Origin: an uncultured Clostridia bacterium
GTDB lineage: Bacteria > Bacillota > Clostridia > Christensenellales > Borkfalkiaceae
Length of the DNA stretch: 64,000 bases
Direction: 5' to 3'
Assembly: GCA_947630325.1 (NCBI GenBank)
Contig: CANRHB010000006.1
Coordinates: 41,539-105,538 of the forward strand
Shown: piece by piece, positions 1 to 64,000 of the stretch
Numbering within the stretch: the stretch's first letter is position 1
Layout of the letters: each line of letters opens with the position of its first letter
Notes under the pieces: generated by a model
The model's database searches: none
What the model was told of the DNA's origin: nothing
The model's input: only the letters and a program-made list of their open reading frames with translations
Made by a program: the position numbers and the translations under genes

Positions 1-208
1 GGTCCGCCCGCTTCCTTTCGAAGAAGGGCTCCTCGCTTGAAAAGCGCGCCTCCGAGGGGACGGAGAAGAGTTCGCCATAGTAGGCAAGCCGCTCCCCGTC
101 CCGCTCACAGAGGGAGACGATGGAAAAGTTTTCCTTCTCCGCAAGAAGTTTTGCATACGTTTCGGCGCCGCGGTTGCCGCAACCGAGAATTGCCGCCGTA
201 AAATTCAT
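1..208 (-). CDS. Gfo/Idh/MocA-family oxidoreductase, N-terminal fragment
   Basis: Only the first 69 residues lie in the window; the gene runs off the left edge. The start ATG (206-208) follows the nanE stop codon after one base, so it is the next gene of the same operon. The protein opens with MNFTAAILGCGNRG, a Rossmann nucleotide-binding loop of the GxGxRG type, followed by AETYAKLLAEKENFSIVSLCE, the helix and second strand usual for Gfo/Idh/MocA NAD(P)-dependent sugar dehydrogenases. Members of this family oxidise, reduce or hydrolyse sugars and inositols in the cytoplasm. The position after NanE suggests action on an intermediate released by this locus. The substrate cannot be read from the fragment. 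The family assignment rests on the Rossmann motif and context. Confidence 0.72.
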   Translation of the reverse strand, partial: MNFTAAILGCGNRGAETYAKLLAEKENFSIVSLCERDGERLAYYGELFSVPSEARFSSEEPFFERKRAD

Positions 209-209
209 A

Positions 210-911
210 TCATTGCCTCATGAAATTGGGATGATTTTCGAGTACGTTGACAAAGACGCGGGTGATGACCTGCGGGCGGGTGATCGCCGCCCCGATGATG
301 ACGTGGTCGACGCCCGCGTCGAGCACGCTCCTCAGCGCCGCGAAGGAGTTGATGCCCCCCTCCGCAACCACGGTGGCGTGCTTTACGTCGTCGAGAAGTT
401 CGGCGCAGAATTCGGGGTCGGGAATGAGGAATCCCGCCGTGCTCTCGGTGTAACTGCGGAGGGTGGTGGACACATAGTCGAACCCCATTTTGTCCGCCGC
501 GATCGCGTCCTCATAGGTGGCGCAATCGGCCATGACCGCCTTGTCCGAATGGTCGCGGATGTAGCGGTAGAGCGTTTCGAGCGAAACGCCTTCGGGACGG
601 GGACGAAGAGTCGCGTCGAGCGCGATGACGTCGCACGCCGAGCGGATGAGCGCCTTTACCTCCTTGAGCGTGGGGGTGATGTAGACGGGGGAATCGGCAT
701 ACTGCTTTTTGATGAGCCCGATGATGGGAAGGGTGCCTTGCGTGATGCGGCGGATGGCGTTGATGTCCCGCACCGTGTTGGCGCGGATGCCGACCGCGCC
801 CCCCTGCTTGGCGGCAAGCGCCATTTTGGGAATGGTGTTACCGCCGTACAAAGGCTCGTCTTTGAGCGCCTGGCAGGAAACCACCAAGCCTTTCGGAATG
901 ACCTTGTTCAT
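210..911 (-). CDS. nanE: N-acylglucosamine-6-phosphate (ManNAc-6-P) 2-epimerase NanE
   Basis: The cytoplasmic TIM-barrel enzyme of 233 residues interconverts N-acetylmannosamine 6-phosphate and N-acetylglucosamine 6-phosphate. Family marks are GLVVSCQALKDEPLYG at the N-terminus, VGIRANTVRDI, ALDATLRPRPEG, ADCATYEDAIAADKMGFDYVSTTLRSYT and the phosphate-binding VVAEGGI near the C-terminus; the length is typical. The start at 911 is chosen because an AAAGGAA ribosome site precedes it; the reading frame stays open upstream but without family similarity. It lies 82 bases after the GH26-like lipoprotein gene. With the ROK kinase of the same locus it could funnel ManNAc into GlcNAc-6-P. No sialic-acid lyase or sialidase is visible here, so sialate as substrate is not supported by this window. 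Confidence 0.93.
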   Translation of the reverse strand: MNKVIPKGLVVSCQALKDEPLYGGNTIPKMALAAKQGGAVGIRANTVRDINAIRRITQGTLPIIGLIKKQYADSPVYITPTLKEVKALIRSACDVIALDATLRPRPEGVSLETLYRYIRDHSDKAVMADCATYEDAIAADKMGFDYVSTTLRSYTESTAGFLIPDPEFCAELLDDVKHATVVAEGGINSFAALRSVLDAGVDHVIIGAAITRPQVITRVFVNVLENHPNFMRQ

Positions 912-934
912 AATTAAATTCCTTTTTGGTATAC

Positions 935-987
935 TTGTGCCGCGAACGCAAGGAACGGGCCGAAAAAGTTGTGCCGCGAACGCAAGG
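935..987. repeat. Two direct 19-bp repeats between the GH26-like gene and nanE
   Basis: The same 19 bases, starting TTGTGCCGCGAACG, occur at 935-953 and 969-987, a 34-base period, in the 82-base gap upstream of nanE. Nothing coding is seen in the gap. The pair could be a small duplication, a processing signal or a regulator site; the sequence does not decide. Confidence 0.6.
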
Positions 988-993
988 GAAGGA

Positions 994-3261
994 CTATTTG
1001 AGTTTTGCCGCGTCGGCAAAGCCCTTTTGGAACGCCTTCCATGTGGGCTCGAGGTCGGTGTAGATCTCGCTCTTATAACTGCCCGAACCGCCGGGGATGT
1101 CCGCAAATTTATAGCGGTTGGTGATCAGGGAGCCCGAATAGTCGTTGCAGTTGAACCAGATGAGCCCCTTGATCTGCTGCGCGTAGGGCGCGGGGGTTTC
1201 GGAGTTGAGTTCGTCGAACATCTCCTTGACCCACTTCTCTTGCAAGTCGCGGTTTCTGCCGAGTTCGCCCGACGCGTTTCCGCCGGAGCCGCAGGCGAAT
1301 TCGCCGATGATCATCCCCCACTTCTCGAAGTAGTTCTTGTTCTTCTCGTAAAGACTGCCATAGCGGTCCTTGAAAGATTTGAAGAGGTTGCGGTCGTTGT
1401 TCGCCTCATAGTTGGTGCCGCCGAGGAGTTGGACGTAATCAAATCCGGGGAAGTAGCACAGGTCCTCCCCCCAACCCGAATAGGGACAGCTGTCCGCGAT
1501 GGGGTTCCACACCCAGATGACGTTGTCGACGCCGTTTTCGATGAACACATTGTAGAGGCGTTTCCACGTTGCGGTGAAGATGTCGGGGTCGAGCAGGTTC
1601 ATAATGCCCGAATAACTCGTCCAGTCGGTGTTCATCTCGTTGTTGAGACGGAACATGACGGGTTTTCCGTATTCCTTGATGTCCTTGGCAAGGCGGGCAA
1701 AATAGGTATCGTACTTGCCGCGCATGATGTCGAACAAGGGGGTGATCTCCTGATCGACGAGGTTGTTGTTGGTGGTGAATTGGAAGGTGAATTCGAGCAC
1801 TGGCTTTGTTCCGTCGCCGTTGCCGCCCGCAAGTTCTTTCGCCATGGCGAGGGGGAAGTGGTGGCGGTTATCGTCGTACCCTTCCGCATAGTGAAGGCTC
1901 TTGGGATCCTCCTTGATCGCACCGCTGCCGAGGTGGGTGTAGGTCATGTACACGTCGTATTTCTTGCCGCCCCAAGCCGTCTCTTCGATGAAGTGTTGGA
2001 TGTCGCGGCTCCACTTCAAATATTGATTGTAACTGCCTCCGTTGGGTTTGAGGCTACCCAAAGAAAGTATCGGCTCATCCGGCTTTTCCTTATTATAGGT
2101 ATACCGATCATCCTCGCCCGGCATGGAGTAGGAGAATACCCCCCAACTCTTTGTCTTTTGGGTCATGAACTGCTCGAAGAACGCCTTTGTTTCGGCATTC
2201 CAATGGGGATCGGGTACGGGATCCTTGTTCTCGAAATAGTTGCGGGTCTTGCCCTTGGGCGTGAGCACCCGCCAACTCTTGAGAATGGAATCGCGCACTT
2301 CGGCTCTGTTCTCCTTCGCCTTCAAAACGAAAAATCCCGCGCGTCTGCTCTCGTCTTTTTCACGGATGATGCCGATGTGGTAGTAGGGATATTCCACGTC
2401 CCCTGCGTCCTCGATCTTGATGTCGAAACGGTAGACGTCGTACCCCTTGCGGAACTCGAGGTCGCCGTGCTTGACGGTGGGATAGGCGCGCGTGCCGTCC
2501 GATTTGCCGTTTGCGCCGACGGGAGTGATGTCAAACCCGAGGCTGTCCTTATTAAGGAGGGTGAGATTCTGGTTCTCGTAATATTTCATGTTCACGAGGT
2601 GGCGGATCGCCCACTCGTTGACAAAGACGTACCACGGGTCGAGTTCCTGTGTGTAGGGGTTGCGGTCCTCCGCACTGAACGTGAGGACTGAATCGTCGAA
2701 CATGTATTGGGTACGGTACTGCGCGATGGTGTAGTCGGCGTCGATCTCCGTTGCGGGGATCGTGAACGCCATGCCCGCCGAAACGTTGATCATCATCGCA
2801 CTCTTATCGTTGTAGAGTTCCACTTTGACGTCCTGCCGGGAGGAGACGCTGCTCAGCTTGTCGTAATACTTGCCGTTGACGAAAAATCTGCCGCCCTTAA
2901 TGTCCGACGTAGAATTGAAACCGCCATCCGCGTCGACAAACGTCGTCTTTTTATAGAGGTCCTCAAAGACGTATTTGAAGGACGCGCTGTCCGTTTGCAG
3001 GTCCTCCCTTTCGACGACCTTCCCCTCCTCGGGTTGTTTTTCCACGGTCGCGCCGCATTCGTCGCACTTGCCGTCGTTGTTTGCATCCGTGTGCTCGGTG
3101 TGCTCGGGTTCGTTCCCGCTCTGCACGGGCTGCTTGCACACATCGCACACGCCGTCGTTATCGGCATCCGTATGCTCGGTATGCTTCTGCTCCCCGCATC
3201 CCGTGACGCAACATGCACCGAACATGCAGACGCCCAAAATTGCCGCTAAAATCTTTTTCAT
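994..3261 (-). CDS. Secreted lipoprotein with GH26-like (clan GH-A) glycosidase domain
   Basis: The protein has 755 residues. A lipoprotein signal ends in VTGC with the lipidated Cys22. Two copies of a Cys/Asp-rich motif follow (about 27-42 and 54-69; pattern HTEHTDADNDGVCDVC). A beta-rich region occupies about 95-330, and the C-terminal half is a TIM-barrel glycosidase. FRLNNEMNTDW (acid/base candidate Glu542), VWVWNP, YFPGFDYVQLLGG and IIGEF (nucleophile candidate Glu654) match the layout of GH26 beta-mannanases and related clan GH-A enzymes. The family would cut beta-mannan-like or other beta-linked chains outside the cell. It lies in the operon behind the glycerophosphodiesterase gene (24-base gap). 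Exact specificity is uncertain, and other clan GH-A families remain possible. Confidence 0.75.
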   Translation of the reverse strand: MKKILAAILGVCMFGACCVTGCGEQKHTEHTDADNDGVCDVCKQPVQSGNEPEHTEHTDANNDGKCDECGATVEKQPEEGKVVEREDLQTDSASFKYVFEDLYKKTTFVDADGGFNSTSDIKGGRFFVNGKYYDKLSSVSSRQDVKVELYNDKSAMMINVSAGMAFTIPATEIDADYTIAQYRTQYMFDDSVLTFSAEDRNPYTQELDPWYVFVNEWAIRHLVNMKYYENQNLTLLNKDSLGFDITPVGANGKSDGTRAYPTVKHGDLEFRKGYDVYRFDIKIEDAGDVEYPYYHIGIIREKDESRRAGFFVLKAKENRAEVRDSILKSWRVLTPKGKTRNYFENKDPVPDPHWNAETKAFFEQFMTQKTKSWGVFSYSMPGEDDRYTYNKEKPDEPILSLGSLKPNGGSYNQYLKWSRDIQHFIEETAWGGKKYDVYMTYTHLGSGAIKEDPKSLHYAEGYDDNRHHFPLAMAKELAGGNGDGTKPVLEFTFQFTTNNNLVDQEITPLFDIMRGKYDTYFARLAKDIKEYGKPVMFRLNNEMNTDWTSYSGIMNLLDPDIFTATWKRLYNVFIENGVDNVIWVWNPIADSCPYSGWGEDLCYFPGFDYVQLLGGTNYEANNDRNLFKSFKDRYGSLYEKNKNYFEKWGMIIGEFACGSGGNASGELGRNRDLQEKWVKEMFDELNSETPAPYAQQIKGLIWFNCNDYSGSLITNRYKFADIPGGSGSYKSEIYTDLEPTWKAFQKGFADAAKLK

Positions 3262-3285
3262 AATATACTCCTTATCATTTTTTCG

Positions 3286-5034
3286 TTAAGAAATGGCGAC
3301 GGTTTTCAGCTGTGAATAGAGCCCGTATGAGGGCGCCGCCTGATCTCCCGTCTGTTGTACGTAATAGAAGAGCACTTGCGCGGTGTTGCCCGAGCGGGAA
3401 ACTTCGATCACGTCGCACTCGTATTCGAACACCCAGCCGCTATAGGAGCGGCAGGGTACCTTCGCTTTCTTTGCCGAAAGCTGGGCCTCGGTGAGGGTAA
3501 GTTCCCCTACCGCCACCTCCTTGACGAGCATTGCGCAGTCCTCCGCCTTGTTGGTGGTAGCGATGTTCGCCTTGTAATTGAAGTGGGAAAGGTCCTCGAA
3601 CGTCCACGTGTTCTGCACATAGCCGCGGGCAAGATAGTTTTGCGCCGTGGAATTGGTGGAGCCCGCCATTGTCTCGTCCAGCCCGATGTTGCGCTTGCGC
3701 AAAAATTCGATCTTGCCGCCGATGTTCGTCATGTTCTTGTGTTCGCCGTCCCACGGTTTTTGCCCGTTTTGCGTTTCGACGGTGGAAGCCCCCGCGCCGA
3801 GATAGCAACAGGGAATTTCGGGGAGAGTCTCCTTCATCGCCTCGGCGTAAGGGGCGAAGAAGGTGATCGTGATCCAATGCCCCTTCATCCCCGGATATTT
3901 TTCCATGACCGCTTTGAGTTTTTCGATGGGCTTTAAGTCGAGCGCCTTTTGGGAGGCACTGTCGAGTTTGAGTTCGACGATGAGAATGACGTCCGTCTTT
4001 TCAAGCGCCATGCACATCTCTTCGATGTCCGCAAAACTCTCCTCATAGCGGACGCTGTAATTGTTGAGTTTGACCTTGCGGAGTTCCCGGAAGGTCACGT
4101 CGACGATAGACTTGTTCGGAATGCCCGAGACGCGGGAGATGTCGTTGTCGTGACAGCTAACGATGTGACCGTCCGAGGTGATCTGGATGTCGATCTCCAC
4201 ATGGGTGGCCCCCTCGTTATAGGACGCCATGATGCCCGTTAAGGACTGTTCGTTTGCATATTTTGTGATCCCGCGGTGCGCCGCGATGTACTGCGCCCGC
4301 GCGAAACCCTTTTCTTTGAAATAGCCGAGCGACGCGGAGAGCGTTTCGCCCTCCTTTGCGACGATGCCCTGGCACCCCGCCGCGATCGCCTGTACGCCCT
4401 CTTCTTTGCTCTCGACCTCCGCCCAGCAGACTTTGCTCATCGCCGAGACGTACTCTGCAGCGACGGGGAAATTCTCCTGCACGTCGTAAAGAAGAATGTT
4501 GCACCCCGCCTTGTTTGCGGCGGCGATGTGCTCCCATTCGTCATAGCGGCCCTCCGTAAGGCGGACGTCCGTAAGGTCGTACACCGTATTGACGAGATAC
4601 CCCCGTTCGTCGGCATACACCTTTTCGAGCACGGAGATTTCGTCCGAGATCGCCATGATGTCCGAGACGGTGTAGGTCGTTTTCAGCCATTCGAGGAAGG
4701 CGTCGACCGTCTCCCCGTCCAAACGGACGACGGGAATGGTCTTGCCCTTGAGTTTGAGGTCGAAGAGGTCCTTTAAGGGCCTCTTCCTGCCGAGGTCGAC
4801 TTTCATCTCCCCGTCGGGAGTGACGACGGCGGAGGCATACCCCTTGCCCGTAAGCTGGGCCTCCTCCGTGGGCTCGAGGACGAGGGTGGGCTCGAGCATG
4901 AGCCCGCTTCCCTGCGAAGAGACGTTGATATATTCGGAATAGGTAGCGGGCGCGGCGGCGGCGGAAAGGGTCACTCCCGCCGTAAGGCACACCGCAAGGG
5001 AAAGAGCCGCGATCATCGGAAATAATTTTTTCAT
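3286..5034 (-). CDS. Secreted glycerophosphodiester phosphodiesterase family protein
   Basis: The protein has 582 residues with a Sec signal peptide (MKKLFPMIAALSLAVCLTAG, cleavage near the AAAA stretch). The start at 5034 follows AAGGAGGAG, which overlaps the preceding gene's stop; the frame is open further upstream without a ribosome site. The C-terminal half is a GDPD barrel: AAHRG (catalytic His253), THVEIDIQ (metal ligands Glu280 and Asp282), SCHDNDISR (His295) and VELK further on. The family hydrolyses glycerophosphodiesters to glycerol 3-phosphate and an alcohol, and some members attack teichoic acid. Residues about 90-230 look like a degenerate barrel-like region found in long clostridial GDPD proteins. 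Within this locus it supports a phosphodiester-containing substrate. Confidence 0.88.
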   Translation of the reverse strand: MKKLFPMIAALSLAVCLTAGVTLSAAAAPATYSEYINVSSQGSGLMLEPTLVLEPTEEAQLTGKGYASAVVTPDGEMKVDLGRKRPLKDLFDLKLKGKTIPVVRLDGETVDAFLEWLKTTYTVSDIMAISDEISVLEKVYADERGYLVNTVYDLTDVRLTEGRYDEWEHIAAANKAGCNILLYDVQENFPVAAEYVSAMSKVCWAEVESKEEGVQAIAAGCQGIVAKEGETLSASLGYFKEKGFARAQYIAAHRGITKYANEQSLTGIMASYNEGATHVEIDIQITSDGHIVSCHDNDISRVSGIPNKSIVDVTFRELRKVKLNNYSVRYEESFADIEEMCMALEKTDVILIVELKLDSASQKALDLKPIEKLKAVMEKYPGMKGHWITITFFAPYAEAMKETLPEIPCCYLGAGASTVETQNGQKPWDGEHKNMTNIGGKIEFLRKRNIGLDETMAGSTNSTAQNYLARGYVQNTWTFEDLSHFNYKANIATTNKAEDCAMLVKEVAVGELTLTEAQLSAKKAKVPCRSYSGWVFEYECDVIEVSRSGNTAQVLFYYVQQTGDQAAPSYGLYSQLKTVAIS

Positions 5035-5044
5035 ATTCTCCTCC

Positions 5045-5659
5045 TTATGACGCCGTCTTGCCCACGAACAGGGTGAAACTTGCGCGGTATCCGTCGCACT
5101 CGACGGTGATCGTGCATTCACCGCGGGCCACTGCCGTGACGACGCAGATCGTCCCTTGATATTCTACCTTGCCGATGCTCTCATCCGAAGAGGTCCACTT
5201 GGCTTCCCCTTTGAGGGGGACCTCCGAGAGCGCCTTGACCGTGGCTTTGCCGTTTTTGACGAGCACGAGCCGCCCGTTTTTGAGGCTCCCCGTGGCGCCG
5301 TCGGGCAAAAAGACGGAGAGCGGGGACTCCTTGACCGAGACCGTGCAGGAGGCGGTAAGCTCTCCGCAGGAGGCGGTGACGGTAGCCGTGCCCTCTTTGA
5401 GCCCCTTGACGGTCGCCTTTGCGCCGTCTGCCGTGACCGAGACGACCGACTCATCCGAAGCGGACCACGCAATCGTTTTTCCCCCTTCGAAGGAGACGGT
5501 AAGCCGCCCCTCTTCGCCGATCTGCAGGGTGAGCGACGTTTGGTCGAGCGTCAGCCCCGGATCGGGCGGGTCAATGGGCGTCTTTTCTTCGCCGCAGGCG
5601 CAGAGCATACAGCAGAGCGCCGTGAGAATGCAAAACAGCAATAAGATTTTCTTTTTCAT
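5045..5659 (-). CDS. Lipoprotein with two bacterial Ig-like (BIG_2) domains
   Basis: The protein has 204 residues. The signal peptide is rich in Cys, with a lipobox near LCAC (Cys22), and is followed by a short Pro/Asp linker and two Ig-like repeats. The first (about 36-108) carries LTLQIGEEGRLTV, AWSASDESVVSV and GLKEGTATVTA. The second (about 115-200) carries KWTSSDESIGKV and ARGECTITV. BIG_2 domains are non-catalytic beta sandwiches that mediate binding or act as spacers on secreted proteins. The start overlaps the GH31 stop in an ATGA, indicating translational coupling. It probably helps attach the substrate or the neighbouring enzymes at the cell surface. No catalytic residues are seen. 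Confidence 0.8.
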   Translation of the reverse strand: MKKKILLLFCILTALCCMLCACGEEKTPIDPPDPGLTLDQTSLTLQIGEEGRLTVSFEGGKTIAWSASDESVVSVTADGAKATVKGLKEGTATVTASCGELTASCTVSVKESPLSVFLPDGATGSLKNGRLVLVKNGKATVKALSEVPLKGEAKWTSSDESIGKVEYQGTICVVTAVARGECTITVECDGYRASFTLFVGKTAS

Positions 5660-7617
5660 GATTCCCTCGCATTTGTTCGCATGACATGAACGGGAATGCC
5701 CCGATCGTTTCGCATGATCTCGAATGTCTGTCCGTCCCAGCGGACCGCGATGTGATTTCCGAGATCGTCCTCAAATTCCGCCCTGCCCTCGCCGCTCACC
5801 AAAAAGGTGAACTCTTCATAGCCGTCGAGACGGTTGCCGACGTCCGAACAGAGCGCGCCGCCCTTTAAATTGAGCGGGATCGCTCTCCCCTCCCGCAAAA
5901 AGACGGGACAATGCTCCTTGCAGAGCGCGATTTGATGGATTCGGCCGCCCGTGTAGCGTTCCCCCGTGAAGAGGTCGTACCACACCCCCGCGGGAAGATA
6001 GACGGCGCGGTGTTCGGCATAGTCCTCCAAAACGGGAGCGACGAGAAGGGCGCTCCCAAGCATGAACTCGTCCTCGACGCCGAAGCATTTTTCGTCCTCG
6101 GGGAATTCGAGCATGAGGTGCCGCATGGGCGGAATGCCCGTTTCGTGCGCCTCCTTCAGGAGGGCGTATTGATAGGGCAACAGATTATAGTGTAAAAAGA
6201 ATTGTTTGCGGAAAAGTTCCAACAGTTCCCCGTTCTTGTGGAAGGCGGCGATGTTCCACGGACTGCGGTCGTTGATCTGCCATGCGCCCGTGAAATCGCA
6301 CCTGCCGTTGGAGACGGGGTCGCTGTGCCACTGCATGACGGGGACGAACGCCGCCGCCTGCAGGGCGCGGAGGTAGAGTTCGGCCGTGGGAAGATAGCCC
6401 GAGAACCCCGCGATGTCGAACCCCCAGCAGGAAAAGCCCGAGAGCCCCGCCGAGAGCCCCGCTTTGAGCACGGAGCGGAATTCCTCCCACGTCGACTCCT
6501 GGTCGCCCGCCCAAAGGACGGTGAACGCGGGGCTCCTCTGCCCGCCCGCGCGGGAGAAAACGATCCCCTCTTCGCCGACGAACTCTTGAAAGGCGGAGGT
6601 GTAGTCCTCGCAGTAGCGGTTCTGCCCCTCCCTGCCCGTGGAGCCGTCGCGGAATCTGACAGTGTGCTCGTGAATGAATTCGCCGCCGTCCGTCTTGAAC
6701 CCGTCTATGCCGAGCCCCTTGAGATAGCCGAAACGGTTGAAATAGTGCGCCCTGCCGACGGGGTCGGTGAAATCGGGCACCATGCTCCCGATGCACCACG
6801 TGTGCGGGATCTCATAGGGCGTTCCGTCCGCGTTGAGGACGCATTCGCCGTGCGCTTTGACGTATTCGTTGTCCGAAAGGCACTGCGGGACGTTCCACCC
6901 CGTTTCGATGTTCACCCCCTGCGCATAGATAGGGACGATCCACAAAAGCAGGTGCAGTCCGTCTGCGTGCAAGTCTCCGATGAGCCGTTTGGGGTCCTGC
7001 CACGGGGCGGAGAAGGTCATCTCCTCCAAAGCGGCGCATTCGTCCCCCTCTTTATGAGGGACAGAACTGCCGTAAAAGAGATAGTGGGTCGTAAGATCGC
7101 TCCACGGCTCTACCACCATGACGTTGTGCGGGAAGTTGTATTCCTTCGTAAGCCGCCTCTGTTCTTCGAGTTCCTCCTGCGTGTGCCAGCGGTTGGCGCT
7201 CATCCACGCGCCGAGCGTCCACTTGGGAAAGAGGCGGGGCATTCCCGCAAGGGTGCGGAACTGCGTTAAAATTTGCTTGGGCGTGCCCTCGAAGAGGTAC
7301 ACCTCCGCCCGTTCGCCGCGGCTCCCCTCTTGAAAGGAGAGGGTGATCTCCCCCTCCTTGCTCAAATCGAAGTCCACCTCGACATAGGTATCCGCGTACA
7401 ACCCGAAGCCGTCGGGCGTAAGCAGGAAGGGCATGGAGCAGTAGGTGTATTCCCCTTGGCGGAAACACTTTTCGCGCACGCAGGCGCGGACGTATTTCCC
7501 CTTTTGGTCTACCGCGTCGAACTTCTCGCCGAAGCCGTATGCGGCGCGGTAGGGGCGGCGGAGGGTAAGGGTGTATATCTCCCCTCTCTTTTGAAGTTGT
7601 TGGGTAAGTTTTTGCAT
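5656..7617 (-). CDS. Glycoside hydrolase family 31 protein (first copy)
   Basis: This enzyme of 653 residues has no signal peptide, so it is probably cytoplasmic. The GH31 barrel holds the nucleophile Asp310 in GIDGFKTDGGEF and the likely acid/base Asp372 in WAGDQESTWEEF. The W-to-KTD type nucleophile motif is closer to alpha-xylosidase-like and atypical GH31 subfamilies than to the WNDMNEP glucosidases. A C-terminal beta-sandwich ends in RWDGQTFEIMRN. GH31 members remove alpha-linked glucose, xylose, galactose or HexNAc. The gene starts one base after the DUF4127 stop and overlaps the next gene by ATGA, so it is tightly co-translated. The locus has a second GH31 of the other motif type, which suggests two different alpha-linkages are handled. 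Confidence 0.9.
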   Translation of the reverse strand: MQKLTQQLQKRGEIYTLTLRRPYRAAYGFGEKFDAVDQKGKYVRACVREKCFRQGEYTYCSMPFLLTPDGFGLYADTYVEVDFDLSKEGEITLSFQEGSRGERAEVYLFEGTPKQILTQFRTLAGMPRLFPKWTLGAWMSANRWHTQEELEEQRRLTKEYNFPHNVMVVEPWSDLTTHYLFYGSSVPHKEGDECAALEEMTFSAPWQDPKRLIGDLHADGLHLLLWIVPIYAQGVNIETGWNVPQCLSDNEYVKAHGECVLNADGTPYEIPHTWCIGSMVPDFTDPVGRAHYFNRFGYLKGLGIDGFKTDGGEFIHEHTVRFRDGSTGREGQNRYCEDYTSAFQEFVGEEGIVFSRAGGQRSPAFTVLWAGDQESTWEEFRSVLKAGLSAGLSGFSCWGFDIAGFSGYLPTAELYLRALQAAAFVPVMQWHSDPVSNGRCDFTGAWQINDRSPWNIAAFHKNGELLELFRKQFFLHYNLLPYQYALLKEAHETGIPPMRHLMLEFPEDEKCFGVEDEFMLGSALLVAPVLEDYAEHRAVYLPAGVWYDLFTGERYTGGRIHQIALCKEHCPVFLREGRAIPLNLKGGALCSDVGNRLDGYEEFTFLVSGEGRAEFEDDLGNHIAVRWDGQTFEIMRNDRGIPVHVMRTNARES

Positions 7618-7618
7618 A

Positions 7619-9127
7619 TCAGTCTTTTGTTTTGAGCGCGATCTCCATTTCGAAGGTGCGGTTCCACGGAGAACTCATTTCGACGTCCTCCACCTTTTCG
7701 GCGACCTTCGGGAAGTTCTCCTTCATGTAGCGGAGAAGTTCCTCCCTCGCCGCCGCCACGCACTTGCCGCGTTCGCCGTCGAGCACGAATACCGTGCATC
7801 CGTTTGCGGGAACGGGGTTGACGTCCGTCCACGTGCGGGTGTGGGAACAGTAGCCGACGTCGTCGAAATAGCGGTGCAACAGAAAGTCGCGGTTGCCCCG
7901 ATCGTCCCTGCCGTTCCAATAGAGACAGCTTTCGCAGATGACCGTGCCGAGGGTGTTGCTCGAAGTGTTCCAGCCCGCATAGGCGTGGATCTTGAACAAC
8001 AGATCTTCATCGTAAAGCAACTTGAAGAGTTCGAGGTCGTTCTGCGTGGGGTGCGCGACGTCCGCCACCGCCACGAGTTTGCCCAAAGAGAGGGCATACT
8101 TGATCTGGTCGATGTACTCGGGCAGACTGCGCTCGATCTGGTAGGCGGCATTCATCTCCTCCTCGCTTTTGAGGTAGAGCATCTCCGAGCCGATGTTGAC
8201 GGCAAGCATGACGTCGCACTCGGGCAAGCTGTACACCCTCCTGCATCCCGCCGCCAAGATCTGGTTTTTGACGGTGGCGTCGATGGAGCGGTCCTCGAAA
8301 CAGGGAGTGACAAAAGGGCCCTTCGCCGAGGCGTAATAGAGGTAAATTTTGGGGATGACCCCGTTGAGTTCGTTGACGGCGCGGCAGAGCATGGTCATGC
8401 CCGTGTCGTCCGCGGCGGGATAGACGGGAACTTTGAGAAGGAGCCCCATCTCCCTGATGCGCGTCTTTATTCGCTGTTGGTCCATTGCGGTGAAACCGTA
8501 TGGCGCGCTGTCGTCCTGCGGGACGATGAATGCGTCGATCGTCCCCTCCTTCACGAGATCGAGGGTGCGGAAGAGCACTTCGAGGTTGAGCGCTCTCCGC
8601 GCCGTGTAATCTTGGAGGGCTTCCGCGGGTATCTTCGCCTTCACGCGGGAAAAGTCCTTTTCTTCCTCCTCGCTCAAGATCCCCAGCCGCTGTTTGTGGG
8701 TGTATTTGCCGAAGAGGTGGATCTCGGCGCCGCACGCCGCGTAATAGTCGGGCTCCTCGTCCGAAAGAGAATAAAAGGGACAGCGCATGATCGTCTCGAA
8801 GGCATAGATCTTACAGGACGGGTTTTGCGCTTTGAGCGTTTTGACAAGGTCCGCGCGGGCGGAGAGTTCCTCCTTCGTCTCATGATGGAGACGGGAGGGA
8901 ATGAGCCCGCCGTAAATGAGGGTATCGAGAGAGAGAATGCAGGCGTCCGCCCTCTTCCCCTCTTCGAGCACCCACTCCGCAAGTTTGTCGCGGTCGGCGG
9001 GGCGTTTCTTCAGCCCCATGTACTCCTTCGGCGGCTCGATGAGTTCAAAGTCCGCCTTGGGCATGATGGCGGGAAAGGTGTAGTTGCAGGGCCGCTCGTC
9101 GAGCGGCAGAAGCAAAATTCGGTGCAT
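7619..9127 (-). CDS. DUF4127 family protein (first copy)
   Basis: This cytosolic-looking protein has 502 residues and no signal peptide. It matches the DUF4127 family, whose function is not established as far as I know. Motifs shared with the second copy at 25674-27170 include LPLDERPCNY at the N-terminus, ACILSLDTLIYGG, IPSRLH, MRCP followed by YSLSDEEPDYY, IVPQDD, the ADDTG motif and GWNTSSNTLGT near residue 385. Several are acidic and could bind a metal or sugar. It sits four bases after the ABC permease and one base before GH31, in the middle of a carbohydrate operon. I infer a role in processing an imported sugar; the reaction is unknown. Confidence 0.85.
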   Translation of the reverse strand: MHRILLLPLDERPCNYTFPAIMPKADFELIEPPKEYMGLKKRPADRDKLAEWVLEEGKRADACILSLDTLIYGGLIPSRLHHETKEELSARADLVKTLKAQNPSCKIYAFETIMRCPFYSLSDEEPDYYAACGAEIHLFGKYTHKQRLGILSEEEEKDFSRVKAKIPAEALQDYTARRALNLEVLFRTLDLVKEGTIDAFIVPQDDSAPYGFTAMDQQRIKTRIREMGLLLKVPVYPAADDTGMTMLCRAVNELNGVIPKIYLYYASAKGPFVTPCFEDRSIDATVKNQILAAGCRRVYSLPECDVMLAVNIGSEMLYLKSEEEMNAAYQIERSLPEYIDQIKYALSLGKLVAVADVAHPTQNDLELFKLLYDEDLLFKIHAYAGWNTSSNTLGTVICESCLYWNGRDDRGNRDFLLHRYFDDVGYCSHTRTWTDVNPVPANGCTVFVLDGERGKCVAAAREELLRYMKENFPKVAEKVEDVEMSSPWNRTFEMEIALKTKD

Positions 9128-9130
9128 AAA

Positions 9131-10096
9131 TTATCCTTTGACGGAGCCGAGTTGCAAGCCGCTCTTGATGTATTTGACGACGTAAGGATACATGAGCAGA
9201 ATGGGAATGATGCTCGCCACCATTGCCGCCGCCTCCACGTTCTTGCTGTTTGCCATGAGCCATGGATCGTTCTTGTTGAGGGTATCGCTCTGCAACATGA
9301 GATAGAGGTAGTACGCGAGCGGCTGGGCGGCCTTGCCCTTTGCCGACTGCGAAATGAACATGAGCGCGGAACCGTAACCGTTCCAGCAACCGACGATCGT
9401 GAAGAAACAGCAGCTGCCGATGATGGGCAGAGACATGGGCACGATGATGCGGAAGAAGAGCTGGAGGTCGGTCGCGCCGTCGAGTTTTGCCGCCTCTTCG
9501 ATGTCCGAAGGGATCCCCTCGAAGAACGTCTTGAAGTAGAGAAGATGGGTGACGTTCGAGATGGAGATGAGAATGACCGACCAGATGGAGTCGAGCAAGC
9601 CGAACATGGACATGAGAAGGTAGATGGGCACAATGCCCGCCGAGAAGAGCATGGTGATGATGAAGTACATCAGAATGCCGCTCTTGAAGGGGAAATCGCG
9701 CTTGGAGAGCGGATATGCTGCCATTGCCTCCACTAAGTTCGACCCGATGGTGACGACGACGGTGAGGAGCACCGAATTGCCGAACGCCCGCCAGAAGTCG
9801 AGTGCGCCGTCTCCCGCAAGCACGTACTCAAACGATTTGAGGGAGGGGTCCACGGGGTAGAACACGACCTTTAAGTTACTGTTCCCGTTGTTGAACGCAA
9901 GCGAGAAATAGTTGAGCAGAGGAAAAACGATGATGACGACGCCCAAAAACAGGAACACAATGTTGACGATGTTGAGAAAGATGTCGACTTTGCTCTCCCT
10001 GATCTTGTTGGGGTTCTTCTGAAAGAGGCGCAACTTGCGGCCCTCTTTGCGGGGAGGGACTGCGGGACTTTGTTCGGGGATCATATTTTCTTCCAT
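9131..10096 (-). CDS. CUT1 carbohydrate ABC transporter permease, second subunit
   Basis: This integral membrane protein of 321 residues has six predicted helices (the first near 38-62, the last near 290-312). The EAA loop that contacts the ATPase is EEAAKLDGATDLQLFFRIIVP. The family forms the import pore with a partner permease and a solute-binding lipoprotein. The start at 10096 is set by AAGGAGG seven bases upstream; the long frame upstream is a shadow of the partner gene. It follows the other permease with a 14-base gap. No ATPase gene is seen in the locus, so a shared MsmK/UgpC-type ATPase encoded elsewhere is likely, as in many Bacillota CUT1 systems. Confidence 0.93.
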   Translation of the reverse strand: MEENMIPEQSPAVPPRKEGRKLRLFQKNPNKIRESKVDIFLNIVNIVFLFLGVVIIVFPLLNYFSLAFNNGNSNLKVVFYPVDPSLKSFEYVLAGDGALDFWRAFGNSVLLTVVVTIGSNLVEAMAAYPLSKRDFPFKSGILMYFIITMLFSAGIVPIYLLMSMFGLLDSIWSVILISISNVTHLLYFKTFFEGIPSDIEEAAKLDGATDLQLFFRIIVPMSLPIIGSCCFFTIVGCWNGYGSALMFISQSAKGKAAQPLAYYLYLMLQSDTLNKNDPWLMANSKNVEAAAMVASIIPILLMYPYVVKYIKSGLQLGSVKG

Positions 10097-10110
10097 TTTT
10101 TTGCCTCCTT

Positions 10111-11154
10111 TTACCAAAGCCCGCGCTTCATCGTCTTGGTGGTGATCGCATTGCCGATGAGCATGAGCGCCAAGGCGATGGCGCCGTTGAATACGCCGAG
10201 CGCCGTTGCAAACGGGATATTCGTGCGGTCGACGACCGAGATCTGATAGATATACGTGTCGAGCACGATCTGCGATTCGGTCAGAACGCCCGCGTTCATC
10301 TGCATCATGGTGTAGATCTGTTCGAAGCCCGTCGCCATCATGCCGCTGATGTTGAGAACGAGCATGAGCGCGATGGTGGGCATAATGGAGGGAATGGTGA
10401 GGTACCACATCTTCTGCAATCTGTTCGCGCCCTCGAGTGTTGCCGACTCATAATAAGTCTTATCGATGGCGGCGATCGCAGAATAGAAGAGGATACACCC
10501 CCACCCCGCGCCCTTCCACGCGGAGAAGAACACGGCGAGCGGTTTGAACCATGCGTCCTGCGCCATGATGTAGCCCGTGACCTGCCCGAGGAAACCCGTA
10601 TCGGGGTTGAGCAGACCCGCCCAAATACCGATGACGATCGCCCACGACAGGAAGTTGGGAATGGTGAGGATGATGAGGATCACCTTGCTCAGCGTCTGGT
10701 TTTTGAGTTCGGACAGCTGGACAGCGATGATGATGGAGAGCGGGAAACAGATGAACAGCCTGATCACGTTGATAATGAGGGTGTTCCCCACCGCCTTCCA
10801 GAATGAATCGTCCACGAAAATCGCGCCGAAGTTGGAAAACGTCCAACTGCCGTGCGTTAAGTTGTAGAGAACGTCGCCCTTGGTGAGGTTGAACTCGGGG
10901 CCCTTGAAGGCAAACAAAATGCCGAGCATGGGCAGATATGAAAAAATCAGTGTAAATGCCGCGGCAGGAAGGAGGAAAAACAAGATTCTCCGATATTTCT
11001 TGACGCGCTTCCACTGACTTTTCCAATAACCGGGCTCCTCGTAACGCCGGAAAGACGACGCCGCCTGTGTGATGGTTTCCCCGACCGGGGGGGCGGTGCC
11101 CCCCGCCGCTTCCGCGGCGGGAGTTTCGCCTGTTATCATAATTTGATCTTCCAT
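10111..11154 (-). CDS. CUT1 carbohydrate ABC transporter permease, first subunit (LplB-like)
   Basis: The protein has 347 residues: a 50-residue cytosolic N-terminal tail rich in Ala, Gly and Thr, then six membrane helices. The EAA-type loop is YYESATLEGANRLQKMWYLTIPSIMP. The tail plus FSYLPMLGILFAFKG resembles the LplB/YtcP group that pairs with large (more than 500-residue) binding lipoproteins. It lies between the binding protein gene (40-base gap) and the second permease. The substrate is probably an oligosaccharide released by the surface enzymes of this locus, by context only. Confidence 0.93.
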   Translation of the reverse strand: MEDQIMITGETPAAEAAGGTAPPVGETITQAASSFRRYEEPGYWKSQWKRVKKYRRILFFLLPAAAFTLIFSYLPMLGILFAFKGPEFNLTKGDVLYNLTHGSWTFSNFGAIFVDDSFWKAVGNTLIINVIRLFICFPLSIIIAVQLSELKNQTLSKVILIILTIPNFLSWAIVIGIWAGLLNPDTGFLGQVTGYIMAQDAWFKPLAVFFSAWKGAGWGCILFYSAIAAIDKTYYESATLEGANRLQKMWYLTIPSIMPTIALMLVLNISGMMATGFEQIYTMMQMNAGVLTESQIVLDTYIYQISVVDRTNIPFATALGVFNGAIALALMLIGNAITTKTMKRGLW

Positions 11155-11194
11155 TTTGATTCACCTATTTGTGTTTGAGGAAGGAGGTTGCGTC

Positions 11195-13090
11195 TCAGAC
11201 GCGGTTCTTTTTGACTTCGTTATACCACTTCGTCATTTCTTCCGAAATGGCCTCGGTCCAATATTTCTTCTTCTTTGCGCCCTCGCGGGTGATGTTGAGC
11301 GACGCAATGGGATCCCCCTTGACGTCGATCGCCGCGGCGATGCCGTTTTTAAGGGCGGTGCGCGCAAGAATGGACACGGGCGCCCAAAGGTTCATGGGAG
11401 GAGCCATGAACATGGGATCGGGGATCCTGCCGATGCCATCGGGATCGGATACCTGCCATGCGTCGAACCCCGTCTCCCTCAAGTGGAAGAGGGACGCCGC
11501 GGAGATCGCGTTCGTGCCGTTGCAATACTGCGAATTGTCGGCGATCTGCGAGATGTAACGGGGGGTGAGCTGGCACCAATAGCCGCCGCCCTTTACCGTG
11601 ACCTTCTCCTCGTTCATGTTGTTTTCGTCGAGGATATTGCCCGCTGAGGGGTCTTTGTTGGTGTACTTGGTATACTCGTACTCGTAGGGACGGACAAAGA
11701 TGATCTTCTCCTTCAAGTTCTCGTACTTCGCGTACTCGGCGTCCTTTTCCTTGGAGTAATCTTCCGCCTTAGGGGCGTCCGCCGAGAGCCCGACGGGGTT
11801 CTCCGTCCAAGAAGTGTCGGCGTTGCCTTTGTCGCCGGGTTTGATCTTGTTCCAATGGTCGCCCTCGACGCCCGCGTAGAAGTCGCCGAACGCCTCGATC
11901 TTCTTTGCAAGATAGTCGATGATGTAGAGGGCGCGGTCGCCTTTGTAGGCGGGAATGACGGTGTAGTAGGACACGCCGCCCGGGTCGCCCTCGAGACGGG
12001 CGACTTCCTGGTTAGAGGAGCCGTTCGTGCCGTCGCCGCGCACCCGCGTCACCCACTTGATGGCGTTTTCTTTGAGAGATTCGTAGGTGTTGGGAATGCC
12101 CATTTGATGAGCGATCTTCCCCTTCACCTTTTCGCCTTTCTCGTTGGTGAAGATGTTGTCTACCATGGCGTTGATGAGCGGGGTGACGTTCCAATAGCTG
12201 ATGTAGATGCAGGAACAAAGTTCATCCGCAAATTTTTGGTTGGCAGACGCCTGGTCGTCCTGCTGCCATGCCTCGAAGAGAATGCCGTTTTCGTGCAGAC
12301 CGTGCATGTAGGTGACATACTTATCGACGTTGGGGCTGTAAACGTATTGCTGGATCTTGCCTTGATCGTCTACATAGAAGTTCCAAGGCACGTCGAATGC
12401 GCTCTTGATCTGAGAAACTTCGCAGTTGTTGCTCCCCGGAATGCAGAAGGCGTGATATTTGTCGTTCGTCTTGCCGTAATGTTCCTGCAATTTCGTGAAG
12501 GCGTCGGTCACGCCGCCGAGGGTGTCGGGCGCGTCGTTGTAGCCGATCTGCTTCAAGTGGTCCATGTTCCACACAAGGGCGCAGTCCGTCATGCAGACAA
12601 AACCGAAATCGGGAATGCCGTAAATGTGCTTTTCGCCGTTGTTATCGGTATAGGTGACGGAGTCCCAGCCGAACTCCATGAGGTCGATGAGTTGGTAGAG
12701 CGTTCTGCCCTGCGGCGTTTTTTGCAGGAGCTCGGTGAGGTCGAGGAACGTACCGTCCTCCAAATAGGGGTGATACTGCGCCTGCGTAAGTTTCATAATA
12801 TCGAAATCCGCACGGTTGGTGAGAAAGTTATTTACTTCGTTATCCGCCGCGCCGCTCAATTCCTGATAGGTCATTTTGTATCCCGTTTTTTGCTCGATGA
12901 TCTTGGCCGAATCGTCGCTGCCGAAACCTTTGATGTTCGTCTCGGGATAAAGACCGGTAAGCGCGACGGGTTTGGAAAGGTCGACGTCCCAATCGATTTG
13001 AGATGTATACTCCTCGCCGCAACCCGAAAAATATGCGATCCCCGAAAGGAGCATAAGAGAGGCTACGGTAAGCGAGAGAACTTTTTTCAT
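11195..13090 (-). CDS. Extracellular solute-binding lipoprotein of the sugar ABC importer
   Basis: The protein has 631 residues, with a lipoprotein signal ending in FSGC (Cys24). The large two-lobed extracellular binding-protein fold is of the LplA/YtcQ type: NIKGFGSDDSAKIIEQKTGYK, ADFDIMKLTQAQYHPYLEDGTFLDLT and YGIPDFGFVCMTDCALVWNMDHL are typical of this group, in which the protein captures oligosaccharides at the membrane. It is the first gene of the transporter block and is preceded by a hairpin in the mRNA leader. No dedicated promoter was found in the 367 bases upstream, so transcription probably arrives from the 1512-residue lipoprotein gene. Confidence 0.92.
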   Translation of the reverse strand: MKKVLSLTVASLMLLSGIAYFSGCGEEYTSQIDWDVDLSKPVALTGLYPETNIKGFGSDDSAKIIEQKTGYKMTYQELSGAADNEVNNFLTNRADFDIMKLTQAQYHPYLEDGTFLDLTELLQKTPQGRTLYQLIDLMEFGWDSVTYTDNNGEKHIYGIPDFGFVCMTDCALVWNMDHLKQIGYNDAPDTLGGVTDAFTKLQEHYGKTNDKYHAFCIPGSNNCEVSQIKSAFDVPWNFYVDDQGKIQQYVYSPNVDKYVTYMHGLHENGILFEAWQQDDQASANQKFADELCSCIYISYWNVTPLINAMVDNIFTNEKGEKVKGKIAHQMGIPNTYESLKENAIKWVTRVRGDGTNGSSNQEVARLEGDPGGVSYYTVIPAYKGDRALYIIDYLAKKIEAFGDFYAGVEGDHWNKIKPGDKGNADTSWTENPVGLSADAPKAEDYSKEKDAEYAKYENLKEKIIFVRPYEYEYTKYTNKDPSAGNILDENNMNEEKVTVKGGGYWCQLTPRYISQIADNSQYCNGTNAISAASLFHLRETGFDAWQVSDPDGIGRIPDPMFMAPPMNLWAPVSILARTALKNGIAAAIDVKGDPIASLNITREGAKKKKYWTEAISEEMTKWYNEVKKNRV

Positions 13091-13457
13091 GGTTTTCCTC
13101 CTTTTATGAGATTTGTTTGTTTCCCCTATGGTCTCTCCCGCTTTTTAGGGGGGGTAAGCGGGAGAGAGTTCATAGGAGAAAAACCGTATGAGTGTAAGTG
13201 ATGTTGGTTCGTTTTTTGTGGGGGTATTGAGGACACCCCCACCACCCGCTTCGCGGGAGCCTCCCCCTTGAAGGGGTAGGCCTACCCCCACCCCCCTACC
13301 CCCCTCCCGTGGAGGGGGTTCGATTGGGGTACACCCGCCTCCCATGGAGGGAGGGCGAGTGTGGGGGAGATTGGGTTACAAAAGTGATCCACCGCCGCTC
13401 CGCGCCCGATGAAGAAGAAACAAGCGGGAGCGGACGATGGAGTTTAGGGGGGCTGTG
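13091..13457. other. Leader region between the repeat lipoprotein gene and the transporter genes
   Basis: The stretch holds a perfect 12-bp inverted repeat (13132-13143 with 13156-13167, 12-base loop) about 40 bases upstream of the binding-protein start. Next to it (about 13230-13375) lie C-rich copies of the interspersed intergenic repeat. No U-tract follows the hairpin, so it is more likely an mRNA processing or stabilising structure, as seen before highly expressed binding-protein genes, than a terminator. No promoter was recognised. Confidence 0.55.
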
Positions 13458-16400
13458 TTATTCGGTAGGAAGCGTCATCGCTTCTGTTACGCCATAACCG
13501 GTATCTGTTGCCGTTGCGCCGTTCGCAACAAGGAACTTAATTACAGATTCCAACAGATCCTTGAATGTGTGACTTGCTTCAAGTCCGTAATACACCTTGT
13601 AATCGGAGCCGCGGTAGTAGAGATCATGGTTGGGATCGCTGGTGTAGTTCCAATTCAAGCCGTTTTCGGTGAATCTCATCTTACCGACCATGGTATCATT
13701 GACCATATCGATGATGTCCTGCGTGATCTTCAAATCGGGATCATCGATGAGCATCTTTGCGATTTTAAGAACGGTACGGAGGTACTTCACGTCCGTCTTG
13801 AGGTCGGCGCTGTTCAAGCCCGCGTCAAGCCCGGAATTCTCTTTGGCGGCGATCGCCTTGGTGAGGTACTCGGGAAGTTCGATTCCCGCTTCCTCGAATT
13901 CAATCACAAAGAAGTAAATGCGGAGAGAACTAGGCCAGTTGTTATCGGAGTCGATTCCGTGGCTATCAACTCCCGCAAGAGCGGTGAGAATTTCGCCGAT
14001 CGCGTCGCCTGCGGTGTACTCCTGCGTGGCAGTACGGTCTCTCTTCGCTCCCGTCACCTTAAATGCTGCAAAGGTTGCATCTTCGCTCAATGCCTTAATG
14101 TCAGGTGCAAGAGATTCCCATGCCTCATAGACAGCTGTTCCGATGAGCAGGATAACGCCCTCTTTCTCTGTTTCCTCAAGTGCGTCGATGATAGGCTTCA
14201 CCGTATCAAGATAGTACTTCGCCTCGCTCAACAGATACCCTGCGATGGGCTCTCCGTCTGGAGCTTCCCAACCAAGATAGTTATAGCTGGTGATGTTGCC
14301 AAGGTTCTTCATGTAACCGACAACTTTAATCGCATTCTCGGAAAGGGTGGTACCGAGTATCGTATCGGAAGTCGTACCCCAACCGTTCGAATTCGCTGTG
14401 TAGTTGTTGTCCTGCAAGAATTTTGCCAGCTTCGCAACATAGTCTTTGAATTTAAGCGCAGTACCCTCGTTCGCCAGAGTGCCACCGGCATAGAGAACAA
14501 CACGGGCGATTCTGTCGCTCCAATATGTCTCCATTTGCCCAAGCGGCCATTGTGTTGCGAGATTGCCTTTGAGAACGTAACTTGCCGTCCAAACTTCGTT
14601 GAGGAATGCGAGTTCGTCTGCGGTAAGGTCTTCCATCTTTGTGATTTCTCCCTTGCCGATACGCTCTGCAATCTTTACAGTATTGACAGCGGGATAAATT
14701 GTCTCTTCATAAAGTTTGTTGAACGACTGTCCCTTGAGTTGCGTAGTCACAATGGTGGGAAGCGTGCACCCGCCTTGTACGAAGAAATCATAGAACTGCG
14801 TCAGATAAAGCGCACTTGCAAAGTAGTTTTCATCGTCAAAGTCCGTGCCTGCCGTCCAGTCAAGCCCATTATCAGGCAATACCTTACCCTCTTTTCTCAA
14901 CTGAATACCGTAGAAGATATTCGCCAAGGCCTGCGCCGCAGTATAATCTTGTTTTGCGGAGAAATCTACGTTGTAAGCTTTACATTGCGCTTTCCAAAGA
15001 TCACTATCTTCGAGAACCTTCATCTCGGCAGAGAATCTTACCCACCCGTCATAACTCGCCTTAACCTCTTTGTTATCCTGTGTGAGAAGTTGATAGCTGA
15101 CATGCGCTTTATCGATTATCGTGGGAAGTTTCTCTCTGTCGTCGACAAGGGTGCGGAACGCTTCGAGTTCGGAATAAATGTATCCCGTCTTGTCGGTCTC
15201 GGTCGTCGTCCAGCCCTTGTACGCATAACTTTCAAGTGCAGTGAACGCTTTGATCCTATCCAATATCGCTGTTGCCGCAGCAGTGCTGTTTGTGGTAGGG
15301 TCTTTCTCAAGAGGGGTCACCTCTGCCACAAAGCCGATCCCCGATGCGGTAAGTTCCGCCTTGTCATCGCAAAGCAACACAATATCGGTGATGTACTTGA
15401 CACTGCCCGCTAAATAGCCGATCGTTGTACCGCTTGCATTCTTAGCAGTAGCGTCGGGCAGACCGAAGTACTGTTCATAGAAGGTATTTCCGTCGCGGAA
15501 GTCCTTATTGTTGGTCAGGTTCCAAGCAAATCCGCCTTCAGAGAACGACGCGTCGATCATGTAAGTGTTGACGAATTCCGCCATCTTTGCATCAAGCCAA
15601 GGCAACTTACCCTCTTGCTGGTCCTTATAAATTTGACCCGCGAGGGTAAGGACAGGATAGATGTAGTCGTTGAAGTCGTTCACAAACGCCGTTGCGCGAT
15701 CGGTAGAGGTGATCTGCGCAAAAACGTTGTTGAGGAACCCGTCGGGAATGGTGACATCTGCTTCTTCCATCTGCTTCATGAGGAAGAGAATATGGAACCC
15801 GCGCTGGAAGTTGCCCGTAACATCGGAGTTAAGCGTGCCTTTCTTTGCCGTATCGGACGGGTCATATTCGCCCGAATTGATCTCGTAAGCAACTTGGAAC
15901 AAGGCTTGCAGGGCTTTCGTGCCGTCGTAAGTGACATCCTTAGCGGGGGTAGGCATATCGAACTGCGCAATGGTGTAACTCTTGCTCGTCGCCGTCGTAT
16001 CATTGAGATATTCGTTGACGGTAGCATAGAATTCATCCCACGCGTCGTAATGGTCCTGTTTGCCCGCAGAAAGACGAATGACCTTGCCCTGCTCTTCTTT
16101 ATCGAGCGCCTTGAACTTGGTGTTGATCTCGTTGAACTTCTTCGCTTCGGTCCACAGGTAGCCGGCGATGTCGGTAGTACCTTCGGGAGCTTCCCAACCG
16201 AGATAAGGATAGTTTGCAAGGAGAGAAAGCGCATTCAAGTCGGCAAGTACCGCTTTGCCCTCGTCGGTGAGTTTCATCGCTTCGAGATAAACAGCTTGTG
16301 CATTTACATAAGCCGTGAAATCGAGCACGTTGAGATGGAATGCGGTAAGAAGAGTGCCCGTGTGGGTCTCGTCACTGCCGTACAATTTACCAACTTCGTC

Positions 16401-17996
16401 GTAAACAGCTTCATAGTCCTGGAAGTTTTCAACCGTCATGGCCTTGAGGCTGTCGATCTTGTCTTGATATTCTTTCAATTCGCCGCCGAGAGCGGATTCG
16501 CCAACGGGGTTGCCGTCGAACTTGAAGGAATAATAGTCCGCGCCGTCCTTGCTCTTATAGTCGGCAAACGTGCAGTTGTTGACGATGGTGTAAGCATACA
16601 AACCATTGGATTCTACATCGTTTGCAAGCAAGAAGTCGAAGGTCTTCCCACGGAGATCGGGGGAAAGAGGTACTGTGTAGTCGAGGTCGGAGAGTTCCTC
16701 TTGCGTGGGGAAGTAAATTTCCGCTTTGGTGACGCAGAGGTCTTCGAACTTGGCGCCGTTGAAATAATCGGTGTTTTCAACCTTGGTCCCGGAGACGATT
16801 TCGTTCTTGATGTCGAGCCCCGCGATGAACATATAGTCGTTCCAAATGCCCACGGGCTTAGTCGAATAAGGAGCCACGAACTCATCGTCGATGGTGAGTT
16901 TCAACGTCTTGCCGTCCTTGATCGCAACTTCGAGTTCACAGGTGTAATACTCTTCGTCGAGTTCCTCATCCACGTGCTTGACGGTTTGGATCGTCATGTC
17001 GACGTCGGTTCCGTTAGGCGTGAAATAACCGTCCTTGTTCCACGTGCTCTCCATGAGGCATTCGCCGACCTTGTATTCCACATCGGAGAAGGAGTCGTTA
17101 CGGGAACTGCCGTGGAACTGATACCACTGACCCGTGGTCGTGTCGCAAGCGATGCCGACCGCCAACACATACTCGGGATTCCAAATATAGAACCCCATGA
17201 AAGCGTAAACGGGATCCTCTTCACCCTCGTAAGGGGGAGTGATCTTGACATCGGAGAGGTCCAATTTGTAACTCGCCTTGGACATGCCCGTGCCGTTTGC
17301 GCCTGCCGCCGTTGCCGCCGACGGGAATGCGATGACGCCCGTATCCAACGGGGAAGAAAATACCCAGCTTGCGGGGGTGTTGCACTCCGTGTCGGGTTCG
17401 CCGTGCTCATCGAGAAGGTCGAAACCGTTCCAGGACTGCACGGACACAAGCCCGAACTCCCCTATCTGGTGCGTGACGATGTTTTTGTTCCTAAGGAATC
17501 CGATGGAAGTAACGGTGTTCTTGTCGTCCCAGCAGTTGTAGCCTGCGAGAGCGTTGCCGTCCTGATAGTACCAGAACTGATCGTTGTTCTCTTCGGTGAA
17601 ACCTTTCTTATTGCGGAAGATCTTTTGCGTTTCGCCCTTTTTGAGGACATAGCCGCCTTCGCTTCCCTTTGCGGTCGCCTCGTCCTCGAAATAATCGAGG
17701 TCGGCTTCCACAACGGCATTGATCGCGTCTGCGATCGTCTTGTAACCGCCAACTTTGGTCCCCTCGTGATCATAAGCCTCGAACGCGTCCGCGGCGCGCG
17801 GATCGGCACGGCGGGTGATCGTGGGATTCTCGGGTTGTACGGGACCGAGTTCGGTCATGTCTTCCCCGCAGACGTCGCACTTGCCGTCCTTCGGGTCGAC
17901 GTCCACGTGCTCGTGGTCGTCTTTACAACCGACCAACCCCGCAAGCGCAGATGCAAACATCGCGCCGCCGAGCAGTATTGCCAACAGCTTTTTCAT
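13458..17996 (-). CDS. Large surface lipoprotein of unknown function with three internal repeats
   Basis: The protein has 1512 residues, with a lipoprotein signal ending in LVGC (Cys24). A Cys/Asp motif follows (HEHVDVDPKDGKCDVCGEDM, about 28-47). An N-terminal beta-rich region (about 60-500) may be a carbohydrate-binding-like module. Three divergent tandem repeats of about 320 residues follow, each opening with a YLGWEAP-like motif near residues 600, 927 and 1242 and a following (I/T)AGYL..EAK or equivalent. The repeats look alpha-helical and resemble no family I recognise. It is the first gene behind a strong promoter (18051-18079) and precedes the ABC importer genes. The likely role is glycan capture or a scaffold at the surface; no catalytic motif was found. 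Confidence 0.8.
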   Translation of the reverse strand: MKKLLAILLGGAMFASALAGLVGCKDDHEHVDVDPKDGKCDVCGEDMTELGPVQPENPTITRRADPRAADAFEAYDHEGTKVGGYKTIADAINAVVEADLDYFEDEATAKGSEGGYVLKKGETQKIFRNKKGFTEENNDQFWYYQDGNALAGYNCWDDKNTVTSIGFLRNKNIVTHQIGEFGLVSVQSWNGFDLLDEHGEPDTECNTPASWVFSSPLDTGVIAFPSAATAAGANGTGMSKASYKLDLSDVKITPPYEGEEDPVYAFMGFYIWNPEYVLAVGIACDTTTGQWYQFHGSSRNDSFSDVEYKVGECLMESTWNKDGYFTPNGTDVDMTIQTVKHVDEELDEEYYTCELEVAIKDGKTLKLTIDDEFVAPYSTKPVGIWNDYMFIAGLDIKNEIVSGTKVENTDYFNGAKFEDLCVTKAEIYFPTQEELSDLDYTVPLSPDLRGKTFDFLLANDVESNGLYAYTIVNNCTFADYKSKDGADYYSFKFDGNPVGESALGGELKEYQDKIDSLKAMTVENFQDYEAVYDEVGKLYGSDETHTGTLLTAFHLNVLDFTAYVNAQAVYLEAMKLTDEGKAVLADLNALSLLANYPYLGWEAPEGTTDIAGYLWTEAKKFNEINTKFKALDKEEQGKVIRLSAGKQDHYDAWDEFYATVNEYLNDTTATSKSYTIAQFDMPTPAKDVTYDGTKALQALFQVAYEINSGEYDPSDTAKKGTLNSDVTGNFQRGFHILFLMKQMEEADVTIPDGFLNNVFAQITSTDRATAFVNDFNDYIYPVLTLAGQIYKDQQEGKLPWLDAKMAEFVNTYMIDASFSEGGFAWNLTNNKDFRDGNTFYEQYFGLPDATAKNASGTTIGYLAGSVKYITDIVLLCDDKAELTASGIGFVAEVTPLEKDPTTNSTAAATAILDRIKAFTALESYAYKGWTTTETDKTGYIYSELEAFRTLVDDREKLPTIIDKAHVSYQLLTQDNKEVKASYDGWVRFSAEMKVLEDSDLWKAQCKAYNVDFSAKQDYTAAQALANIFYGIQLRKEGKVLPDNGLDWTAGTDFDDENYFASALYLTQFYDFFVQGGCTLPTIVTTQLKGQSFNKLYEETIYPAVNTVKIAERIGKGEITKMEDLTADELAFLNEVWTASYVLKGNLATQWPLGQMETYWSDRIARVVLYAGGTLANEGTALKFKDYVAKLAKFLQDNNYTANSNGWGTTSDTILGTTLSENAIKVVGYMKNLGNITSYNYLGWEAPDGEPIAGYLLSEAKYYLDTVKPIIDALEETEKEGVILLIGTAVYEAWESLAPDIKALSEDATFAAFKVTGAKRDRTATQEYTAGDAIGEILTALAGVDSHGIDSDNNWPSSLRIYFFVIEFEEAGIELPEYLTKAIAAKENSGLDAGLNSADLKTDVKYLRTVLKIAKMLIDDPDLKITQDIIDMVNDTMVGKMRFTENGLNWNYTSDPNHDLYYRGSDYKVYYGLEASHTFKDLLESVIKFLVANGATATDTGYGVTEAMTLPTE

Positions 17997-18050
17997 AATT
18001 TCCTCCTGTTTTCCCCTGATTTTACACTCGAGGATATGTTTTGTATTTTC

Positions 18051-18079
18051 ATTCTACTCCCAAATTCGAACTTTGTCAA
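18051..18079 (-). promoter_or_regulatory. Sigma-A promoter of the repeat-lipoprotein/transporter unit
   Basis: On the minus strand, TTGACA (18074-18079), a 17-base spacer and TAGAAT (18051-18056) stand about 50 bases upstream of the start codon at 17996. The ribosome site AGGAGG follows in the leader. Confidence 0.85.
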
Positions 18080-18248
18080 TAGATTTTGAAAAAAATTTTT
18101 ATTTTTTTGTTTCATTTTGGCGCGATTCAAATAAATTTACGAAAATTATGCTCTTTTGAAAAAATTTTTTTCCTTTTTATGGAGAAGCCGATGCCGCGGA
18201 AATGTTAATTTTGTTCATTGTTCAGAGGGGTGGGCGGGCTGTGGGCGC

Positions 18249-18276
18249 AAAAAAAGACCCTGCAATGCAGAGCCTT
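18249..18276 (-). terminator. Intrinsic terminator on the minus strand, probably for rpiR
   Basis: The minus-strand RNA can form a 9-bp stem (18256-18274) whose G-U pairs exist only on this strand, followed by seven U (18249-18255). It ends transcription arriving from rpiR just before the next unit's promoter, although almost 1 kb of repeats now separates it from the rpiR stop codon. Confidence 0.65.
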
Positions 18277-18284
18277 TTATATAA

Positions 18285-19210
18285 TGCGGTTGAGATTTCT
18301 CGACAAGCTCGAAATGACAATTGGGGAATGGTACCCACCCACTTAGTCCCCCTCCGAGGGAGGGGGTAAAATGAGGTGGAGATTTCTCGACAAGCTCGAA
18401 ATGACAGTTGGGGAATGACGTTCTGCTTATTCTTGCTGTCCCTTTTAGGGAAAGTACCCGCGAAGCGGGGGAAAGGGTTTCTACAAGACTTTTGGGGAAC
18501 CCCTCAGTCGCGCGGGGCGCGACAGCTCCCCTACAGGGGCGCCAAGGGAGGTTCTGTCTTGCCCCCCTTCTTAGGGGGTAGGGGGCGGCGAAAAACTCCT
18601 CTAAAGCGTCATGCTGCCCCGCCCGCACGTTCTTTGTCTAAGGGCGGCACGAGGAGCCTGCGACGAAGTAGCCGTATTGTATCTACGTAGTCCTCGTAAG
18701 CAAGTCCGCGAAGGCATCTTGGTACGTTTGGGTGTGGTTTTTAACGTACTTGGACGTAACAAGATTCCCTCGGAGAATTGTCATGTCGGACTTCGTTATT
18801 TCCTCTACGGCTCGAAATGACGCGCTTCGCGCCATGGTGCCCACCCCCTTAGTCCCCCTCCGGTGGAGGGGGTGGAAATGAGGTAGAGATTTCTCGACAA
18901 GCTCGAAATGACAATTTAGAAACACCCCCACCTGTCTCGCTTCGCTCGCCACCCGCCCCCTTAATAAGGGGCAGGTCGTCCACCCACTTAGTCCCCCTCC
19001 GGTGGAGGGGGTAGAAATGAGGTGGAGATTTCTCGACAAGCTCGAAATGACGTGATTATAATGCGGTAGAGATTTCTCGACAAGCTCGAAATGACAATTT
19101 AGAAACACCCCCACCTGTCTCGCTTCGCTCGCCACCCGCCCCCTTAAAAGGGGGCAGGTCGCCCACCCCCTTAGTCCCCCTCCGAGGGAGGGGGTGAATG
19201 CGGGGTTGCT
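18285..19210. repeat. Cluster of interspersed intergenic repeats
   Basis: This stretch of about 900 bases between the rpiR stop and its likely terminator has no convincing gene. It contains at least five copies of a module ending GACAAGCTCGAAATGAC (for example near 18295, 18385, 18895, 19035 and 19080), C-rich modules of the CCCCCTTAGTCCCCCTCC type, one full copy of the GCTGTC/GACAGC element (18435-18526) and a module beginning CACGTTCTTTGTCTAAGG. The short frames that run through it are repeat translations, not genes. Confidence 0.85.
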
Positions 19211-19224
19211 TGTAAAAAACGAAA

Positions 19225-20055
19225 CTAAATAAGTTTGCTGACGGTGGCGCGGCTGCTACGCGCTACAAATGCGTCGAAACGGGACTTGTCCGACATGTGA
19301 ATGCCCGTGCAGAGCACGTCTACCATGAACAGCTGCATGATCTTGCCCGTCATTGCCCCCGGCTGGTTGGGCGCCTCCATGGGCGCCGCCGCAAGCACGA
19401 GATCGGCATAGCGGGTAAGCGGAGATTTTTCGTAACTCGTGATGACGAGCACCTTCATGCCGCACGCACGCGCAAGTTCGGCCGCCTCCACCGTGTCCTT
19501 GGAACTCCCCGAGACGCTAAAAATGATCATGAGGTCCTTGGGACCGCGGGAAGAGATGAGAACATTTTGGAGGTGGGTATCCCGTTCGCAATAGGTAAGC
19601 ATCCCCATCATCATGAGGCGGTTGTGCAGTTCGAGCGCGGCAAGATAGGAGTGCCCGACGCCGAAACAGCAGATCGTTTCGGCCTCATAGATCATATCAT
19701 AAGCCGTTTGAAGATGTTCGCTGTCCAACGTTTTGCGGCAGTTCTCCATCGCCTGCTCGTAAGCCTCGGCGATGTCCTCCACATAGTCGATCCCCTCCTG
19801 ATCCTTGCGGCCGATGTCGATGACCCCCTGCGCAAGGTTGAGGCGGAATTCCTGATAACCGTTGAACCCGAGCGAACGGCAGAAACGGAGCACCGTTGCC
19901 TCGGCAACGCCCGTGGCCGCCGCAAGGTCGGTAATGGACATATAGATGACCCGCTTGTGGTCCACCGTTTCGAAATAGTCGAGGAGCTTTTTCTGGCTCT
20001 TGGTCAACTTGCCTTCGCGCATCTGTGCGATCTTACTTTTGATACTGTTCGGCAT
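19225..20055 (-). CDS. RpiR-family (MurR/RpiR) transcriptional regulator
   Basis: The protein has 276 residues. The N-terminal HTH_6 domain (about 1-75) includes ITDLAAATGVAEATVLRFCRSLGFNGYQEFR. The C-terminal SIS phosphosugar-binding domain (about 105-255) has CCFGVGHSYLAALELHNRLMMMG and MIIFSVSGSSKDTVEAAELARACG. RpiR proteins sense phosphosugars and repress or activate sugar-use genes; a HexNAc-6-phosphate effector would suit this locus. The start at 20055 is preferred because CGGAGG stands six bases upstream; an ATG two codons earlier is too close to the ribosome site. It has its own promoter, with an inverted repeat at the transcription start. It lies between the hydrolase unit and the transporter unit and is the obvious local regulator. 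Confidence 0.93.
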   Translation of the reverse strand: MPNSIKSKIAQMREGKLTKSQKKLLDYFETVDHKRVIYMSITDLAAATGVAEATVLRFCRSLGFNGYQEFRLNLAQGVIDIGRKDQEGIDYVEDIAEAYEQAMENCRKTLDSEHLQTAYDMIYEAETICCFGVGHSYLAALELHNRLMMMGMLTYCERDTHLQNVLISSRGPKDLMIIFSVSGSSKDTVEAAELARACGMKVLVITSYEKSPLTRYADLVLAAAPMEAPNQPGAMTGKIMQLFMVDVLCTGIHMSDKSRFDAFVARSSRATVSKLI

Positions 20056-20095
20056 ATCCATCCTCCGTGTGCTGCGATTTTGTATTTTCGGTGAC

Positions 20096-20156
20096 AATTT
20101 CCCGCTTTTACGCGGGAATTCGTTGCTATTGTAAAGCGTTGGTTGCAATTTGTCAA
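20096..20156 (-). promoter_or_regulatory. rpiR promoter with inverted repeat at the start point
   Basis: TTGACA (20151-20156), 17 bases, TACAAT (20128-20133) on the minus strand. Immediately downstream, CCCGC and GCGGG arms with flanking T/A pairs (20096-20120) straddle the expected transcription start. The repeat is a candidate autoregulatory operator or leader hairpin. Confidence 0.75.
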
Positions 20157-20203
20157 GCGTTCTCGATTTATTGCATAAGTTTACAGGATTTTGCAAAAAA
20201 ACT

Positions 20204-20983
20204 TCAAATTTTGCGCAAAAACCCGTGAGATGCTCCCACTTTTCCGCCATGAAGTACGAAAATTTTCATATTTCTTTGCAAAGAAGTGTCCTCGGGGAAG
20301 TCCTTGGGCTCGAGCCGCGGATCGCGGAAAACCCACAGACGGTAGCCCGTATCGTCGGGGAAATACTCGAACTTGCGGAACAGACTGCGGAACCTGCGGA
20401 CGTTGGACGTCTCGGGCAGAAGTTTTTTCAGCTTGGGCGAGAGCATCCACGAACGGCAGAAGTACACCCCGCCGCCGAGAAATTTCTTTGCGTCGCGCAG
20501 GGAGCGGAGCACCGCCTCGGGGGAGAGGTCGGCGTCGGAGGGAATGTGAATGGAGATCCCCTCGTCCGTCCTTTCGTACTCGAGAGAACCGATGCGCACG
20601 ATGAGCCCCGACGTTTGCCGCCATGTCCAGAACATGCGGTCGAAGCCGTACCGCCCATAGCTTATACGGTGCTCCTCCACGAACCGCCCGAAGGCGCGCA
20701 TGGTGGCAAGATAGCACTCCTCGGGAAGCCCCGCCGGAAGGGGGGCGGTGACTGCGGCGCGCAACATTGCCGAGAGGATGCGGAACCCGTCCGCATCGGG
20801 AGCGAGCCGCTCGTGCAGTTCCTCCGCGCTCTGTTCGGCGCAAAGCGGGTCGTTGAGAAGGGGGAGAAGGTCCTCGATCCCCTCCTCGAAAACAAGTTGC
20901 CTGACCCCCTCTTCGGGCACGGAGACAAGGCGGGCAAACCGCATCAGCTCCTCTTTTGTTGCAATGCGCCGTACTTCTTCCAT
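20204..20983 (-). CDS. NAT_N/GNAT_C two-domain acyltransferase-like protein
   Basis: This cytosolic protein has 259 residues. The N-terminal helical part (about 1-95) and the C-terminal GNAT-like part (about 120-250) resemble the NAT_N plus GNAT_C pair of Bacillota acyltransferase-like proteins: ISIHIPSDADLSPEAVLRSL, YFCRSWMLSPKLKKLLPETSNVRRF. The reaction and acceptor are not established; acyl transfer to a sugar or amine is an inference from the fold. The gene starts one base after the GH31 stop (20985) and is the last gene of the upstream hydrolase unit, which suggests a task in modifying or detoxifying a liberated amino sugar. Confidence 0.7.
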   Translation of the reverse strand: MEEVRRIATKEELMRFARLVSVPEEGVRQLVFEEGIEDLLPLLNDPLCAEQSAEELHERLAPDADGFRILSAMLRAAVTAPLPAGLPEECYLATMRAFGRFVEEHRISYGRYGFDRMFWTWRQTSGLIVRIGSLEYERTDEGISIHIPSDADLSPEAVLRSLRDAKKFLGGGVYFCRSWMLSPKLKKLLPETSNVRRFRSLFRKFEYFPDDTGYRLWVFRDPRLEPKDFPEDTSLQRNMKIFVLHGGKVGASHGFLRKI

Positions 20984-20984
20984 A

Positions 20985-22970
20985 TCAGGGCTCCGTTAAG
21001 ACGATCTCGAATTCCTCCCCCGTGATCTCGGAGACGCCGTCGTCGCGCAAGAGCGCGAACGTTGCGGGCTTTTGGATAAACTTGACCCATGTAAGATTCT
21101 TTTCGTCGAGAAGGGCGGTGTTTTGCACAGGCTTTGCAAGCGGAAGCACCTTCCCCTCCCGCAGGAAGAACACGATCTCCTCGACGGGGACGGAGATGTA
21201 ATATTCCCCCTTTTCATAGATCTCCTCGGTGAAATCGTCCCCCGCGCGCATACGGATGAGTTTCATCCGCTCGGGCAGATAGACGTACCTCCCCTTTGCG
21301 TTCTGCGTATAGACGGGGGCGATCATGAGACTGCCGCCCACGAGAAGCTGGTCCTCCACCGTCCTTGCCCGCTCGTCCTCGGGATAGGCAAAGGAGAGCG
21401 GCCGGAAGAGCATATCGTTTCCCAGGGCGCAACGCACGAATTCGCTGTAAAGATAGGGCAAAAGGGAATACCGTATGCCGAGAAGGTTGCGGAAGGCCTC
21501 CTTCTTTTCGAAACGGTAGCACTCCTGCGGGCGGGAACCGAGGTTGGAATGGTTGCGCATGAGCGGGACAAAGACGCCGAGCGCAAGCCAGCGGAGCAGA
21601 AGTTCCTCGGTGGTGTTGCCTCCGAACCCGCCCAAATCGGCCCCCGTGAACAAAAATCCGCACATGTTGAGCCCGGGAAGCTGTTGGAGATTCAAGAGGA
21701 GGTGGGACCACCAGGAGCTGTTGTCCCCCGTCCAGATGCCGCCATAGCGGTGCATCCCGATGTGGGAGGAGCGGGAGAAGAGCAGATGGCGTTTATTGGG
21801 CGCATATTCCTTGAAATACTCCGCCGCCGCCCTCGTCATGTTGTAGCCATAGAGGTTGTGCACCGCCTCGTGGACGACGCGCCCGTTCTCCGTTTCATGA
21901 TAGAACGCGCGGTAGTCCTCGGGGTTGTTCTGCAGCCCGAAAAAGGTGTGGGAGACCCGCTCGAAATCTTCGAGACAGCCGATCTCCTCCGTTTCGGAGG
22001 CGATCTTCAACGCCTTTTTGAGTTGCGTTTCCCCATAGAACATGGCGGGCTCGTTCATGTCGTTCCAGAAGCCCTCGATCCCCATGTCGAGCAGAATTTT
22101 ATATTGCGCGCCGAACCACTTGCGGGCCTCGGGGTTGAGCACGTCGGGCAGGACGCTGTTCCCCGGCCAGACGCCCACGATGAAGGGCTCTCCCTCCGCA
22201 TCCTTGCAAAAATACCCCTTCCCGATCCCCTCTTCATAGACGGGATAGCCCTCTTCTACCTTGACCGCGGCGTCGATGATGGGCACGAGATGAATATGCT
22301 TTTGCTTCATTTCCGAGGCAAACGCTTTGAGGTCGGGGAAACGGGTCCCGTCGACGGTAAAATCTTTATACCGTTCCATGTAGTCGATGTCGAGAAAGAG
22401 CATGTCCAAGGGGAAGCCCTCGCGCGCATAGTTCTCGTACACCTCGCGGATGTCGCTCTCGCACTTATAACCCCAGCGCGATTGGGCATAGCCGAACGCC
22501 CACTTGGGGGGAATGTAGCTCCTGCCGATGAGGGCGCGGAACTCCTTTACGACGTCGATCGGGGTCCTCCCCTCGAAGAGATAGAGGTCGAAGTCCTGCG
22601 CCGTGACGGTAAGTTCGGAAGGACGGGTGTAGCCGACGTCGTAACTCACCCTGCCCGCGCAGTCGAGAAAGACGCCGAAGCACTCCTTCCCGCAGACGAG
22701 AAAGAAGTTGTGGGAACCGTATAAGTTATTTCTGCCCTCGTGCTGGATGGGGTCGTCGAGGTTCCATGCCTCATACCGCCAGCCGCGCTTGTTGATGCCG
22801 CGCACCTGTTCGCCGAGGCCGTAAACGGCGTCGGCCTCCTCCATGCAGTGGGTAAGCGTGACCCGTTCTCCCTCCCGCTTTACCGAAAAATGAGGGGGCT
22901 CTCCCGATGAGAGGGGGATCTCCTTTACCGTCGTCTGAGTGGGGAAGGGGGTTCCGAAACGATATTTCAT
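20985..22970 (-). CDS. Glycoside hydrolase family 31 protein (second copy, alpha-glucosidase type)
   Basis: The protein has 661 residues and no signal peptide. The start at 22970 follows AAAGGAG; an open stretch of eight codons upstream lacks its own site. The catalytic barrel has GIEGFWNDMNEPAMF (nucleophile Asp304) and IWTGDNSSWW (acid/base Asp416), the classic GH31 alpha-glucosidase pattern, plus YAQSRWGYKCESDIREV and the DIDYM motif of the barrel. The gene overlaps the Shine-Dalgarno region of the GH20 stop, so it is co-translated. It probably trims alpha-glucosyl residues from an imported oligosaccharide. The two GH31 copies differ in their catalytic-motif class, so they are not recent duplicates. 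Confidence 0.93.
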   Translation of the reverse strand: MKYRFGTPFPTQTTVKEIPLSSGEPPHFSVKREGERVTLTHCMEEADAVYGLGEQVRGINKRGWRYEAWNLDDPIQHEGRNNLYGSHNFFLVCGKECFGVFLDCAGRVSYDVGYTRPSELTVTAQDFDLYLFEGRTPIDVVKEFRALIGRSYIPPKWAFGYAQSRWGYKCESDIREVYENYAREGFPLDMLFLDIDYMERYKDFTVDGTRFPDLKAFASEMKQKHIHLVPIIDAAVKVEEGYPVYEEGIGKGYFCKDAEGEPFIVGVWPGNSVLPDVLNPEARKWFGAQYKILLDMGIEGFWNDMNEPAMFYGETQLKKALKIASETEEIGCLEDFERVSHTFFGLQNNPEDYRAFYHETENGRVVHEAVHNLYGYNMTRAAAEYFKEYAPNKRHLLFSRSSHIGMHRYGGIWTGDNSSWWSHLLLNLQQLPGLNMCGFLFTGADLGGFGGNTTEELLLRWLALGVFVPLMRNHSNLGSRPQECYRFEKKEAFRNLLGIRYSLLPYLYSEFVRCALGNDMLFRPLSFAYPEDERARTVEDQLLVGGSLMIAPVYTQNAKGRYVYLPERMKLIRMRAGDDFTEEIYEKGEYYISVPVEEIVFFLREGKVLPLAKPVQNTALLDEKNLTWVKFIQKPATFALLRDDGVSEITGEEFEIVLTEP

Positions 22971-22980
22971 TTGTTCTCCT

Positions 22981-24831
22981 TTATTCGTTGACATTGACCG
23001 AAGTCATGCGCCGCCAACGCCATTCGCATTGGTCGGGGTCGATCTCGAACGCTTCGCCGTGCCCCATGTGATCGAGCAGATTTTCGCCGAGTTCGGGAAT
23101 GGGGTCGCCGTTTGCAAGATGTTTTTCGAGTTTGCGCACCGCGCTTTGTATCCGCTGTATGAGCGCGCCGAAGCGGAGGTCCTGCACGTCGAATCCGTTG
23201 GGACGGTTCTCCCTCTCCCACTGCGCCGAAAAGGCGGCGTAAAGCGAGGAAAGACGCTTTAAGATCTCTCTGAGCCCGCAAAGGCAGAGGGTAAGTTCCT
23301 CTCTGTCTCCCGCCTTGTACGCCTTGCGCAGGCGGATACCCATGTCCGCTTTGAGCGCAAGCACGCACGCCAGGCGGTACTGCGTCTCGAAGAGGTAGCT
23401 CCACCTGCCCGCCCGCTTTTCGGCACGGCGAAGCGCGCGCGCATGGGAGGCGTAAAGTTTGCCGAGCCCCTCCGAGACCGTCGTATCGAGGGTGCCGAGC
23501 AGAACGTCGTTGAAGAGCAGATATTTGTTCGCGCTGTTCTTTTCCTCCACGTCGTCGTTTTCCGTGACGCGGTTGCAGAGATCGACGGTGATGAAGTCGT
23601 TGAAACGCACCCCCGTCAAATTGGAGAAACTGCGCTTATAGGAAGCGTTCAACGCGAATTTGCCGTAATTGATGCGGGAGCAGTACAGAAGGGCGGGCAG
23701 AGTGGCGAATACCGAGCACTCCGCGCCGTTGTCCCCCCAGCCCGTGACGATGAAGCGGCCGATCTTATTTGCGGCGCACGCCCTCGCCGCCGCCGCGCAG
23801 GAGGCGAAGGAATAGCGGTTGTCGGGCGTAAAGCCAAGCCATTTCCACGCCCCGCCCGCAAAACCGATCTTGTTTTTGAACACGCGGTGCTTTTCGATCA
23901 TCGCCTTATAGTGTCGCTCGTCCGTGGAACAGTAGTCCCAATAGATGAGTTCGACGTTCTTCGGCAAACTCTCCGCGACGTGGGCGGGAAGGTCGTCCCC
24001 GTACTGCGCACTCATCGCCTGCGAAAAGAACATGTCCGACCACATCATGGGAGCGGTGAACCCGTACTTTTCGCAGATCTCCACCACTTTCCGAAGGTGC
24101 TCCGCCATGATGTCGAAACGGGAGCGGTAGCCGTTGAGGTCGAGATAGCGACCCCGCCCGAGCATGTACGCCTCGTCCATGCCGATGTTGATGTTGCGGG
24201 AGGTGAAATATTTCGCGCAGGCCGAGATGAGCGCTTCGAGGAAGCGGTACACTTCCCCGTCGTCGACGAGCAGAATGTCCCCCGTATCGAACAAACGGTC
24301 CATCGCATAGTGGCGGGTAAGCGTGCCGAAGTGGGCGAGCGTCTGGATATAGGGCACGAGTTCGATGCCGAAACGTTTACAATAGTCGTCCGCTTCGCGG
24401 ATCTCTTCCCCCGTGAACGGGGTGCGGAGATACCCGAAATAGGGATATTCCTCCACGGCGAAAGTGTCCTCCATGTACAGCCCGAGGGTGTTGTAGCCGA
24501 GCACGGCGAGATGGCGGATCAGTTCTTTGAGCGTTTCCATTTTGGGGACGGCGTTGCGGGAACAGTCGAGCATGTAGGTAAGATCGCCGAAACTGCTCTT
24601 GGGGAAAATCGGCTTCCCGACCTTGGGAAGTCCTTCGTCCGCAAGCAATTTGAGGGCATAGAAGAATTGCGCCTTCTTTTCGGCGGAAATGATGACCCGT
24701 TCGCCGTTATATTCGATCTTGAACGCACCCGTGCGGGATTCGACGGGCACCTCTTCTCCGAGCGCGATCCCGCAGGAGGAGAGCTCCGCCGCCGCGCTTT
24801 CGAGTTCTTCAGATAAAATGCGGAATTTCAT
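22981..24831 (-). CDS. Glycoside hydrolase family 20 beta-N-acetylhexosaminidase
   Basis: The protein has 616 residues and no signal peptide. An N-terminal alpha/beta domain (about 1-80) precedes a GH20 barrel starting LTYMLDCSRNAVPKMETLKELIRHLAVLGYNTLGLYMED. The catalytic pair is Asp219-Glu220 in NINIGMDEAY, where Asp assists the substrate N-acetyl group and Glu is the acid. VTGWGDNG further on carries the conserved tryptophan. The family releases terminal beta-GlcNAc or beta-GalNAc. Gaps to its neighbours are about 10 bases on both sides. Being apparently cytosolic, it would act on imported HexNAc-containing oligosaccharides and feed the ROK kinase encoded just upstream. Confidence 0.92.
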   Translation of the reverse strand: MKFRILSEELESAAAELSSCGIALGEEVPVESRTGAFKIEYNGERVIISAEKKAQFFYALKLLADEGLPKVGKPIFPKSSFGDLTYMLDCSRNAVPKMETLKELIRHLAVLGYNTLGLYMEDTFAVEEYPYFGYLRTPFTGEEIREADDYCKRFGIELVPYIQTLAHFGTLTRHYAMDRLFDTGDILLVDDGEVYRFLEALISACAKYFTSRNINIGMDEAYMLGRGRYLDLNGYRSRFDIMAEHLRKVVEICEKYGFTAPMMWSDMFFSQAMSAQYGDDLPAHVAESLPKNVELIYWDYCSTDERHYKAMIEKHRVFKNKIGFAGGAWKWLGFTPDNRYSFASCAAAARACAANKIGRFIVTGWGDNGAECSVFATLPALLYCSRINYGKFALNASYKRSFSNLTGVRFNDFITVDLCNRVTENDDVEEKNSANKYLLFNDVLLGTLDTTVSEGLGKLYASHARALRRAEKRAGRWSYLFETQYRLACVLALKADMGIRLRKAYKAGDREELTLCLCGLREILKRLSSLYAAFSAQWERENRPNGFDVQDLRFGALIQRIQSAVRKLEKHLANGDPIPELGENLLDHMGHGEAFEIDPDQCEWRWRRMTSVNVNE

Positions 24832-24840
24832 AGTTTCTCC

Positions 24841-25677
24841 TTACAGACAGGCGCCCACGATGCCCGCACGGTTTTTGAGACGGGCAAAGGCGACGTCCGA
24901 CTTGTTTTGAATGAGAGAGAGGAAGATCTCCTCCGACTGCGCCATGCCGCCGCCGAGCAGAATATATTCGGGGCGCATTTCGGCGCGGATGAGTTCGAGG
25001 AGGCTGTTGAGGTAGCCGCCGAATTCGAGGAGCGCCTCCTTCGCCGCGGGCTCTCCCGCCACATACAGCTCAAAGAGCTCCTTTGCGCTTTTCAAAGCGG
25101 GAAGTTTCTCCCTGCCGCGGGAAAGAAGAGCGGTCGCCGAAAGGTAACTCTCCGCGCACCCGAGCCGCCCGCAGGAACAGCGCCGCCCGCCTTCTGCCAG
25201 GGTGACGTGACCCCAGCGCGCGCCGTCGAACAGTTTGCCGCGCACGATCTCTCCGCCGCGGAGGCTTGCGCCGCCCACCCCCGTGCCGAAGGTGAGCATG
25301 GTGACGTCCTTTGCATGGGGATAGAAGAGAAGTTCCCCCTTGAGGGCGCAGATGGCGTCGTTATCGACCTGCACGGGCAGATGATAGCGCGCCTCGAGCG
25401 TCCCCTTGAGATCGACGCCCGTCCACCCCATGAGATTTTCGGTGGCATATACGCAGACGCCGCGGTACGGATCGATGTTCCCCGCCGAGGAGACGCCGAG
25501 AAGTTCGACCTCGTTCCCCTCCTCCAAGAGAGCGTCTATCACCGAAAAGAGGGAGGTGAAGATCGCCTCTCTCCCTTCCCTGCCGCGGGTGGGAACTTCG
25601 CGTTCGCGGATGAAGTTGAGCCCTTCGAGCAGCGCCCCCTTGACGGTGGTGCCGCCGATGTCGACGCCGAGTTTCAT
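24841..25677 (-). CDS. ROK-family sugar kinase
   Basis: The protein has 278 residues. The ATP-binding loop is MKLGVDIGGTTVKGALLEG; VQVDNDAICALKGE carries the catalytic Asp; GTGVGGASLRGGEIVRG and GHVTLAEGGRRCSCGRLGCAE give the zinc-binding ROK signature CxCGxxGCxE. The start at 25677 overlaps the DUF4127 stop by ATGA; the longer frame upstream is a shadow of that gene. ROK kinases phosphorylate glucose, GlcNAc or ManNAc at O-6. With GH20 next to it and NanE in the same locus, a HexNAc kinase is the best guess. Confidence 0.93.
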   Translation of the reverse strand: MKLGVDIGGTTVKGALLEGLNFIREREVPTRGREGREAIFTSLFSVIDALLEEGNEVELLGVSSAGNIDPYRGVCVYATENLMGWTGVDLKGTLEARYHLPVQVDNDAICALKGELLFYPHAKDVTMLTFGTGVGGASLRGGEIVRGKLFDGARWGHVTLAEGGRRCSCGRLGCAESYLSATALLSRGREKLPALKSAKELFELYVAGEPAAKEALLEFGGYLNSLLELIRAEMRPEYILLGGGMAQSEEIFLSLIQNKSDVAFARLKNRAGIVGACL

Positions 25678-27170
25678 TTGAGTTCGAGTTTGACCTCCGT
25701 TTCGAACATTCTGCGCCACGGCATACGGATATGCACCTCTTTGACGCGTTCGGAAAGAGCGGGGAAGTTTTCCTCCATGTAGCGCACGATCCCCTCTTTG
25801 ACGGCCTTTGAGACTTTGCCCTCTTCGCCGTCCGCGCGGAAATAATCCAGGCCCCATGAGGGGAGCAGACGCTCGGTGACGTCCTGCCGCACAAACCCCA
25901 TGTATGCCATGTCCTCATAGTAGCGGTGCAGAAGGAAGGAAATGCGGCCTTCTTCGTCCTTTCCGAGAAGATATAAAACGGCCGCGCACACCGCCGTGCC
26001 CAAGGTGTTGCTCGAGGTGTTCCAGCCCGCATAGGAATGGAGTTTCAAGAGCAGTCCCTCGCGGTTTAAGAGGCGCAAAAGTTCGCCGTCGCTCCCGTTG
26101 CAGGCGGCGACGTCCCCCACCGCGACCGTTTTGCCGCTTTGGAGGGCGTACTTGATGAAGTTGACGAACTCGCCCAAATTGCGGTCGATGTCGTAAGCCT
26201 GCACATAGCCGGGATCGGTGTCATGATACATGCCCGAGCCCATGTTCACGCAGAGAACAACGTCCGCCTCGGGCAGGGAATATACCTGCACCCCGCCGAC
26301 CGCCATGATGTGGTATTTGACCGTTTCGCCGAGCGCCCTATCTTCGAACCACGGCACGACCGCCTCCGCCTTGGTGCTTGCATAGTGCACGAAAATTTTG
26401 GGAGAGACCCCCGAGAGCGACGCGACCGCCCGCCCGAGCAGGATGAGCCCCGTGTCGTCCGCCGAAGGGTACATCGCCGTTTTGAGGTGCAGAGAATTTT
26501 CTTTTAAGAAGGTGCGGATGCGGATCTGGTCCATGGAAGTGAATCCGTACACCGCCGCGTCGTCCTGCGGAACGATGAAATAGTCCACCGTACCATCCTT
26601 TATGTACTGTAAATCGTGCTCGAGCACGGCGAGGTTCTTGTTGCGGCGGGAAAGATAGTCGCCGATGTAGGGAGCGACTTTCTCCTTGACCCGCGCGAAC
26701 TCTCTTTCGTCCTCTTTCCCGAGTTTGCCGAGCTTTTCGAGGTGGGTGTATCTGCCGTAGAGGTGGATCTCCCTGCCGCAGACGTCGTAATAGTCGGGCT
26801 CCTCGTCCGAGAGGGAATAGTCGGGACAGCGCATGATGAGTTGAAAGACGTAAAACTTCATGCGGGCGTTCTTTTGTCGCAACGCTTTCACGAGGTCCGC
26901 GCGGCGGAAGAGTTCTTCCTGAGAAAGGTCATGGAGGCGCGAGGGCACGATGCCGCCGTAAATGAGGGTATCGAGGGAGAGAATGCAGGCGTCCGCGCTA
27001 CCGACGTTTTGGAGTAGCCACTCCGAAATTTTTTCGAAATCGCCCGCCCGCTTTTTGTCCCCCATGATCTCCCTGGGGGGGAGCAAGAGTTGGTACCCCG
27101 CCTCGGGCATGAGTTGAGGATAGAGGTAGTTGCAGGGCCTCTCGTCGAGAGGAAGCATTAAAATCTTCAT
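25674..27170 (-). CDS. DUF4127 family protein (second copy)
   Basis: This protein of 498 residues is clearly homologous to the copy at 7619-9127 along its whole length. Shared blocks include LPLDERPCNYLYPQLMP, ACILSLDTLIYGGIVPSRLH, MRCPDYSLSDEEPDYY, FIVPQDDAAVYGFTSMDQIR, YPSADDTG and HSYAGWNTSSNTLGT. No signal peptide is present. It lies between the esterase gene (1-base gap) and the ROK kinase (ATGA overlap). Two diverged copies in two transcription units of one sugar locus imply that the activity is needed at two steps or on two substrates. The function is unknown. Confidence 0.85.
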   Translation of the reverse strand: MKILMLPLDERPCNYLYPQLMPEAGYQLLLPPREIMGDKKRAGDFEKISEWLLQNVGSADACILSLDTLIYGGIVPSRLHDLSQEELFRRADLVKALRQKNARMKFYVFQLIMRCPDYSLSDEEPDYYDVCGREIHLYGRYTHLEKLGKLGKEDEREFARVKEKVAPYIGDYLSRRNKNLAVLEHDLQYIKDGTVDYFIVPQDDAAVYGFTSMDQIRIRTFLKENSLHLKTAMYPSADDTGLILLGRAVASLSGVSPKIFVHYASTKAEAVVPWFEDRALGETVKYHIMAVGGVQVYSLPEADVVLCVNMGSGMYHDTDPGYVQAYDIDRNLGEFVNFIKYALQSGKTVAVGDVAACNGSDGELLRLLNREGLLLKLHSYAGWNTSSNTLGTAVCAAVLYLLGKDEEGRISFLLHRYYEDMAYMGFVRQDVTERLLPSWGLDYFRADGEEGKVSKAVKEGIVRYMEENFPALSERVKEVHIRMPWRRMFETEVKLELK

Positions 27171-27171
27171 T

Positions 27172-28260
27172 TCAGCCTCCGAATTTGGCGATCTCCCGCG
27201 CGTAAGACAGGGCGATCATGCGCATTCCCGTATCATTGGGGTGAATGCCGTCGGTGGAATACTCGCAAGGGTCCCCCTTAAAGAGTTTGGAGCCGTCCGC
27301 AAAATGCACGGCGTATCCCCTTTTGCGGTACTTCGCCGCGAGCCTTCTCAAAAAGCCGCGGTAATAGTCCGCCATGCGGGCGCGGTAATCGTCGAAATAG
27401 TCGAGCGCAAAGGGCACGCGGGAATAGAGCACGACCTTTGCCTTGGGGTTGTATTTGAAAAAGGTATCGAGGAAGGGAGCGGCGTTGTCGCGCAGACGTT
27501 CGTCCACGCCCGCGTTGGGCTCGGTGTCCACGATGAGATAGTCGAGTTTGCGCTTCCCCAAGATCTCCCCCATCTCCCTTTCCATAAAGGCGACGCCCGA
27601 AAAGCCGAAGTTGAGCACCTCCGCTTTGAGGGTGCGGGAGAGAAGGGCGGCGGGCGCAAGCCCGGGGCGGGAGGCGGCGCAACCGTGCACGATGCTCGTG
27701 CCGTAAATGCCCACCCGTTCCCCCTTTTCGAAGCCGAAGGGACGGACCGAAGCGTTTTCCTCCAGCCCGATCTCGAGCGACTCCACCGCCATATAGAGGG
27801 GAAGGTGCAGAATGTATTTGCGCGCTTTTTTGGGCGCGTACAAAAAGTGGCTGAGAGGGACTTCGTACTCCGTGGCGTCGAACTCATAGCGGGCGACTTC
27901 GTGCAGGACAAAGTCGTTTGCCCGTTCGTCGAAAACGTACAGGTCCATGCCGCACTGCCCGATCTGGGTCATGTTCGTCATGTTGAACTTGTCGCGCAAT
28001 TTCACCCGCACATTGAGGGCGGCGCTGTCCGTTTCGAAGCGCACCGAAATGCCCGAGGAATGTTCTCCGAACCACGCCTCGCCGTCGTTTACGGGGCGGA
28101 TGAGGTCGCGCTCCGAAGAGGTAAGACGGTAATACCCCGCCTCCTCCTTGGCGTCCGTGCCGAAGAGCCCGAAACAGGGCTCCTTTGCGCTCCGCCATTT
28201 GAGCCCCTTCGGGAAGGGCAGATCGCCCGTCATGTTCGGGTCGAATGTAAAGACGTTCAT
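27172..28260 (-). CDS. SGNH/GDSL hydrolase with GxDLY-type N-terminal domain
   Basis: The protein has 362 residues and no signal peptide. The N-terminal jelly-roll (about 1-165) carries GQCGMDLYVFD, the GxDLY motif, and the C-terminal part is an SGNH esterase. Block I is YGTSIVHGCAASRPG (nucleophile Ser), block II FGFSGVAFM, block III is represented by DTEPNAG, and block V is STDGIHPND (catalytic Asp and His). The start at 28260 overlaps the preceding stop by ATGA; the frame upstream is a shadow of that gene. The family removes acyl groups (usually acetyl) from sugars. Here it would de-esterify the glycan before GH20/GH31 action. Confidence 0.87.
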   Translation of the reverse strand: MNVFTFDPNMTGDLPFPKGLKWRSAKEPCFGLFGTDAKEEAGYYRLTSSERDLIRPVNDGEAWFGEHSSGISVRFETDSAALNVRVKLRDKFNMTNMTQIGQCGMDLYVFDERANDFVLHEVARYEFDATEYEVPLSHFLYAPKKARKYILHLPLYMAVESLEIGLEENASVRPFGFEKGERVGIYGTSIVHGCAASRPGLAPAALLSRTLKAEVLNFGFSGVAFMEREMGEILGKRKLDYLIVDTEPNAGVDERLRDNAAPFLDTFFKYNPKAKVVLYSRVPFALDYFDDYRARMADYYRGFLRRLAAKYRKRGYAVHFADGSKLFKGDPCEYSTDGIHPNDTGMRMIALSYAREIAKFGG

Positions 28261-29756
28261 CCCTCTTTCCTCGAAGTCACCAAGATGCCGTTCATGACGG
28301 GGCGGGTCTCCGAAAGTACCGAACTGCCCGTATCGGAGGAGCGGACGACCACTCTGCCCGTCTCCTCGTTTTCGCCGCGCACGATGAGCTGTGTGGAGCC
28401 GCCGCCGTCGAAGTTGGCCGCCTGCGTGCAACCGTAATAGTAGGCGAATTCGGCGAGTTCGGGAAGGTCCATGCCGTGCGTATCGCTATCGACCCGCACC
28501 GCATCCGTCTTGCTCCCGCCGTACCAGAGCGACTCGACCGCGAAGATGACGACGTTGCCGTTGGGTTTGACGCCGACCGCCGAGCGGGGAACGTCGGGGC
28601 TCTGTGCGCCGTTGGAGTACTCTTTTGTCACGGTATCGGCGATCTTATCGTCCAAAACGAGCGCATGACGACAACCGAGAATGGTCTCATAGCCGTCCCA
28701 TGTGCCGTCGGGAGAGACGACGGAGAAGTTCACCGTATCCCCCGCTTTGAGGGAAGAGAGATATTTCTTGATGTCGCTAAAACGGTCCGAAGAGCGGAGA
28801 TAGCCGTACCCCTCGCCCGCCGTGAACTTGGTGGAGGAGGTCACTTCCTGCACTTCAAGCACGTTCAGATTCGAAAGCCCCTTGGAAAGGTCCACTTTGA
28901 CGGCATAGCCGTTCTTTTGCGCCGTCCCCTCTCCCTTTGTAAGGAGGGTAAGTTTTTCGGCGGAGACGGAGGAGCCGATCTCTGCGGGAATGGAAGTTTT
29001 GCCGTTTTGGACGGCATAGGAGAGTTTTGCCTTGACGAGTTTTTCTTTGACCGCGGCAGAGGTGGGGTCGCCCGTGTATTGTTGGATGGGAGCGATCTGC
29101 GCCGATGTCCCCTTTACGCCGAAGAGCATGGGCGCCGAAGCGGGCACGTCGGACGCGTCTTGCGAATAGTCATAATTGCGGTTATCGTTGTGGCCGTCCT
29201 TGACGATCACGCCGTCCTTCACAAAGGCATTCACGCATTGGGCGCCGAAGAAGTCGGCATTGAGGGACATATAGACGTGGCCGCCCGTCTCCTTCTCCCA
29301 CGCCTGCGCCATCGAATAGGGGGTCGTCGTCGTAAAAGAGAAATCCTCGGAGGCATTGTCCTTGGTGCCCGCGACGATGTTTGCCTGTTTGAGGTCGACC
29401 TCGATCGCATAGACGACGACGTCCTGTCCGTTCGTCTTTTTTAGTTTATTGGCGACGAGGTGCACCCCCTCGCCGAGTTCGGTGACCGTGTTCGTCACCT
29501 CGCCGAACTTCAGAGGAGTGTAGCCCGAACGGTATGCGACCGAAAATCCCGCAGGCGTTTCGGGCTCCTTTTCGGGTTCTTTTTCAGGCTCCTTCTCGGG
29601 CTCTTTTTCGGGATCTTTGTCGGTCGGCTGCTGGGTGGAGGGCCCGACGGGGGGCTCCTCCTGATGATCGCACCCCGTGAAAGCGCACGCAAAGAGCATG
29701 ACAACGGCAATGAGCAAACAGAAAAGCGGTTTGAAATGTTTTTTCAGATGTTTCAT
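28257..29756 (-). CDS. Phosphodiester glycosidase-family (NAGPA-type) lipoprotein
   Basis: The protein has 499 residues. The lipoprotein signal ends in FTGC (Cys29), followed by a Pro/Glu linker with four tandem EPEK units (about 48-68) and then the catalytic domain. RSAVGVKPNGNVVIFAVES and the terminal QAANFDGGGSTQLIVRG are signatures of the phosphodiester glycosidase family (DUF2233), which includes the eukaryotic uncovering enzyme that removes GlcNAc from a GlcNAc-1-phosphate diester. It is surface-anchored and the first gene of the hydrolase unit behind a strong promoter. The family link points to sugar-1-phosphodiester bonds in the substrate; bacterial members are mostly uncharacterised. 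Confidence 0.88.
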   Translation of the reverse strand: MKHLKKHFKPLFCLLIAVVMLFACAFTGCDHQEEPPVGPSTQQPTDKDPEKEPEKEPEKEPEKEPETPAGFSVAYRSGYTPLKFGEVTNTVTELGEGVHLVANKLKKTNGQDVVVYAIEVDLKQANIVAGTKDNASEDFSFTTTTPYSMAQAWEKETGGHVYMSLNADFFGAQCVNAFVKDGVIVKDGHNDNRNYDYSQDASDVPASAPMLFGVKGTSAQIAPIQQYTGDPTSAAVKEKLVKAKLSYAVQNGKTSIPAEIGSSVSAEKLTLLTKGEGTAQKNGYAVKVDLSKGLSNLNVLEVQEVTSSTKFTAGEGYGYLRSSDRFSDIKKYLSSLKAGDTVNFSVVSPDGTWDGYETILGCRHALVLDDKIADTVTKEYSNGAQSPDVPRSAVGVKPNGNVVIFAVESLWYGGSKTDAVRVDSDTHGMDLPELAEFAYYYGCTQAANFDGGGSTQLIVRGENEETGRVVVRSSDTGSSVLSETRPVMNGILVTSRKEG

Positions 29757-29800
29757 AACTTCCCCTTACTTTTTGTTGAAAGGATAAAATTTCTGCCTAA

Positions 29801-29829
29801 ATTTTAATACAGAAACATCTTTTTGTCAA
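29801..29829 (-). promoter_or_regulatory. Promoter of the upstream hydrolase operon
   Basis: Minus strand TTGACA (29824-29829), 17-base spacer, TAAAAT (29801-29806), about 45 bases upstream of the phosphodiester glycosidase start. It serves the chain of seven tightly spaced genes down to 20204. Confidence 0.85.
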
Positions 29830-29952
29830 CGGTTTTGAAAAAAATTTTCTTTATTTTTTGCATTTCTTGCGCATATGCGTACATATTATATTGAAATATT
29901 CAAGTTTTTGATTTTTCTGCAACTTTTTTTCTTTTTTGTTCAAGTAATCAAA

Positions 29953-29980
29953 CAAAAACGACCCTCCCGAAGGAGAGCCG
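29953..29980 (-). terminator. Intrinsic terminator behind the DUF368 gene
   Basis: A 9-bp stem with a TTCG loop reads CGGCTCTCC-TTCG-GGAGGGTCG on the minus strand and is followed by TTTTTG. It lies about 20 bases after the DUF368 stop codon. Confidence 0.9.
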
Positions 29981-30000
29981 CGCCGCAAAAAGTTCGGGTT

Positions 30001-30933
30001 TTATTCTTCGCCGTCCCCTCTCCCCTTTTGAGATTTTTTCGACCAAAGGACGAGGGCAAAGGAGAGCGCGAAGCCGACGAGGAGCATGACGGCCGAAACG
30101 ACCCAATACCACGGGTTTGAAAACAGCATGTTGCCCGATCCGCGGATGACGGACACATACGCCGCGGGGACGCTCCCCACGATGAAGCCCACGATCGCAA
30201 AATAGGTGCCGCGGGGGAATTTCTTCAACAAAAATTTCATCAGCATGGAGATGCCGAAAAAGCCCACGACGAGCCCCACCGCAAGGCAGAAAAGAACGAG
30301 AATGCAAATTCCGACCTGCTGTCCGTGCAACAAATTTTCGGTGATGAGCCGAACAACGGGGTTATAATAGCCGAAGATGAGCAGGAGCATGGAGCCCGAA
30401 ATGCCGGGGACAACGAGCGCCGCCGAGCCGACGATCCCGATGAGGACGAGCAGAAGATAGCCGCCGACGTTGAGGTGGAAGAGGTCGACTTCCCGCCCGA
30501 TGGGCAAAAAGCAGAGCGAGGCCGCCGCCGCAAGGGAGAGCGCGCAGGCAAGGAAGTGCTTCCACGACGGCTTTGCGGGGGGCTCCCCTTTGAGTTTCGG
30601 AGTGATGGAGGGAAGGCCGCCCAAAGCGAGCCCGACGAAGAGGCTTACCGTGGGAATGGGGAAGTTCTCGAGCCCCCAGCGGATGGGCAGAATGAGCGCG
30701 GCCACGCCGAGGAGCATCCCCAAAACGATGGGAAGCAAGATGAGAAAACTCGACTTGAAGTGCTTGAAGAAGTCGGCGATGGCTCCGACGAGTTTTTCGT
30801 AAATGCCGAGGATCGCCGCCACCGAACCGCCCGAAAACCCCGGGATGATAAAAGCGATGCCGATCGCCACCCCGCGCAGAATGTCGAGGAGAAAGCCGAT
30901 GAGTTTGTTTTGTTGTTTTTGAGTTTCTTCCAT
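30001..30933 (-). CDS. DUF368 membrane protein (PopT-like undecaprenyl-phosphate transporter)
   Basis: The protein has 310 residues and about eight membrane helices. The pseudo-symmetric motifs IIPGFSGGSVAAILGIYEKLV (first half) and LVVPGISGSMLLLIFGYYNPV (second half) are diagnostic of DUF368. Family members have been shown to return undecaprenyl phosphate across the membrane for cell-envelope synthesis (PopT type). The start at 30933 is chosen because the protein similarity begins there; the frame upstream crosses a repeat cluster. The ribosome site is weak (TAAGAAT). It lies downstream of plsY, separated by about 500 bases of repeats, and ends at a strong terminator. Confidence 0.88.
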   Translation of the reverse strand: MEETQKQQNKLIGFLLDILRGVAIGIAFIIPGFSGGSVAAILGIYEKLVGAIADFFKHFKSSFLILLPIVLGMLLGVAALILPIRWGLENFPIPTVSLFVGLALGGLPSITPKLKGEPPAKPSWKHFLACALSLAAAASLCFLPIGREVDLFHLNVGGYLLLVLIGIVGSAALVVPGISGSMLLLIFGYYNPVVRLITENLLHGQQVGICILVLFCLAVGLVVGFFGISMLMKFLLKKFPRGTYFAIVGFIVGSVPAAYVSVIRGSGNMLFSNPWYWVVSAVMLLVGFALSFALVLWSKKSQKGRGDGEE

Positions 30934-31445
30934 ATTCTTATGATTATTGCAAACGGTTGCCGAAAATGCCTTAGGGAAGGAATGCGCCCCGCCTCGCGTC
31001 GTGCTGTCCCTTTTAGGGAAAGTACCCGAGCAACGCGAGGGGGAAAGGGTTCTCGAAAAAACCCTCAGTCTCGGCTGGCGCCTCGACAGCTCCCTATGAG
31101 GGGCGCCGAGAATACCCCCACCTGACGCCTGCGGCGCCACCCGCCCCCGTAAACAGGGGCAGGTCTTAGCCCACCCCCTTGATCCCCCTCCAATGGAGGG
31201 GGTTCCTCTTACCCCCTCCGTGGGAGGGGGAGTAAGGGGGTGGGGCGTGTTATTAATACGTCACCCTGAGCCTGTCAAAGGGTGTCCACATTATAATGCG
31301 GTAGAGATTTCTCGACTGCGCTCGAAATGACATTTTGGAATGGCGCGGGGCGACAAGCTCGAAATGACAATTTTTGGAGGCGACACCCCTTCCGCCTCCT
31401 TCGTCGGCACCCACCCCTCAAGGGGTGGGCAAGGGGGACGCGTAA
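30934..31445. repeat. Interspersed repeat cluster between plsY and the DUF368 gene
   Basis: No gene is seen. The stretch contains one full GCTGTC/GACAGC element (31013-31090), C-rich CCCCCTTGATCCCCCTCC modules, a palindromic block around 31185-31235, and two modules with CTCGAAATGAC (near 31320 and 31360). The same modules occur in other gaps of this window. Confidence 0.85.
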
Positions 31446-32321
31446 TTACATGTTTTTCATTCCACGCTTGCCGTGGGAGAGTTTGCGGACCGAGGTGCGG
31501 TGCTCTTCCCCCGCAAAGAGACGTACAAGGTTCTTCCGATGGGCGAACCACGTTAAAACGTTCAACGCAAACAGCATCATAAAGCAGGCGATGACCCATC
31601 CGTTTGCGATCTCCGCCTCGTAACGGAAGAAAAACATCAGCCCCTGCCAAAGCGAAAAGCCCGTGACGCCGAGAAGCGAACCCATGCTCCCCCACTCGGT
31701 GTAGGCGATGTAGCCCACGATCCCGAACAGCAGGAGCGCGAGCATCACGAAGAAATACCACCACTTCTCGCAGGAGATACAGAACCAGAACAGCCCCAGC
31801 GTGGAGGCGATGCCCTTTCCCCCCTTGAACTTCATGGTGACGGGCCAGATGTGCCCGATGATGACGCATACGCCGCAAAAATAGCGCGTGAAGTCGGAGA
31901 TGATGACGTTGGTGCCCGCGAAAACATAGTTGCGGAACACAAAGTAGCTGATGATCGCGGGGACGCCCCCCTTGCAGGCGTCGAGCAGAAAGTTGAGAAG
32001 CCCCACCTTTAAGCCGAATTCGCGGGAGATGTTCATGGTGCCGGGGTTGCCGCTCCCGATCTTGTGCACGTCCTTATGTTTGAACCTGGCAATGAGCACC
32101 GCAAAGTTGAAACAGCCGATAAAATAGCACACGACCGCCATAAGAAGGAACCAATACCAGAGCTGAGAAAAGGCAAGAGATTTCTCGACTGCGGCTGCGC
32201 CTCCGCTCGAAATGACAGAAGGAAGCGACGCGCCTCCGCTCGAAATGACAGAAGGAAGCGACGCACCTCCGCTCGAAATGACAGAAGAGGGCGCGGAGGT
32301 GGCGGAGAGGAGCGAAAACAT
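31446..32321 (-). CDS. plsY: Glycerol-3-phosphate acyltransferase PlsY with repeat-derived N-terminus
   Basis: The frame has 291 residues. PlsY transfers an acyl group from acyl-phosphate to glycerol 3-phosphate, the first step of phospholipid synthesis. Family motifs are IGSGNPGTMN, HIWPVTMKFKGGKGIAST and a membrane-helix pattern throughout. The frame starts at 32321 inside the der stop (TAATG overlap). The first 44 residues are unusual: they translate an interspersed repeat, including units of SSGGASLPSVI-like 11-residue period. Normal PlsY begins near MAVVCYFIGCFNFAVLIARFK (Met53), so either the repeat is translated as a hydrophilic tail or translation starts downstream. The protein is longer than the usual 200 or so residues even without the tail. 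Confidence 0.88.
   Translation of the reverse strand: MFSLLSATSAPSSVISSGGASLPSVISSGGASLPSVISSGGAAAVEKSLAFSQLWYWFLLMAVVCYFIGCFNFAVLIARFKHKDVHKIGSGNPGTMNISREFGLKVGLLNFLLDACKGGVPAIISYFVFRNYVFAGTNVIISDFTRYFCGVCVIIGHIWPVTMKFKGGKGIASTLGLFWFCISCEKWWYFFVMLALLLFGIVGYIAYTEWGSMGSLLGVTGFSLWQGLMFFFRYEAEIANGWVIACFMMLFALNVLTWFAHRKNLVRLFAGEEHRTSVRKLSHGKRGMKNM
32197..32295. repeat. Three 33-bp tandem repeat units inside the plsY 5' end
   Basis: Units begin at 32197, 32230 and 32263; each contains CTCCGCTCGAAATGACAGAA. The 33-base period keeps the plsY frame open. The third unit diverges after about 22 bases. The core is the same CTCGAAATGAC module found in intergenic clusters. Confidence 0.9.
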
Positions 32322-33631
32322 TATGCGTCCTCCTTTTTGTTGCGCACCTGTATGCGGATGGGCGTGCCCGAAAAATCGTATGCCTCGCGGATGACGTTTT
32401 CAAGATACCGCGCATAGGAGAAGTGCAACAGCTTTTCGTCGTTGACCATGAGCACAAAGAGCGGCGGCTTCACCGAGACCTGCGAAGCATAATAAAGTTT
32501 CATTCTCTTGCCCAAATAACTCGGCGGTTCGGAGACGCGCATGGCGTCCATCAAAAGATCGTTGAGCGCGCCCGTCGGAATGCGGAAATTGGCGTGTTCG
32601 TAAACTTCCTCCGCTAAATCGAGCAACTTCTCCACCCGCTGGCCCGTCTTTGCCGAAATGTACACGGACTTATAATAGTCCATGAATTTGAGGTCCTCTT
32701 TGAGTTTCTCCTCGAACTTTTCGATGGTGTGGGTGTCCTTTTCGACCGTGTCCCACTTGTTCATGACGATGACGGAAGGCTTGCCCTCTTCGTGCACCTG
32801 CCCGATGATGCGCACGTCCTGCTCGGTAAGCCCGACGCTGCAGTCCACCACGAGTAGCACGACGTCCGCTCTTCTGATCGCGTCGAATGCGCGGAGCACC
32901 GAATAGTACTCCACATCGTCCTCGATGGAACGCTTGCGGCGGATGCCCGCCGTGTCGATGATGGTGTATTTCTTCTCCCCGCGCGTGAAGGGAGTGTCGA
33001 TCGCGTCCCGCGTGGTGCCCGCGATGTCGGTGACGATGGTGCGCTCCTGCCCCAAAATTTTGTTGACGAGGGAGCTCTTGCCCGCGTTCGGCTTGCCCAC
33101 GACGGCGATCTTTAGGGAATCGTCCTCGATATTCTCCCCCTTTTCGAACCACTCCACCGCCTTGTCGAGCACGTCGCCGATGCCCTGGGAATGCTCGGAG
33201 GACACGGCAAAGGGCTCCCCGAGGCCGAGGGAATAGAACTCGAACACCTTGTCGGGGGAGTAGTCGTCGATCTTGTTGACGACGAGAATGACGGGCTTTT
33301 TGGAGCGGCGGAGGTAGTCCGCAACGTCGTAATCGGAACTCGTGAGCCCCTCTCTTCCGTCCGTGAAGAAGAGGATGACGTCGGCGGTCTCGACGGCGAG
33401 TTGCGCTTGGAGGGCGATCTGCTTCCACATGACGTCCTCGCTTTTGAGTTCGATGCCGCCCGTATCGACGAGCATAAAGGGCTTCCCCCGCCATTCGGAG
33501 GAGACATAGACGCGGTCCCGCGTGACGCCGGGACGATCTTCCGTGATGGAAATTTTACGCCCCGCGACCTTGTTGAAAAAGGTGCTTTTGCCGACGTTGG
33601 GTCTGCCGACGATCGCAATTAACGGTATCAT
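32321..33631 (-). CDS. der: Ribosome-assembly GTPase Der (EngA)
   Basis: This essential GTPase has 436 residues and two tandem G domains plus a KH-like C-terminus, acting in 50S subunit maturation. G1 motifs are GRPNVGKST (about 9-17) and GKPNAGKSS (about 183-191). G4 motifs are NKID and NKWD; switch regions are DRPGVTRD and DIAGTTRD. The C-terminal KH-like domain ends in GTPIRIQVRNKK. The start at 33631 is set by the canonical MIPLIAIVGRPN opening, just downstream of a promoter. The length is normal. Confidence 0.98.
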   Translation of the reverse strand: MIPLIAIVGRPNVGKSTFFNKVAGRKISITEDRPGVTRDRVYVSSEWRGKPFMLVDTGGIELKSEDVMWKQIALQAQLAVETADVILFFTDGREGLTSSDYDVADYLRRSKKPVILVVNKIDDYSPDKVFEFYSLGLGEPFAVSSEHSQGIGDVLDKAVEWFEKGENIEDDSLKIAVVGKPNAGKSSLVNKILGQERTIVTDIAGTTRDAIDTPFTRGEKKYTIIDTAGIRRKRSIEDDVEYYSVLRAFDAIRRADVVLLVVDCSVGLTEQDVRIIGQVHEEGKPSVIVMNKWDTVEKDTHTIEKFEEKLKEDLKFMDYYKSVYISAKTGQRVEKLLDLAEEVYEHANFRIPTGALNDLLMDAMRVSEPPSYLGKRMKLYYASQVSVKPPLFVLMVNDEKLLHFSYARYLENVIREAYDFSGTPIRIQVRNKKEDA

Positions 33632-33640
33632 AACGCCTTT

Positions 33641-33669
33641 ATTATAAAAAAATTTCCGCCCTTTGTAAA
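33641..33669 (-). promoter_or_regulatory. der-plsY promoter
   Basis: Minus strand TTTACA (33664-33669), 17-base spacer, TATAAT (33641-33646). The start codon of der lies only about 10 bases after the -10 box, so the leader must be very short or the transcript nearly leaderless. Confidence 0.7.
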
Positions 33670-33721
33670 GAAAAAACACGCAGAAAATCAAAAACAAAGG
33701 AAACGTTCCCGCCGTTTTCGA

Positions 33722-33895
33722 TCAGTCCGCCGTCTTGATCTCTTGTAGGGATAATATGAACTCCTGCCCGTTCCCGAACTTCATGAGAAGCGTTTGATTT
33801 TGCATTACGATCTCCGCGTCAAATATCCCGTCCGAAAGCAACAGAAAATCAAATAGCAATGCGCTCTTGTCCACTTCGTACTTCTTTTGCTTCAT
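33722..33895 (-). CDS. Small hypothetical protein divergent from a tandem XRE regulator
   Basis: The protein has 57 residues and begins MKQKKYEVDKSALLFDFLLL. An excellent ribosome site (AAAGGAG, 8 bases before the ATG at 33893-33895) supports it as a real gene. It is an amphipathic alpha/beta-looking protein with the tail FGNGQEFILSLQEIKTAD. No family is recognised. It is transcribed away from the XRE gene at 33994, and the shared 98-base gap carries an inverted repeat. It may be the regulator's target or partner. Confidence 0.65.
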   Translation of the reverse strand: MKQKKYEVDKSALLFDFLLLSDGIFDAEIVMQNQTLLMKFGNGQEFILSLQEIKTAD

Positions 33896-33921
33896 TTAAT
33901 AGATCTCCTTTTGAATTTTAC

Positions 33922-33967
33922 TGTCCTGTGTTGACCACTATAAGACTATTCTACACGGAACAGGACA
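33922..33967. promoter_or_regulatory. Inverted repeat in the divergent promoter region (candidate XRE operator)
   Basis: TGTCCTGT (33922-33929) and ACAGGACA (33960-33967) are perfect inverted arms separated by 30 bases. They lie between the two divergent start codons. TTGACC at 33931-33936 is a possible -35 box. The arms suit binding by the neighbouring tandem HTH protein. Confidence 0.5.
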
Positions 33968-33993
33968 TAATTGCACTGGGAGACTTTGTTGAT

Positions 33994-34437
33994 ATGACGG
34001 AACTTTGTGCGAATTTTGTCGAAAATCTAAAAGAATTGTTGTTTGAACAAGGGCTATCGGTAAAGGACTTTGCCCAAAAATTGGGAATTTACGAGAGTAC
34101 GGTCTATAATTACTTGCGGGGAAGCCGCCAGCCCGATTTGAAACTACTGATAAGAATCGCCGACTATTTCTCTTGCTCGGTAGATTATTTGCTCGGCAGG
34201 GTGACGGAATACGGAGAAGTCGCTTTTCGTGCATGCCCGCCTTTTTCGCAACAGCTGGCTTTTTTGATAAACTATTTCGGCGTTAACAAGTATAAACTGT
34301 GTAAAGAGGTGCCCATAACGCACTCAGTGATCTATGCGTGGCAAAGCGGACAGTCTGTACCGACGCTCGATTACGCCGTAAAACTTGCCGATTATTTTCA
34401 TTGCACGGTAGATTTTATTGTTGGAAGAGAAATTTGA
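33994..34437 (+). CDS. XRE-family regulator with two tandem HTH domains
   Basis: The protein has 147 residues. Two complete HTH_XRE domains lie in tandem. The first (about 8-68) includes LSVKDFAQKLGIYESTVYNY and ends FSCSVDYLLGR. The second (about 84-146) includes NKYKLCKEVPITHSVIYAWQ and ends FHCTVDFIVGR. The similarity of the two halves indicates an internal duplication, so one polypeptide could bind a two-part operator. The start at 33994 has GGGAG about 10 bases upstream; the longer open frame begins in the divergent promoter region. The target is probably the small gene on the other strand. Confidence 0.82.
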   Translation: MTELCANFVENLKELLFEQGLSVKDFAQKLGIYESTVYNYLRGSRQPDLKLLIRIADYFSCSVDYLLGRVTEYGEVAFRACPPFSQQLAFLINYFGVNKYKLCKEVPITHSVIYAWQSGQSVPTLDYAVKLADYFHCTVDFIVGREI

Positions 34438-34792
34438 TTTGTTATAAGAAACTGCACGCGGGGGCGAAATGACATTATTTTGTCATTTCGCCCCCGCGTT
34501 GGTACGTTTAGGTTCGTTCTAACTACTTGGACGTAACAAGATTCCCTCGGGGAGTTGCCTTGTCGGACTTTGTATTTTCTCTTACGGCTCGGAATGACGC
34601 GGGGGCGGGGCACCAAGGCATCTTGGTACGTTTAGGTTTGGTTTTGAACGTACTTAGACGTAGCAAGATTCCCTCGGGGAATTGCCATGTCGGACTTCGT
34701 AATTTCCGTTACGGCTCGGAATGACGCGCTTACGCGCGGTTTACCCACCCCCTTGATCCCCCTACGATGGAGGGGGTTTCGTTGGCGCCTGA
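34438..34792. repeat. Repeat cluster with a perfect 19-bp hairpin downstream of the tandem XRE gene
   Basis: Arms 34456-34474 and 34481-34499 are perfect inverted copies containing CGAAATGACA. They are followed by two near-direct copies of a module with CTTGGACGTAACAAGATTCCC-like sequence (near 34523 and 34655) and by C-rich modules. The hairpin may serve as transcription terminator for the XRE gene. No gene is seen in the stretch. Confidence 0.8.
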
Positions 34793-35698
34793 TCAATCCT
34801 TTCTGACAATTTCCAAGATGCGGGTGAAGTAGGCGGGGAGGGGGGCCGTGAAGGTCATGCGTTCGCCTGTGGTTGGATGGGTAAGTTCGAGACGGTAGGC
34901 GTGCAGGAGCTGCCCCTCTAAAACAAAGCGTTGGTTTTTATAGCCGTAAAGCTTGTCCCCCACCACGGGGTGCCCCATGTACTTTGCGTGAACTCTTATC
35001 TGGTGCGTCCTCCCCGTTTTTAAGGCAAAGCGCGCGAGGGTGTTTTTTGCGAACAACTCCTCGACGAAATACTCCGTTTCGGCGTACCTCCCCTGCCCTG
35101 CGGGTAAAACTGCCATTTTCAGCCGATCCTTGGGGTCCCGCCCGATCTGCGTGACAATGCGCCCCGTCTGCTCTTTTACCACCCCTTCGAGAAGGGCGAG
35201 ATACTCCCTCCTGCACGTTTTGTTTTGAATTTGCGACGAGAGGGAGAGGTGGGCGCGGTCGTTTTTGGCGACGACGAGAAGTCCCGACGTATCTTTGTCG
35301 ATCCTGTGGACGATGCCGGGGCGGAGCTCCCCGTTGATGCCGCTCAAATTGTCCAAACGGTATAAAAGTGCGTTGACGAGGGTGCCCTCGAAATTGCCCG
35401 CGCCCGCGTGCACCGTCATGCCCTGCGCCTTGTTGACGACGGCAAGATCGGCGTCCTCATAGACGATCTCGATGGGAATGTCCTCGGGCTTTGCCGCGAT
35501 GGGCGTGGGGTCGGGGATCTCCACGGAGACTGTCTGCCCCGCCTTGACCGTATCTCCCGCCTTGGCGGGCTTGCCTTCTACAAACACTCTGCCCCCGTCC
35601 GCAAGTTTTTTGACGGCGGAGCGGGTAAGCCCCGATCTTTCGCTTAAAAAAACATCGACGCGGAAGGTATCTTCCGCGACGAACTGTTTACTCTCCAT
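34793..35698 (-). CDS. RluD-family 23S rRNA pseudouridine synthase
   Basis: The protein has 301 residues. An S4 RNA-binding domain (about 12-75; RVDVFLSERSGLTRSAVKKLADGGRVFVEG) precedes the synthase domain. The catalytic motif is GIVHRIDKDTSGLLVVAKND with the nucleophilic Asp. LKTGRTHQIRVHAKYMGHPVVGD is the second signature. The enzyme converts uridines of large-subunit rRNA to pseudouridine. The start at 35698 has GGAGGAG upstream and overlaps the end of lspA by 11 bases. The lspA-rluD order is common in Bacillota. Confidence 0.95.
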   Translation of the reverse strand: MESKQFVAEDTFRVDVFLSERSGLTRSAVKKLADGGRVFVEGKPAKAGDTVKAGQTVSVEIPDPTPIAAKPEDIPIEIVYEDADLAVVNKAQGMTVHAGAGNFEGTLVNALLYRLDNLSGINGELRPGIVHRIDKDTSGLLVVAKNDRAHLSLSSQIQNKTCRREYLALLEGVVKEQTGRIVTQIGRDPKDRLKMAVLPAGQGRYAETEYFVEELFAKNTLARFALKTGRTHQIRVHAKYMGHPVVGDKLYGYKNQRFVLEGQLLHAYRLELTHPTTGERMTFTAPLPAYFTRILEIVRKD

Positions 35699-36257
35699 GC
35701 GGCTCCTCCGCTTGATCCTCCGCCTGTTTTTCCGCCTTTGCCTTTGCCTCCTCTTCCTTTGCCTGCTTGCGGTATTTGCCCAAGGGAATAACGGCGTCTT
35801 TGCCCACAAACAGAATGACGATGAGGAGAGCGATCGCGCCGAAGGTGATGTAAAAATCGGCGAAGTTGCAGATGTTGAACCCGATGGGCGAGACGTCTAC
35901 AAAGTCGCGCACGTAGCCGAGGCAGAGCCTATCGACGAGGTTTCCGACGGCGCCCGCTTCGATGACGGCAAGGCAAATGCGCGCGGGCGTATTCTTCTTG
36001 AACACGGTAAAGAAAAGGGCGGCGATCGCGCCGATCATGACGATGGTAAGAATGGTGATGACGACCATGGCGGCGGGGGTGTTGCCGAACATCCCCCATG
36101 CGATGCCCGTGTTGCCGCCCGGCAGATAGTTGATGCGGATAAACCCGAGAAAATAATTCGGCTGGCTTACCCGATAGGCATACGCCCATGCTTTGAGAAT
36201 GAGATCGAGCGCAAGCAGAACGAGCATGACGATCCCGCCGATGATGGCAATGATCAT
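35688..36257 (-). CDS. lspA: Lipoprotein signal peptidase LspA
   Basis: This membrane protein has 189 residues and four helices. The catalytic aspartates lie in GAVGNLVDRLCLGYVRDFVDV and NICNFADFYITFG; GGNTGIAWG is the third conserved block. The enzyme removes signal peptides from prolipoproteins after Lgt has lipidated the cysteine. A Lys/Glu/Ala-rich tail of about 30 residues extends the C-terminus (KQAKEEEAKAKAEKQAEDQ). The start at 36257 follows GGAGGAG and overlaps the DivIVA-like stop by ATGA. lgt lies three genes upstream in the same chain, so two lipoprotein-maturation enzymes are coupled here. Confidence 0.96.
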   Translation of the reverse strand: MIIAIIGGIVMLVLLALDLILKAWAYAYRVSQPNYFLGFIRINYLPGGNTGIAWGMFGNTPAAMVVITILTIVMIGAIAALFFTVFKKNTPARICLAVIEAGAVGNLVDRLCLGYVRDFVDVSPIGFNICNFADFYITFGAIALLIVILFVGKDAVIPLGKYRKQAKEEEAKAKAEKQAEDQAEEPHGE

Positions 36258-36748
36258 GAATCCTCCTCCATGAGCCCGAGTTCTTTGCACAGATCGCCGA
36301 GATCGAGGGGTTCCTTGGGGTTGAGGACGTCGTCTAAATTAAAGCCCGTCTCCTCTTCCTCCTCGTCCGTCTCTTCGCCGAGGTGGGCGCGGAGGGCGTC
36401 CGTAAACGTTTTGAAGGCGGCGCAGTCCTCCTCGTCGGGATATTTTTGAAGGAGCCGCTCCGAAAGAAGCCTGCACTTTTCGGCGAGGAGCAACAGTTCT
36501 TTGCGCTCCCCTTCCGCCTCCTCTGCGCTCTCTTCCTTGATGCGCTCCCCCTCTTTGACGGCGCGCATGAGGGCGACGGAGACTTCGCTCCGCTGTGATT
36601 CGAGCACGGAGAGCCGCGCGCGCAGGAGCCGATTCTCCTCTTTGAGTTCCTCCTGCGATTCGCGCAAGCCGCGCACGACCCCCTCGTATTCCTCTTTGAG
36701 GCGGGCGACGAGCGCCTGCACTTCCTTTTCTTTATACCTCTTAAACAT
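36254..36748 (-). CDS. Coiled-coil protein, DivIVA-like
   Basis: The protein has 164 residues, mostly one long coiled coil (about 5-115; heptads in VQALVARLKEEYEGVVRGL and EELKEENRLLRARLSVLE), with an acidic tail ending LGDLCKELGLMEEDS. Length, charge and position upstream of lspA resemble DivIVA-type septum-placement or cell-wall proteins of Bacillota. The characteristic N-terminal DivIVA lipid-binding motif is not obvious, so the name is tentative. It overlaps pncB by 8 bases and lspA by 4. Confidence 0.6.
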   Translation of the reverse strand: MFKRYKEKEVQALVARLKEEYEGVVRGLRESQEELKEENRLLRARLSVLESQRSEVSVALMRAVKEGERIKEESAEEAEGERKELLLLAEKCRLLSERLLQKYPDEEDCAAFKTFTDALRAHLGEETDEEEEETGFNLDDVLNPKEPLDLGDLCKELGLMEEDS

Positions 36749-38177
36749 CTTCCTCTCCTTTATATCCGCGCACGAGCTCCGTTTTTAAGGAATGTAGCCG
36801 ATGGGAAAGATCCACTTTATAGATATGCGGTACGTCGAGGCGGGTATACTCTTCCCAGAACCGTCCGTATTCCGCTTCGAAATAGCCGTTGATCTCTTTG
36901 AGCGGCCGCGTCGGCTGTACCCGCTTGCCCCCCTTGATGAGGGGTTCGCGCAAGTTCCGCACGCGGAAATTTGTAAGCGTCATGCGCTTCCACGTCTCCA
37001 CGGGGTGGAAAATCTCGAGCGGCGCGCTCTCGTCGATCGTCTCCCCCTGCCTTGTGACAAGGTCGGCGATCGCCTTGTCCGTCGCCCTGTCATAGAGGCG
37101 GTAGACCTCCTTCATGCCGGGGTTGGTGATCTTCTCCGTCGTGTCCGAGAGCTTGATCTTGGGGATCTCCTTCCCCCCTTCGAACACGGCGCAGAGCTTA
37201 TATACGCCGCCGAGGGCGGGCATATCCGCGCTTGTGATGAGTTTGGTGCCGATCCCCCAGCTGTCGATCTTCGCCCCCTGCTGTTTTAAGGAGGTCACAG
37301 AATATTCGTCGAGGTCACCCGAGGCGCAGACGATCGCGTTCGGGAACCCCGCTTCGTCGAGCATTCTCCGCGCTTCCTTGGAAAGGTAGGCAAGATCGCC
37401 CGAGTCGAGGCGGATCCCCTTGGGCTCGTGTCCCGAAGCGCGCAACTCCTTGAACACCTCGATCGCGTGCGGCAAGCCGCTGTGCAAAGTGTCGTAAGTG
37501 TCCACGAGGAGGAGACAGCCGTCGGGGAAACTTCTCGCATAGGCGCGGAAGGCTTCGAGCTCGCTCGGGAAATTCATCACCCAGCTATGCGCCATGGTGC
37601 CCGAGACGGGAACATTGAAGAGTTTGCCCGCATACACGTTGGAAGTGCCCACGCAACCGCCGATCATCGCCGCCCGCGCGCCGTATATCCCCGCGTCCGC
37701 GCCCTGCGCACGGCGGAGCCCGAATTCCATGACGCCGCCGCCCGCCGCCTTGCAGATCTTGGCCGCCTTGCTTGCGATGAGCGTTTGATGATTGACAAAA
37801 GTAAGGAGGGCCGTTTCGACGAGTTGCGCCTCGATCATGGGCGCCTTTACCGTTAAAATGGGCTCATAGGGAAAGACGAGCTCCCCCTCCCGCACCGCCG
37901 TCACGTCTCCCGTGAAATGCAGGTCTTTGAGGTAGGAGAGAAAGTCCTCCTTGAAGATGCCGAGGGAACGGAGGTAGGCGATGTCCTCCTCCGAAAAGTG
38001 CAGGTTTTCGAGATACTCCGCCGCCTGCTCCATGCCTGCGGCGACCGAATAGGTGATGAGCTTGTTGGGGCGGAAAAAGACGTCGAACGCGGCAAGCTGT
38101 TCGTGCTTGCCCTCGGCAAAGTACCCCTGCCCCATCGTAAGTTGGTATAAATCGGTCAAAAGAGTAAGATTTCTCAT
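36741..38177 (-). CDS. pncB: Nicotinate phosphoribosyltransferase
   Basis: The protein has 478 residues. The enzyme makes nicotinate mononucleotide from nicotinate and PRPP in NAD salvage. Characteristic blocks are LLTDLYQLTMGQGYF at the N-terminus, EFGLRRAQGADAGIYGARAAMIGG, GTMAHSWVMNF, GIRLDSGDLAYLSKEARRMLD and IDSWGIGTKLITS. It belongs to the long NAPRTase form. It overlaps lgt by ATGA and the next gene by 8 bases. An isochorismatase-family hydrolase at 51217 could supply nicotinate if it is a nicotinamidase. Confidence 0.95.
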   Translation of the reverse strand: MRNLTLLTDLYQLTMGQGYFAEGKHEQLAAFDVFFRPNKLITYSVAAGMEQAAEYLENLHFSEEDIAYLRSLGIFKEDFLSYLKDLHFTGDVTAVREGELVFPYEPILTVKAPMIEAQLVETALLTFVNHQTLIASKAAKICKAAGGGVMEFGLRRAQGADAGIYGARAAMIGGCVGTSNVYAGKLFNVPVSGTMAHSWVMNFPSELEAFRAYARSFPDGCLLLVDTYDTLHSGLPHAIEVFKELRASGHEPKGIRLDSGDLAYLSKEARRMLDEAGFPNAIVCASGDLDEYSVTSLKQQGAKIDSWGIGTKLITSADMPALGGVYKLCAVFEGGKEIPKIKLSDTTEKITNPGMKEVYRLYDRATDKAIADLVTRQGETIDESAPLEIFHPVETWKRMTLTNFRVRNLREPLIKGGKRVQPTRPLKEINGYFEAEYGRFWEEYTRLDVPHIYKVDLSHRLHSLKTELVRGYKGEEDV

Positions 38178-39274
38178 TTCTTCTCCTCGTGCTCCTTGTT
38201 CTCATCCGTCCCCTCTTGCGCGGGAACGTCTTGTTCGGGCGGTTGTTCTGCGTTTTCGGGCTCTTCGGAAGCCCTTTCTTCCTTTTTGAACCACCCCTTT
38301 ACTTTGGTGCAGAATTTGTTCCACTTATAGCGGGAAGTTTCCTCCTCGGGCATGGGGGGATAGTTCGCGCCGAGCATGTTGATCTTGCTAAAATAGGGAA
38401 CGTCGTCCTTATAGGCGGGGATAAACTCCGTGATGCCGCAGGGATCGCCGTTTTTACTGCCGATGAGCGTCCCCTCTTTGCGGTAGTTGAAATAGAGGAG
38501 AATCCCTATGCCGGCAAGTCCGCCCACGATCATGAGAATGGAAAAGACGAGCGACCAATGCACGCCGCCGCCGCTCAGGATATATTTGGAGTCGCGCAAG
38601 GGTTCCATGATCGAGCGCACCGTGCCGTACCACACAAAGTAGGAGCAGACGAACAGCCCGTTGGGTTTTTTTGCCCACTTCCACGCGAGGGTATATAAAA
38701 GAATAAACCCGCAGGCGTTGATGACGCTCTCATAGAAGAAGAACGCATAGTGCCATTCGCTTCCGATCTGCACCGCGAAGGGGAACCACTGTTGGGAGGG
38801 GTTCGTCACGAGCCCGCCGTACACTTCGTGGTTGAAGTAATTCCCCCATCTGCCGATCGCCTGCGCCGCCAAAATGGTGATGACGACGCAGTCCGCCGCC
38901 CGCAGGAAACTGATCTTCTTGACTTTGCAAACGACAAAGCCCGTGCCGACGCCGCCCAAGGCTCCGCCCACGATAGAGAGCCCGCCTTTGCGGATGCTGT
39001 TCCAAGAGAACCATTCGTTGAAGGGCAGAGGCTGGGTGATGCAGTAGAAGAGCCGCGTGCAGAGGAGCGCAACGGGAATGCAGAACACGAACAGCGTGAA
39101 GATAAAGTCGGGCGACATGTTGCGCCGCTTCATCAGGATCGCGGAAAGGGTCGTGGCGACGATAATGCCCGTCACGATACAGATCGCATAGTAATAAATT
39201 TCAAAACCGAATACAATGATCCCCCTATCGTTGGCGCCGAAGAGAGGACCGTCGGCAAGCAAAAACGATGACAT
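38174..39274 (-). CDS. lgt: Prolipoprotein diacylglyceryl transferase
   Basis: This membrane enzyme has 366 residues and seven helices. It attaches diacylglycerol to the lipobox cysteine. The signature is GRWGNYFNHEVYGG with the essential Arg and Asn; FFYESVINACGFILLY and GTVRSIMEPLRDSKY follow. A hydrophilic, acidic C-terminal tail of about 85 residues (ending EGTDENKEHEEKK) exceeds the usual length. The start at 39274 has AAGGAG four bases before it; codons upstream are not conserved. It is followed directly by pncB. The many lipoproteins of this window are its substrates. Confidence 0.95.
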   Translation of the reverse strand: MSSFLLADGPLFGANDRGIIVFGFEIYYYAICIVTGIIVATTLSAILMKRRNMSPDFIFTLFVFCIPVALLCTRLFYCITQPLPFNEWFSWNSIRKGGLSIVGGALGGVGTGFVVCKVKKISFLRAADCVVITILAAQAIGRWGNYFNHEVYGGLVTNPSQQWFPFAVQIGSEWHYAFFFYESVINACGFILLYTLAWKWAKKPNGLFVCSYFVWYGTVRSIMEPLRDSKYILSGGGVHWSLVFSILMIVGGLAGIGILLYFNYRKEGTLIGSKNGDPCGITEFIPAYKDDVPYFSKINMLGANYPPMPEEETSRYKWNKFCTKVKGWFKKEERASEEPENAEQPPEQDVPAQEGTDENKEHEEKK

Positions 39275-39358
39275 AGATCTCCTTAAAACAAGAATGGATT
39301 CATTATAGCACGATATAAAAAGAAAAGTCAACCGCAAAGGAATTGACTTTGAAAAATT

Positions 39359-40009
39359 TCACTCGATTTTAAGTTTCAACGGCTTGATCGCCTTGAGAAC
39401 GGGCACGACGGCAAAGAGAAGGGCGTAATTTACGGCGCTGTTGAGAAGTTGGCCCATAAACACAAGACGGACGAGCGCATACGTCCAATACATGTTCGCG
39501 CCGCCGAAATAGTCGTTGAGGTATCCGAGCGCCTTCGAGGAAAACCCGACGCTCGTATAGTAGAAGTAGAAACCCGTGGTGTTGATCCCCACCGAGCAGA
39601 CGAGAAGGGATAAAACGCAGATGAGGGCAAGTTTTACATAGCAACTTCCCTTAAAATGAAACGGGAGTTTCATGACGAGCCCCGCGATGAGCGCCATCGC
39701 CGCCACCGAGAGCCCCACCCACGGCATATATACGAACCCGCCCGAATTCGCCAAAAACCCGATGGCATCCCCCAAAAAGACGGCGACAGGCCCGAATACG
39801 GGGCCCAGCAACATTCCCGCGAGAATGCTTGAAAGTACGGTAAAGGAGAACTGCGTGTCGGCGAGTTTGAACTCAAAAAAGTTCACCGCGATGCACAGCG
39901 CGGTCGTCACCCCGATGTAGGCGATCTGCCGCGCATCCGAAAGCCCGAGCATGAGTTCGGAATAGAAAAAGCGCTTCCATTTTCCCGTCTGTTTCGTTGA
40001 TCCCTGCAT
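39359..40009 (-). CDS. folT: Folate ECF transporter S component FolT
   Basis: This membrane protein has 216 residues and about six helices. Its N-terminal DARQIAYIGVTTALCIAVNFFEFKL and the Gly/Pro-rich ILAGMLLGPVFGPVAVFLGDAIGF fit ECF S components, and the tetrahydrofolate riboswitch upstream points to folate. S components capture the vitamin and use a shared ECF energising module encoded elsewhere. The start follows GGGAGG, which is complementary to CCTCC 11 bases upstream, so the site can be hidden in a hairpin. It is the first gene before lgt, with an 84-base gap. Confidence 0.9.
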   Translation of the reverse strand: MQGSTKQTGKWKRFFYSELMLGLSDARQIAYIGVTTALCIAVNFFEFKLADTQFSFTVLSSILAGMLLGPVFGPVAVFLGDAIGFLANSGGFVYMPWVGLSVAAMALIAGLVMKLPFHFKGSCYVKLALICVLSLLVCSVGINTTGFYFYYTSVGFSSKALGYLNDYFGGANMYWTYALVRLVFMGQLLNSAVNYALLFAVVPVLKAIKPLKLKIE

Positions 40010-40022
40010 AAAAAATAACCTC

Positions 40023-40041
40023 CCTTTTTGAGGAGGTCCGT
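40023..40041 (-). promoter_or_regulatory. Hairpin hiding the folT ribosome-binding site
   Basis: On the minus strand ACCTCCTC and GGGAGGT (with AAAAA loop) form a stem that includes the folT Shine-Dalgarno GGGAGG. Just 5' of it is GCCGACGA, able to pair with the riboswitch edge about 125 bases away. This suggests translational control; a U-tract terminator is not clear. Confidence 0.55.
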
Positions 40042-40164
40042 CGTCGGCACAACGCCAAATAAACTCGCAAAAAAGATTTCAAAGAAAGCTTTTTTGCGAA
40101 GAGGAGGCGCCGCCTCCAAAAAGAGCTTTTCGTAAGAAAAGCGTAAAAAGGAGGCGTGCGCCGA

Positions 40165-40262
40165 CGAGAGCGGACGCGCCGCGGCACCGCAGGGCTTTCG
40201 CCCTTTCGTTTGCGAACAACGTCCCGTTTCGCAACACTTAACGCGCCTTGGCTACTCTTCGG
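40165..40262 (-). promoter_or_regulatory. Tetrahydrofolate riboswitch upstream of folT
   Basis: The minus-strand leader matches the THF (folT-type) riboswitch as I know it. It begins GAAGAGTAGC and contains GCGCGTTAAGTG (40230-40241 region), ACGGGACGTTG, a variable hairpin near 40191-40205 and the closing GCGGTGCC and CGTCCGCTC. All stand in the usual order within about 95 bases. The aptamer binds reduced folates and switches off folate transport genes. The expression platform appears translational: GCCGACGA near the folT start can pair with TCGTCGGC at the aptamer's 3' edge, and the ribosome site lies in its own hairpin. Confidence 0.9.
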
Positions 40263-40267
40263 GAAGT

Positions 40268-40296
40268 ATCATAGCACATTCCCCCGAAAAGCGCAA
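40268..40296 (-). promoter_or_regulatory. folT promoter
   Basis: Minus strand TTGCGC (40291-40296), 17 bases, TATGAT (40268-40273) preceded by TG, an extended -10. The riboswitch begins about 8 bases downstream, as expected for a leader aptamer. Confidence 0.75.
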
Positions 40297-40319
40297 TCGT
40301 TTTACATAGATTTTCCCGA

Positions 40320-41027
40320 ATGATAAAAACTATCGGTATGGTACTTGTTGTCATCCGCACGGCGATCATCTTTGCGGTGCTCCTCGTCATCATGCGGCTG
40401 ATGGGAAAACGGCAGATCGGCGAAATGCAACCCTTCGAACTCGTCATCACCCTGCTCATCGCGGAACTCGCCTGCATCCCCATGGCGGACGCCTCCATCC
40501 CCCTCTTATACGGCATCGTGTCCGTCGTCACGATCTATGTTCTGCACGAGATCATGACCCTGCTCGACCTCAAAGTGAAACCGTGGAAGAGCTTTATCAG
40601 CGGTAAGCCCTCCGTCGTCGTCAACAAGAACGGGATCGACGACTACCAGCTAAAACGCAACAATTTGGATGTTTCGGACCTCATCGAAAGTTTGCGCTCG
40701 GCGGGCTATTTTTCCCTCGACTGCGTGGACTATGCCCTCTATGAGGCGAACGGGACCTTTTCTGCCCTCCCCAAACAGGACTATGAACAGATGCAGAATT
40801 CCCTTCCCCTCGTCATCATCGACAACGGCAAGTACGACGAGAAAAATTTGGAACTGACGGGGCTTCCGCAAGCGTTTTTCGACGGCATTTTGAAGGAGCA
40901 AAAGGTGCAAAACGTGAAACGGGTGCTTGTTTTGACCGCCGACGGCAACGGGAAACTTTATTTGCAGGTGAAGGGGAAAAAGTTCGAAACGCTGCAGGTG
41001 AACTACCCCGCCCATAAGGTGTGGTAA
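40320..41027 (+). CDS. DUF421 (YetF-like) membrane protein
   Basis: The protein has 235 residues: three N-terminal helices (about 5-75) and a cytosolic C-terminal domain. The family marks are RLMGKRQIGEMQPFELVITLLIAELACIPMAD, then KPSVVVNKNGIDDYQLKRNNLDVSDLIESLRSAGYF. Family members are linked to spore and envelope functions in Bacillus, but the activity is unknown. No clear ribosome site precedes either the first ATG or Met7, so the start is uncertain. In Bacillota, DUF421 is commonly followed by DUF4363, as here, although a repeat cluster separates the two. Confidence 0.88.
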   Translation: MIKTIGMVLVVIRTAIIFAVLLVIMRLMGKRQIGEMQPFELVITLLIAELACIPMADASIPLLYGIVSVVTIYVLHEIMTLLDLKVKPWKSFISGKPSVVVNKNGIDDYQLKRNNLDVSDLIESLRSAGYFSLDCVDYALYEANGTFSALPKQDYEQMQNSLPLVIIDNGKYDEKNLELTGLPQAFFDGILKEQKVQNVKRVLVLTADGNGKLYLQVKGKKFETLQVNYPAHKVW

Positions 41028-41402
41028 GGAGAGAAGCCGCCCCCTCCTTAAAAGGTTATTTACATGCCCCCTCCTAAGTAGGGGGGTAGGGGGTGGTTCC
41101 TTCGTTCTGAATACGTCACCCTGAGCTCTATCGAATGGTGTCCGCATAATAAATTAAGGACATGTTTCGACTCCACTGCGTTCCGCTCAACATGACGTGA
41201 TTTAAGAACGGCTTCAATAGCTTCCTCGATTATTGCGCGTTGAAAAACCACGCTTTTTCATAAGCGCACCCCATTTGTTGCATACTTGCAACTTATTGCA
41301 TGATGAAACGAACGAGAGGAAAAGTAAGTTAAGGCGCAAAAGCCAATTTCTTCACGGAAAAAGATTTTGCGCCAGCAAAAGATTTTTCGTGAATAATTAC
41401 AT
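41028..41402. repeat. Repeat cluster between the DUF421 and DUF4363 genes
   Basis: C-rich modules (41040-41100), a CACCCTGAGC module and one with CATGTTTCGACTCC fill most of the gap. Just before the DUF4363 start is an imperfect hairpin (about 41356-41393) made of A/T-rich arms with GATTTTGC. No gene or promoter was recognised. Confidence 0.7.
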
Positions 41403-41780
41403 ATGGTCAAATCATTAACGGCGATCGGGGTGGCGGTGCTACTGCTCCTCGGGGCGGGACTGTTTGAATGGCGGTTCGTAAATACACAATTCGGGGAATT
41501 CGGCGAGGAACTCCACACCCTCTACTTAAAGGCGGACGACGGGAGCGCAAACGGCGAGGATGCGAAAGCGGTGCAAACCTCGTGGGAGAACCGCAAGGAA
41601 AAACTGCACGTCTGGATCCCCCACAACGATATTTCGCGCGTGGACGATTACATGTCCGAGACGGTGCGCCTCATTGCCGAAAAGGACTTCGACCTTGCCC
41701 TTGCCAAACTCGAAATTTTGATCCATCTTACCAAGTGTCTGCCCGACACCTACAAACCCGCCGTGGAAAATATTTTTTGA
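41403..41780 (+). CDS. DUF4363 family protein
   Basis: The protein has 125 residues. One N-terminal membrane helix (about 4-24) is followed by an extracytoplasmic helical domain with WENRKEKLHVWIPHNDISRVDDYM and LALAKLEILIHLTKCLP, matching the DUF4363 family of Bacillota. The function is unknown. It usually follows DUF421. The ribosome site is poor. It ends 6 bases before a strong bidirectional terminator. Confidence 0.85.
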   Translation: MVKSLTAIGVAVLLLLGAGLFEWRFVNTQFGEFGEELHTLYLKADDGSANGEDAKAVQTSWENRKEKLHVWIPHNDISRVDDYMSETVRLIAEKDFDLALAKLEILIHLTKCLPDTYKPAVENIF

Positions 41781-41785
41781 GAAAA

Positions 41786-41815
41786 AGCCTGCAACGTCAA
41801 ATTGCAGGCTCTTTT
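41786..41815. terminator. Bidirectional intrinsic terminator
   Basis: AGCCTGCAA (41786-41794) and TTGCAGGCT (41802-41810) form a perfect 9-bp stem with a 7-base loop. T-runs follow on both strands. It separates the DUF4363 gene from the convergent InlB-repeat lipoprotein gene. Confidence 0.92.
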
Positions 41816-41818
41816 AGA

Positions 41819-43504
41819 TCAGAGGTAAAGATAAGTTATGTCTGGATAGGTTAGTTCAAACGTTACGTCATAAAATGCGACATTATAGCCGTAGCCGCCG
41901 CTCAAAGTTATCTTCCCTTTCCCTGCACCAGAATAATAAAAATAAAGCACATTGTTATGAATAATAGCCTCCCCGCTTATTGAATCGCTACAATAGGATT
42001 CCTCTCCGTTCCCATGAGAAAGACTTTTCTTACATATTTCATAGGCGGAGCTAAATGATTTTCCATCATATAGCGCTACTTGGGCCGTTGCACTGTAATG
42101 TTGGTAGGTGTTTCCCCATCTAAATTTTAACTGATAAGATATCAGAACGCCATTAGACGGAATTTCTTCTAATATTTCAGAAAGATCAATCGCTTTCCTT
42201 TGGTTCTCTTTCAGCGAATGAGTTCCGTCCATGCTACCATCTTCTACCTTCTTGCTTATATCGTTTTCAATAACGACAATGGTTTTCTCTTTCGCCTTAT
42301 ACCAACCTGCTTTCAAGGCGATCCCCGCAGAAGGCATTTTCGTTTGGGTGTACTGTTCTTTGTCCGCCGTGTACCAACCCGCGAAGAGATAGCCCTCTTT
42401 GGTGGGCGTGGGAAGGGAGATGCTTTCCCCCGCGGGCTTGGAAATATCGTCTACGTCCGTCCCGCCGTTTTCATCGAATTCAATTTTTGCCTGCCAAACC
42501 GCATTGAGCGTTGTGCTTTCCGTAGGCATAGTCGTAATATCTTTTATCTGCCCGTTCTCATCTTCCCAACGTAAAAACTTTGCAAGCGGTTTCGTGGGAG
42601 CGGGAAGGGAAATCGTTGTTCCCGCCTTTGCAACGATGGGCGTAACCTCTGCGCCGTTTCCGTTCAACTCAATAACGGGCGCCCATTCCTGTACATAAAG
42701 AATGATATCATCCGTGATATTGCCGTTGAACACCTCTCCGTCCTCGCTCTTGCTCCAGGTAAGTCCCGCTTCTTTTTTGTCGTTCCGCGTTTTGGGTACA
42801 ACTTGGCTGATGGGAGTATTATAAGGGACTTCTACCTCTTCCGAAGGCATATCGTTGTCAAAGATGAAGGTGACTGTATATGTTTCAAGCTCAAAGCCCG
42901 CATAGAGGTAGACGCGCTTGCTCTCATCCAACTTGAAATTCTCCTCGTTCAATACGGACACGACGGGAAGATTGCCATAAGCGTCGGCGACTTGCGTTCC
43001 CTTCCCGCCCGTTTCGGTGTACCACCCTGTAAACTCGTTGTGTGCGAGCGTAAGGTTTTTGGGAAGTTCGGGAAGATTGGAATTATAAGCAACCGTGATA
43101 GAACGCTCACCCGTGACATTCGCATTGCCATAGTCCAAAATCACGGTATAGTCGATTGGTTTGAATTGCGGGAAAAGCACCTTGTTTTCCTGGTCTTTAT
43201 AGGGCGCAAGTGAAGCGCCGTTTGCACCGACATACTGCGTACCTCCCGTCTGCGCGTCATATAGTCCTAAAAATTCATAGCCGTACTTGTAAGGGACGTT
43301 CTCCAATGAATAGGGCATCCCTTCCGTTACGGTGAGGGTATGCGTACCCGCATCGTCCGAATATTGAATGGTGTAATCCTTCGGCGTAGGAGCGGAATTG
43401 TCGCCGCCACCGCCAAACAGACCGCCGCACCCCGCAAGCGACACACATACAAGCATAATGCTTGCAAGCAAAACGCTCACTTTTGCAATAATGTTTTTCT
43501 TCAT
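41819..43504 (-). CDS. Surface lipoprotein with InlB B-type (Listeria-Bacteroides) repeats
   Basis: The protein has 561 residues, with a lipoprotein signal ending SLAGC (Cys26) and a Gly-rich linker. Repeated beta modules follow: YTIQYSDDAGTHTLTVTEGMPY, LYAGFELETYTVTFIFDND, IEFDENGGTDVDDISKPAGESISLPTPTKEGYLFAGWYTADKEQYT. These match the InlB B-repeat / Flg_new family of adhesion or spacer domains. The last 150 residues differ and may be a binding domain. The start at 43504 follows CGGAGAA. Its promoter faces, and overlaps, that of a small XRE regulator. Codon use is more AT-rich than in the core genes. Confidence 0.85.
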   Translation of the reverse strand: MKKNIIAKVSVLLASIMLVCVSLAGCGGLFGGGGDNSAPTPKDYTIQYSDDAGTHTLTVTEGMPYSLENVPYKYGYEFLGLYDAQTGGTQYVGANGASLAPYKDQENKVLFPQFKPIDYTVILDYGNANVTGERSITVAYNSNLPELPKNLTLAHNEFTGWYTETGGKGTQVADAYGNLPVVSVLNEENFKLDESKRVYLYAGFELETYTVTFIFDNDMPSEEVEVPYNTPISQVVPKTRNDKKEAGLTWSKSEDGEVFNGNITDDIILYVQEWAPVIELNGNGAEVTPIVAKAGTTISLPAPTKPLAKFLRWEDENGQIKDITTMPTESTTLNAVWQAKIEFDENGGTDVDDISKPAGESISLPTPTKEGYLFAGWYTADKEQYTQTKMPSAGIALKAGWYKAKEKTIVVIENDISKKVEDGSMDGTHSLKENQRKAIDLSEILEEIPSNGVLISYQLKFRWGNTYQHYSATAQVALYDGKSFSSAYEICKKSLSHGNGEESYCSDSISGEAIIHNNVLYFYYSGAGKGKITLSGGYGYNVAFYDVTFELTYPDITYLYL

Positions 43505-43528
43505 AGTATTCTCCGTAGATAGCATACC

Positions 43529-43573
43529 GCTATATTTTGAAAATATTATATAGCAATAGGCTATAATTGTCAA
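43529..43573. promoter_or_regulatory. Overlapping divergent promoters with palindromic operator
   Basis: Minus strand: TTGACA (43568-43573), 17 bases, TATAAT (43545-43550) drives the InlB-repeat gene. Plus strand: TTGAAA (43537-43542), 19 bases, TATAAT (43562-43567) drives the XRE gene, whose ATG lies only 14 bases after the -10 box. Perfect arms GCTATAT (43529-43535) and ATATAGC (43548-43554) span both promoters. Confidence 0.75.
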
Positions 43574-43580
43574 GAGAATT

Positions 43581-43787
43581 ATGGAAACTTTTCAGGAAAA
43601 ATTAAAAGAAATGCGGAAAATATACAGCTTGACCCAACGGCAAGTTGCCGAAAAACTCGGCATTTCGCAACCCTCTTATATCCGCTATGAAAACGGGACG
43701 TCGGAACCGACCCTCGAAAATCTCGTAAAACTCGCCGATCTTTTTGATGTATCGACGGACTTCCTTCTCGGCAGAAAAGAATATTAA
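43581..43787 (+). CDS. Small XRE-family regulator
   Basis: The protein has 68 residues and is a single HTH_XRE domain: LTQRQVAEKLGISQPSYIRYENGTSEPTLENLVKLADLF, ending DFLLGRKEY. It is full length for this minimal class. The start lies 7 bases or so from the expected transcription start, so the mRNA may be leaderless. The operator between the genes suggests it represses itself and the InlB-repeat lipoprotein. Confidence 0.88.
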   Translation: METFQEKLKEMRKIYSLTQRQVAEKLGISQPSYIRYENGTSEPTLENLVKLADLFDVSTDFLLGRKEY

Positions 43788-43817
43788 ACAGGGACGGCGG
43801 TTGCCGTTCCTGTTTTT
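43788..43817 (+). terminator. Intrinsic terminator of the small XRE gene
   Basis: ACAGGGACGGC and GCCGTTCCTGT pair (one G-U pair on the plus strand) with a GGTT loop, followed by TTTTT. It begins directly after the stop codon. Confidence 0.9.
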
Positions 43818-43896
43818 ATAATGTGGTGCCCCCCTTCCCTACCCTTCCCCCAACGAGTTGGGGGGGCAAATGTCAGGAAAATTTTCGATATACAAA

Positions 43897-43928
43897 AAAA
43901 TCGGAAGTAACGTATTGCTTCCGATTTT
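43897..43928 (-). terminator. Intrinsic terminator of the 81-residue XRE gene
   Basis: Perfect 11-bp arms AAAATCGGAAG and CTTCCGATTTT surround a 10-base loop. On the minus strand a T-run follows. It lies 8 bases after the stop codon. Confidence 0.88.
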
Positions 43929-43935
43929 ATCTAAC

Positions 43936-44181
43936 TTAATAATTCCCCTCTAAATCCGATGTTTTGAACAGAGGATCGTCGAAAAAGTCATAGAGCGTAA
44001 TATCTAAGGCTTGACAAATATCGAGGATCGTTCTCGTCCCCGGGTTTTTGCTTCGCCCATAGAAAATGCACCTTATTGTTGCCGAGGGCATACCCGCCAT
44101 GCTTGCCAACTTGTTCGGCGCGATTTTTCTTTCGTCGCATAAATCATATATTCGCTTTGTGATCGCTTCCTCTAATTTCAT
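43936..44181 (-). CDS. XRE-family regulator divergent from a SLOG protein
   Basis: The protein has 81 residues with one HTH_XRE domain: ERKIAPNKLASMAGMPSATIRCIFYGRSKNPGTRTILDICQALDI, ending LYDFFDDPLF. The start at 44181 (MKLEEAITKRIYDL) is preferred; a TTG 13 codons earlier lies inside the operator. It is transcribed away from the SLOG gene, and two near-identical palindromes sit between them. It is probably the repressor of both. Confidence 0.85.
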   Translation of the reverse strand: MKLEEAITKRIYDLCDERKIAPNKLASMAGMPSATIRCIFYGRSKNPGTRTILDICQALDITLYDFFDDPLFKTSDLEGNY

Positions 44182-44195
44182 CCGACAAGCCTTGA

Positions 44196-44267
44196 AGATA
44201 TATCTCTTATAGTTTAGCAAAAAACTTTTGGAAATATGAGAGATATATCTCTGTTTTGTGCTATAAT
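44196..44267. promoter_or_regulatory. Two palindromic operators and extended -10 promoter of the XRE/SLOG pair
   Basis: AGATATATCTCT (44196-44207) and AGAGATATATCTCT (44239-44252) lie with centres 44 bases apart. The second one occupies the -35 position of the SLOG promoter, whose -10 is an extended TGC-TATAAT (44259-44267). Confidence 0.75.
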
Positions 44268-44285
44268 AGTCGCAAAGGAGGCTTT

Positions 44286-44741
44286 ATGGGGAAAACGGGT
44301 TTTATCGGTCACAGACAGGTTTTCAGCTACGGAATTTATGAAAATCTTTTAGCCGAAATCAAACGACGGATCGATTGCGGCTGTAACACATTTACGATGG
44401 GAACGCACGGGGAATTCGACCGCCTTGCTCTTTTGGCATGTCGATCTTTGCGGAAACAATATCCAGAAATCCAAATAGAAGTCGTCATCACCAGCCTAAC
44501 GAAAATCGCAAAAGAGGCAGAATGGGAGAACCCCTATTCAGACGTAAAGACGGTGATGTTTGAAATTGAAGAAGTACATTATAAGCGGAAAATTACCATG
44601 AGTAACCAAAAAATGATCGACGGTTGCGATACGCTTATTTGCTATGTTGACGAAAAAAGTTACGGTAGCGGAGCCAAAAAAGCCATGCGTTACGCAAAAC
44701 GAAAAGGAATTGAAATTATCGATCTTTATCCTGTAAAATAA
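44286..44741 (+). CDS. SLOG-family nucleotide-binding-like protein
   Basis: The protein has 151 residues. MGKTGFIGHRQVF gives the GHR motif, followed by TFTMGTHGEFDRLALLACRSL, then IDGCDTLICYVDEKSYGSGAKKAMRYAKRKGIEIIDLYP, the pattern of SLOG (DUF1273/YspA-like) Rossmannoid proteins that bind nucleotides or nucleotide-derived signals. The start at 44286 has AAAGGAGG 5 bases before it. Such proteins occur in stress, phage-defence and mobile-element settings; the ligand is unknown. It is encoded divergently from its likely XRE repressor in an AT-rich patch. Confidence 0.78.
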   Translation: MGKTGFIGHRQVFSYGIYENLLAEIKRRIDCGCNTFTMGTHGEFDRLALLACRSLRKQYPEIQIEVVITSLTKIAKEAEWENPYSDVKTVMFEIEEVHYKRKITMSNQKMIDGCDTLICYVDEKSYGSGAKKAMRYAKRKGIEIIDLYPVK

Positions 44742-45053
44742 GGTGCCCCCTTCCCTCGCCTCCCCCCCCCGCACAGCGGGGGGAGGCGCGTCGAGACAGT
44801 TAAGGTGCGCTTTCCAAAAATCACGTCATTCCGCCCCGCGCGAAGTTCTGTTTCTCTAAGCGCGGCACGAGAAGCCTGCGACGAAGTAGCGTAGTCGAGG
44901 AATGTCCTTGTTTATAATGCGGACACCCTTCGACAAGCTCAGGGTGACGTGATTTGGAACAAAGGACACCACCCCCTTAATCCCCCTCCTCAGGAGGGGG
45001 CATGTAAACCCACCCCCTTAATCCCCCTCCTGAGGAGGGGGGAAAATGATAAA
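44742..45053. repeat. Repeat cluster downstream of the SLOG gene
   Basis: A C/G-rich hairpin-like block (44755-44785), a GAAGCCTGCGACGAAGTA module (about 44870), a CGACAAGCTCAGGGTGACGTG module (about 44930) and C-rich CCCCCTTAATCCCCCTCC modules (44970-45040) fill the gap. No gene is seen. Confidence 0.8.
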
Positions 45054-45125
45054 CGGCGCGCAAAGAATTTGCGCGCCGCTACATGCAAATGCCGCCCCGC
45101 GCAAGTGGCGCGGGGCGGCTTCCTC
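45054..45125 (-). terminator. Two strong hairpins downstream of cyuA
   Basis: On the minus strand, GCCGCCCCGCGC/GCGCGGGGCGGC (12 bp) lies about 20 bases after the cyuA stop. It is followed by CGGCGCGCAAA/TTTGCGCGCCG (45056-45079 region) with TTTATC behind. Either can end transcription. Confidence 0.75.
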
Positions 45126-45139
45126 TATTCCTTCTTTTT

Positions 45140-46396
45140 CTACTGCAAGTTCTTGATCATCAGTTTGATGATCTCTTCGTCCGTTTCGCGCATCCCTTCG
45201 CGGGCGACGTCCGAAACGTTTTCGATGGTGCGCTCCACCCCCTGCTCCACAATGCCGTCGCCGCCATAGAATTGGCTCCCGCCGCGGTACATTTCAAAGC
45301 CCAACAGCCCCGCGTCGACCCCAGCCGCGATCTTTGCCGCGCAACTCGACTTTGCGCCGTCGCACAAGATCCCCGAGGCAATGGCAAGCGCGTTTGCGAC
45401 CGTATGCGCGATCTCGTCGTACCCGCCGCCGTGGAGGTAACACACCCCCGCTCCCGCGCCGACGCCCGCGCTCACTGCGCCGCAATATGCAGACAATCGG
45501 CCGATGCCCGCCTTTAAGTGCAACGTGACGAGATCGGACAGTGCGACCGCCCGAAGAAGCGTTTCGTGCGATGAGCCGAGCTCCTTTGCGTATTCCACGA
45601 CGGGCATACAGGCTGTGATACCTTGGTTGCCGCTCCCCGACACGATGACGACGGGCATGGAACATCCGTTCATGCGGGCGTCCGACCCCGCCGCGGCGGC
45701 CGCCTTTGCGCGGTTGTGCACCGAATTTCCATACGCGCTCAGCAGAATTTTGCCGACGCGCGCGCCGTAATCCCCCTTCAACCCCTCCTCCGAGATGGCG
45801 GAGTTATATTGAATCTGCCGCGCGATGAGGGGCTCGATCTCCGAAAGCGGAACTTCTTCGATGTACTTTACGATCTTTTCCACGGTAAGGGCGCGCTCTG
45901 ATGTCCCCTCCTCGCACAGTTCGCCCGAGAAGGCGCAGACGCCGTTTTTTGTGATCTCCACCACGTTGGTGTGCCGCCCCTCGATGCGGACGAACGCCTC
46001 GTCCCCTTCGGCAAAGACTTTGATGCCGATGTCGAACACGCACCGCGAGGGGGCCTTTTTCACCGTTACGGGAATTGTTTGAAGCGCCTCGGCAATTTGT
46101 TTGCGGTCGGCGTCCGAAAGAGAGGAGAGCGCCTCGAGTTTTTTCTCCGCGTCCCCCGCCACGACGCCCGCCATTGCCGCCGCCGCGACCCCTTTGAGCC
46201 CGCCCGTATTGGGCACGATGACGCTTTTGACGTTCTTTAAGATGTTGCCGCTGACAAAAATTTCGATACGGGTCGGCATTTTGCCCAGCGTTTTACGGGC
46301 AAGCGCGGCACAATAGGCGACGGAGATCGGCTCCGTGCAACCGAGCGCGGGGAGAAGTTCTTCAGATAAAATTTTGGTGTATTCGTGTGTTTGCAT
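45140..46396 (-). CDS. cyuA: L-cysteine desulfidase-like protein CyuA (UPF0597/YhaM)
   Basis: The protein has 418 residues. The Fe-S cysteine desulfidase/serine dehydratase-like family converts L-cysteine to sulfide, ammonia and pyruvate. LLPALGCTEPISVAYCAALA at the N-terminus holds the conserved GCTEP. SGNILKNVKSVIVPNTGGLKG, SGSGNQGITACMPVVEYAKE, LSAYCGAVSAG and SGILCDGAKSSCAAKIA hold the cluster cysteines and substrate-binding residues. It lies behind tnaA on the same strand, with 156 bases that include a partial repeat. Both genes give pyruvate and ammonia from amino acids. Confidence 0.93.
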   Translation of the reverse strand: MQTHEYTKILSEELLPALGCTEPISVAYCAALARKTLGKMPTRIEIFVSGNILKNVKSVIVPNTGGLKGVAAAAMAGVVAGDAEKKLEALSSLSDADRKQIAEALQTIPVTVKKAPSRCVFDIGIKVFAEGDEAFVRIEGRHTNVVEITKNGVCAFSGELCEEGTSERALTVEKIVKYIEEVPLSEIEPLIARQIQYNSAISEEGLKGDYGARVGKILLSAYGNSVHNRAKAAAAAGSDARMNGCSMPVVIVSGSGNQGITACMPVVEYAKELGSSHETLLRAVALSDLVTLHLKAGIGRLSAYCGAVSAGVGAGAGVCYLHGGGYDEIAHTVANALAIASGILCDGAKSSCAAKIAAGVDAGLLGFEMYRGGSQFYGGDGIVEQGVERTIENVSDVAREGMRETDEEIIKLMIKNLQ

Positions 46397-46429
46397 GGGA
46401 AGAATGAGGTTTGTGCCGATGACGCTTGG

Positions 46430-46530
46430 GGGAAACCCCTCAGTCGCGCAAGCGCGACAGCTCCCCTAAAGGGGCGCCGAGCCCACCCAAGGCGAGATTT
46501 CTCGACTTCGCTCGAAATGACAGATTGGGA
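46430..46530. repeat. Partial intergenic repeat between tnaA and cyuA
   Basis: The half-element AACCCCTCAGTCGCGC...GCGACAGCTCCCCTAAAGGGGCGCCGAG (two parts within 46434-46486) is followed by GAGATTTCTCGACTTCGCTC and GAAATGACA. The first half of the GCTGTC element is missing here. Confidence 0.8.
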
Positions 46531-46552
46531 AGGGGCAGAGGGTGAAAAATTT

Positions 46553-47932
46553 TTACTCGAGCGGGGCGAGTTTGGCTGTGAAGTGGCGCAGGATGGGCGG
46601 CTCCTCCACGATCTTGTAGCCCTTGATGGAACTTGCGCGCTCCTTGATGTTGATGAGAGCGTCGGCGATGACGTCGAGATGGCTCTGCGTGTACACCCTG
46701 CGCGGGATCGCAAGGCGGGTGAATTCGAAGTCCGCCTCGAGCTGTTTGCCCGTGTCGGGGTCGTTGCCGAGCATGTATGAGCCGATGTCGCACGCGCGGA
46801 TCCCCGCCTCCTTATACAGTTCGACGGCAAGCGCCTGCGCGGGGAATTGATAATAGGGAATATGCGGCAACAGCTTTTTGGCGTCCACGAACACTGCGTG
46901 CCCGCCGACGGGACTTTGGTAGGCGATGCCCGCCTCATCCAGCCGCGCCGCGAGATATTGCATCTGTCCGATGCGGTAGCGGAGATAGTTTTCGTCGATC
47001 CCCTCTTTAAGGCCGCGGGCAAGCGCCTCGATGTCCCGCCCCGACATGCCGCCGTATGTGATGAAGCCCTCGAAGGAGATGCAACGCTGTTTGACGAGTT
47101 CGAACACCTCCTTACTGCGGCAACCGATGAGCCCGCCCATGTTGACGATCGCGTCCTTTTTGGCGCTCATCGTGAAGCAGTCGGCGCCCTCGAAAGTCGC
47201 CTTGACGATCTCTTGAATGGAACTGTTTTTGAATTCGGGCTCCCTCTGTTTGACGAAATAGGAATTCTCGGCATAGCGCGCCGCGTCGATCATGAAGGGA
47301 ATGCCGTATTTGTGCGCGATCTCGCGGGTGGCGCGGATGTTGGCGACGGAGACGGGCTGGCCGCCCGCGGAGTTGTTGGTGATCGTCATGATGACGACGC
47401 CGATGTTCTCCGCGCCGAACTCGTGAATGTGCTCTTCGAGCCGCGCAACGTCCATATTGCCCTTGAAGTCGAAATACTTGGTGGTATCGAGCGCCTCGGG
47501 CACGGTGCAGTCGATGGCGCGCGCGCCCGCAAGTTCCACATGCGCCCTCGTGGTATCGAAGTGCATGTTGGCGATGGCGTACTTCTTCCCCTGCAAGAGG
47601 ACGGGAAGGAGCACCTTTTCGGCGGCTCTCCCTTGATGTACGAGTTGGATATAGGGGAAGCCGAAGATCTCCTTCGCGCTCTCCTGCACTTTGTAATAGC
47701 AGTCGGCGCCCGCGTAAGACTCGTCGCCCAGCATGACGCCCGCCCATTGGTCGGAACTCATCGCGCCCGTGCCGCTGTCGGTAAGAAGGTCGATGTAGAC
47801 GTCACGGGAGGCAAGCGAGAAGAGGTTATAGCCCGCCTCCTTGATCTTTTGTTCCCGCTCCTTATGGGTAAGAATTTTGAGGGGTTCCACACTCTTGATG
47901 CGGAAGGGTTCGGGGAAATAGATTTGTTTCAT
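46553..47932 (-). CDS. tnaA: Tryptophanase (tryptophan indole-lyase)
   Basis: The PLP enzyme of 459 residues cleaves tryptophan to indole, pyruvate and ammonia. [31 protein letters not shown]-equivalent [21 protein letters not shown] and [14 protein letters not shown] (PLP lysine) are conserved. At the site where tyrosine phenol-lyase has its substrate-binding Arg (VRSMERG), this protein has [12 protein letters not shown], as tryptophanases do; [19 protein letters not shown] also matches TnaA. The start at 47932 has AGGAG seven bases upstream. The leader is only about 25 bases, so no TnaC-type regulatory peptide can be present. Confidence 0.93.
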
Positions 47933-47962
47933 GTTCACGCTCCTGTGGGTATTTGCATTCCC

Positions 47963-47991
47963 ATTATAACCTCCCCTCGCCCGCTTGTCAA
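47963..47991 (-). promoter_or_regulatory. tnaA promoter
   Basis: Perfect consensus on the minus strand: TTGACA (47986-47991), 17 bases, TATAAT (47963-47968), about 30 bases from the start codon. Confidence 0.88.
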
Positions 47992-48118
47992 GACGGCTTT
48001 TTGAAAAATTTTCGGGAAAAGTTAAAACGATTTACAAACGCGCCCCTCCGTATCTGCAAAAAGCGTGCAAAAATTTGTCTAAAAATTACGAAAACAGAAA
48101 ATATTTTTCAAAAACCGC

Positions 48119-48147
48119 TTGCAAAATTTTTTGAATTGTTGTATAAT
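48119..48147 (+). promoter_or_regulatory. Promoter of the nucleoside kinase gene
   Basis: TTGCAA (48119-48124), 17 bases, TATAAT (48142-48147), about 55 bases upstream of the start codon at 48205. Confidence 0.8.
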
Positions 48148-48204
48148 AAATCTCCTACAAAACCGAAAAAAGGGAAAAAACATACCGATCAAGGGGGAAA
48201 AACA

Positions 48205-49863
48205 ATGATAAAAGTCAATTTCAACAACCGCCAGCTTACGGTGGAGGAAGGCACGCGGGTCTTGGAACTCGTGGAAAAAGAGGACAGGAAAAAGCTCGTG
48301 CTGTGCCAGGTGGGAGCGCAGGTGAAGGAACTTCATTACAGGCTCTCCGAAAAGAACAACGGCATGACCGTGAAACTGCTCAATTTGAGCAACGCCGAGG
48401 CGGGCAGGGCGTACAGCGCAAGTTTGCGCTATATCGTCGCCATGGCCTTTTACAACATCTATCCCGACGTCAAGATCAGATTTTCTTACAACATTTCGCG
48501 GTCCATCTCCTGCCAGGCGATGACGAAGAGTTTTAACATGTCCCGCGCGGTGGAGGCGATCTCGGAGGAGGTGAAGCGCATCATCGAGGCGGACCTCCCC
48601 ATCGAGCGGGTCACCGTCACCATCGAGGAGGCGACCGAGATCTACAAAAAATTCCACCTCGACGACAAGATCGAAATTTTGCAGTACCGTCCAGAAAACA
48701 CGGTGCACCTCTATAAGTGCGGGGACTATTATAACTATCTGCACAATTACATGGTGCCCTCCACGGGGTGCATCCACAACTACACGATCACGCCGTACAG
48801 CCCCGGCATCATCATCCAATATCCCCGCCACGACCTCGACGCGAACATTCCCGAATTCGAGGAAGAGGCGACCTACTGCAAGACGCTGCAACGGGCGTAT
48901 AATTGGGCGGAGAAGGCAAAGGTGCAGACGGTGGCGGACATCAACCGCAAGATCGAACGGGGCGAGACGCTCGAGTTCGTGCAGATGTGCGAGGCGCACC
49001 ACAACCGCCAACTCGCAGAGCTCGGTGATATGATCGAAAAAGAGATCGAGGACGTGCGTCTCATTGCCATTGCGGGCCCGAGTTCGAGCGGCAAGACGAC
49101 CTTCTGCAACCGCCTGAGGATCGAACTTTTGTCCCGCGGGATCAACCCCGTCACCATTTCGATGGACGACTACTATTTCGACAAGGCGAAGATCAGTGCG
49201 TTGCAGGGAAAGCCCGTCGGGAAACTCGACTTAGAGCACATCGACTGCCTCGACGTGGAACTCTTCAACAAGGACCTCTTTGACCTCATCAACGGCGAAG
49301 AAGTCACCCTGCCCCGCTTCAATTTCAAGCTGGACAGAAGAGAGACGGGCAAGACCATCCGCGTGGAACAGAACGTTCCCATCATCATCGAGGGGATCCA
49401 CGCGCTCAACGAAAAACTCACGAAATCCATTCCCAAACACCAGAAGTTCAAAATTTATATTGCGCCCCATGCGCAGATGAACATCGACAACCACTCTCCC
49501 CTCTCCGTCACCAACGCGCGGCTCATCCGCCGTATCGTCCGCGACATGAAGTTCAGAGGCTGTCCCGCGGCGACCACCATCGACATGTGGCAATCGGTGC
49601 GCAACGGCGAGTTCCGCTGGATCTACCCCAACCAGGAGAATGCGGACTATGTGTTCAATTCGAGCCTCGGCTATGAACTCTGCGCGCTCAAAAAGGAAGC
49701 AATGGAGGCCTTGACCAAGATCACCGCCTCCGACCCGCAGTACCTCGTTGCCAACCGCCTCATCAAGACGTTGAAGTATTTCCGCGAGATCGACGACAAT
49801 TCGCTCGTCCCCTGCAATTCCCTTTTGCGGGAGTTCATCGGCGGAAGCTGTTTCAACGTTTGA
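48205..49863 (+). CDS. TGS-domain nucleoside (uridine) kinase
   Basis: The protein has 552 residues. An N-terminal TGS-like domain (about 1-60; MIKVNFNNRQLTVEEGTRVLEL) and a region related to the threonyl-tRNA synthetase editing fold precede a phosphoribulokinase/uridine kinase domain. The Walker A motif IAGPSSSGKTTFCNRL lies at about 290-305, with SMDDYYFDKAKI and IIIEGIHALNEKL after it. The architecture is common in Clostridia and is annotated as a nucleoside kinase; it would phosphorylate uridine or a related nucleoside. The start at 48205 follows AAGGGGGAAAAACA; the frame is open upstream through the promoter. It ends at a strong terminator. Confidence 0.9.
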   Translation: MIKVNFNNRQLTVEEGTRVLELVEKEDRKKLVLCQVGAQVKELHYRLSEKNNGMTVKLLNLSNAEAGRAYSASLRYIVAMAFYNIYPDVKIRFSYNISRSISCQAMTKSFNMSRAVEAISEEVKRIIEADLPIERVTVTIEEATEIYKKFHLDDKIEILQYRPENTVHLYKCGDYYNYLHNYMVPSTGCIHNYTITPYSPGIIIQYPRHDLDANIPEFEEEATYCKTLQRAYNWAEKAKVQTVADINRKIERGETLEFVQMCEAHHNRQLAELGDMIEKEIEDVRLIAIAGPSSSGKTTFCNRLRIELLSRGINPVTISMDDYYFDKAKISALQGKPVGKLDLEHIDCLDVELFNKDLFDLINGEEVTLPRFNFKLDRRETGKTIRVEQNVPIIIEGIHALNEKLTKSIPKHQKFKIYIAPHAQMNIDNHSPLSVTNARLIRRIVRDMKFRGCPAATTIDMWQSVRNGEFRWIYPNQENADYVFNSSLGYELCALKKEAMEALTKITASDPQYLVANRLIKTLKYFREIDDNSLVPCNSLLREFIGGSCFNV

Positions 49864-49883
49864 GAAACGCACAACAAAATCCA

Positions 49884-49923
49884 TCAAGAACGCACCCCGC
49901 AGGGGGTGCGTTCTTGATTTTTT
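49884..49923 (+). terminator. Intrinsic terminator of the nucleoside kinase gene
   Basis: A 15-bp perfect stem (49884-49898 with 49903-49917), four-base loop, then TTTTTT. Confidence 0.95.
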
Positions 49924-49929
49924 AAGGAG

Positions 49930-50040
49930 TTGCCGAGTGGATAGATTCCCTTCTCGCCTTCAAGGGAGCGGCCCATCCTTCCCTTCCCCGCTTGCGCGGG
50001 GGGCACAGATTCCCCATGGAGGGGGTATAAGAGGAGATGT
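49930..50040. repeat. C-rich intergenic repeat
   Basis: Modules such as CTTCCCCGCTTGCGCGGGGG and CCCCATGGAGGGGGTATAA between the nucleoside kinase terminator and the short RNA gene. No gene is seen. Confidence 0.6.
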
Positions 50041-50056
50041 TTCAAAATACGAGCGC

Positions 50057-50117
50057 AAAAAAAAGCCGCACGCCACGAATGGCGCACGGCTACCCACAGA
50101 GTATGAACAACTTTTAT
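50057..50117 (-). ncRNA. Predicted short orphan RNA with own promoter and terminator
   Basis: A perfect promoter (50124-50152) is followed after about 40 bases by a strong terminator hairpin, giving a transcript of about 60 nt with no gene. The hairpin (50065-50090) has an 11-bp stem with a TTCG loop, then eight U. Its two wobble pairs (U-G, G-U) exist only in minus-strand RNA, which fixes the direction. The 5' part is unpaired and contains AAAAGTTGTTCATACTC. Neighbours are convergent or far away. It may be a trans-acting small RNA or a remnant leader. I do not recognise its family. Confidence 0.6.
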
Positions 50118-50123
50118 GCTCCT

Positions 50124-50152
50124 ATTATACTCCCCTCTCTTTTGATTGTCAA
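50124..50152 (-). promoter_or_regulatory. Promoter of the orphan short RNA
   Basis: Minus strand TTGACA (50147-50152), 17-base spacer, TATAAT (50124-50129), a perfect consensus without any following coding gene. Confidence 0.82.
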
Positions 50153-50219
50153 GAGGTTTTAGTATAATTATTTATTATAGAATGTATAAATTTATATGCA
50201 GATTTTTGCTCCGTTGCGC

Positions 50220-51210
50220 GGTTTGTGGAGATGATAAGGCGAGATTTCTCGACTTCGCCTGCGGCTCCGCTCGAAATGACAAAAAAAGGGAATGCGCGGG
50301 GCGAAATGACAATTAAAACCCTCGGCGCCCCTGTAGGGGAGCTGTCGCGCCTGCGCGACTGAGGGGTTTTTAGAAAGCCTATCGAGAACCCTTTCCCCCG
50401 CTCCGCGGGTACTTTCCCTAAAAGGGACAGCAAGGAGGAAACAGAACACCGTTCAAAAATGTCAGTTCGAGCTTGTCGAGAAATTTCTACCGCATTATAA
50501 TAAGGCGAGATTTCTCCACGCGCCGCATAGCGGCTTGGTACTTCGTCGCAAGCTCCTCGTGCCGCCCTTAGAGAATCAGAACTGCGGGCGGGGCGAAATG
50601 ACAATTAAAACCCTCGGCGCCCCTGTAGGGGAGCTGTCGCGCCTGCGCGACTGAGGGGTTTTTAGAAAGCCTATCGAAAACCCTTTCCCCCGCTCCGCGG
50701 GTACTTTCCCTAAAAGGGACAGCAAGGGAGGAATGCGCAAACCATTCACAATCACGTCATTCCGAGCGAAGTCGAGGAATGTCCTCATTATGCGGACACC
50801 CTTCGACAAGCTACTTCGTCGCAGGCTCCTCGTGCCGCCCTTAGACAACATAGAACGTGCGGGCGGGGCAGGGTGACGTGATTAGAAAGCCATTCTCAAA
50901 TGTCATTTCGAGCCGCCGAGGAACGAGGCGTGTCGAGAAATTTCTACCGCATTATAATAAGGCGAGATTTCTCCGCGCGCCGCATAGTGGCTTGGTACTT
51001 CATCGCAGGCTCCTCGTGCCGCCCTTAGGCAACATAGAACGTGCGGGCGGGGCGAAATGACATAATTAAGAACGCGGGGTGAAATGACGATAGAGCACAC
51101 CCCCTCCCCTACCCCTCCCCCCGCTTGCACGAGGGAGGGCGAGGATGTCTCTTTCTTCTTCAATAAAGGGCGTAAAAAATCCCTCTCCGGGGAGAGGGAG
51201 AAGTGATCGA
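50220..51210. repeat. Largest interspersed repeat cluster of the window
   Basis: About 1 kb without a credible gene. It holds two full inverted copies of the GCTGTC/GACAGC element (50340-50430 and 50633-50723), several CTCGAAATGAC or GTCATTTCGAG modules (near 50270, 50460, 50900), two copies of a block with TTGGTACTTCGTCGCA and CTCGTGCCGCCCTTAG (near 50530 and 50990), and C-rich modules toward 51110-51210. Parts of the cluster are near-exact duplications of each other (50306-50440 and 50600-50735). Confidence 0.88.
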
Positions 51211-51216
51211 AAACAA

Positions 51217-51720
51217 TTACGGGTCCAACAGGATCTGACAACTCGACATGGTAAGAAGAGCCGCCGCGTGCTTTTCGGGCGTTACCCCTGCGCAGGCGGA
51301 CGCGGCTACCCGCACCTCCGCTTCGGGAAGCGCCGCCTTGATGAGCATCGCGTTGCTCACCACGCAGATGTCCGTGCATACCCCGCAGAGCGTGATGTCC
51401 GTGTATCCCCCCGCCTTCACATATTCCATCAATTCAAGACTGCCGAAGGTGGGTTTCTCGAACACCTTTGCGCCCGCCTTGTAGACTTCGGGCAGAATCT
51501 CCCACCCCGCCGTGTCTTTGACGCAATGAGGCACGGGCAAAAACCGTCCCTCTCGCGTTTGCAGATAGTCCGCGGAATGGGTATCGGCCGTGTAGACGAC
51601 CTCCTCCGCCCCGTCCACCAACTCCTTTACGCGGGAAACGATCGCCGCCGCCTCGGGCGTTCCCAACGTGCCCGTGACGAAATCCTTCTGCATATCCACG
51701 ACGATGAGCAACTTCTTCAT
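51217..51720 (-). CDS. Isochorismatase-family cysteine hydrolase (nicotinamidase-like)
   Basis: The protein has 167 residues. MKKLLIVVDMQKDFVTG holds the catalytic Asp9. TADTHSADYLQTREGRFLPVPHCVKDT is a likely metal-binding stretch. LCGVCTDICVVSNAMLIKAALP holds the nucleophilic Cys115 after the typical cis-peptide. The TADTH and PVPHC blocks match nicotinamidases more than isochorismatases. A nicotinamidase would feed nicotinate to the phosphoribosyltransferase encoded at 36741. The start at 51720 overlaps the stop of the upstream GDSL gene by ATGA. Confidence 0.88.
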   Translation of the reverse strand: MKKLLIVVDMQKDFVTGTLGTPEAAAIVSRVKELVDGAEEVVYTADTHSADYLQTREGRFLPVPHCVKDTAGWEILPEVYKAGAKVFEKPTFGSLELMEYVKAGGYTDITLCGVCTDICVVSNAMLIKAALPEAEVRVAASACAGVTPEKHAAALLTMSSCQILLDP

Positions 51721-52322
51721 AGATATTTTTTCAACTCCTTGATGACAAGGTCGGCGATGTAGCGGCAACCGCGATGGGTGGGATGCACGCCGTCCACCGA
51801 GAACTGCTCCGGCTTGATGTCCTGCGTAAGCCCCGTGAAGATCTCGTCGAGCGGAATGAGGGTAAGTTTTTCGCGCGCGGCGATCTCGGAGATCGCTCCA
51901 TTGAACTTTTGGAGATAGGGACGCAGGCGGGACTTGTCCTCCATGTTCAACACAAAGGGCTGTAACAGGAGCAGTTTAGCGCCCGTCCCCTTGATGATCT
52001 CCACGAGTTTTTGGTAATTTTCGGTGAACTGTTCGAGCGTTACTTCCTTCCCGAGGAGAAAACGGTGCCACACGTCGTTGACGCCGATGGCAAGCACCAC
52101 AACGTCGGGATGCTCGTCCACAACGTCCGTTTGGATGCGTTGTAAAAGTTCGGCGGTGCGGTCCCCTCCCACGCCGCGGTTGAGGATGTCAAGTTCCGCG
52201 TCGGGATAGAGCAGACGAAGTTTGCCCGCCGCGATCTTGACATAGCCCACGCCGAGATCGTTGGGGTCGAGAATGTTGCGGTTGGATTCGGTGATGGAAT
52301 CTCCGAAAAATACGATCTTCAT
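51717..52322 (-). CDS. SGNH/GDSL-family esterase
   Basis: The protein has 201 residues and no signal peptide. Block I is FFGDSITESNRN (nucleophilic Ser), block II GVGGDRT, block III LAIGVNDVW and block V VDGVHPTHRG (Asp and His). It belongs to the TesA/rhamnogalacturonan acetylesterase-like SGNH group, whose members hydrolyse acyl esters of sugars or lipids. The start at 52322 has GGGGGA in front; a GTG seven codons earlier lacks one. It lies in a three-gene chain behind ppa (21-base gap). The substrate is unknown. Confidence 0.9.
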   Translation of the reverse strand: MKIVFFGDSITESNRNILDPNDLGVGYVKIAAGKLRLLYPDAELDILNRGVGGDRTAELLQRIQTDVVDEHPDVVVLAIGVNDVWHRFLLGKEVTLEQFTENYQKLVEIIKGTGAKLLLLQPFVLNMEDKSRLRPYLQKFNGAISEIAAREKLTLIPLDEIFTGLTQDIKPEQFSVDGVHPTHRGCRYIADLVIKELKKYL

Positions 52323-52343
52323 AAAATCTTCCCCCTTTGTCAC

Positions 52344-52880
52344 TCACGATTTGCCGAATTTTTCGTGGTACATGCCGATGCACTTCTGGATAATTTCGAT
52401 GGCGTCGTCGCGGTGGGCGATCTCCTTGACCGTCGTCTTTTTGTGCTCGAGCGTTTTATATACTTCGAAAAAGTGCATCATTTCATCGAAAATGTGCTTG
52501 GGCAATTCTTTGATGTCGTAATAGTCGTTGTATGTAGGGTCCTTGTGCGGAATGGCGATGATCTTCTCGTCGAGAGAGCCGCTGTCGATCATCTTGATGA
52601 CGCCGATGGGATAACAGGAGACGAGGGTCATGGGATAGATAGGCTCGCCCGAGAGAACGAGCACGTCTAAGGGGTCGCCGTCCTCGGCAAGGGTGCGCGG
52701 GATAAAGCCGTAATTGGAGGGATAGACCGTGGAAGTGTAGAGAACGCGGTCGAGGCGCAGAAGGCCCGTCTCCTTGTCGAGCTCGTATTTTGCCTTGCAG
52801 CCCTTGGGGATCTCGATGAGCGCCTCAAACGACTTGGGCGCAATGCGCTCGGGAGCGATGTCGTGCCAAATGTTGTTCAT
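52344..52880 (-). CDS. ppa: Inorganic pyrophosphatase (family I)
   Basis: The protein has 178 residues. The cytosolic enzyme hydrolyses pyrophosphate to drive biosynthesis. FEALIEIPKGCKAKYELDKETG, YPSNYGFIPRTLAEDGDPLDVLVL (family I signature with the metal-binding Asp residues) and IPHKDPTYNDYYDIKELP are conserved. The length is normal. It has its own promoter and ribosome site (AAAGGAG). Confidence 0.97.
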   Translation of the reverse strand: MNNIWHDIAPERIAPKSFEALIEIPKGCKAKYELDKETGLLRLDRVLYTSTVYPSNYGFIPRTLAEDGDPLDVLVLSGEPIYPMTLVSCYPIGVIKMIDSGSLDEKIIAIPHKDPTYNDYYDIKELPKHIFDEMMHFFEVYKTLEHKKTTVKEIAHRDDAIEIIQKCIGMYHEKFGKS

Positions 52881-52901
52881 AGTAAACTCCTTTATGCCAA
52901 C

Positions 52902-52930
52902 AGTTTAGCATATTTTTTGAACAACTGCAA
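52902..52930 (-). promoter_or_regulatory. ppa promoter
   Basis: Minus strand TTGCAG (52925-52930), 17 bases, TAAACT (52902-52907), about 22 bases before the start codon. Confidence 0.6.
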
Positions 52931-52981
52931 TGCTTCGGCGAAAAATTTTTTGTTTTTTTTGCATTTTGGGGGAAATATACT

Positions 52982-53010
52982 TTGACAATCGCCGAATTTT
53001 ATGCTATGAT
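52982..53010 (+). promoter_or_regulatory. tRNA-Ser promoter
   Basis: TTGACA (52982-52987), 17 bases, TATGAT (53005-53010), 35 bases upstream of the tRNA. Confidence 0.85.
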
Positions 53011-53044
53011 GTGAAATGCGAAAAGAGAAAAATTTCGTAAACAT

Positions 53045-53136
53045 GCAGAAGTACCCAAGTGGCTCAAGGGGCTCCCCTGCTAAGGGAGTAGTATCAGAGA
53101 ATGGTAGCGCGGGTTCGAATCCCGCCTTCTGCGCCA
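53045..53136 (+). tRNA. tRNA-Ser(GCU)
   Basis: The class II tRNA has 92 nt including an encoded CCA. The acceptor stem GCAGAAG/CTTCTGC is perfect. The anticodon stem is CTCCC/GGGAG with loop CTGCTAA, anticodon GCU. A long variable arm and the GGTTCGAATCC T-arm are present. Its last 23 bases form the left attachment site of the element that follows, so the tRNA stays intact after integration. Confidence 0.97.
53114..53136. repeat. attL: 23-bp attachment core inside the tRNA-Ser 3' end
   Basis: The 23 bases from TTCGAATCCC to the CCA end of the tRNA are repeated exactly at 60547-60569. They mark the left boundary of the integrated element next to its integrase gene. Confidence 0.92.
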
Positions 53137-53138
53137 TA

Positions 53139-53176
53139 AAAAGCCTTAAAATCGCAAGATTTTAGGGCCTTTTTCC
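53139..53176 (+). terminator. Terminator downstream of tRNA-Ser, supplied by the element
   Basis: CCTTAAAATC-GCAA-GATTTTAGGG pair, followed by CCTTTTTCC. The original tRNA terminator now lies beyond attR (60575-60600). Confidence 0.8.
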
Positions 53177-53223
53177 TTCTTTTTTACTCGTTTTTTGCAT
53201 TTCTTGTATTTATGATTTTAGGA

Positions 53224-53248
53224 TTGACCCTTCAATTTACCCTTTACA
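53224..53248. promoter_or_regulatory. Candidate integrase arm-type site, left end
   Basis: The 25 bases TTGACCCTT + four variable + TTACCCTTTACA recur in the same orientation at 60410-60434 (21 of 25 identical), just inside each element end. ACCCTT occurs twice in each copy, as expected for arm-binding sites of tyrosine integrases. Confidence 0.6.
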
Positions 53249-53277
53249 GAACAAAAATACATGAAAAAGGAGCTGTT

Positions 53278-54474
53278 TTAGCTCCTTTTTTCATTCGTAA
53301 AGGTTTGAATGTAATTCTCCATGCGTTCCGCACTGTTTAGCTTCATTCTCTCCGTAACGTGCCCGTAGACGTCCATCGTGAAGGCGGCGGCATGATGGCC
53401 CAGGTTTTCCTGCACGGTCTTGATATCGTCTCCCGCTTGAAGGGAAGAAACAGCGTAAGTATGCCGAAGATCATGGAAGCGTACCCCCGTGATGCCTGCC
53501 CGCTCGATCAGTTCGTGAAAGTGTTTCCAAACGGTCACATGCGTTAAGTGCCCTCCAAATTCATTGGTAAATACAAGGTTTGGTATGTCAGATTTCCACC
53601 GATCCGCCGCACGTTCTCGCTCCTCAAACTGCCGTTTGCGGTGCTCCCATAGCGTTTTCATGACAGTATCGGCGGCGGTTATCTTGCGGGTTTTACTATT
53701 CTTTAGCGAGGTCAAGCTGTATCCACTCCCTTTCGCCGTTCCGCGTTGAAGCTGGTGACAGACGTAAATCGTCTTTCGGGCGAAGTCGATATTGTCCCAA
53801 GTCAACCCCAGGATTTCACCCTGTCGGAGGCCCGTGAATAGATCGACGAGGAAGAGACTTTCGAAACGGTCGCCGCGAATTACCTCGAGGAATAGTCCGA
53901 TTTCCTCCTGTTCAAGCGGCTTTACTTGACGTTGTTCTATGCGCGGAAGTGTGCAGTTGTCGGCGGGATTGAAGCGGAGGTAGCCGATGAGGACAGCCTG
54001 TTGTAACCCCTTATGAAGGACGCCGTGAATGTTTTTTATTGTTTTCGGAGATAAAGTTCTGTGCTCATTCGTCTCCTCCTTGAGAGAATTGATGAATTTT
54101 TGCACCATTGGATAGGTCAAGGCAGCAAGTTTGACTGCGCCGAAAGCGGGCTTTATATAATTGCGAGTATTCTCTTCGTATGATTTGAGCGTATAGGGTT
54201 TAACATTACCGTTATACTCCGACAGCCAAATATCAAACCAGGCCGCAACTGTTAGTTTCGACGGCTCCGTGAAGATGCCGTTGTTTATGTCGGTGCAGAC
54301 CTGCTGAAGCTTCTGCCGCACCTCCTTCTGCGTGGCGCCGTAGATAGACTTCTGTATCTGCTTCCCCGTCCCAGGATCGCGCCCGACAGTATAGCGGGCC
54401 TCCCAGCGGCCGTCCTTGCGCTGCCGTATAGAGCCGCCGCCCTGCGCGTTCCTCGTCGTAGACCTTTTAGCCAT
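53278..54474 (-). CDS. int: Tyrosine-type integrase of the tRNA-Ser element
   Basis: The protein has 398 residues. An N-terminal arm-binding domain (about 10-60; GSIRQRKDGRWEARYTVG), a core-binding SAM-like domain (about 75-175) and a catalytic domain follow in order. Catalytic residues: Arg in TGLRQGEILGL, Lys in LKNSKTRKI, His-x-x-Arg in FHDLRHTYA, His in ENLGHHAA, Tyr in TMDVYGHV. It resembles integrases of ICEBs1/Tn916-type elements. It reads toward attL and the tRNA, the usual arrangement, and overlaps the repressor gene by 8 bases. Confidence 0.96.
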   Translation of the reverse strand: MAKRSTTRNAQGGGSIRQRKDGRWEARYTVGRDPGTGKQIQKSIYGATQKEVRQKLQQVCTDINNGIFTEPSKLTVAAWFDIWLSEYNGNVKPYTLKSYEENTRNYIKPAFGAVKLAALTYPMVQKFINSLKEETNEHRTLSPKTIKNIHGVLHKGLQQAVLIGYLRFNPADNCTLPRIEQRQVKPLEQEEIGLFLEVIRGDRFESLFLVDLFTGLRQGEILGLTWDNIDFARKTIYVCHQLQRGTAKGSGYSLTSLKNSKTRKITAADTVMKTLWEHRKRQFEERERAADRWKSDIPNLVFTNEFGGHLTHVTVWKHFHELIERAGITGVRFHDLRHTYAVSSLQAGDDIKTVQENLGHHAAAFTMDVYGHVTERMKLNSAERMENYIQTFTNEKRS

Positions 54475-55210
54475 CGATATTCTCCTTTGCCCTGCGGGGC
54501 ACCTTCTCGAGCCAATCTAAAATTTCCTGTCGTTCCCATTGTTCTTTTTGCCACAATTCATCTTTCTCGAGCTGATTCAACTTGCTCTCAACGTAGAGAT
54601 TCCCAAGCTCCTCTACAAAATCCAACATATATTTCTGTAAGAAAAAAGCCTCCTGCTCTCTACGGGCATCAACCTTCATAAACAGCACGCTCATTTTTTT
54701 ATTCAATATCTCACTTGTAAGACGACCTTTTTTATACTCTTGGTATTTCTGGGCGAAGGTCATCAATGACACCCATGCCCGTCCGTGTTCCAAGAAGTTT
54801 GCATGTCTTAATAAATCATCAACAAAGCAAAGCACGTCGTACTCTCGATTTTGCCCCTCAACATTATGTGCGCTCTCATCGTACTCACTCCTGCGTCTTG
54901 GAACGCTTGTAGAACATAGCTTAAGAAGGTTTTGAACAGCTTCCGGTGAGAGACCTGTCTTTTTGCAAATGTCAACTTCATCCCGCGTCCTGCATTCGAA
55001 CTCACAAAGTAGGTACCCGAGCTCGCAGTCAAATACATTACAGAGCGACAATAACACATTCAGCGTGATTTCTACGCCTTCTCCTTTTTCCCACTTTGAG
55101 ATGGTTTGCCGCGTCGTCCCGATCTCTTCCGCAAGCTCATTCATGGACATACCGTGAGCCTTTCGCTCCGCTTTAATTCTGTTGCCGATTTTCTCCCAGT
55201 TATAATTCAT
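54467..55210 (-). CDS. Element repressor, XRE-type HTH with long C-terminal domain
   Basis: The protein has 247 residues. HTH_XRE (about 8-65): MSMNELAEEIGTTRQTISKWEKGEGVEITLNVLLSLCNVFDCELGYLL. The C-terminal part is helical with a predicted coiled coil and no visible Ser-Lys autoprotease pair, so an anti-repressor or helper protein rather than RecA cleavage might inactivate it. It is encoded divergently from the excisionase gene, with an inverted repeat (55223-55260) just upstream of its start. The start at 55210 keeps a six-base spacing from TAGGAG. Confidence 0.85.
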   Translation of the reverse strand: MNYNWEKIGNRIKAERKAHGMSMNELAEEIGTTRQTISKWEKGEGVEITLNVLLSLCNVFDCELGYLLCEFECRTRDEVDICKKTGLSPEAVQNLLKLCSTSVPRRRSEYDESAHNVEGQNREYDVLCFVDDLLRHANFLEHGRAWVSLMTFAQKYQEYKKGRLTSEILNKKMSVLFMKVDARREQEAFFLQKYMLDFVEELGNLYVESKLNQLEKDELWQKEQWERQEILDWLEKVPRRAKENIDG

Positions 55211-55222
55211 CATGTTCTCCTA

Positions 55223-55260
55223 TTTTACATTTTATGAGATATGTCTGATTAAATGTAAAA
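55223..55260. promoter_or_regulatory. Operator-like inverted repeat of the element's switch region
   Basis: TTTTACATTT (55223-55232) and AAATGTAAAA (55251-55260) are perfect 10-bp arms 18 bases apart between the repressor and excisionase genes. Confidence 0.7.
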
Positions 55261-55269
55261 AATATGGAA

Positions 55270-55298
55270 TTTACAAATACATTATAACACGATATAAT
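55270..55298 (+). promoter_or_regulatory. Early rightward promoter of the element
   Basis: TTTACA (55270-55275), 17 bases, TATAAT (55293-55298), 40 bases upstream of the excisionase start and next to the operator. Confidence 0.75.
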
Positions 55299-55337
55299 AT
55301 AAAAGTCAACAAGACAAATCAGAAAAAAGGAAAAAAC

Positions 55338-55544
55338 ATGAAACAAATCAAAAACGAACAAGAATTACCACTTTTGATGGATGCAAAGAACCTCCAAGCG
55401 CTTGGATTCTCTCGAAGTGTAGCCTATCAACTTCTTAACCGCGCCGATATCCCCGTAATCAAAGTCGGTGGACGTAAGTTCGTAAATCGGAACGAATTTT
55501 TTGCTTGGCTCAATGCACAACGAGCCTATGGAGGTCAAACATGA
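55338..55544 (+). CDS. Excisionase-like HTH protein
   Basis: The protein has 68 residues with a winged/MerR-like helix-turn-helix: LMDAKNLQALGFSRSVAYQLLNRADIPVIKVGGRKFVNRNEFFAWLNAQ, the pattern of Xis/helix_turn_helix_17 proteins. It would bend DNA at the attachment sites to favour excision and may also regulate. The ribosome site is AAAAGG. Its stop overlaps the next start by ATGA, the first of a chain of coupled genes. Confidence 0.85.
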   Translation: MKQIKNEQELPLLMDAKNLQALGFSRSVAYQLLNRADIPVIKVGGRKFVNRNEFFAWLNAQRAYGGQT

Positions 55545-55603
55545 GTGAACTTGCCCGAAATGAAAAGTCAACACGTGGACAAGTGATAAAGGAGGCTCTA
55601 TGA
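55541..55603 (+). CDS. Very small coupled reading frame (20 residues)
   Basis: MSELARNEKSTRGQVIKEAL, linked by ATGA overlaps to the excisionase gene before it and to the 46-residue gene after it. The arrangement suggests translation, at least as a coupling device. No family is recognised. Confidence 0.4.
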   Translation: MSELARNEKSTRGQVIKEAL

Positions 55604-55740
55604 CAGAGGATAAACAACCACGCACTTTTAATATAATTCCCGCCGCCCGTTCGCTATATCCTGAGAGACGACAATTCACGCCGCAAGATGGCAAACAAAG
55701 AAGGCGCAATAAGTATTGCTCCCCAAGGAGGGAATCGTGA
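55600..55740 (+). CDS. Small basic protein of the element
   Basis: The protein has 46 residues, starts MTEDKQPRTFNIIPAARSLY and is rich in Arg, Lys and Gln toward the end. AAAGGAGG precedes the ATG by 5 bases. Its stop overlaps the GTG start of the next gene. It could bind nucleic acid, judging only by charge. Confidence 0.55.
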   Translation: MTEDKQPRTFNIIPAARSLYPERRQFTPQDGKQRRRNKYCSPRRES

Positions 55741-56432
55741 GAGAAAGCTTCGTTCTCTATACGGAATACGCAAAACACCTTGAGCGCCTCTCTATGGAAC
55801 AACGAGGAGAGCTCCTTACTGCCATTTTTGCGTATCAAATGGGTAACAAAATCACTAAACTCGACGATATTACGGGAATGGCGTTTGATTTCATTTCTTC
55901 CCAGCTTGACCGAGACAACCTAAAGTACGACGAAACCTGTCGCAAGCGTTCAAAGGCGGGAAAGCTTGGTGGCCGTCCTAAAAAAGTGGTGCCAGTCGAA
56001 AAGCAAGTGGAAGCAAAAAAAGCAAATGGTTTTTCTGAAAAGCAAGTGCAAGCAAAAAAAGCTGATAATGATAATGAAGATGATAATGAAAATGCAGATG
56101 AGAATGATGATGTCAGCGAGAAAAGGCCCACCCTCCCTCGAAAGAAATTTGTTCCCCCTACGCTTGATGGAATAGAAACCTATTGCGCCGAGAACGGCTA
56201 TCACATAGATGCACAGCATTTCATCAGCTACTACACAGCAAACGGGTGGAAGGTCGGGAAAAACCCAATGAAGGATTGGCAGGCGGCCGTGAGAATGTGG
56301 GCAATGCGAGACGCTCATGGCGGCGGCTTTTCAAAGCGAAACGACGGAGACATCCTCTCCGACGCGGTAGAGGCTTGCAGACGGTATGAATGGGAAGAAG
56401 GAGGCGGCGGAGATGTCGGAGTCTTTGGATAA
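55737..56432 (+). CDS. DUF6291-type / replisome-organiser-like protein
   Basis: The protein has 231 residues. The N-terminal domain (about 1-80) carries ESFVLYTEYAKHLERLSMEQRGELLTAIFAYQ, as in DUF6291 phage proteins. A Lys/Gln/Asp-rich linker follows, with a strongly acidic stretch (DNDNEDDNENADENDD). The C-terminal part (about 150-215) has YCAENGYHIDAQHFISYYTANGWKVGKNPMKDWQAAVRMW, common at the end of phage replication-initiation (DnaD-like) proteins. It starts with GTG after AAGGAGGG. It is probably the element's replication initiator; the origin was not identified. Confidence 0.75.
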   Translation: MRESFVLYTEYAKHLERLSMEQRGELLTAIFAYQMGNKITKLDDITGMAFDFISSQLDRDNLKYDETCRKRSKAGKLGGRPKKVVPVEKQVEAKKANGFSEKQVQAKKADNDNEDDNENADENDDVSEKRPTLPRKKFVPPTLDGIETYCAENGYHIDAQHFISYYTANGWKVGKNPMKDWQAAVRMWAMRDAHGGGFSKRNDGDILSDAVEACRRYEWEEGGGGDVGVFG

Positions 56433-57015
56433 ATCGGATATTGTAAAAATCATCACGCTTATTCGCGTCAATTTTGAGAACGCATATCCATGCAGGGGGG
56501 AAGCCTTTGATCTGCTTGTAGAAAGTTGGTATAGCATACTGAAACCATATCATCGAGCAGTTGTTTTTGAGGCGACAAAGCGGTCCTTGACCCACTCCGA
56601 ATTTGCGCCACGCATTGGAAACATTGTGAATGAAATCGAACGCATGACGTCGGCAATCGGGAAAAGCGATGTCGATCTTTGGGTCGAGCTTAACGGCGTC
56701 CTTTGTGAAACATACCGGTGCCGACATACCCTTCATTGTAACTTTCGGGAAGATGACGGTTTGACGCAAGGAGAGAAAGCCGCCGCCCGTCTCGAAGAGA
56801 TATTCAACGGTCTCTCAGAAGAAGTACGGGAGTACGTCGGTAGCGTTCACCATCTTTGCGTAATAGCCGAATACGACGAGGAACAACTCTCCATGGAGAA
56901 AGGACGCTTTTTTCGCACTGTGCCGGCGCTTCGGGAACGTGTCCGCACAAAGAAGGAACTCCCGCAGAACGTCCTCGCTCTCCTTGCGCCGACCACAAAA
57001 GCACTCCCGAACTAA
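56413..57015 (+). CDS. Replicative helicase loader/inhibitor-like protein (G39P type)
   Basis: The protein has 200 residues. MSESLDKSDIVKIITLIRVNFENAYP and LLVESWYSILKPYHRAVVFEATKRSLTHSEFAPRIGNIVNEIERM resemble the N-terminal domain of SPP1 G39P-type helicase-loading proteins. The C-terminal half is helical. The start at 56413 has AAGGAGG 8 bases upstream and overlaps the end of the initiator gene by 20 bases. With the preceding gene it forms a replication module that recruits the host helicase. Confidence 0.75.
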   Translation: MSESLDKSDIVKIITLIRVNFENAYPCRGEAFDLLVESWYSILKPYHRAVVFEATKRSLTHSEFAPRIGNIVNEIERMTSAIGKSDVDLWVELNGVLCETYRCRHTLHCNFREDDGLTQGEKAAARLEEIFNGLSEEVREYVGSVHHLCVIAEYDEEQLSMEKGRFFRTVPALRERVRTKKELPQNVLALLAPTTKALPN

Positions 57016-57214
57016 GCAGGAGGCAGCAATTAGGAGAGGCGCTTCTAAAACAACTTTTTTGCAACATCCCCATTATTTACGGAGCCTCTAAAAATGGGCT
57101 TTTTCGGAGCGAATAAAAAAAGGCGTCCCGCAAAAGCAAAAGACCATTCGCAGAAGGCGTTACTCACGCGGGACGGGACAATGGCCGCCACCGCAAACCA
57201 CGGAAGGAGCATTT

Positions 57215-57565
57215 ATGCTCGAAGACACAAAAAAAATAGTGCTCGCCGCCCTTTGCGGGTACGGCACGATAAAGCGGATAATCAGAAGCGGTCAACCTAT
57301 CGACAGCTTGGTGGCACAGATCAATAGCATTATCCTTTCCGGAGAACAACTTCTTTCAGCCGCAAAAACAGTGGAAGATACCCTTCTTTATTTTTACCTC
57401 AAGGACGAGTCTCAAGGCCAATTTATAGAATTTTACTTCTTCAAGCGCATGGGTTGGGTCGAGATTACACACAAAATCGGCATCTCCTATTGCACCGTGC
57501 AGAATTGGAGAAGGGAAGCAATCAAAATTGCAACGAGAGCCGCCCGTAGAAATGGGCTATTATGA
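57215..57565 (+). CDS. ArpU-like phage transcriptional regulator
   Basis: The protein has 116 residues. The C-terminal HTH resembles sigma region 4: FIEFYFFKRMGWVEITHKIGISYCTVQNWRREAI. Such proteins activate late genes in phages and related elements. The ribosome site is GGAAGGAG. The 200 bases before it hold no convincing gene. The assignment is based on size, position and HTH only. Confidence 0.65.
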   Translation: MLEDTKKIVLAALCGYGTIKRIIRSGQPIDSLVAQINSIILSGEQLLSAAKTVEDTLLYFYLKDESQGQFIEFYFFKRMGWVEITHKIGISYCTVQNWRREAIKIATRAARRNGLL

Positions 57566-57578
57566 CGGAGGCGAGCAC

Positions 57579-57779
57579 ATGAAAGTAGAACCAAAACAGG
57601 TATCAAGAAACGCAAGCCGCCTTCTGAAAGCCCTCGTTGACCACAATAAGGAACGCAAGGATATAGAGCGCTTGGCGGCGGCCCTGGATTATGATGATCC
57701 CGCGCAACTTGAAACGGACATTGAGGACTTTCTAACAGAAGCTATCACCATGCGTAAGAACTCTGCCAAACGACGATGA
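57579..57779 (+). CDS. Small hypothetical protein of the element
   Basis: The protein has 66 residues: MKVEPKQVSRNASRLLKALVD then an acidic helical stretch and a basic tail. The start at 57579 has GGAGG seven bases upstream and lies 14 bases after the ArpU-like stop. No family is recognised. Confidence 0.6.
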   Translation: MKVEPKQVSRNASRLLKALVDHNKERKDIERLAAALDYDDPAQLETDIEDFLTEAITMRKNSAKRR

Positions 57780-57989
57780 AACCCGTCGCTCACAAGGAAT
57801 ATCAAAACGCCCCCGCAAATGCCCCAAGAAGGCGCGAGGGCGTTTTGATGAGGAATTAACCGACACCGACATAGAAACGCTTGTAGATGCCGAGAAACAG
57901 GGCCATTCGCGGCGTACTGTAAGTACACACAAAAGTACCCACGCAAAGAGCATGAAGAAGGGCGGCATACCCGCCGCCCGATGATTCAA
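57776..57989 (+). other. Inverted repeat and unassigned open frame downstream of the small gene
   Basis: A 12-bp perfect inverted repeat (57801-57812 with 57838-57849) may end the rightward operon. A 27-codon frame couples by ATGA at 57776. Another frame, without a usual start codon, runs from about 57740 to 57981 and would encode RFDEELTDTDIETLVDAEK and a basic tail; it has protein-like composition. Confidence 0.35.
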
Positions 57990-58382
57990 TTACTTTCCGA
58001 CGATAGCCAATAGCGCTTGCTGAAGCGTCGCGGAGAAATTAACGTGTTGCGCTTCCGCCCTGCGATTGAGCCACGCTGGAATGGTGCAGTTCTTTCGCAC
58101 CGCCTTGTTATCCTCTTTTTCCCGATAGGCGGTAAAGTCTACGTCAACAAGTGCCACGAGCTCATTGTCCGCCGCCTGAGGCTTATAAGTTGAAGGTGCA
58201 GGGATCTCCTTCCCCTCATCTTCGAGACAGATCCCGAGCAATCCGATTGCATCACGCGCCATATAGAGCGCATCGCCAAGGCTCGTCCCCTCGGTATTCG
58301 TGTCAAAATCGGGGATATAAATGAGATAAAACTCTCCTTCTTTTTTGGGCGGTGTAATCACGATAGGATATACAGCTTTCAT
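57990..58382 (-). CDS. hicB: HicB-family antitoxin
   Basis: The protein has 130 residues. The N-terminal HicB fold (about 1-75; YPIVITPPKKEGEFYLIYIPDFDTNTEGTSLGDALYMARDAIGL) neutralises the toxin. The C-terminal ribbon-helix-helix-like part (NCTIPAWLNRRAEAQHVNFSATLQQAL) binds DNA. The start at 58382 follows AAGGAGG. It lies 10 bases behind hicA, toxin first, as usual. Confidence 0.92.
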   Translation of the reverse strand: MKAVYPIVITPPKKEGEFYLIYIPDFDTNTEGTSLGDALYMARDAIGLLGICLEDEGKEIPAPSTYKPQAADNELVALVDVDFTAYREKEDNKAVRKNCTIPAWLNRRAEAQHVNFSATLQQALLAIVGK

Positions 58383-58392
58383 ATTGACCTCC

Positions 58393-58566
58393 TTACTGAA
58401 GATTGTTTCGCTTGATAATCGCCTTGGCCAGCATTTCGGCAATCTCATTGTGGCACGGAATCGCTTCGACCTTTTTCCCGTTGGTGTAGACAGTGTGGTT
58501 CGCGCCCTCCCGCAGTAATTGCCAACCGTTACGCTCCAGTAGCTTTATCAAGTCTTTCCTCTTCAT
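58393..58566 (-). CDS. hicA: HicA-family mRNA interferase toxin
   Basis: The protein has 57 residues. KRKDLIKLLERNGWQLLREGANHTVYTNGKK contains the catalytic His of the dsRBD-like fold; PCHNEIAEMLAKAIIKRNNL completes it. HicA cleaves mRNA when not bound by HicB. The start at 58566 has GAGG 8 bases before it. A near-perfect promoter with an internal palindrome precedes the pair. Confidence 0.92.
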   Translation of the reverse strand: MKRKDLIKLLERNGWQLLREGANHTVYTNGKKVEAIPCHNEIAEMLAKAIIKRNNLQ

Positions 58567-58588
58567 AGTATCAACCTCTGACAATTAT

Positions 58589-58617
58589 ATTATACGCATT
58601 AGATGCGCATTTGTCAA
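58589..58617 (-). promoter_or_regulatory. hicAB promoter with operator in the spacer
   Basis: Minus strand TTGACA (58612-58617), 17 bases, TATAAT (58589-58594). The spacer contains the palindrome GCATTAGATGC (58596-58606), well placed for autorepression by HicB. Confidence 0.85.
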
Positions 58618-58765
58618 GTGTTTTGTGACACTATTTTTGCGTTTTGTCAATTTTTTCGGGATTATAGGACGGGGCATCAAAATGGGACACTCCCATGTAC
58701 TATGATGAGACAGGGGGGGCAAAATGTCATACCCTTTTGGCGGCCGAAAAGTTGGCGTAGGTCGC

Positions 58766-58834
58766 AAAAAGAACCGCCCTCGGATATCTATCCGTAGGCG
58801 GTATTTTCTCGAGTGCGTGTTTCATTCCGCTGAT
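58766..58834 (-). ncRNA. Second predicted short RNA, inside the element
   Basis: A perfect promoter (58841-58869) is followed after about 35 bases by a hairpin (58773-58802: ACCGCC/GGCGGT and CGGATA/TATCCG) and TCTTTTT, giving a transcript of about 70 nt. It could also encode the first part of a 32-residue peptide starting MKHALEKIPPTDRYPRAV if RNA polymerase reads through, so a leader/attenuator role is possible. It lies between hicA and the XRE gene. Confidence 0.55.
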
Positions 58835-58840
58835 ATTGGT

Positions 58841-58869
58841 ATTATAGCACATCAGAGCTCATTTGTCAA
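58841..58869 (-). promoter_or_regulatory. Promoter of the second short RNA
   Basis: Minus strand TTGACA (58864-58869), 17 bases, TATAAT (58841-58846). Confidence 0.8.
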
Positions 58870-58888
58870 GGTCTTGCCCAGTATTCCT

Positions 58889-59098
58889 CTAAATCTTCGT
58901 GCCGTCGGGAAAATTAAAGCCGAAAACGTACTCTCCGCCCAGGGCGGCGGCGATCTTCTCAAGCTCCTCCTGCGAGAACTTGCCCGTGCGCAAGCGCTTA
59001 TTGAAATTCGCAGGGCTCATATCCACGGCACGAGCGAGTGCGGCCTGGCTCATCCCTTTATAGGCAAGTGCCATGTTTACCTTTTGCGACAAAGTCAT
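58889..59098 (-). CDS. Small XRE-like regulator of the element
   Basis: The protein has 69 residues: MTLSQKVNMALAYKGMSQAALARAVDMSPANFNKRLRTGKFSQEELEKIAAALGGEYVF. A single HTH of the XRE/Cro type. The start at 59098 follows AAGGAGG; the frame upstream crosses the promoter. It is encoded divergently from the gene at 59418, and both promoters share the same 13 bases around the -10 box. Confidence 0.85.
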   Translation of the reverse strand: MTLSQKVNMALAYKGMSQAALARAVDMSPANFNKRLRTGKFSQEELEKIAAALGGEYVFGFNFPDGTKI

Positions 59099-59125
59099 AG
59101 ATGCCTCCTTGTGTATGATAAGGCT

Positions 59126-59244
59126 ATTATAAACCATTCTTTTGATATTGTCAATTATCTCAGAAAGAAATTTCCAAAAAAGTAGAAAAAGTTTCCAAAA
59201 ACATATACAAAACAGTTGACAACATTTCCGAAATGGTTTATAAT
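59126..59244. promoter_or_regulatory. Divergent promoters with shared AATGGTTTATAAT boxes
   Basis: Minus: TTGACA (59149-59154), 17 bases, TATAAT (59126-59131). Plus: TTGACA (59216-59221), 17 bases, TATAAT (59239-59244). AATGGTTTATAAT occurs at both -10 regions, and TTTCC(A/G)AAA occurs three times between (near 59170, 59191, 59225). These are candidate binding sites for the 69-residue XRE protein. Confidence 0.75.
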
Positions 59245-59417
59245 ATAAGAGCAAGGTTGAGGAAGGAGGCAACCAAAAAAGGGCTACCCGCTCATACCCC
59301 TGGAAAGGTCACGGATAACCCAATGAAAAGAGCAGACGAGAAAAGCCGCCGCCACTTGTCTCTTCTATGATACCAAAGGCGGCGGAAAAAGTCAATCAAA
59401 TTTAAGGAGTAGAAATC
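59245..59417 (+). other. Long leader of the gene at 59418
   Basis: The 170-base leader contains GAAGGAGGC without a start codon behind it and a GC-rich hairpin made of GCCGCCGCC (about 59343) and GGCGGCGG (about 59375). The purpose is unclear; it may protect the mRNA or control translation. Confidence 0.45.
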
Positions 59418-59864
59418 ATGACATTAACCGAGCTTTTGGAAAAGAACATCACGAACGGCCGCATCTTTGCCATCGAAGCACTCACACAGAAAAAGGGGTT
59501 GAGAGGTATCCGTTTCACCAAGCACACCACCCTCACGGCTCAGTGGGGCTGCAATTATGCGAACGTCGCCGCCGCCCAAGAAACGATCGAAGCGAACGGA
59601 GGCGTGAAAAGCAACTGGTTTGAGCACACCGAACACGACAGCATCGTAAGGAGCAAGCGCGATCCGAGCAAGCTCTATCTCCAGGTGATGAATCCCGCGA
59701 ACTTCCACACGGATTACATGCTCGAGGACGGAACGCCCGTCACGAAGGAGGAGCTCATCGCTATGGGCGCCATCAAGGAAGGCGAGACAGAGAAGCCCGT
59801 GACCCTCGTGTACGCTCTCGAGAGCCTTATATCAATCCGCTACAAGGAGGCAACGGCGGCATAA
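59418..59864 (+). CDS. Hypothetical protein of the element
   Basis: The protein has 148 residues. It begins MTLTELLEKNITNGRIFAIE, and the middle contains WGCNYANVAAAQETIEANGG and RDPSKLYLQVMNP. It looks like a compact alpha/beta cytosolic protein; no family is recognised. A TAAGGAG ribosome site and a strong promoter support expression even in the integrated state. It heads a set of three co-directional genes. Confidence 0.7.
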   Translation: MTLTELLEKNITNGRIFAIEALTQKKGLRGIRFTKHTTLTAQWGCNYANVAAAQETIEANGGVKSNWFEHTEHDSIVRSKRDPSKLYLQVMNPANFHTDYMLEDGTPVTKEELIAMGAIKEGETEKPVTLVYALESLISIRYKEATAA

Positions 59865-59895
59865 GCCGCCGCCCTCTTCGGAGGGTATAAATACC

Positions 59896-60078
59896 ATGAC
59901 AAAGAACGAGATACTTGAACACTTGAAGGCAATCAATTCCCAAGTTTTATTCCTCATTAGCCAAATCTTAATCGAGGATCACGAATTAGAGACCTCTATA
60001 AATGACCCAGATTACCTGCCTCCCGCATGGAGAAGGTATCAAGACGAAAAAATAAAGGAGAATAATTATGACAGATAA
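59896..60078 (+). CDS. Small hypothetical protein
   Basis: The protein has 60 residues: MTKNEILEHLKAINSQVLFL and an acidic middle with YLPPAWRRYQDEKIKE. It is mostly helical. A GGAGG ribosome site lies about 15 bases upstream. It overlaps the next gene by 11 bases. No family is recognised. Confidence 0.6.
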   Translation: MTKNEILEHLKAINSQVLFLISQILIEDHELETSINDPDYLPPAWRRYQDEKIKENNYDR

Positions 60079-60379
60079 AACCGTTTTTGCACACATTATG
60101 ATGAACAAGCGCGACGACGAGCCCACACTCCAACAGATCCACGCATACGCGGAAAGTATGTGCGAGGATATTCGTCACACGGAAAACGCATTTAAGGTTA
60201 TCACGCAACCCTTCTCAAGAGGGACTGAAAACGTCCAGGCGGTAATCAAAGTCCTTGTTGATCGCGTCGAGCAGATTGCGGAAATTACAAGGGTCTTTTT
60301 TGCCGCACTCGATATCTACTGCGAACGTCAGGAACAGCTCGAGAGGTCGCAGGCCTCAAGCAAAGAGACATCGAATTGA
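60068..60379 (+). CDS. Hypothetical helical protein
   Basis: The protein has 103 residues, mostly alpha-helical (QQIHAYAESMCEDIRHTENA; KVLVDRVEQIAEITRVFFAA). The ribosome site is AAAGGAG. It is the last gene before attR. No family is recognised. Confidence 0.6.
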   Translation: MTDKTVFAHIMMNKRDDEPTLQQIHAYAESMCEDIRHTENAFKVITQPFSRGTENVQAVIKVLVDRVEQIAEITRVFFAALDIYCERQEQLERSQASSKETSN

Positions 60380-60409
60380 TGGCGTAGATGCCCGCCGCCC
60401 GTCGCAATT

Positions 60410-60434
60410 TTGACCCTTACGATTACCCTTTACA
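60410..60434. promoter_or_regulatory. Candidate integrase arm-type site, right end
   Basis: A 25-base copy, same orientation, of the site at 53224-53248 with the four middle bases changed. It lies about 110 bases inside attR. Confidence 0.6.
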
Positions 60435-60546
60435 CGAAAGACGGAGGAGAATACAACAAACAAGAAACGCCGAAATCAGCGTAAAAATCGCGGAAATACG
60501 GACATATCGACACCAAACAATATAAAGTATCACGCGCCTTTGATAA

Positions 60547-60569
60547 TTCGAATCCCGCCTTCTGCGCCA
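60547..60569. repeat. attR: duplicated tRNA-Ser 3' end
   Basis: An exact 23-base copy of the tRNA-Ser 3' end without the rest of a tRNA, marking the right end of the element. Confidence 0.93.
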
Positions 60570-60570
60570 C

Positions 60571-60600
60571 AAAAAGGCACCCCCTAGGGGGTGCCTTTTT
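60571..60600 (+). terminator. Original tRNA-Ser terminator, now behind attR
   Basis: AAAAAGGCACCCCC-TA-GGGGGTGCCTTTTT: a perfect 13-bp stem with T-run directly after the duplicated tRNA end. Confidence 0.9.
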
Positions 60601-60880
60601 GTGCGCAGAAGTTGAGCCGCCGGAAATGCAAGGTCCAGCGGGTTCGCGCGAGGAGGCGGAAACGGGAAAGTCCTTCCTTCCTCATCGTCCGCCGCCGACG
60701 ATGCCTTCAAGCGAAGCGCAGAAAATCCTCTTTTTTTGCAATTTTGAAGGCGCCCCAACGGGGCGCCTTTTTATGTGTTGCAGAAGTTGAGCTGCTCGAA
60801 AACGCGAAACCGCCGCGGGTTCGCCGCGATTATGAGATCTGTTAATCTATTAAAAAAATAAACAGAACAGATTTTTCCTA
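60601..60880. repeat. Two-fold duplicated sequence with terminators beyond attR
   Basis: GCAGAAGTTGAGC occurs near 60604 and 60781, each time right after a terminator (60571-60600 and about 60749-60774) and followed by a GCGGGTTCG block about 30-40 bases on. GCAGAAG and CGGGTTCG are also the 5' and T-arm words of tRNA-Ser. The pattern could be decayed tRNA copies or traces of earlier integrations. No gene is seen. Confidence 0.5.
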
Positions 60881-61585
60881 CTAAGTAATTGAATGACGAT
60901 ATATGTTTCCTACTTCTTTGATTGGAACCACTCCAACGACACTAACGTTTTCCCTATTTATTCTTGCCTCATTTGAATAGTTTTTGACTTGACCGGTTTT
61001 AATGCTTTCGGTTAGACCTTGAATATCATAGTAATTTATAAAAAAGTCATAAGCATTTACCCGAACAATAACTATACATGGAATAGAAATTTTTCTTAAC
61101 GATTGACCAAGCGCAACTTTTTCAGCTGTTTTGTCCCTAAATTGATTATCGTAAAAACAATACAGACTTTCCCCGCCCCAATTACGCAGGAACACCGTAT
61201 TGCCATGATATAGGTTTACTCTGCCAATATCAAAATAAATCATGTTATGAGAGCGCTTATTCGATTTTACGAATTGTTTTAGTTGAAACTTGAACTCATC
61301 AAATTCGGTCGGTAATTGATCTATTTTCTTACTGTAATCTGCAAAATTGTCGCTATGTAATCCCCTTTGTTCTATATCCCGAATTTCCCATTTCATTAAG
61401 CGTGTGAAATGGACACCGACAACATTGTAACTGTTCTCGTAAAAATAATTGGGGAAGTTATCTTCGTCAAAATCTTTTATACTAATTTCTTCAATCAATT
61501 CTTTTGGATAAGTTCGAATATCATTAAGAATAATATCATTTTTTGAAAAAAACTCCATAGGAAACTTACTTAAATCTATATACAT
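60881..61585 (-). CDS. Hypothetical AT-rich protein, possible ART-like fold
   Basis: This cytosolic-looking protein has 234 residues. The stretch VVGVHFTRLMKWEIRDIEQRGLHSDN and the later LYHGNTVFLRNWGGESLYCFYD faintly resemble the His and hydrophobic blocks of ADP-ribosyltransferase-like or RES-type domains. I cannot confirm a family. The start at 61585 has TAGGAG six bases before it. Base and codon use are far more AT-rich than in the surrounding chromosome, which suggests horizontal origin. It is divergent from a structured RNA gene and lies beyond the element's attR. Confidence 0.6.
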   Translation of the reverse strand: MYIDLSKFPMEFFSKNDIILNDIRTYPKELIEEISIKDFDEDNFPNYFYENSYNVVGVHFTRLMKWEIRDIEQRGLHSDNFADYSKKIDQLPTEFDEFKFQLKQFVKSNKRSHNMIYFDIGRVNLYHGNTVFLRNWGGESLYCFYDNQFRDKTAEKVALGQSLRKISIPCIVIVRVNAYDFFINYYDIQGLTESIKTGQVKNYSNEARINRENVSVVGVVPIKEVGNIYRHSIT

Positions 61586-61682
61586 TGACATCTCCTAATC
61601 TAAAAAAATTGGCTTGCCCTAATTTTCCATATCTAAGCTATAAACAAAAAAGCAAAAAACAAAACAATTTTGTGCACAAATC

Positions 61683-61711
61683 TTGATTTAGCGATGAAAC
61701 TATGCTATAAT
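61683..61711 (+). promoter_or_regulatory. Promoter of the structured RNA
   Basis: TTGATT (61683-61688), 17 bases, TATAAT (61706-61711) preceded by TGC (extended -10). The expected start is at 61718, exactly where the long RNA stem begins. Confidence 0.8.
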
Positions 61712-61717
61712 ACTCAT

Positions 61718-61875
61718 GCGACATAAATTTCATACCTTTCAGGGAAACTACACTTTGGCAGAAGTGTATCTTTTCCGCATTCATATTTTCCTGAAGGGTA
61801 TTTATGTAAATTTGTGTCGCAACAAAGCGGGATGAGCATTCTGTATGCCGTCCCTTTGGGGCGGCATTATTTTTA
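61718..61875 (+). ncRNA. Predicted 158-nt structured RNA of unknown class
   Basis: The RNA starts GCGACATAAATTT (61718-61730), which pairs with AAATTTGTGTCGC (61808-61820). Further pairing TTTCAGGGAAA with TTTTCCTGAAG extends the rod to nearly 30 bp with bulges. An apical hairpin TACACTT/AAGTGTA closes it. A terminator follows (61845-61867, ATGCCGTCCC/GGGGCGGCAT, then TTATTTTT). Several G-U pairs exist only in the plus-strand RNA. The rod shape is loosely like 6S RNA, but I do not recognise a known family. It lies between two unknown AT-rich genes. Confidence 0.7.
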
Positions 61876-61920
61876 GTAAAAATTAAATGAAAAAAAATTT
61901 TGATAGCAAAAGGAGAAGCC

Positions 61921-62361
61921 ATGATCGAAATTGGAGAAAATTACTATTTGATAAATAAGGACGAAATTACAAATGATATGGAGCCCCTGGCAGATGGGCT
62001 ATATAGATTGGGTGAAAATTTTTATGAAATAATCGGTAATAAAGACGATAATTCTATTTCATCACAAAGTTCAAACAAAAAGCAAGCAGATACCATAACA
62101 TCAAACAATTATCCGACCATTTTCTTTATCCTTAGTGTATTATTGCTTGCATTTACTGTGCTTTGCATTTATTTAGGAGTAAATAACATAGTCAATTATG
62201 AACAAATCATAAATCAAAGCAACCAATTAGGCACAGTGGGAGAAATGGTTGTGGATAATGTGAGTAGTCTCCTTCGAGACGGTGTATTGTGGATATTGGG
62301 CGGAGTGGCATGTTTGATTTTAGGTAGCATTTTATCTTTAATTTATAATTCTCAGGAATAA
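61921..62361 (+). CDS. Hypothetical protein with two membrane helices
   Basis: The protein has 146 residues. The N-terminus has two copies of a short beta motif (IGENYYLINKDE, LGENFYEIIGNKDD), then a polar Ser/Asn/Gln linker and two membrane helices (about 71-92 and 120-142) joined by an outside loop. A good ribosome site (AAAAGGAG) stands 5 bases upstream. It is AT-rich like its neighbour at 60881 and starts 45 bases after the structured RNA's terminator. No family is recognised. Confidence 0.7.
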   Translation: MIEIGENYYLINKDEITNDMEPLADGLYRLGENFYEIIGNKDDNSISSQSSNKKQADTITSNNYPTIFFILSVLLLAFTVLCIYLGVNNIVNYEQIINQSNQLGTVGEMVVDNVSSLLRDGVLWILGGVACLILGSILSLIYNSQE

Positions 62362-62454
62362 GGTACCCTTATCAATAAAATAGTTTGGAACGAGCGTTTT
62401 GCTCTCCCTGCTTTATACTTTAATTTCTTGATTGCTTCTTATAATCACAAAACA

Positions 62455-62499
62455 GTGCTGGGGGTGCCGCGCCGCGAAGCGGCGCGGCACCCCCAGCAC
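62455..62499. repeat. Perfect 21-bp inverted repeat with 3-base loop
   Basis: Arms 62455-62475 and 62479-62499, GC-rich, loop GAA. No T-run follows on the plus strand. Behind it (62505-62560) is a tract of loosely repeated heptamers of the CTTAAAC/CCTCAAG kind. It may act as a terminator for both convergent genes or be a palindromic repeat element. Confidence 0.85.
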
Positions 62500-62563
62500 A
62501 CCAAACATCAAACTTAAACCTCAAGCCTTAAATTTCAACCTTAAACTTAAAGCCTCAAACCAA

Positions 62564-62953
62564 TCAAAGACGCGAAAGTTTTTCCAAGATCTCTTTGTCC
62601 GCAGGGCAAAATTTGTAGCGCGGGAGTTGCGCGGGCGTCAGCCACCTAAGAGCGCTGTGCACCAGCCTCCGCGGCTCCCCCTCCTCGAGCGCGCACTCGA
62701 ACACCGTGAGATGCACCGTGACGTCTGGATATTCGTGCGTCACCTCGGCAAAGATCTTCTTCGGAACAACGGTGACGTACAATTCCTCGCGGCATTCCCG
62801 CACGAGCGCCTCCTCCATCGTCTCCCCGCTCTCCACCTTTCCGCCCGCAAATTCCCACAAATTCCCGCGCGGCTTATCTGCGGGGCGTCTGCACGCGAGG
62901 AATCTTTCCCCCCGCCAAATGAGCGCCGCAACTACTTCTATCGTCTTTTCCAT
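62564..62953 (-). CDS. mutT: Nudix hydrolase MutT (8-oxo-dGTP diphosphatase type)
   Basis: The protein has 129 residues. The Nudix box is GGKVESGETMEEALVRECREEL (two parts around residues 37-58) with all conserved Glu and Arg residues. CRRPADKPRGNLWEFAGG is typical of MutT proteins that remove oxidised dGTP. It lies 15 bases behind the upstream surface-protein gene and probably shares its promoter. Confidence 0.92.
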   Translation of the reverse strand: MEKTIEVVAALIWRGERFLACRRPADKPRGNLWEFAGGKVESGETMEEALVRECREELYVTVVPKKIFAEVTHEYPDVTVHLTVFECALEEGEPRRLVHSALRWLTPAQLPRYKFCPADKEILEKLSRL

Positions 62954-62968
62954 GGCTTGCCCCCCTTT

Positions 62969-63754
62969 TTACTCCGTAACGTTGACGACAACGATGGCCT
63001 GCGCCCGATCGTCCGCCTCTTCGACCGTCAAGATTAAACGATAACTCCCCGCTTCGGCAAAAATGAGCACACCGCGGTAGGTGCCCTCCTTTTCCGAAAA
63101 CTGAATGGAGGGAGCCTGCACGATCCACTCGTTCTCTTCCGTCGCGGGCCTGCGGACCCCGTCTTTTTCGAGTTCTACCGTAAAAACGGCCGCATCGGTG
63201 CCCTCGTATTCGCCCGAGAAGGAAAAGGCCTCCTCCTGCGCCTTGCAAGACGCCTGCCCCGCGATGATCGTCAATCTGCGGAGTTTGCGCCACTTTGCGG
63301 TGAGCGAGACGTCGCGGACATACACGGTGAGATCGTTCGCCTGTCCGCCGTTTGCCCCATCGCCGAAAAACCAGCCGACAAAGGTATAACCTTCGCGCAC
63401 GGGAACGGGCAATTCGTAACTCTCCCCCTTTGCAACAGTGACTTCCCCCGTACACCCGGGAGGCAACGTGCCGAGGTTGGCGTCGAAAGTGATCTTCACC
63501 TGCTGTGCCGCCTCTTTGGGCTGTAAAACCCCGCGGAGCGTCCAACCGCTCTCCGTTTTTTCATAGACTGAACTTGTGTCGAAATCCAGATAGTAGTCCC
63601 CCACTTCGCCCGCCGAACGCGCAGGATCGCCCGTACCGCTCAGCCACGCGGCGCCCCGCTCGACAACCGAAGCGGGAGACGTTGCGCAGCAGGGACAGAT
63701 CAGGCAGACAAAAATGAGCGCGACCATCAGCAAAGACCGAAAAAGTTTTTTCAT
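62969..63754 (-). CDS. Secreted protein with InlB B-repeat
   Basis: The protein has 261 residues. Signal peptide MKKLFRSLLMVALIFVCLIC; a Cys-rich end (CPCC) could be lipidated but lacks a normal lipobox. DYYLDFDTSSVYEKTESGWTLRG resembles the short tail motif of collagen-like or prophage proteins. VKITFDANLGTLPPG and REGYTFVGWFFGD form an InlB B-repeat. The C-terminal 100 residues are a beta-rich domain. It is probably a surface-associated protein of unknown target. Confidence 0.8.
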   Translation of the reverse strand: MKKLFRSLLMVALIFVCLICPCCATSPASVVERGAAWLSGTGDPARSAGEVGDYYLDFDTSSVYEKTESGWTLRGVLQPKEAAQQVKITFDANLGTLPPGCTGEVTVAKGESYELPVPVREGYTFVGWFFGDGANGGQANDLTVYVRDVSLTAKWRKLRRLTIIAGQASCKAQEEAFSFSGEYEGTDAAVFTVELEKDGVRRPATEENEWIVQAPSIQFSEKEGTYRGVLIFAEAGSYRLILTVEEADDRAQAIVVVNVTE

Positions 63755-63774
63755 ACGTTGACCCTCTGCTCTAT

Positions 63775-63803
63775 TTTATAACATATTTAACGAGATTTCG
63801 CAA
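63775..63803 (-). promoter_or_regulatory. Promoter of the InlB-repeat protein and mutT
   Basis: Minus strand TTGCGA (63798-63803), 17 bases, TATAAA (63775-63780), 20 bases before the start codon. Confidence 0.65.
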
Positions 63804-63882
63804 GTAATTGAGCAGAATTTTCGGGCCGAAAATCGAAAATTTAGGGAAAGCGAAAATTTTTCCGAAAATGCGCGAAAAACGC

Positions 63883-63911
63883 TTGATAAATTCGCCGTTG
63901 TTTGCTAAAAT
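63883..63911 (+). promoter_or_regulatory. tRNA-Gln promoter
   Basis: TTGATA (63883-63888), 17 bases, TAAAAT (63906-63911), about 19 bases upstream of the tRNA. Confidence 0.8.
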
Positions 63912-63929
63912 ATATGATTGTAAGAACAT

Positions 63930-64000
63930 TGGGGTGTCGCCAAGCGGTAAGGCAACGGACTCTGACTCCGTCATTCGTTGGTTCGAATCCAGCTACCCCA
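63930..64000 (+). tRNA. tRNA-Gln(CUG), cut by the window end
   Basis: Acceptor stem TGGGGTG pairs with TACCCCA (one G-T). The anticodon stem is ACGGA/TCCGT with loop CTCTGAC, anticodon CUG. The T-arm is GTTGG-TTCGAAT-CCAGC. The discriminator base and any CCA lie beyond position 64000. Confidence 0.93.

Follow-up and report, generated by a model that had tools for sequence, protein, structure and literature searches.

A large family of leader RNAs with a terminator and a predicted competing antiterminator helix in Clostridia

The window analyzed here is a stretch of 64,000 nt from a contig of an uncultured Clostridia bacterium of the Borkfalkiaceae. It contains an AT-rich island (60881-62361) in which a structured RNA lies between a divergent open reading frame (ORF) and a gene for a small membrane protein. 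An earlier reading of the letters by themselves (the sequence-only reading) treated these as three parts of a possible regulatory, defence or toxin-antitoxin module. Is the RNA one part of such a module, a small RNA in its own right, or the leader of the gene behind it?

Results

The RNA lies between a promoter and a membrane-protein gene

The island has the following features, in window coordinates:

61683..61711, plus strand: sigma-A-type promoter (read from the sequence)
61683-61688, plus strand: -35 element, TTGATT, with a 17-nt spacer to the -10 element
61706-61711, plus strand: -10 element, TATAAT, with an extended TG at 61703-61704
61717..61876, plus strand: leader RNA, matched by covariance models R1 and R2 (131 bits with R2)
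61911..61915, plus strand: Shine-Dalgarno sequence AGGAG of the putatively regulated gene (read from the sequence)
61921..62361, plus strand: gene for a 146-amino-acid membrane protein behind the leader, whose two membrane helices are predicted from hydrophobic stretches that we judged by eye
60881-61591, minus strand: ORF of 236 amino acids, preceded by a Shine-Dalgarno sequence and divergent from the RNA

The start of transcription expected from the promoter, at about 61718, is also where the first paired bases of the RNA lie, as the sequence-only reading had stated. The expected transcript runs from about 61718 to 61874 (~158 nt). The RNA folds at -64.8 kcal/mol, compared to a mean of -33.9 kcal/mol for shuffled sequences (z = -8.6; none of 200 shuffles was as good). 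In this fold, about 30 bp are formed between the 5' and 3' ends, followed by an intrinsic terminator that is part of the minimum-energy structure. The GC content is 0.327 for the island and 0.405 for the RNA alone versus 0.535 for the window, which bears out the claim that this region is unusually AT-rich. Overall, the promoter, the ~158-nt RNA, the terminator, the two ORFs, and the island were all confirmed; the minus-strand protein is present as described, and has 236 amino acids instead of 234. What did not survive is the view of the RNA as a separate third part, as it sits between the promoter and the Shine-Dalgarno sequence of the membrane-protein gene and points in the same direction. 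This layout suggests that the RNA is the leader of a single transcription unit that includes the gene.

The three parts do not occur together in other genomes

A three-part defence or toxin-antitoxin module, made of the minus-strand protein, the RNA, and the membrane protein, would fit the adjacency of the parts in the window and their GC content, which is below the window's. Their distribution across genomes contradicts it. Among 101 genomes (the relatives and the window's own), the minus-strand protein was found in two (its own and, as a 63-residue remnant, G023) and the membrane protein in three (its own, G040, and a remnant in G023), as compared to matches to the RNA in 79 of the 103 genomes of the genus. 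When the RNA was used as the query of a DNA search, nine of the 101 genomes matched, its own included, some of them over short stretches only. Furthermore, G040 has the RNA and the membrane gene without the minus-strand ORF: the block that it shares with the window (61703-62361; 80% identical) begins in the -10 region and extends through the membrane gene, and it encodes a membrane protein that is 65% identical to the window's behind the same RNA. In G005, only the -10 element and the RNA are shared (91% over about 194 nt), and a gene for an Mrr-type nuclease follows. The PADLOC models for defence systems matched neither protein. The 3' parts of the minus-strand ORF and of the membrane gene adjoin in G023 (locus L003, about 1360-1954), where the RNA and both 5' parts are missing. 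This juxtaposition of the two remnants is a point in favor of the module, and could reflect either a deletion or an assembly fault. We consider such a module highly improbable; of the roles that had been proposed for it, the regulatory one is probably right for the RNA.

The two proteins themselves have few relatives. For the minus-strand protein, we found none in Pfam, PHROG, PADLOC, or PDB and none in phages or viral contigs; there are weak matches (27-31% identity) on three sphingomonad plasmids, to proteins annotated as hypothetical, and one aligned plasmid protein shares a stretch with it (FLRNWGGESLY / FFRFWGGESLY). The membrane protein matches no Pfam family and has one weak PHROG match, of unknown function (E = 0.001).

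The RNA belongs to a large family

With a covariance model built from nine sequences (R1) and a threshold of E 0.01, we obtained matches in 79 of 103 genomes in the genus (as many as 13 in a single genome) and none in the other 24. R1 also had matches in 93 of 396 genomes sampled across the order, in 32 of 142 genera. We then rebuilt the model on 54 sequences (R2) and searched a sample of 391 genomes of the class with it; at E 0.001, there were matches in 81 genomes and in 49 of 222 genera. Among 299 genomes drawn from the phylum, the window's own genome was the only match to R2; this search doubles as a false-positive control. All of the genomes searched belong to one phylum, and the large searches lose weak matches because of stricter filters and because few candidates were scored per genome.

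Several genomes have seven or more copies. In the window's genome there were 12 matches at E 0.05, of which seven were below 1e-9 and one was an antisense echo. Such echoes arise because the rod formed by the RNA is nearly palindromic. We left antisense rows out of the locus sets (23 of 77 in one set and 3 of 24 in another), and the match counts per genome in the genus, order, and class searches may include them, so the 13 matches in G008 are an upper figure. Counted by distinct places, G008 and G002 have seven listed copies each. Overall, this is a large family of putative on/off leaders, often with several per genome, in many Clostridia; so far it has been seen in dozens of genera of one class of bacteria.

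Copies are also found on records of viral origin. A human-faecal record that is labelled as an unverified phage carries one, and of 14 predicted viral stretches that had been picked out by pattern, 13 have one model match each, with several of these being identical. In five loci (L056, L066, L081, L095, and L133), two units stand in tandem, each with promoter, RNA, and terminator and mostly with differing P1 helices.

The covariance search of Rfam that had been proposed as a check gave no match for the window's RNA, either to 6S RNA, which the sequence-only reading had named as an identity that would refute it, or to any other family. The structured RNA is real, and it has a promoter and a terminator of its own. 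At the gathering scores of Rfam 15, nothing matched at the element in the window or in 38 homologous loci (18 + 20), including the c-di-GMP riboswitches (GEMM-I and c-di-GMP-II) and T-boxes. The neighbouring matches listed were tRNAs, a tmRNA, and one Gut-1 RNA upstream in L084. With a permissive threshold, the hits for three members were far below the family cut-offs: the best was to an animal microRNA model (E = 0.012), and neither c-di-GMP riboswitch matched these members. For the window's RNA (E up to 10), 6S RNA and T-box gave no match either. We also found no description of the RNA in literature searches, whose coverage leaves out most subscription journals and preprints, or in the available parts of PMC11109978, PMC7266159, PMC11477304, and PMC8632094. 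Based on these searches and on Rfam 15, the family is apparently undescribed and likely to be new.

Helices and covariation

The structural elements of the leader are as follows, where AT is the antiterminator helix:

61717..61730, plus strand: 5' strand of P1, paired with 61808-61821 (covariation and permutation tests)
61808..61821, plus strand: 3' strand of P1 (covariation)
61732..61747, plus strand: 5' strand of P2, paired with about 61786-61801 (permutation tests)
61749..61768, plus strand: P3 hairpin, 61749-61755 with 61762-61768, loop UGGCAG (covariation and permutation tests)
61823..61832, plus strand: 5' arm of AT, CAAAGCGGGA, paired with 61851-61858, with a bulge here (covariation and permutation tests)
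61831..61844, plus strand: P5 strand in the AT loop, complementary to the loop and 3' strand of P3
61839-61844, plus strand: core of P5, UUCUGU, with GCAGAA at 61758-61763 (duplex of -11.1 kcal/mol in the window; coordinates worked out from the dot-bracket line of the duplex prediction)
61845..61874, plus strand: intrinsic terminator, made of AUGCCGUCCC (61845-61854), a loop, GGGGCGGCAU (61858-61867), and a U-rich tract

P1 comprises 14 bp from the first transcribed bases, P2 is variable and strongly paired, and P3 completes the rod. Counting from the closing strand of the rod, the order is P1, one base, AT, the terminator, and the gene. The promoter is part of the arrangement: among 89 homologues, the -10 element agrees at five or more of six positions in 83, the extended TG is present in 80, and the -35 element agrees at four or more of six positions in 77. 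The conserved unpaired bases are an AUA at the junction of P1 and P2 (82 of 89; in the window, the 5' strand of P2 begins within it) and GGYA in the loop of P3 (61 of 89).

In an alignment of 54 sequences (fitted to model R1), 26 of 31 base pairs change on both sides: 11 of 14 in P1, all seven in P3, and 8 of 10 in AT. None of 500 shuffles equaled this. In addition, 93.8% of the cells form pairs, and this drops to 33-44% if the partner is slid by 1-3 columns. P1 occurs as GCGACA, GCUACA, GCGUCA, CCAAAU, ACCACA, and other variants, with matching changes on the opposite strand. When we ranked all pairs of columns of this alignment that were at least 75% canonical, pairs from P1, P3, and AT filled the top ten; a few pairs that fit P5 appeared lower down, among noise. 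A structure-blind MAFFT alignment of nine sequences has two-sided changes in 9 of 31 pairs, a number reached in 3 of 500 shuffles, and its covariation score was reached by none of 500 shuffles; the number of pair types in this alignment was not above that of the shuffles (379 of 500 were as high).

Permutation tests, which ignore the kinship between sequences, gave a similar picture. With 107 sequences, P1, P2, P3, AT, and P5 were each matched by none of 20,000 permutations (P3 could not be excised from the other 9 of the original 116 sequences), and with 89 sequences the same was true of the terminator. The non-redundant set has five sequences, which is too few to say much. Another candidate pseudoknot (P4), which we had spotted by eye in several sequences, was poorly supported overall (z from -0.9 to -3.5) and was rejected.

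The terminator and P5 are predicted to compete for parts of AT and P3

When we folded the 3' fragment of 80 homologues, the terminator took three to seven bases of the 3' arm of AT in every one of them. In the window, the shared bases are 61851-61854 and 61858. The median energies are -15.0 kcal/mol for AT and -16.5 kcal/mol for the terminator, and the terminator is the stronger of the two in 56 of 80. This overlap in all 80, together with the covariation of AT, indicates that AT and the terminator are mutually exclusive as predicted structures.

P5 would link the AT loop back to the rod. Across 107 sequences, the AT loop pairs better with the P3 strand of its own RNA (-8.5 kcal/mol) than mixed pairs do (-6.2 kcal/mol; 0 of 20,000). 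Among 27 distinct sequences that were collected after we had the idea, 83 of 20,000 permutations did as well, which is weaker than for the other helices. As controls, the 5' strand of P3 with the AT loop showed no excess over mixed pairs, and the 3' strand of P2 with the AT loop showed a slight excess (-4.7 versus -4.3 kcal/mol; 506 of 20,000), so relatedness adds a little to the permutation result. P5 has a median of about 10 bp, starts from the end of the 5' arm of AT, and ends a median of 8 nt before the 3' arm; it mostly reaches two bases into the 5' arm, an overlap that the search window allowed. In 63 of 80 homologues, it avoids the arm of the terminator. These distances would fit a stacked H-type pseudoknot of P5 and AT. 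Since a single strand would have to serve both P5 and P3, there are two possible global states of the RNA.

Genes downstream of the leader

For 96 of 102 copies of the RNA, an ORF that is on the same strand and is preceded by a Shine-Dalgarno sequence begins within 400 nt; it begins within 100 nt for 85 and within 60 nt for 77. The exceptions are six copies without such an ORF and another 11 for which it lies beyond 100 nt. Under a stricter rule for ORFs, 67 of 84 copies have one within 100 nt on the same strand, as compared to 7 of 84 that have a divergent one.

The RNA stands before many unrelated genes, and the downstream set is very diverse. By a crude hydropathy script (raw counts, with no background rate), the 80 distinct proteins that are encoded within 130 nt downstream include 30 lipoproteins and 7 zinc-ribbon proteins; 16 have an N-terminal hydrophobic segment, 8 are membrane proteins of other kinds, and 19 fall into none of these classes. 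We compared 75 of them to Pfam and NCBIfam, leaving out five that were doubtful, very short, or near-duplicate (L040, L045, L060, L082, and L113). In Pfam, the matches were to BspA-type leucine-rich repeats (21 proteins), zinc ribbons (8), collagen repeats (4), and DUF6273 (4), with single cases of subtilase, M23 peptidase, alpha-amylase, LicD, ABC ATPase, SPFH, Mrr nuclease, EcsC, and PASTA. We also read 21 further copies from four genomes (G008, G002, G029, and G134): 12 are before lipoprotein-type ORFs, 2 are before zinc-ribbon proteins, and 3, all in G029, precede an 88-amino-acid protein. The leader thus often fronts genes for surface lipoproteins and membrane proteins.

One type of protein, of 344-347 amino acids, follows the RNA in the genome of the window and also on contigs that are predicted to be viral (L069 1685-2725, L103 664-1695, and L107 1209-2249). 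It has no PHROG match in these three and no Pfam match in L069 or L103.

Discussion

A proposed switch

From these computed features, we infer switching, its direction, and a ligand. Transcription would start at the first base of P1, and the nascent RNA would fold into the P1-P2 rod capped by P3. RNA polymerase would then make a region with two possible fates, the terminator or AT, as the AT helix would use part of the 5' arm of the terminator. The AT loop may pair (as P5) with the 3' strand of P3, which would give that strand two competing partners, and P5 and AT could stack as an H-type pseudoknot. We favor a scheme in which a ligand or factor would stabilize the pseudoknotted AT (ON) against P3 and the terminator (OFF). 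In the window, the leader would control the 146-amino-acid membrane protein.

Given its structure and position, the RNA is likely to be a cis-acting transcription attenuator of some kind. Its modular placement before unrelated genes and the specificity of the model in the phylum sample also speak for this. The great diversity of the downstream genes, the copies that lack a close gene, the tandem units, and the 24 genomes of the genus with no match speak against it. Among attenuators, an orphan riboswitch class is the likeliest, with a probability of about 0.5: a new and abundant class that would sense a signal and set a surface-protein regulon by a three-strand exchange, with the capping hairpin and the AT loop competing for one strand. 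The regulon would include BspA-type repeat proteins, lipoproteins with His/Cys repeats, and membrane proteins with zinc ribbons, and the signal would not be c-di-GMP in genomes that lack GGDEF. The leader's 5' position on the strand of the gene, its conserved, covarying structure, and its predicted, mutually exclusive AT and terminator are features of this kind of RNA.

Alternatives

The choice between antiterminator and terminator could instead be made in trans by an RNA-binding protein, which is a possible but less likely form of attenuation. The broad and diverse set of genes would suit such a regulator, as would the length of P1 and its mostly conserved sequence, since protein-binding sites can look like this. 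P1 base pairs change on both sides, however, so the sequence of P1 is not read strictly. We searched for two kinds of protein that might play this role. CAT_RBD, the RNA-binding domain of LicT/BglG-type antiterminators, was found in none of the 103 genomes of the genus, versus 4 of 14 control genomes. Of the 103 genomes, 92 have a single NusG match, one has two partial pieces, and in 10 none was found; as NusG is single in most, no paralogue like LoaP is seen.

That the leader is a stand-alone small RNA gene, which is upstream of other genes only incidentally, seems unlikely. The promoter and the terminator frame the RNA exactly, the terminator is within the minimum-energy fold of the window's RNA, and there are complete units in tandem, all as expected for such a gene. 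The strong preference for a nearby gene on the same strand argues against it, as does the block of -10 element, RNA, and gene that is shared with G040; also, a covarying AT that competes with the terminator would have no obvious use in a stand-alone RNA. Attenuation by ribosomes that translate a leader peptide would likewise involve a terminator and an antiterminator, but just 10 of 89 leaders contain an ORF of at least eight amino acids that is preceded by a Shine-Dalgarno sequence and ends within the leader. Five of these 10 ORFs read VSQQ..., which is simply the conserved sequence of the P1 3' strand and the AT 5' arm. We give leader-peptide control very little weight.

Relation to known regulatory RNAs

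In C. difficile 630, 12 class I and 4 class II c-di-GMP riboswitches are predicted, and riboswitches of this kind control adhesins, according to PMC11477304. This makes c-di-GMP the obvious analogy for the leader. Like the leader, these riboswitches (GEMM-I and c-di-GMP-II) are multi-copy and are associated with genes for adhesins and other surface proteins, and they act as transcriptional switches, as the leader is predicted to do (as described for the riboswitches in PMC11477304); unlike them, the leader has no match in Rfam. Furthermore, GGDEF, the only diguanylate cyclase family that we searched for, was found in 21 of the 103 genomes (20 over the cut-off). Some carriers of the RNA, such as G040, have it, and we did not find it in the window's genome or in the RNA-rich genomes G008 and G002. 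The evidence argues against control by c-di-GMP, by a LicT-type protein, or by a NusG paralogue, which leaves another ligand or another protein.

In the fluoride and ZTP riboswitches, a pseudoknotted RNA competes with a terminator by strand displacement. The leader resembles them in its predicted competition between pseudoknot and terminator. It differs in its long P1-P2 rod that begins at the first transcribed base, in its genes, in lacking an Rfam match, and in having an AT loop that carries a copy of the 5' strand of P3. LicT/SacY (which acts on RAT sequences) and LoaP also set an antiterminator against a terminator in a leader near the promoter; in this genus, CAT_RBD was not found and NusG was not found duplicated. 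6S RNA is a long rod that is closed by its own ends. Unlike 6S RNA, the leader has several copies per genome, is linked to genes, and has the AT helix.

Widespread orphan regulatory RNAs have in many cases revealed new signals or metabolites. This leader is present in several copies per genome and often precedes proteins that are displayed to the surroundings. Knowing the signal that is sensed would make the control of the surface of these little-studied bacteria directly testable. The arrangement of P3, P5, and AT also points to exact mutations that can be tested.

Other features of the window

The window contains three other elements of note. A THF riboswitch (RF01831; 68.7 bits) lies at 40165-40261 on the minus strand. 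Genes at 55716-57565 (plus strand) match the phage families PHROGs 15768, 9804, and 36 and are perhaps the remains of a mobile element. At 57990-58584 (minus strand) there is a HicA/HicB-like toxin-antitoxin pair (Pfam PF07927 and PF15919).
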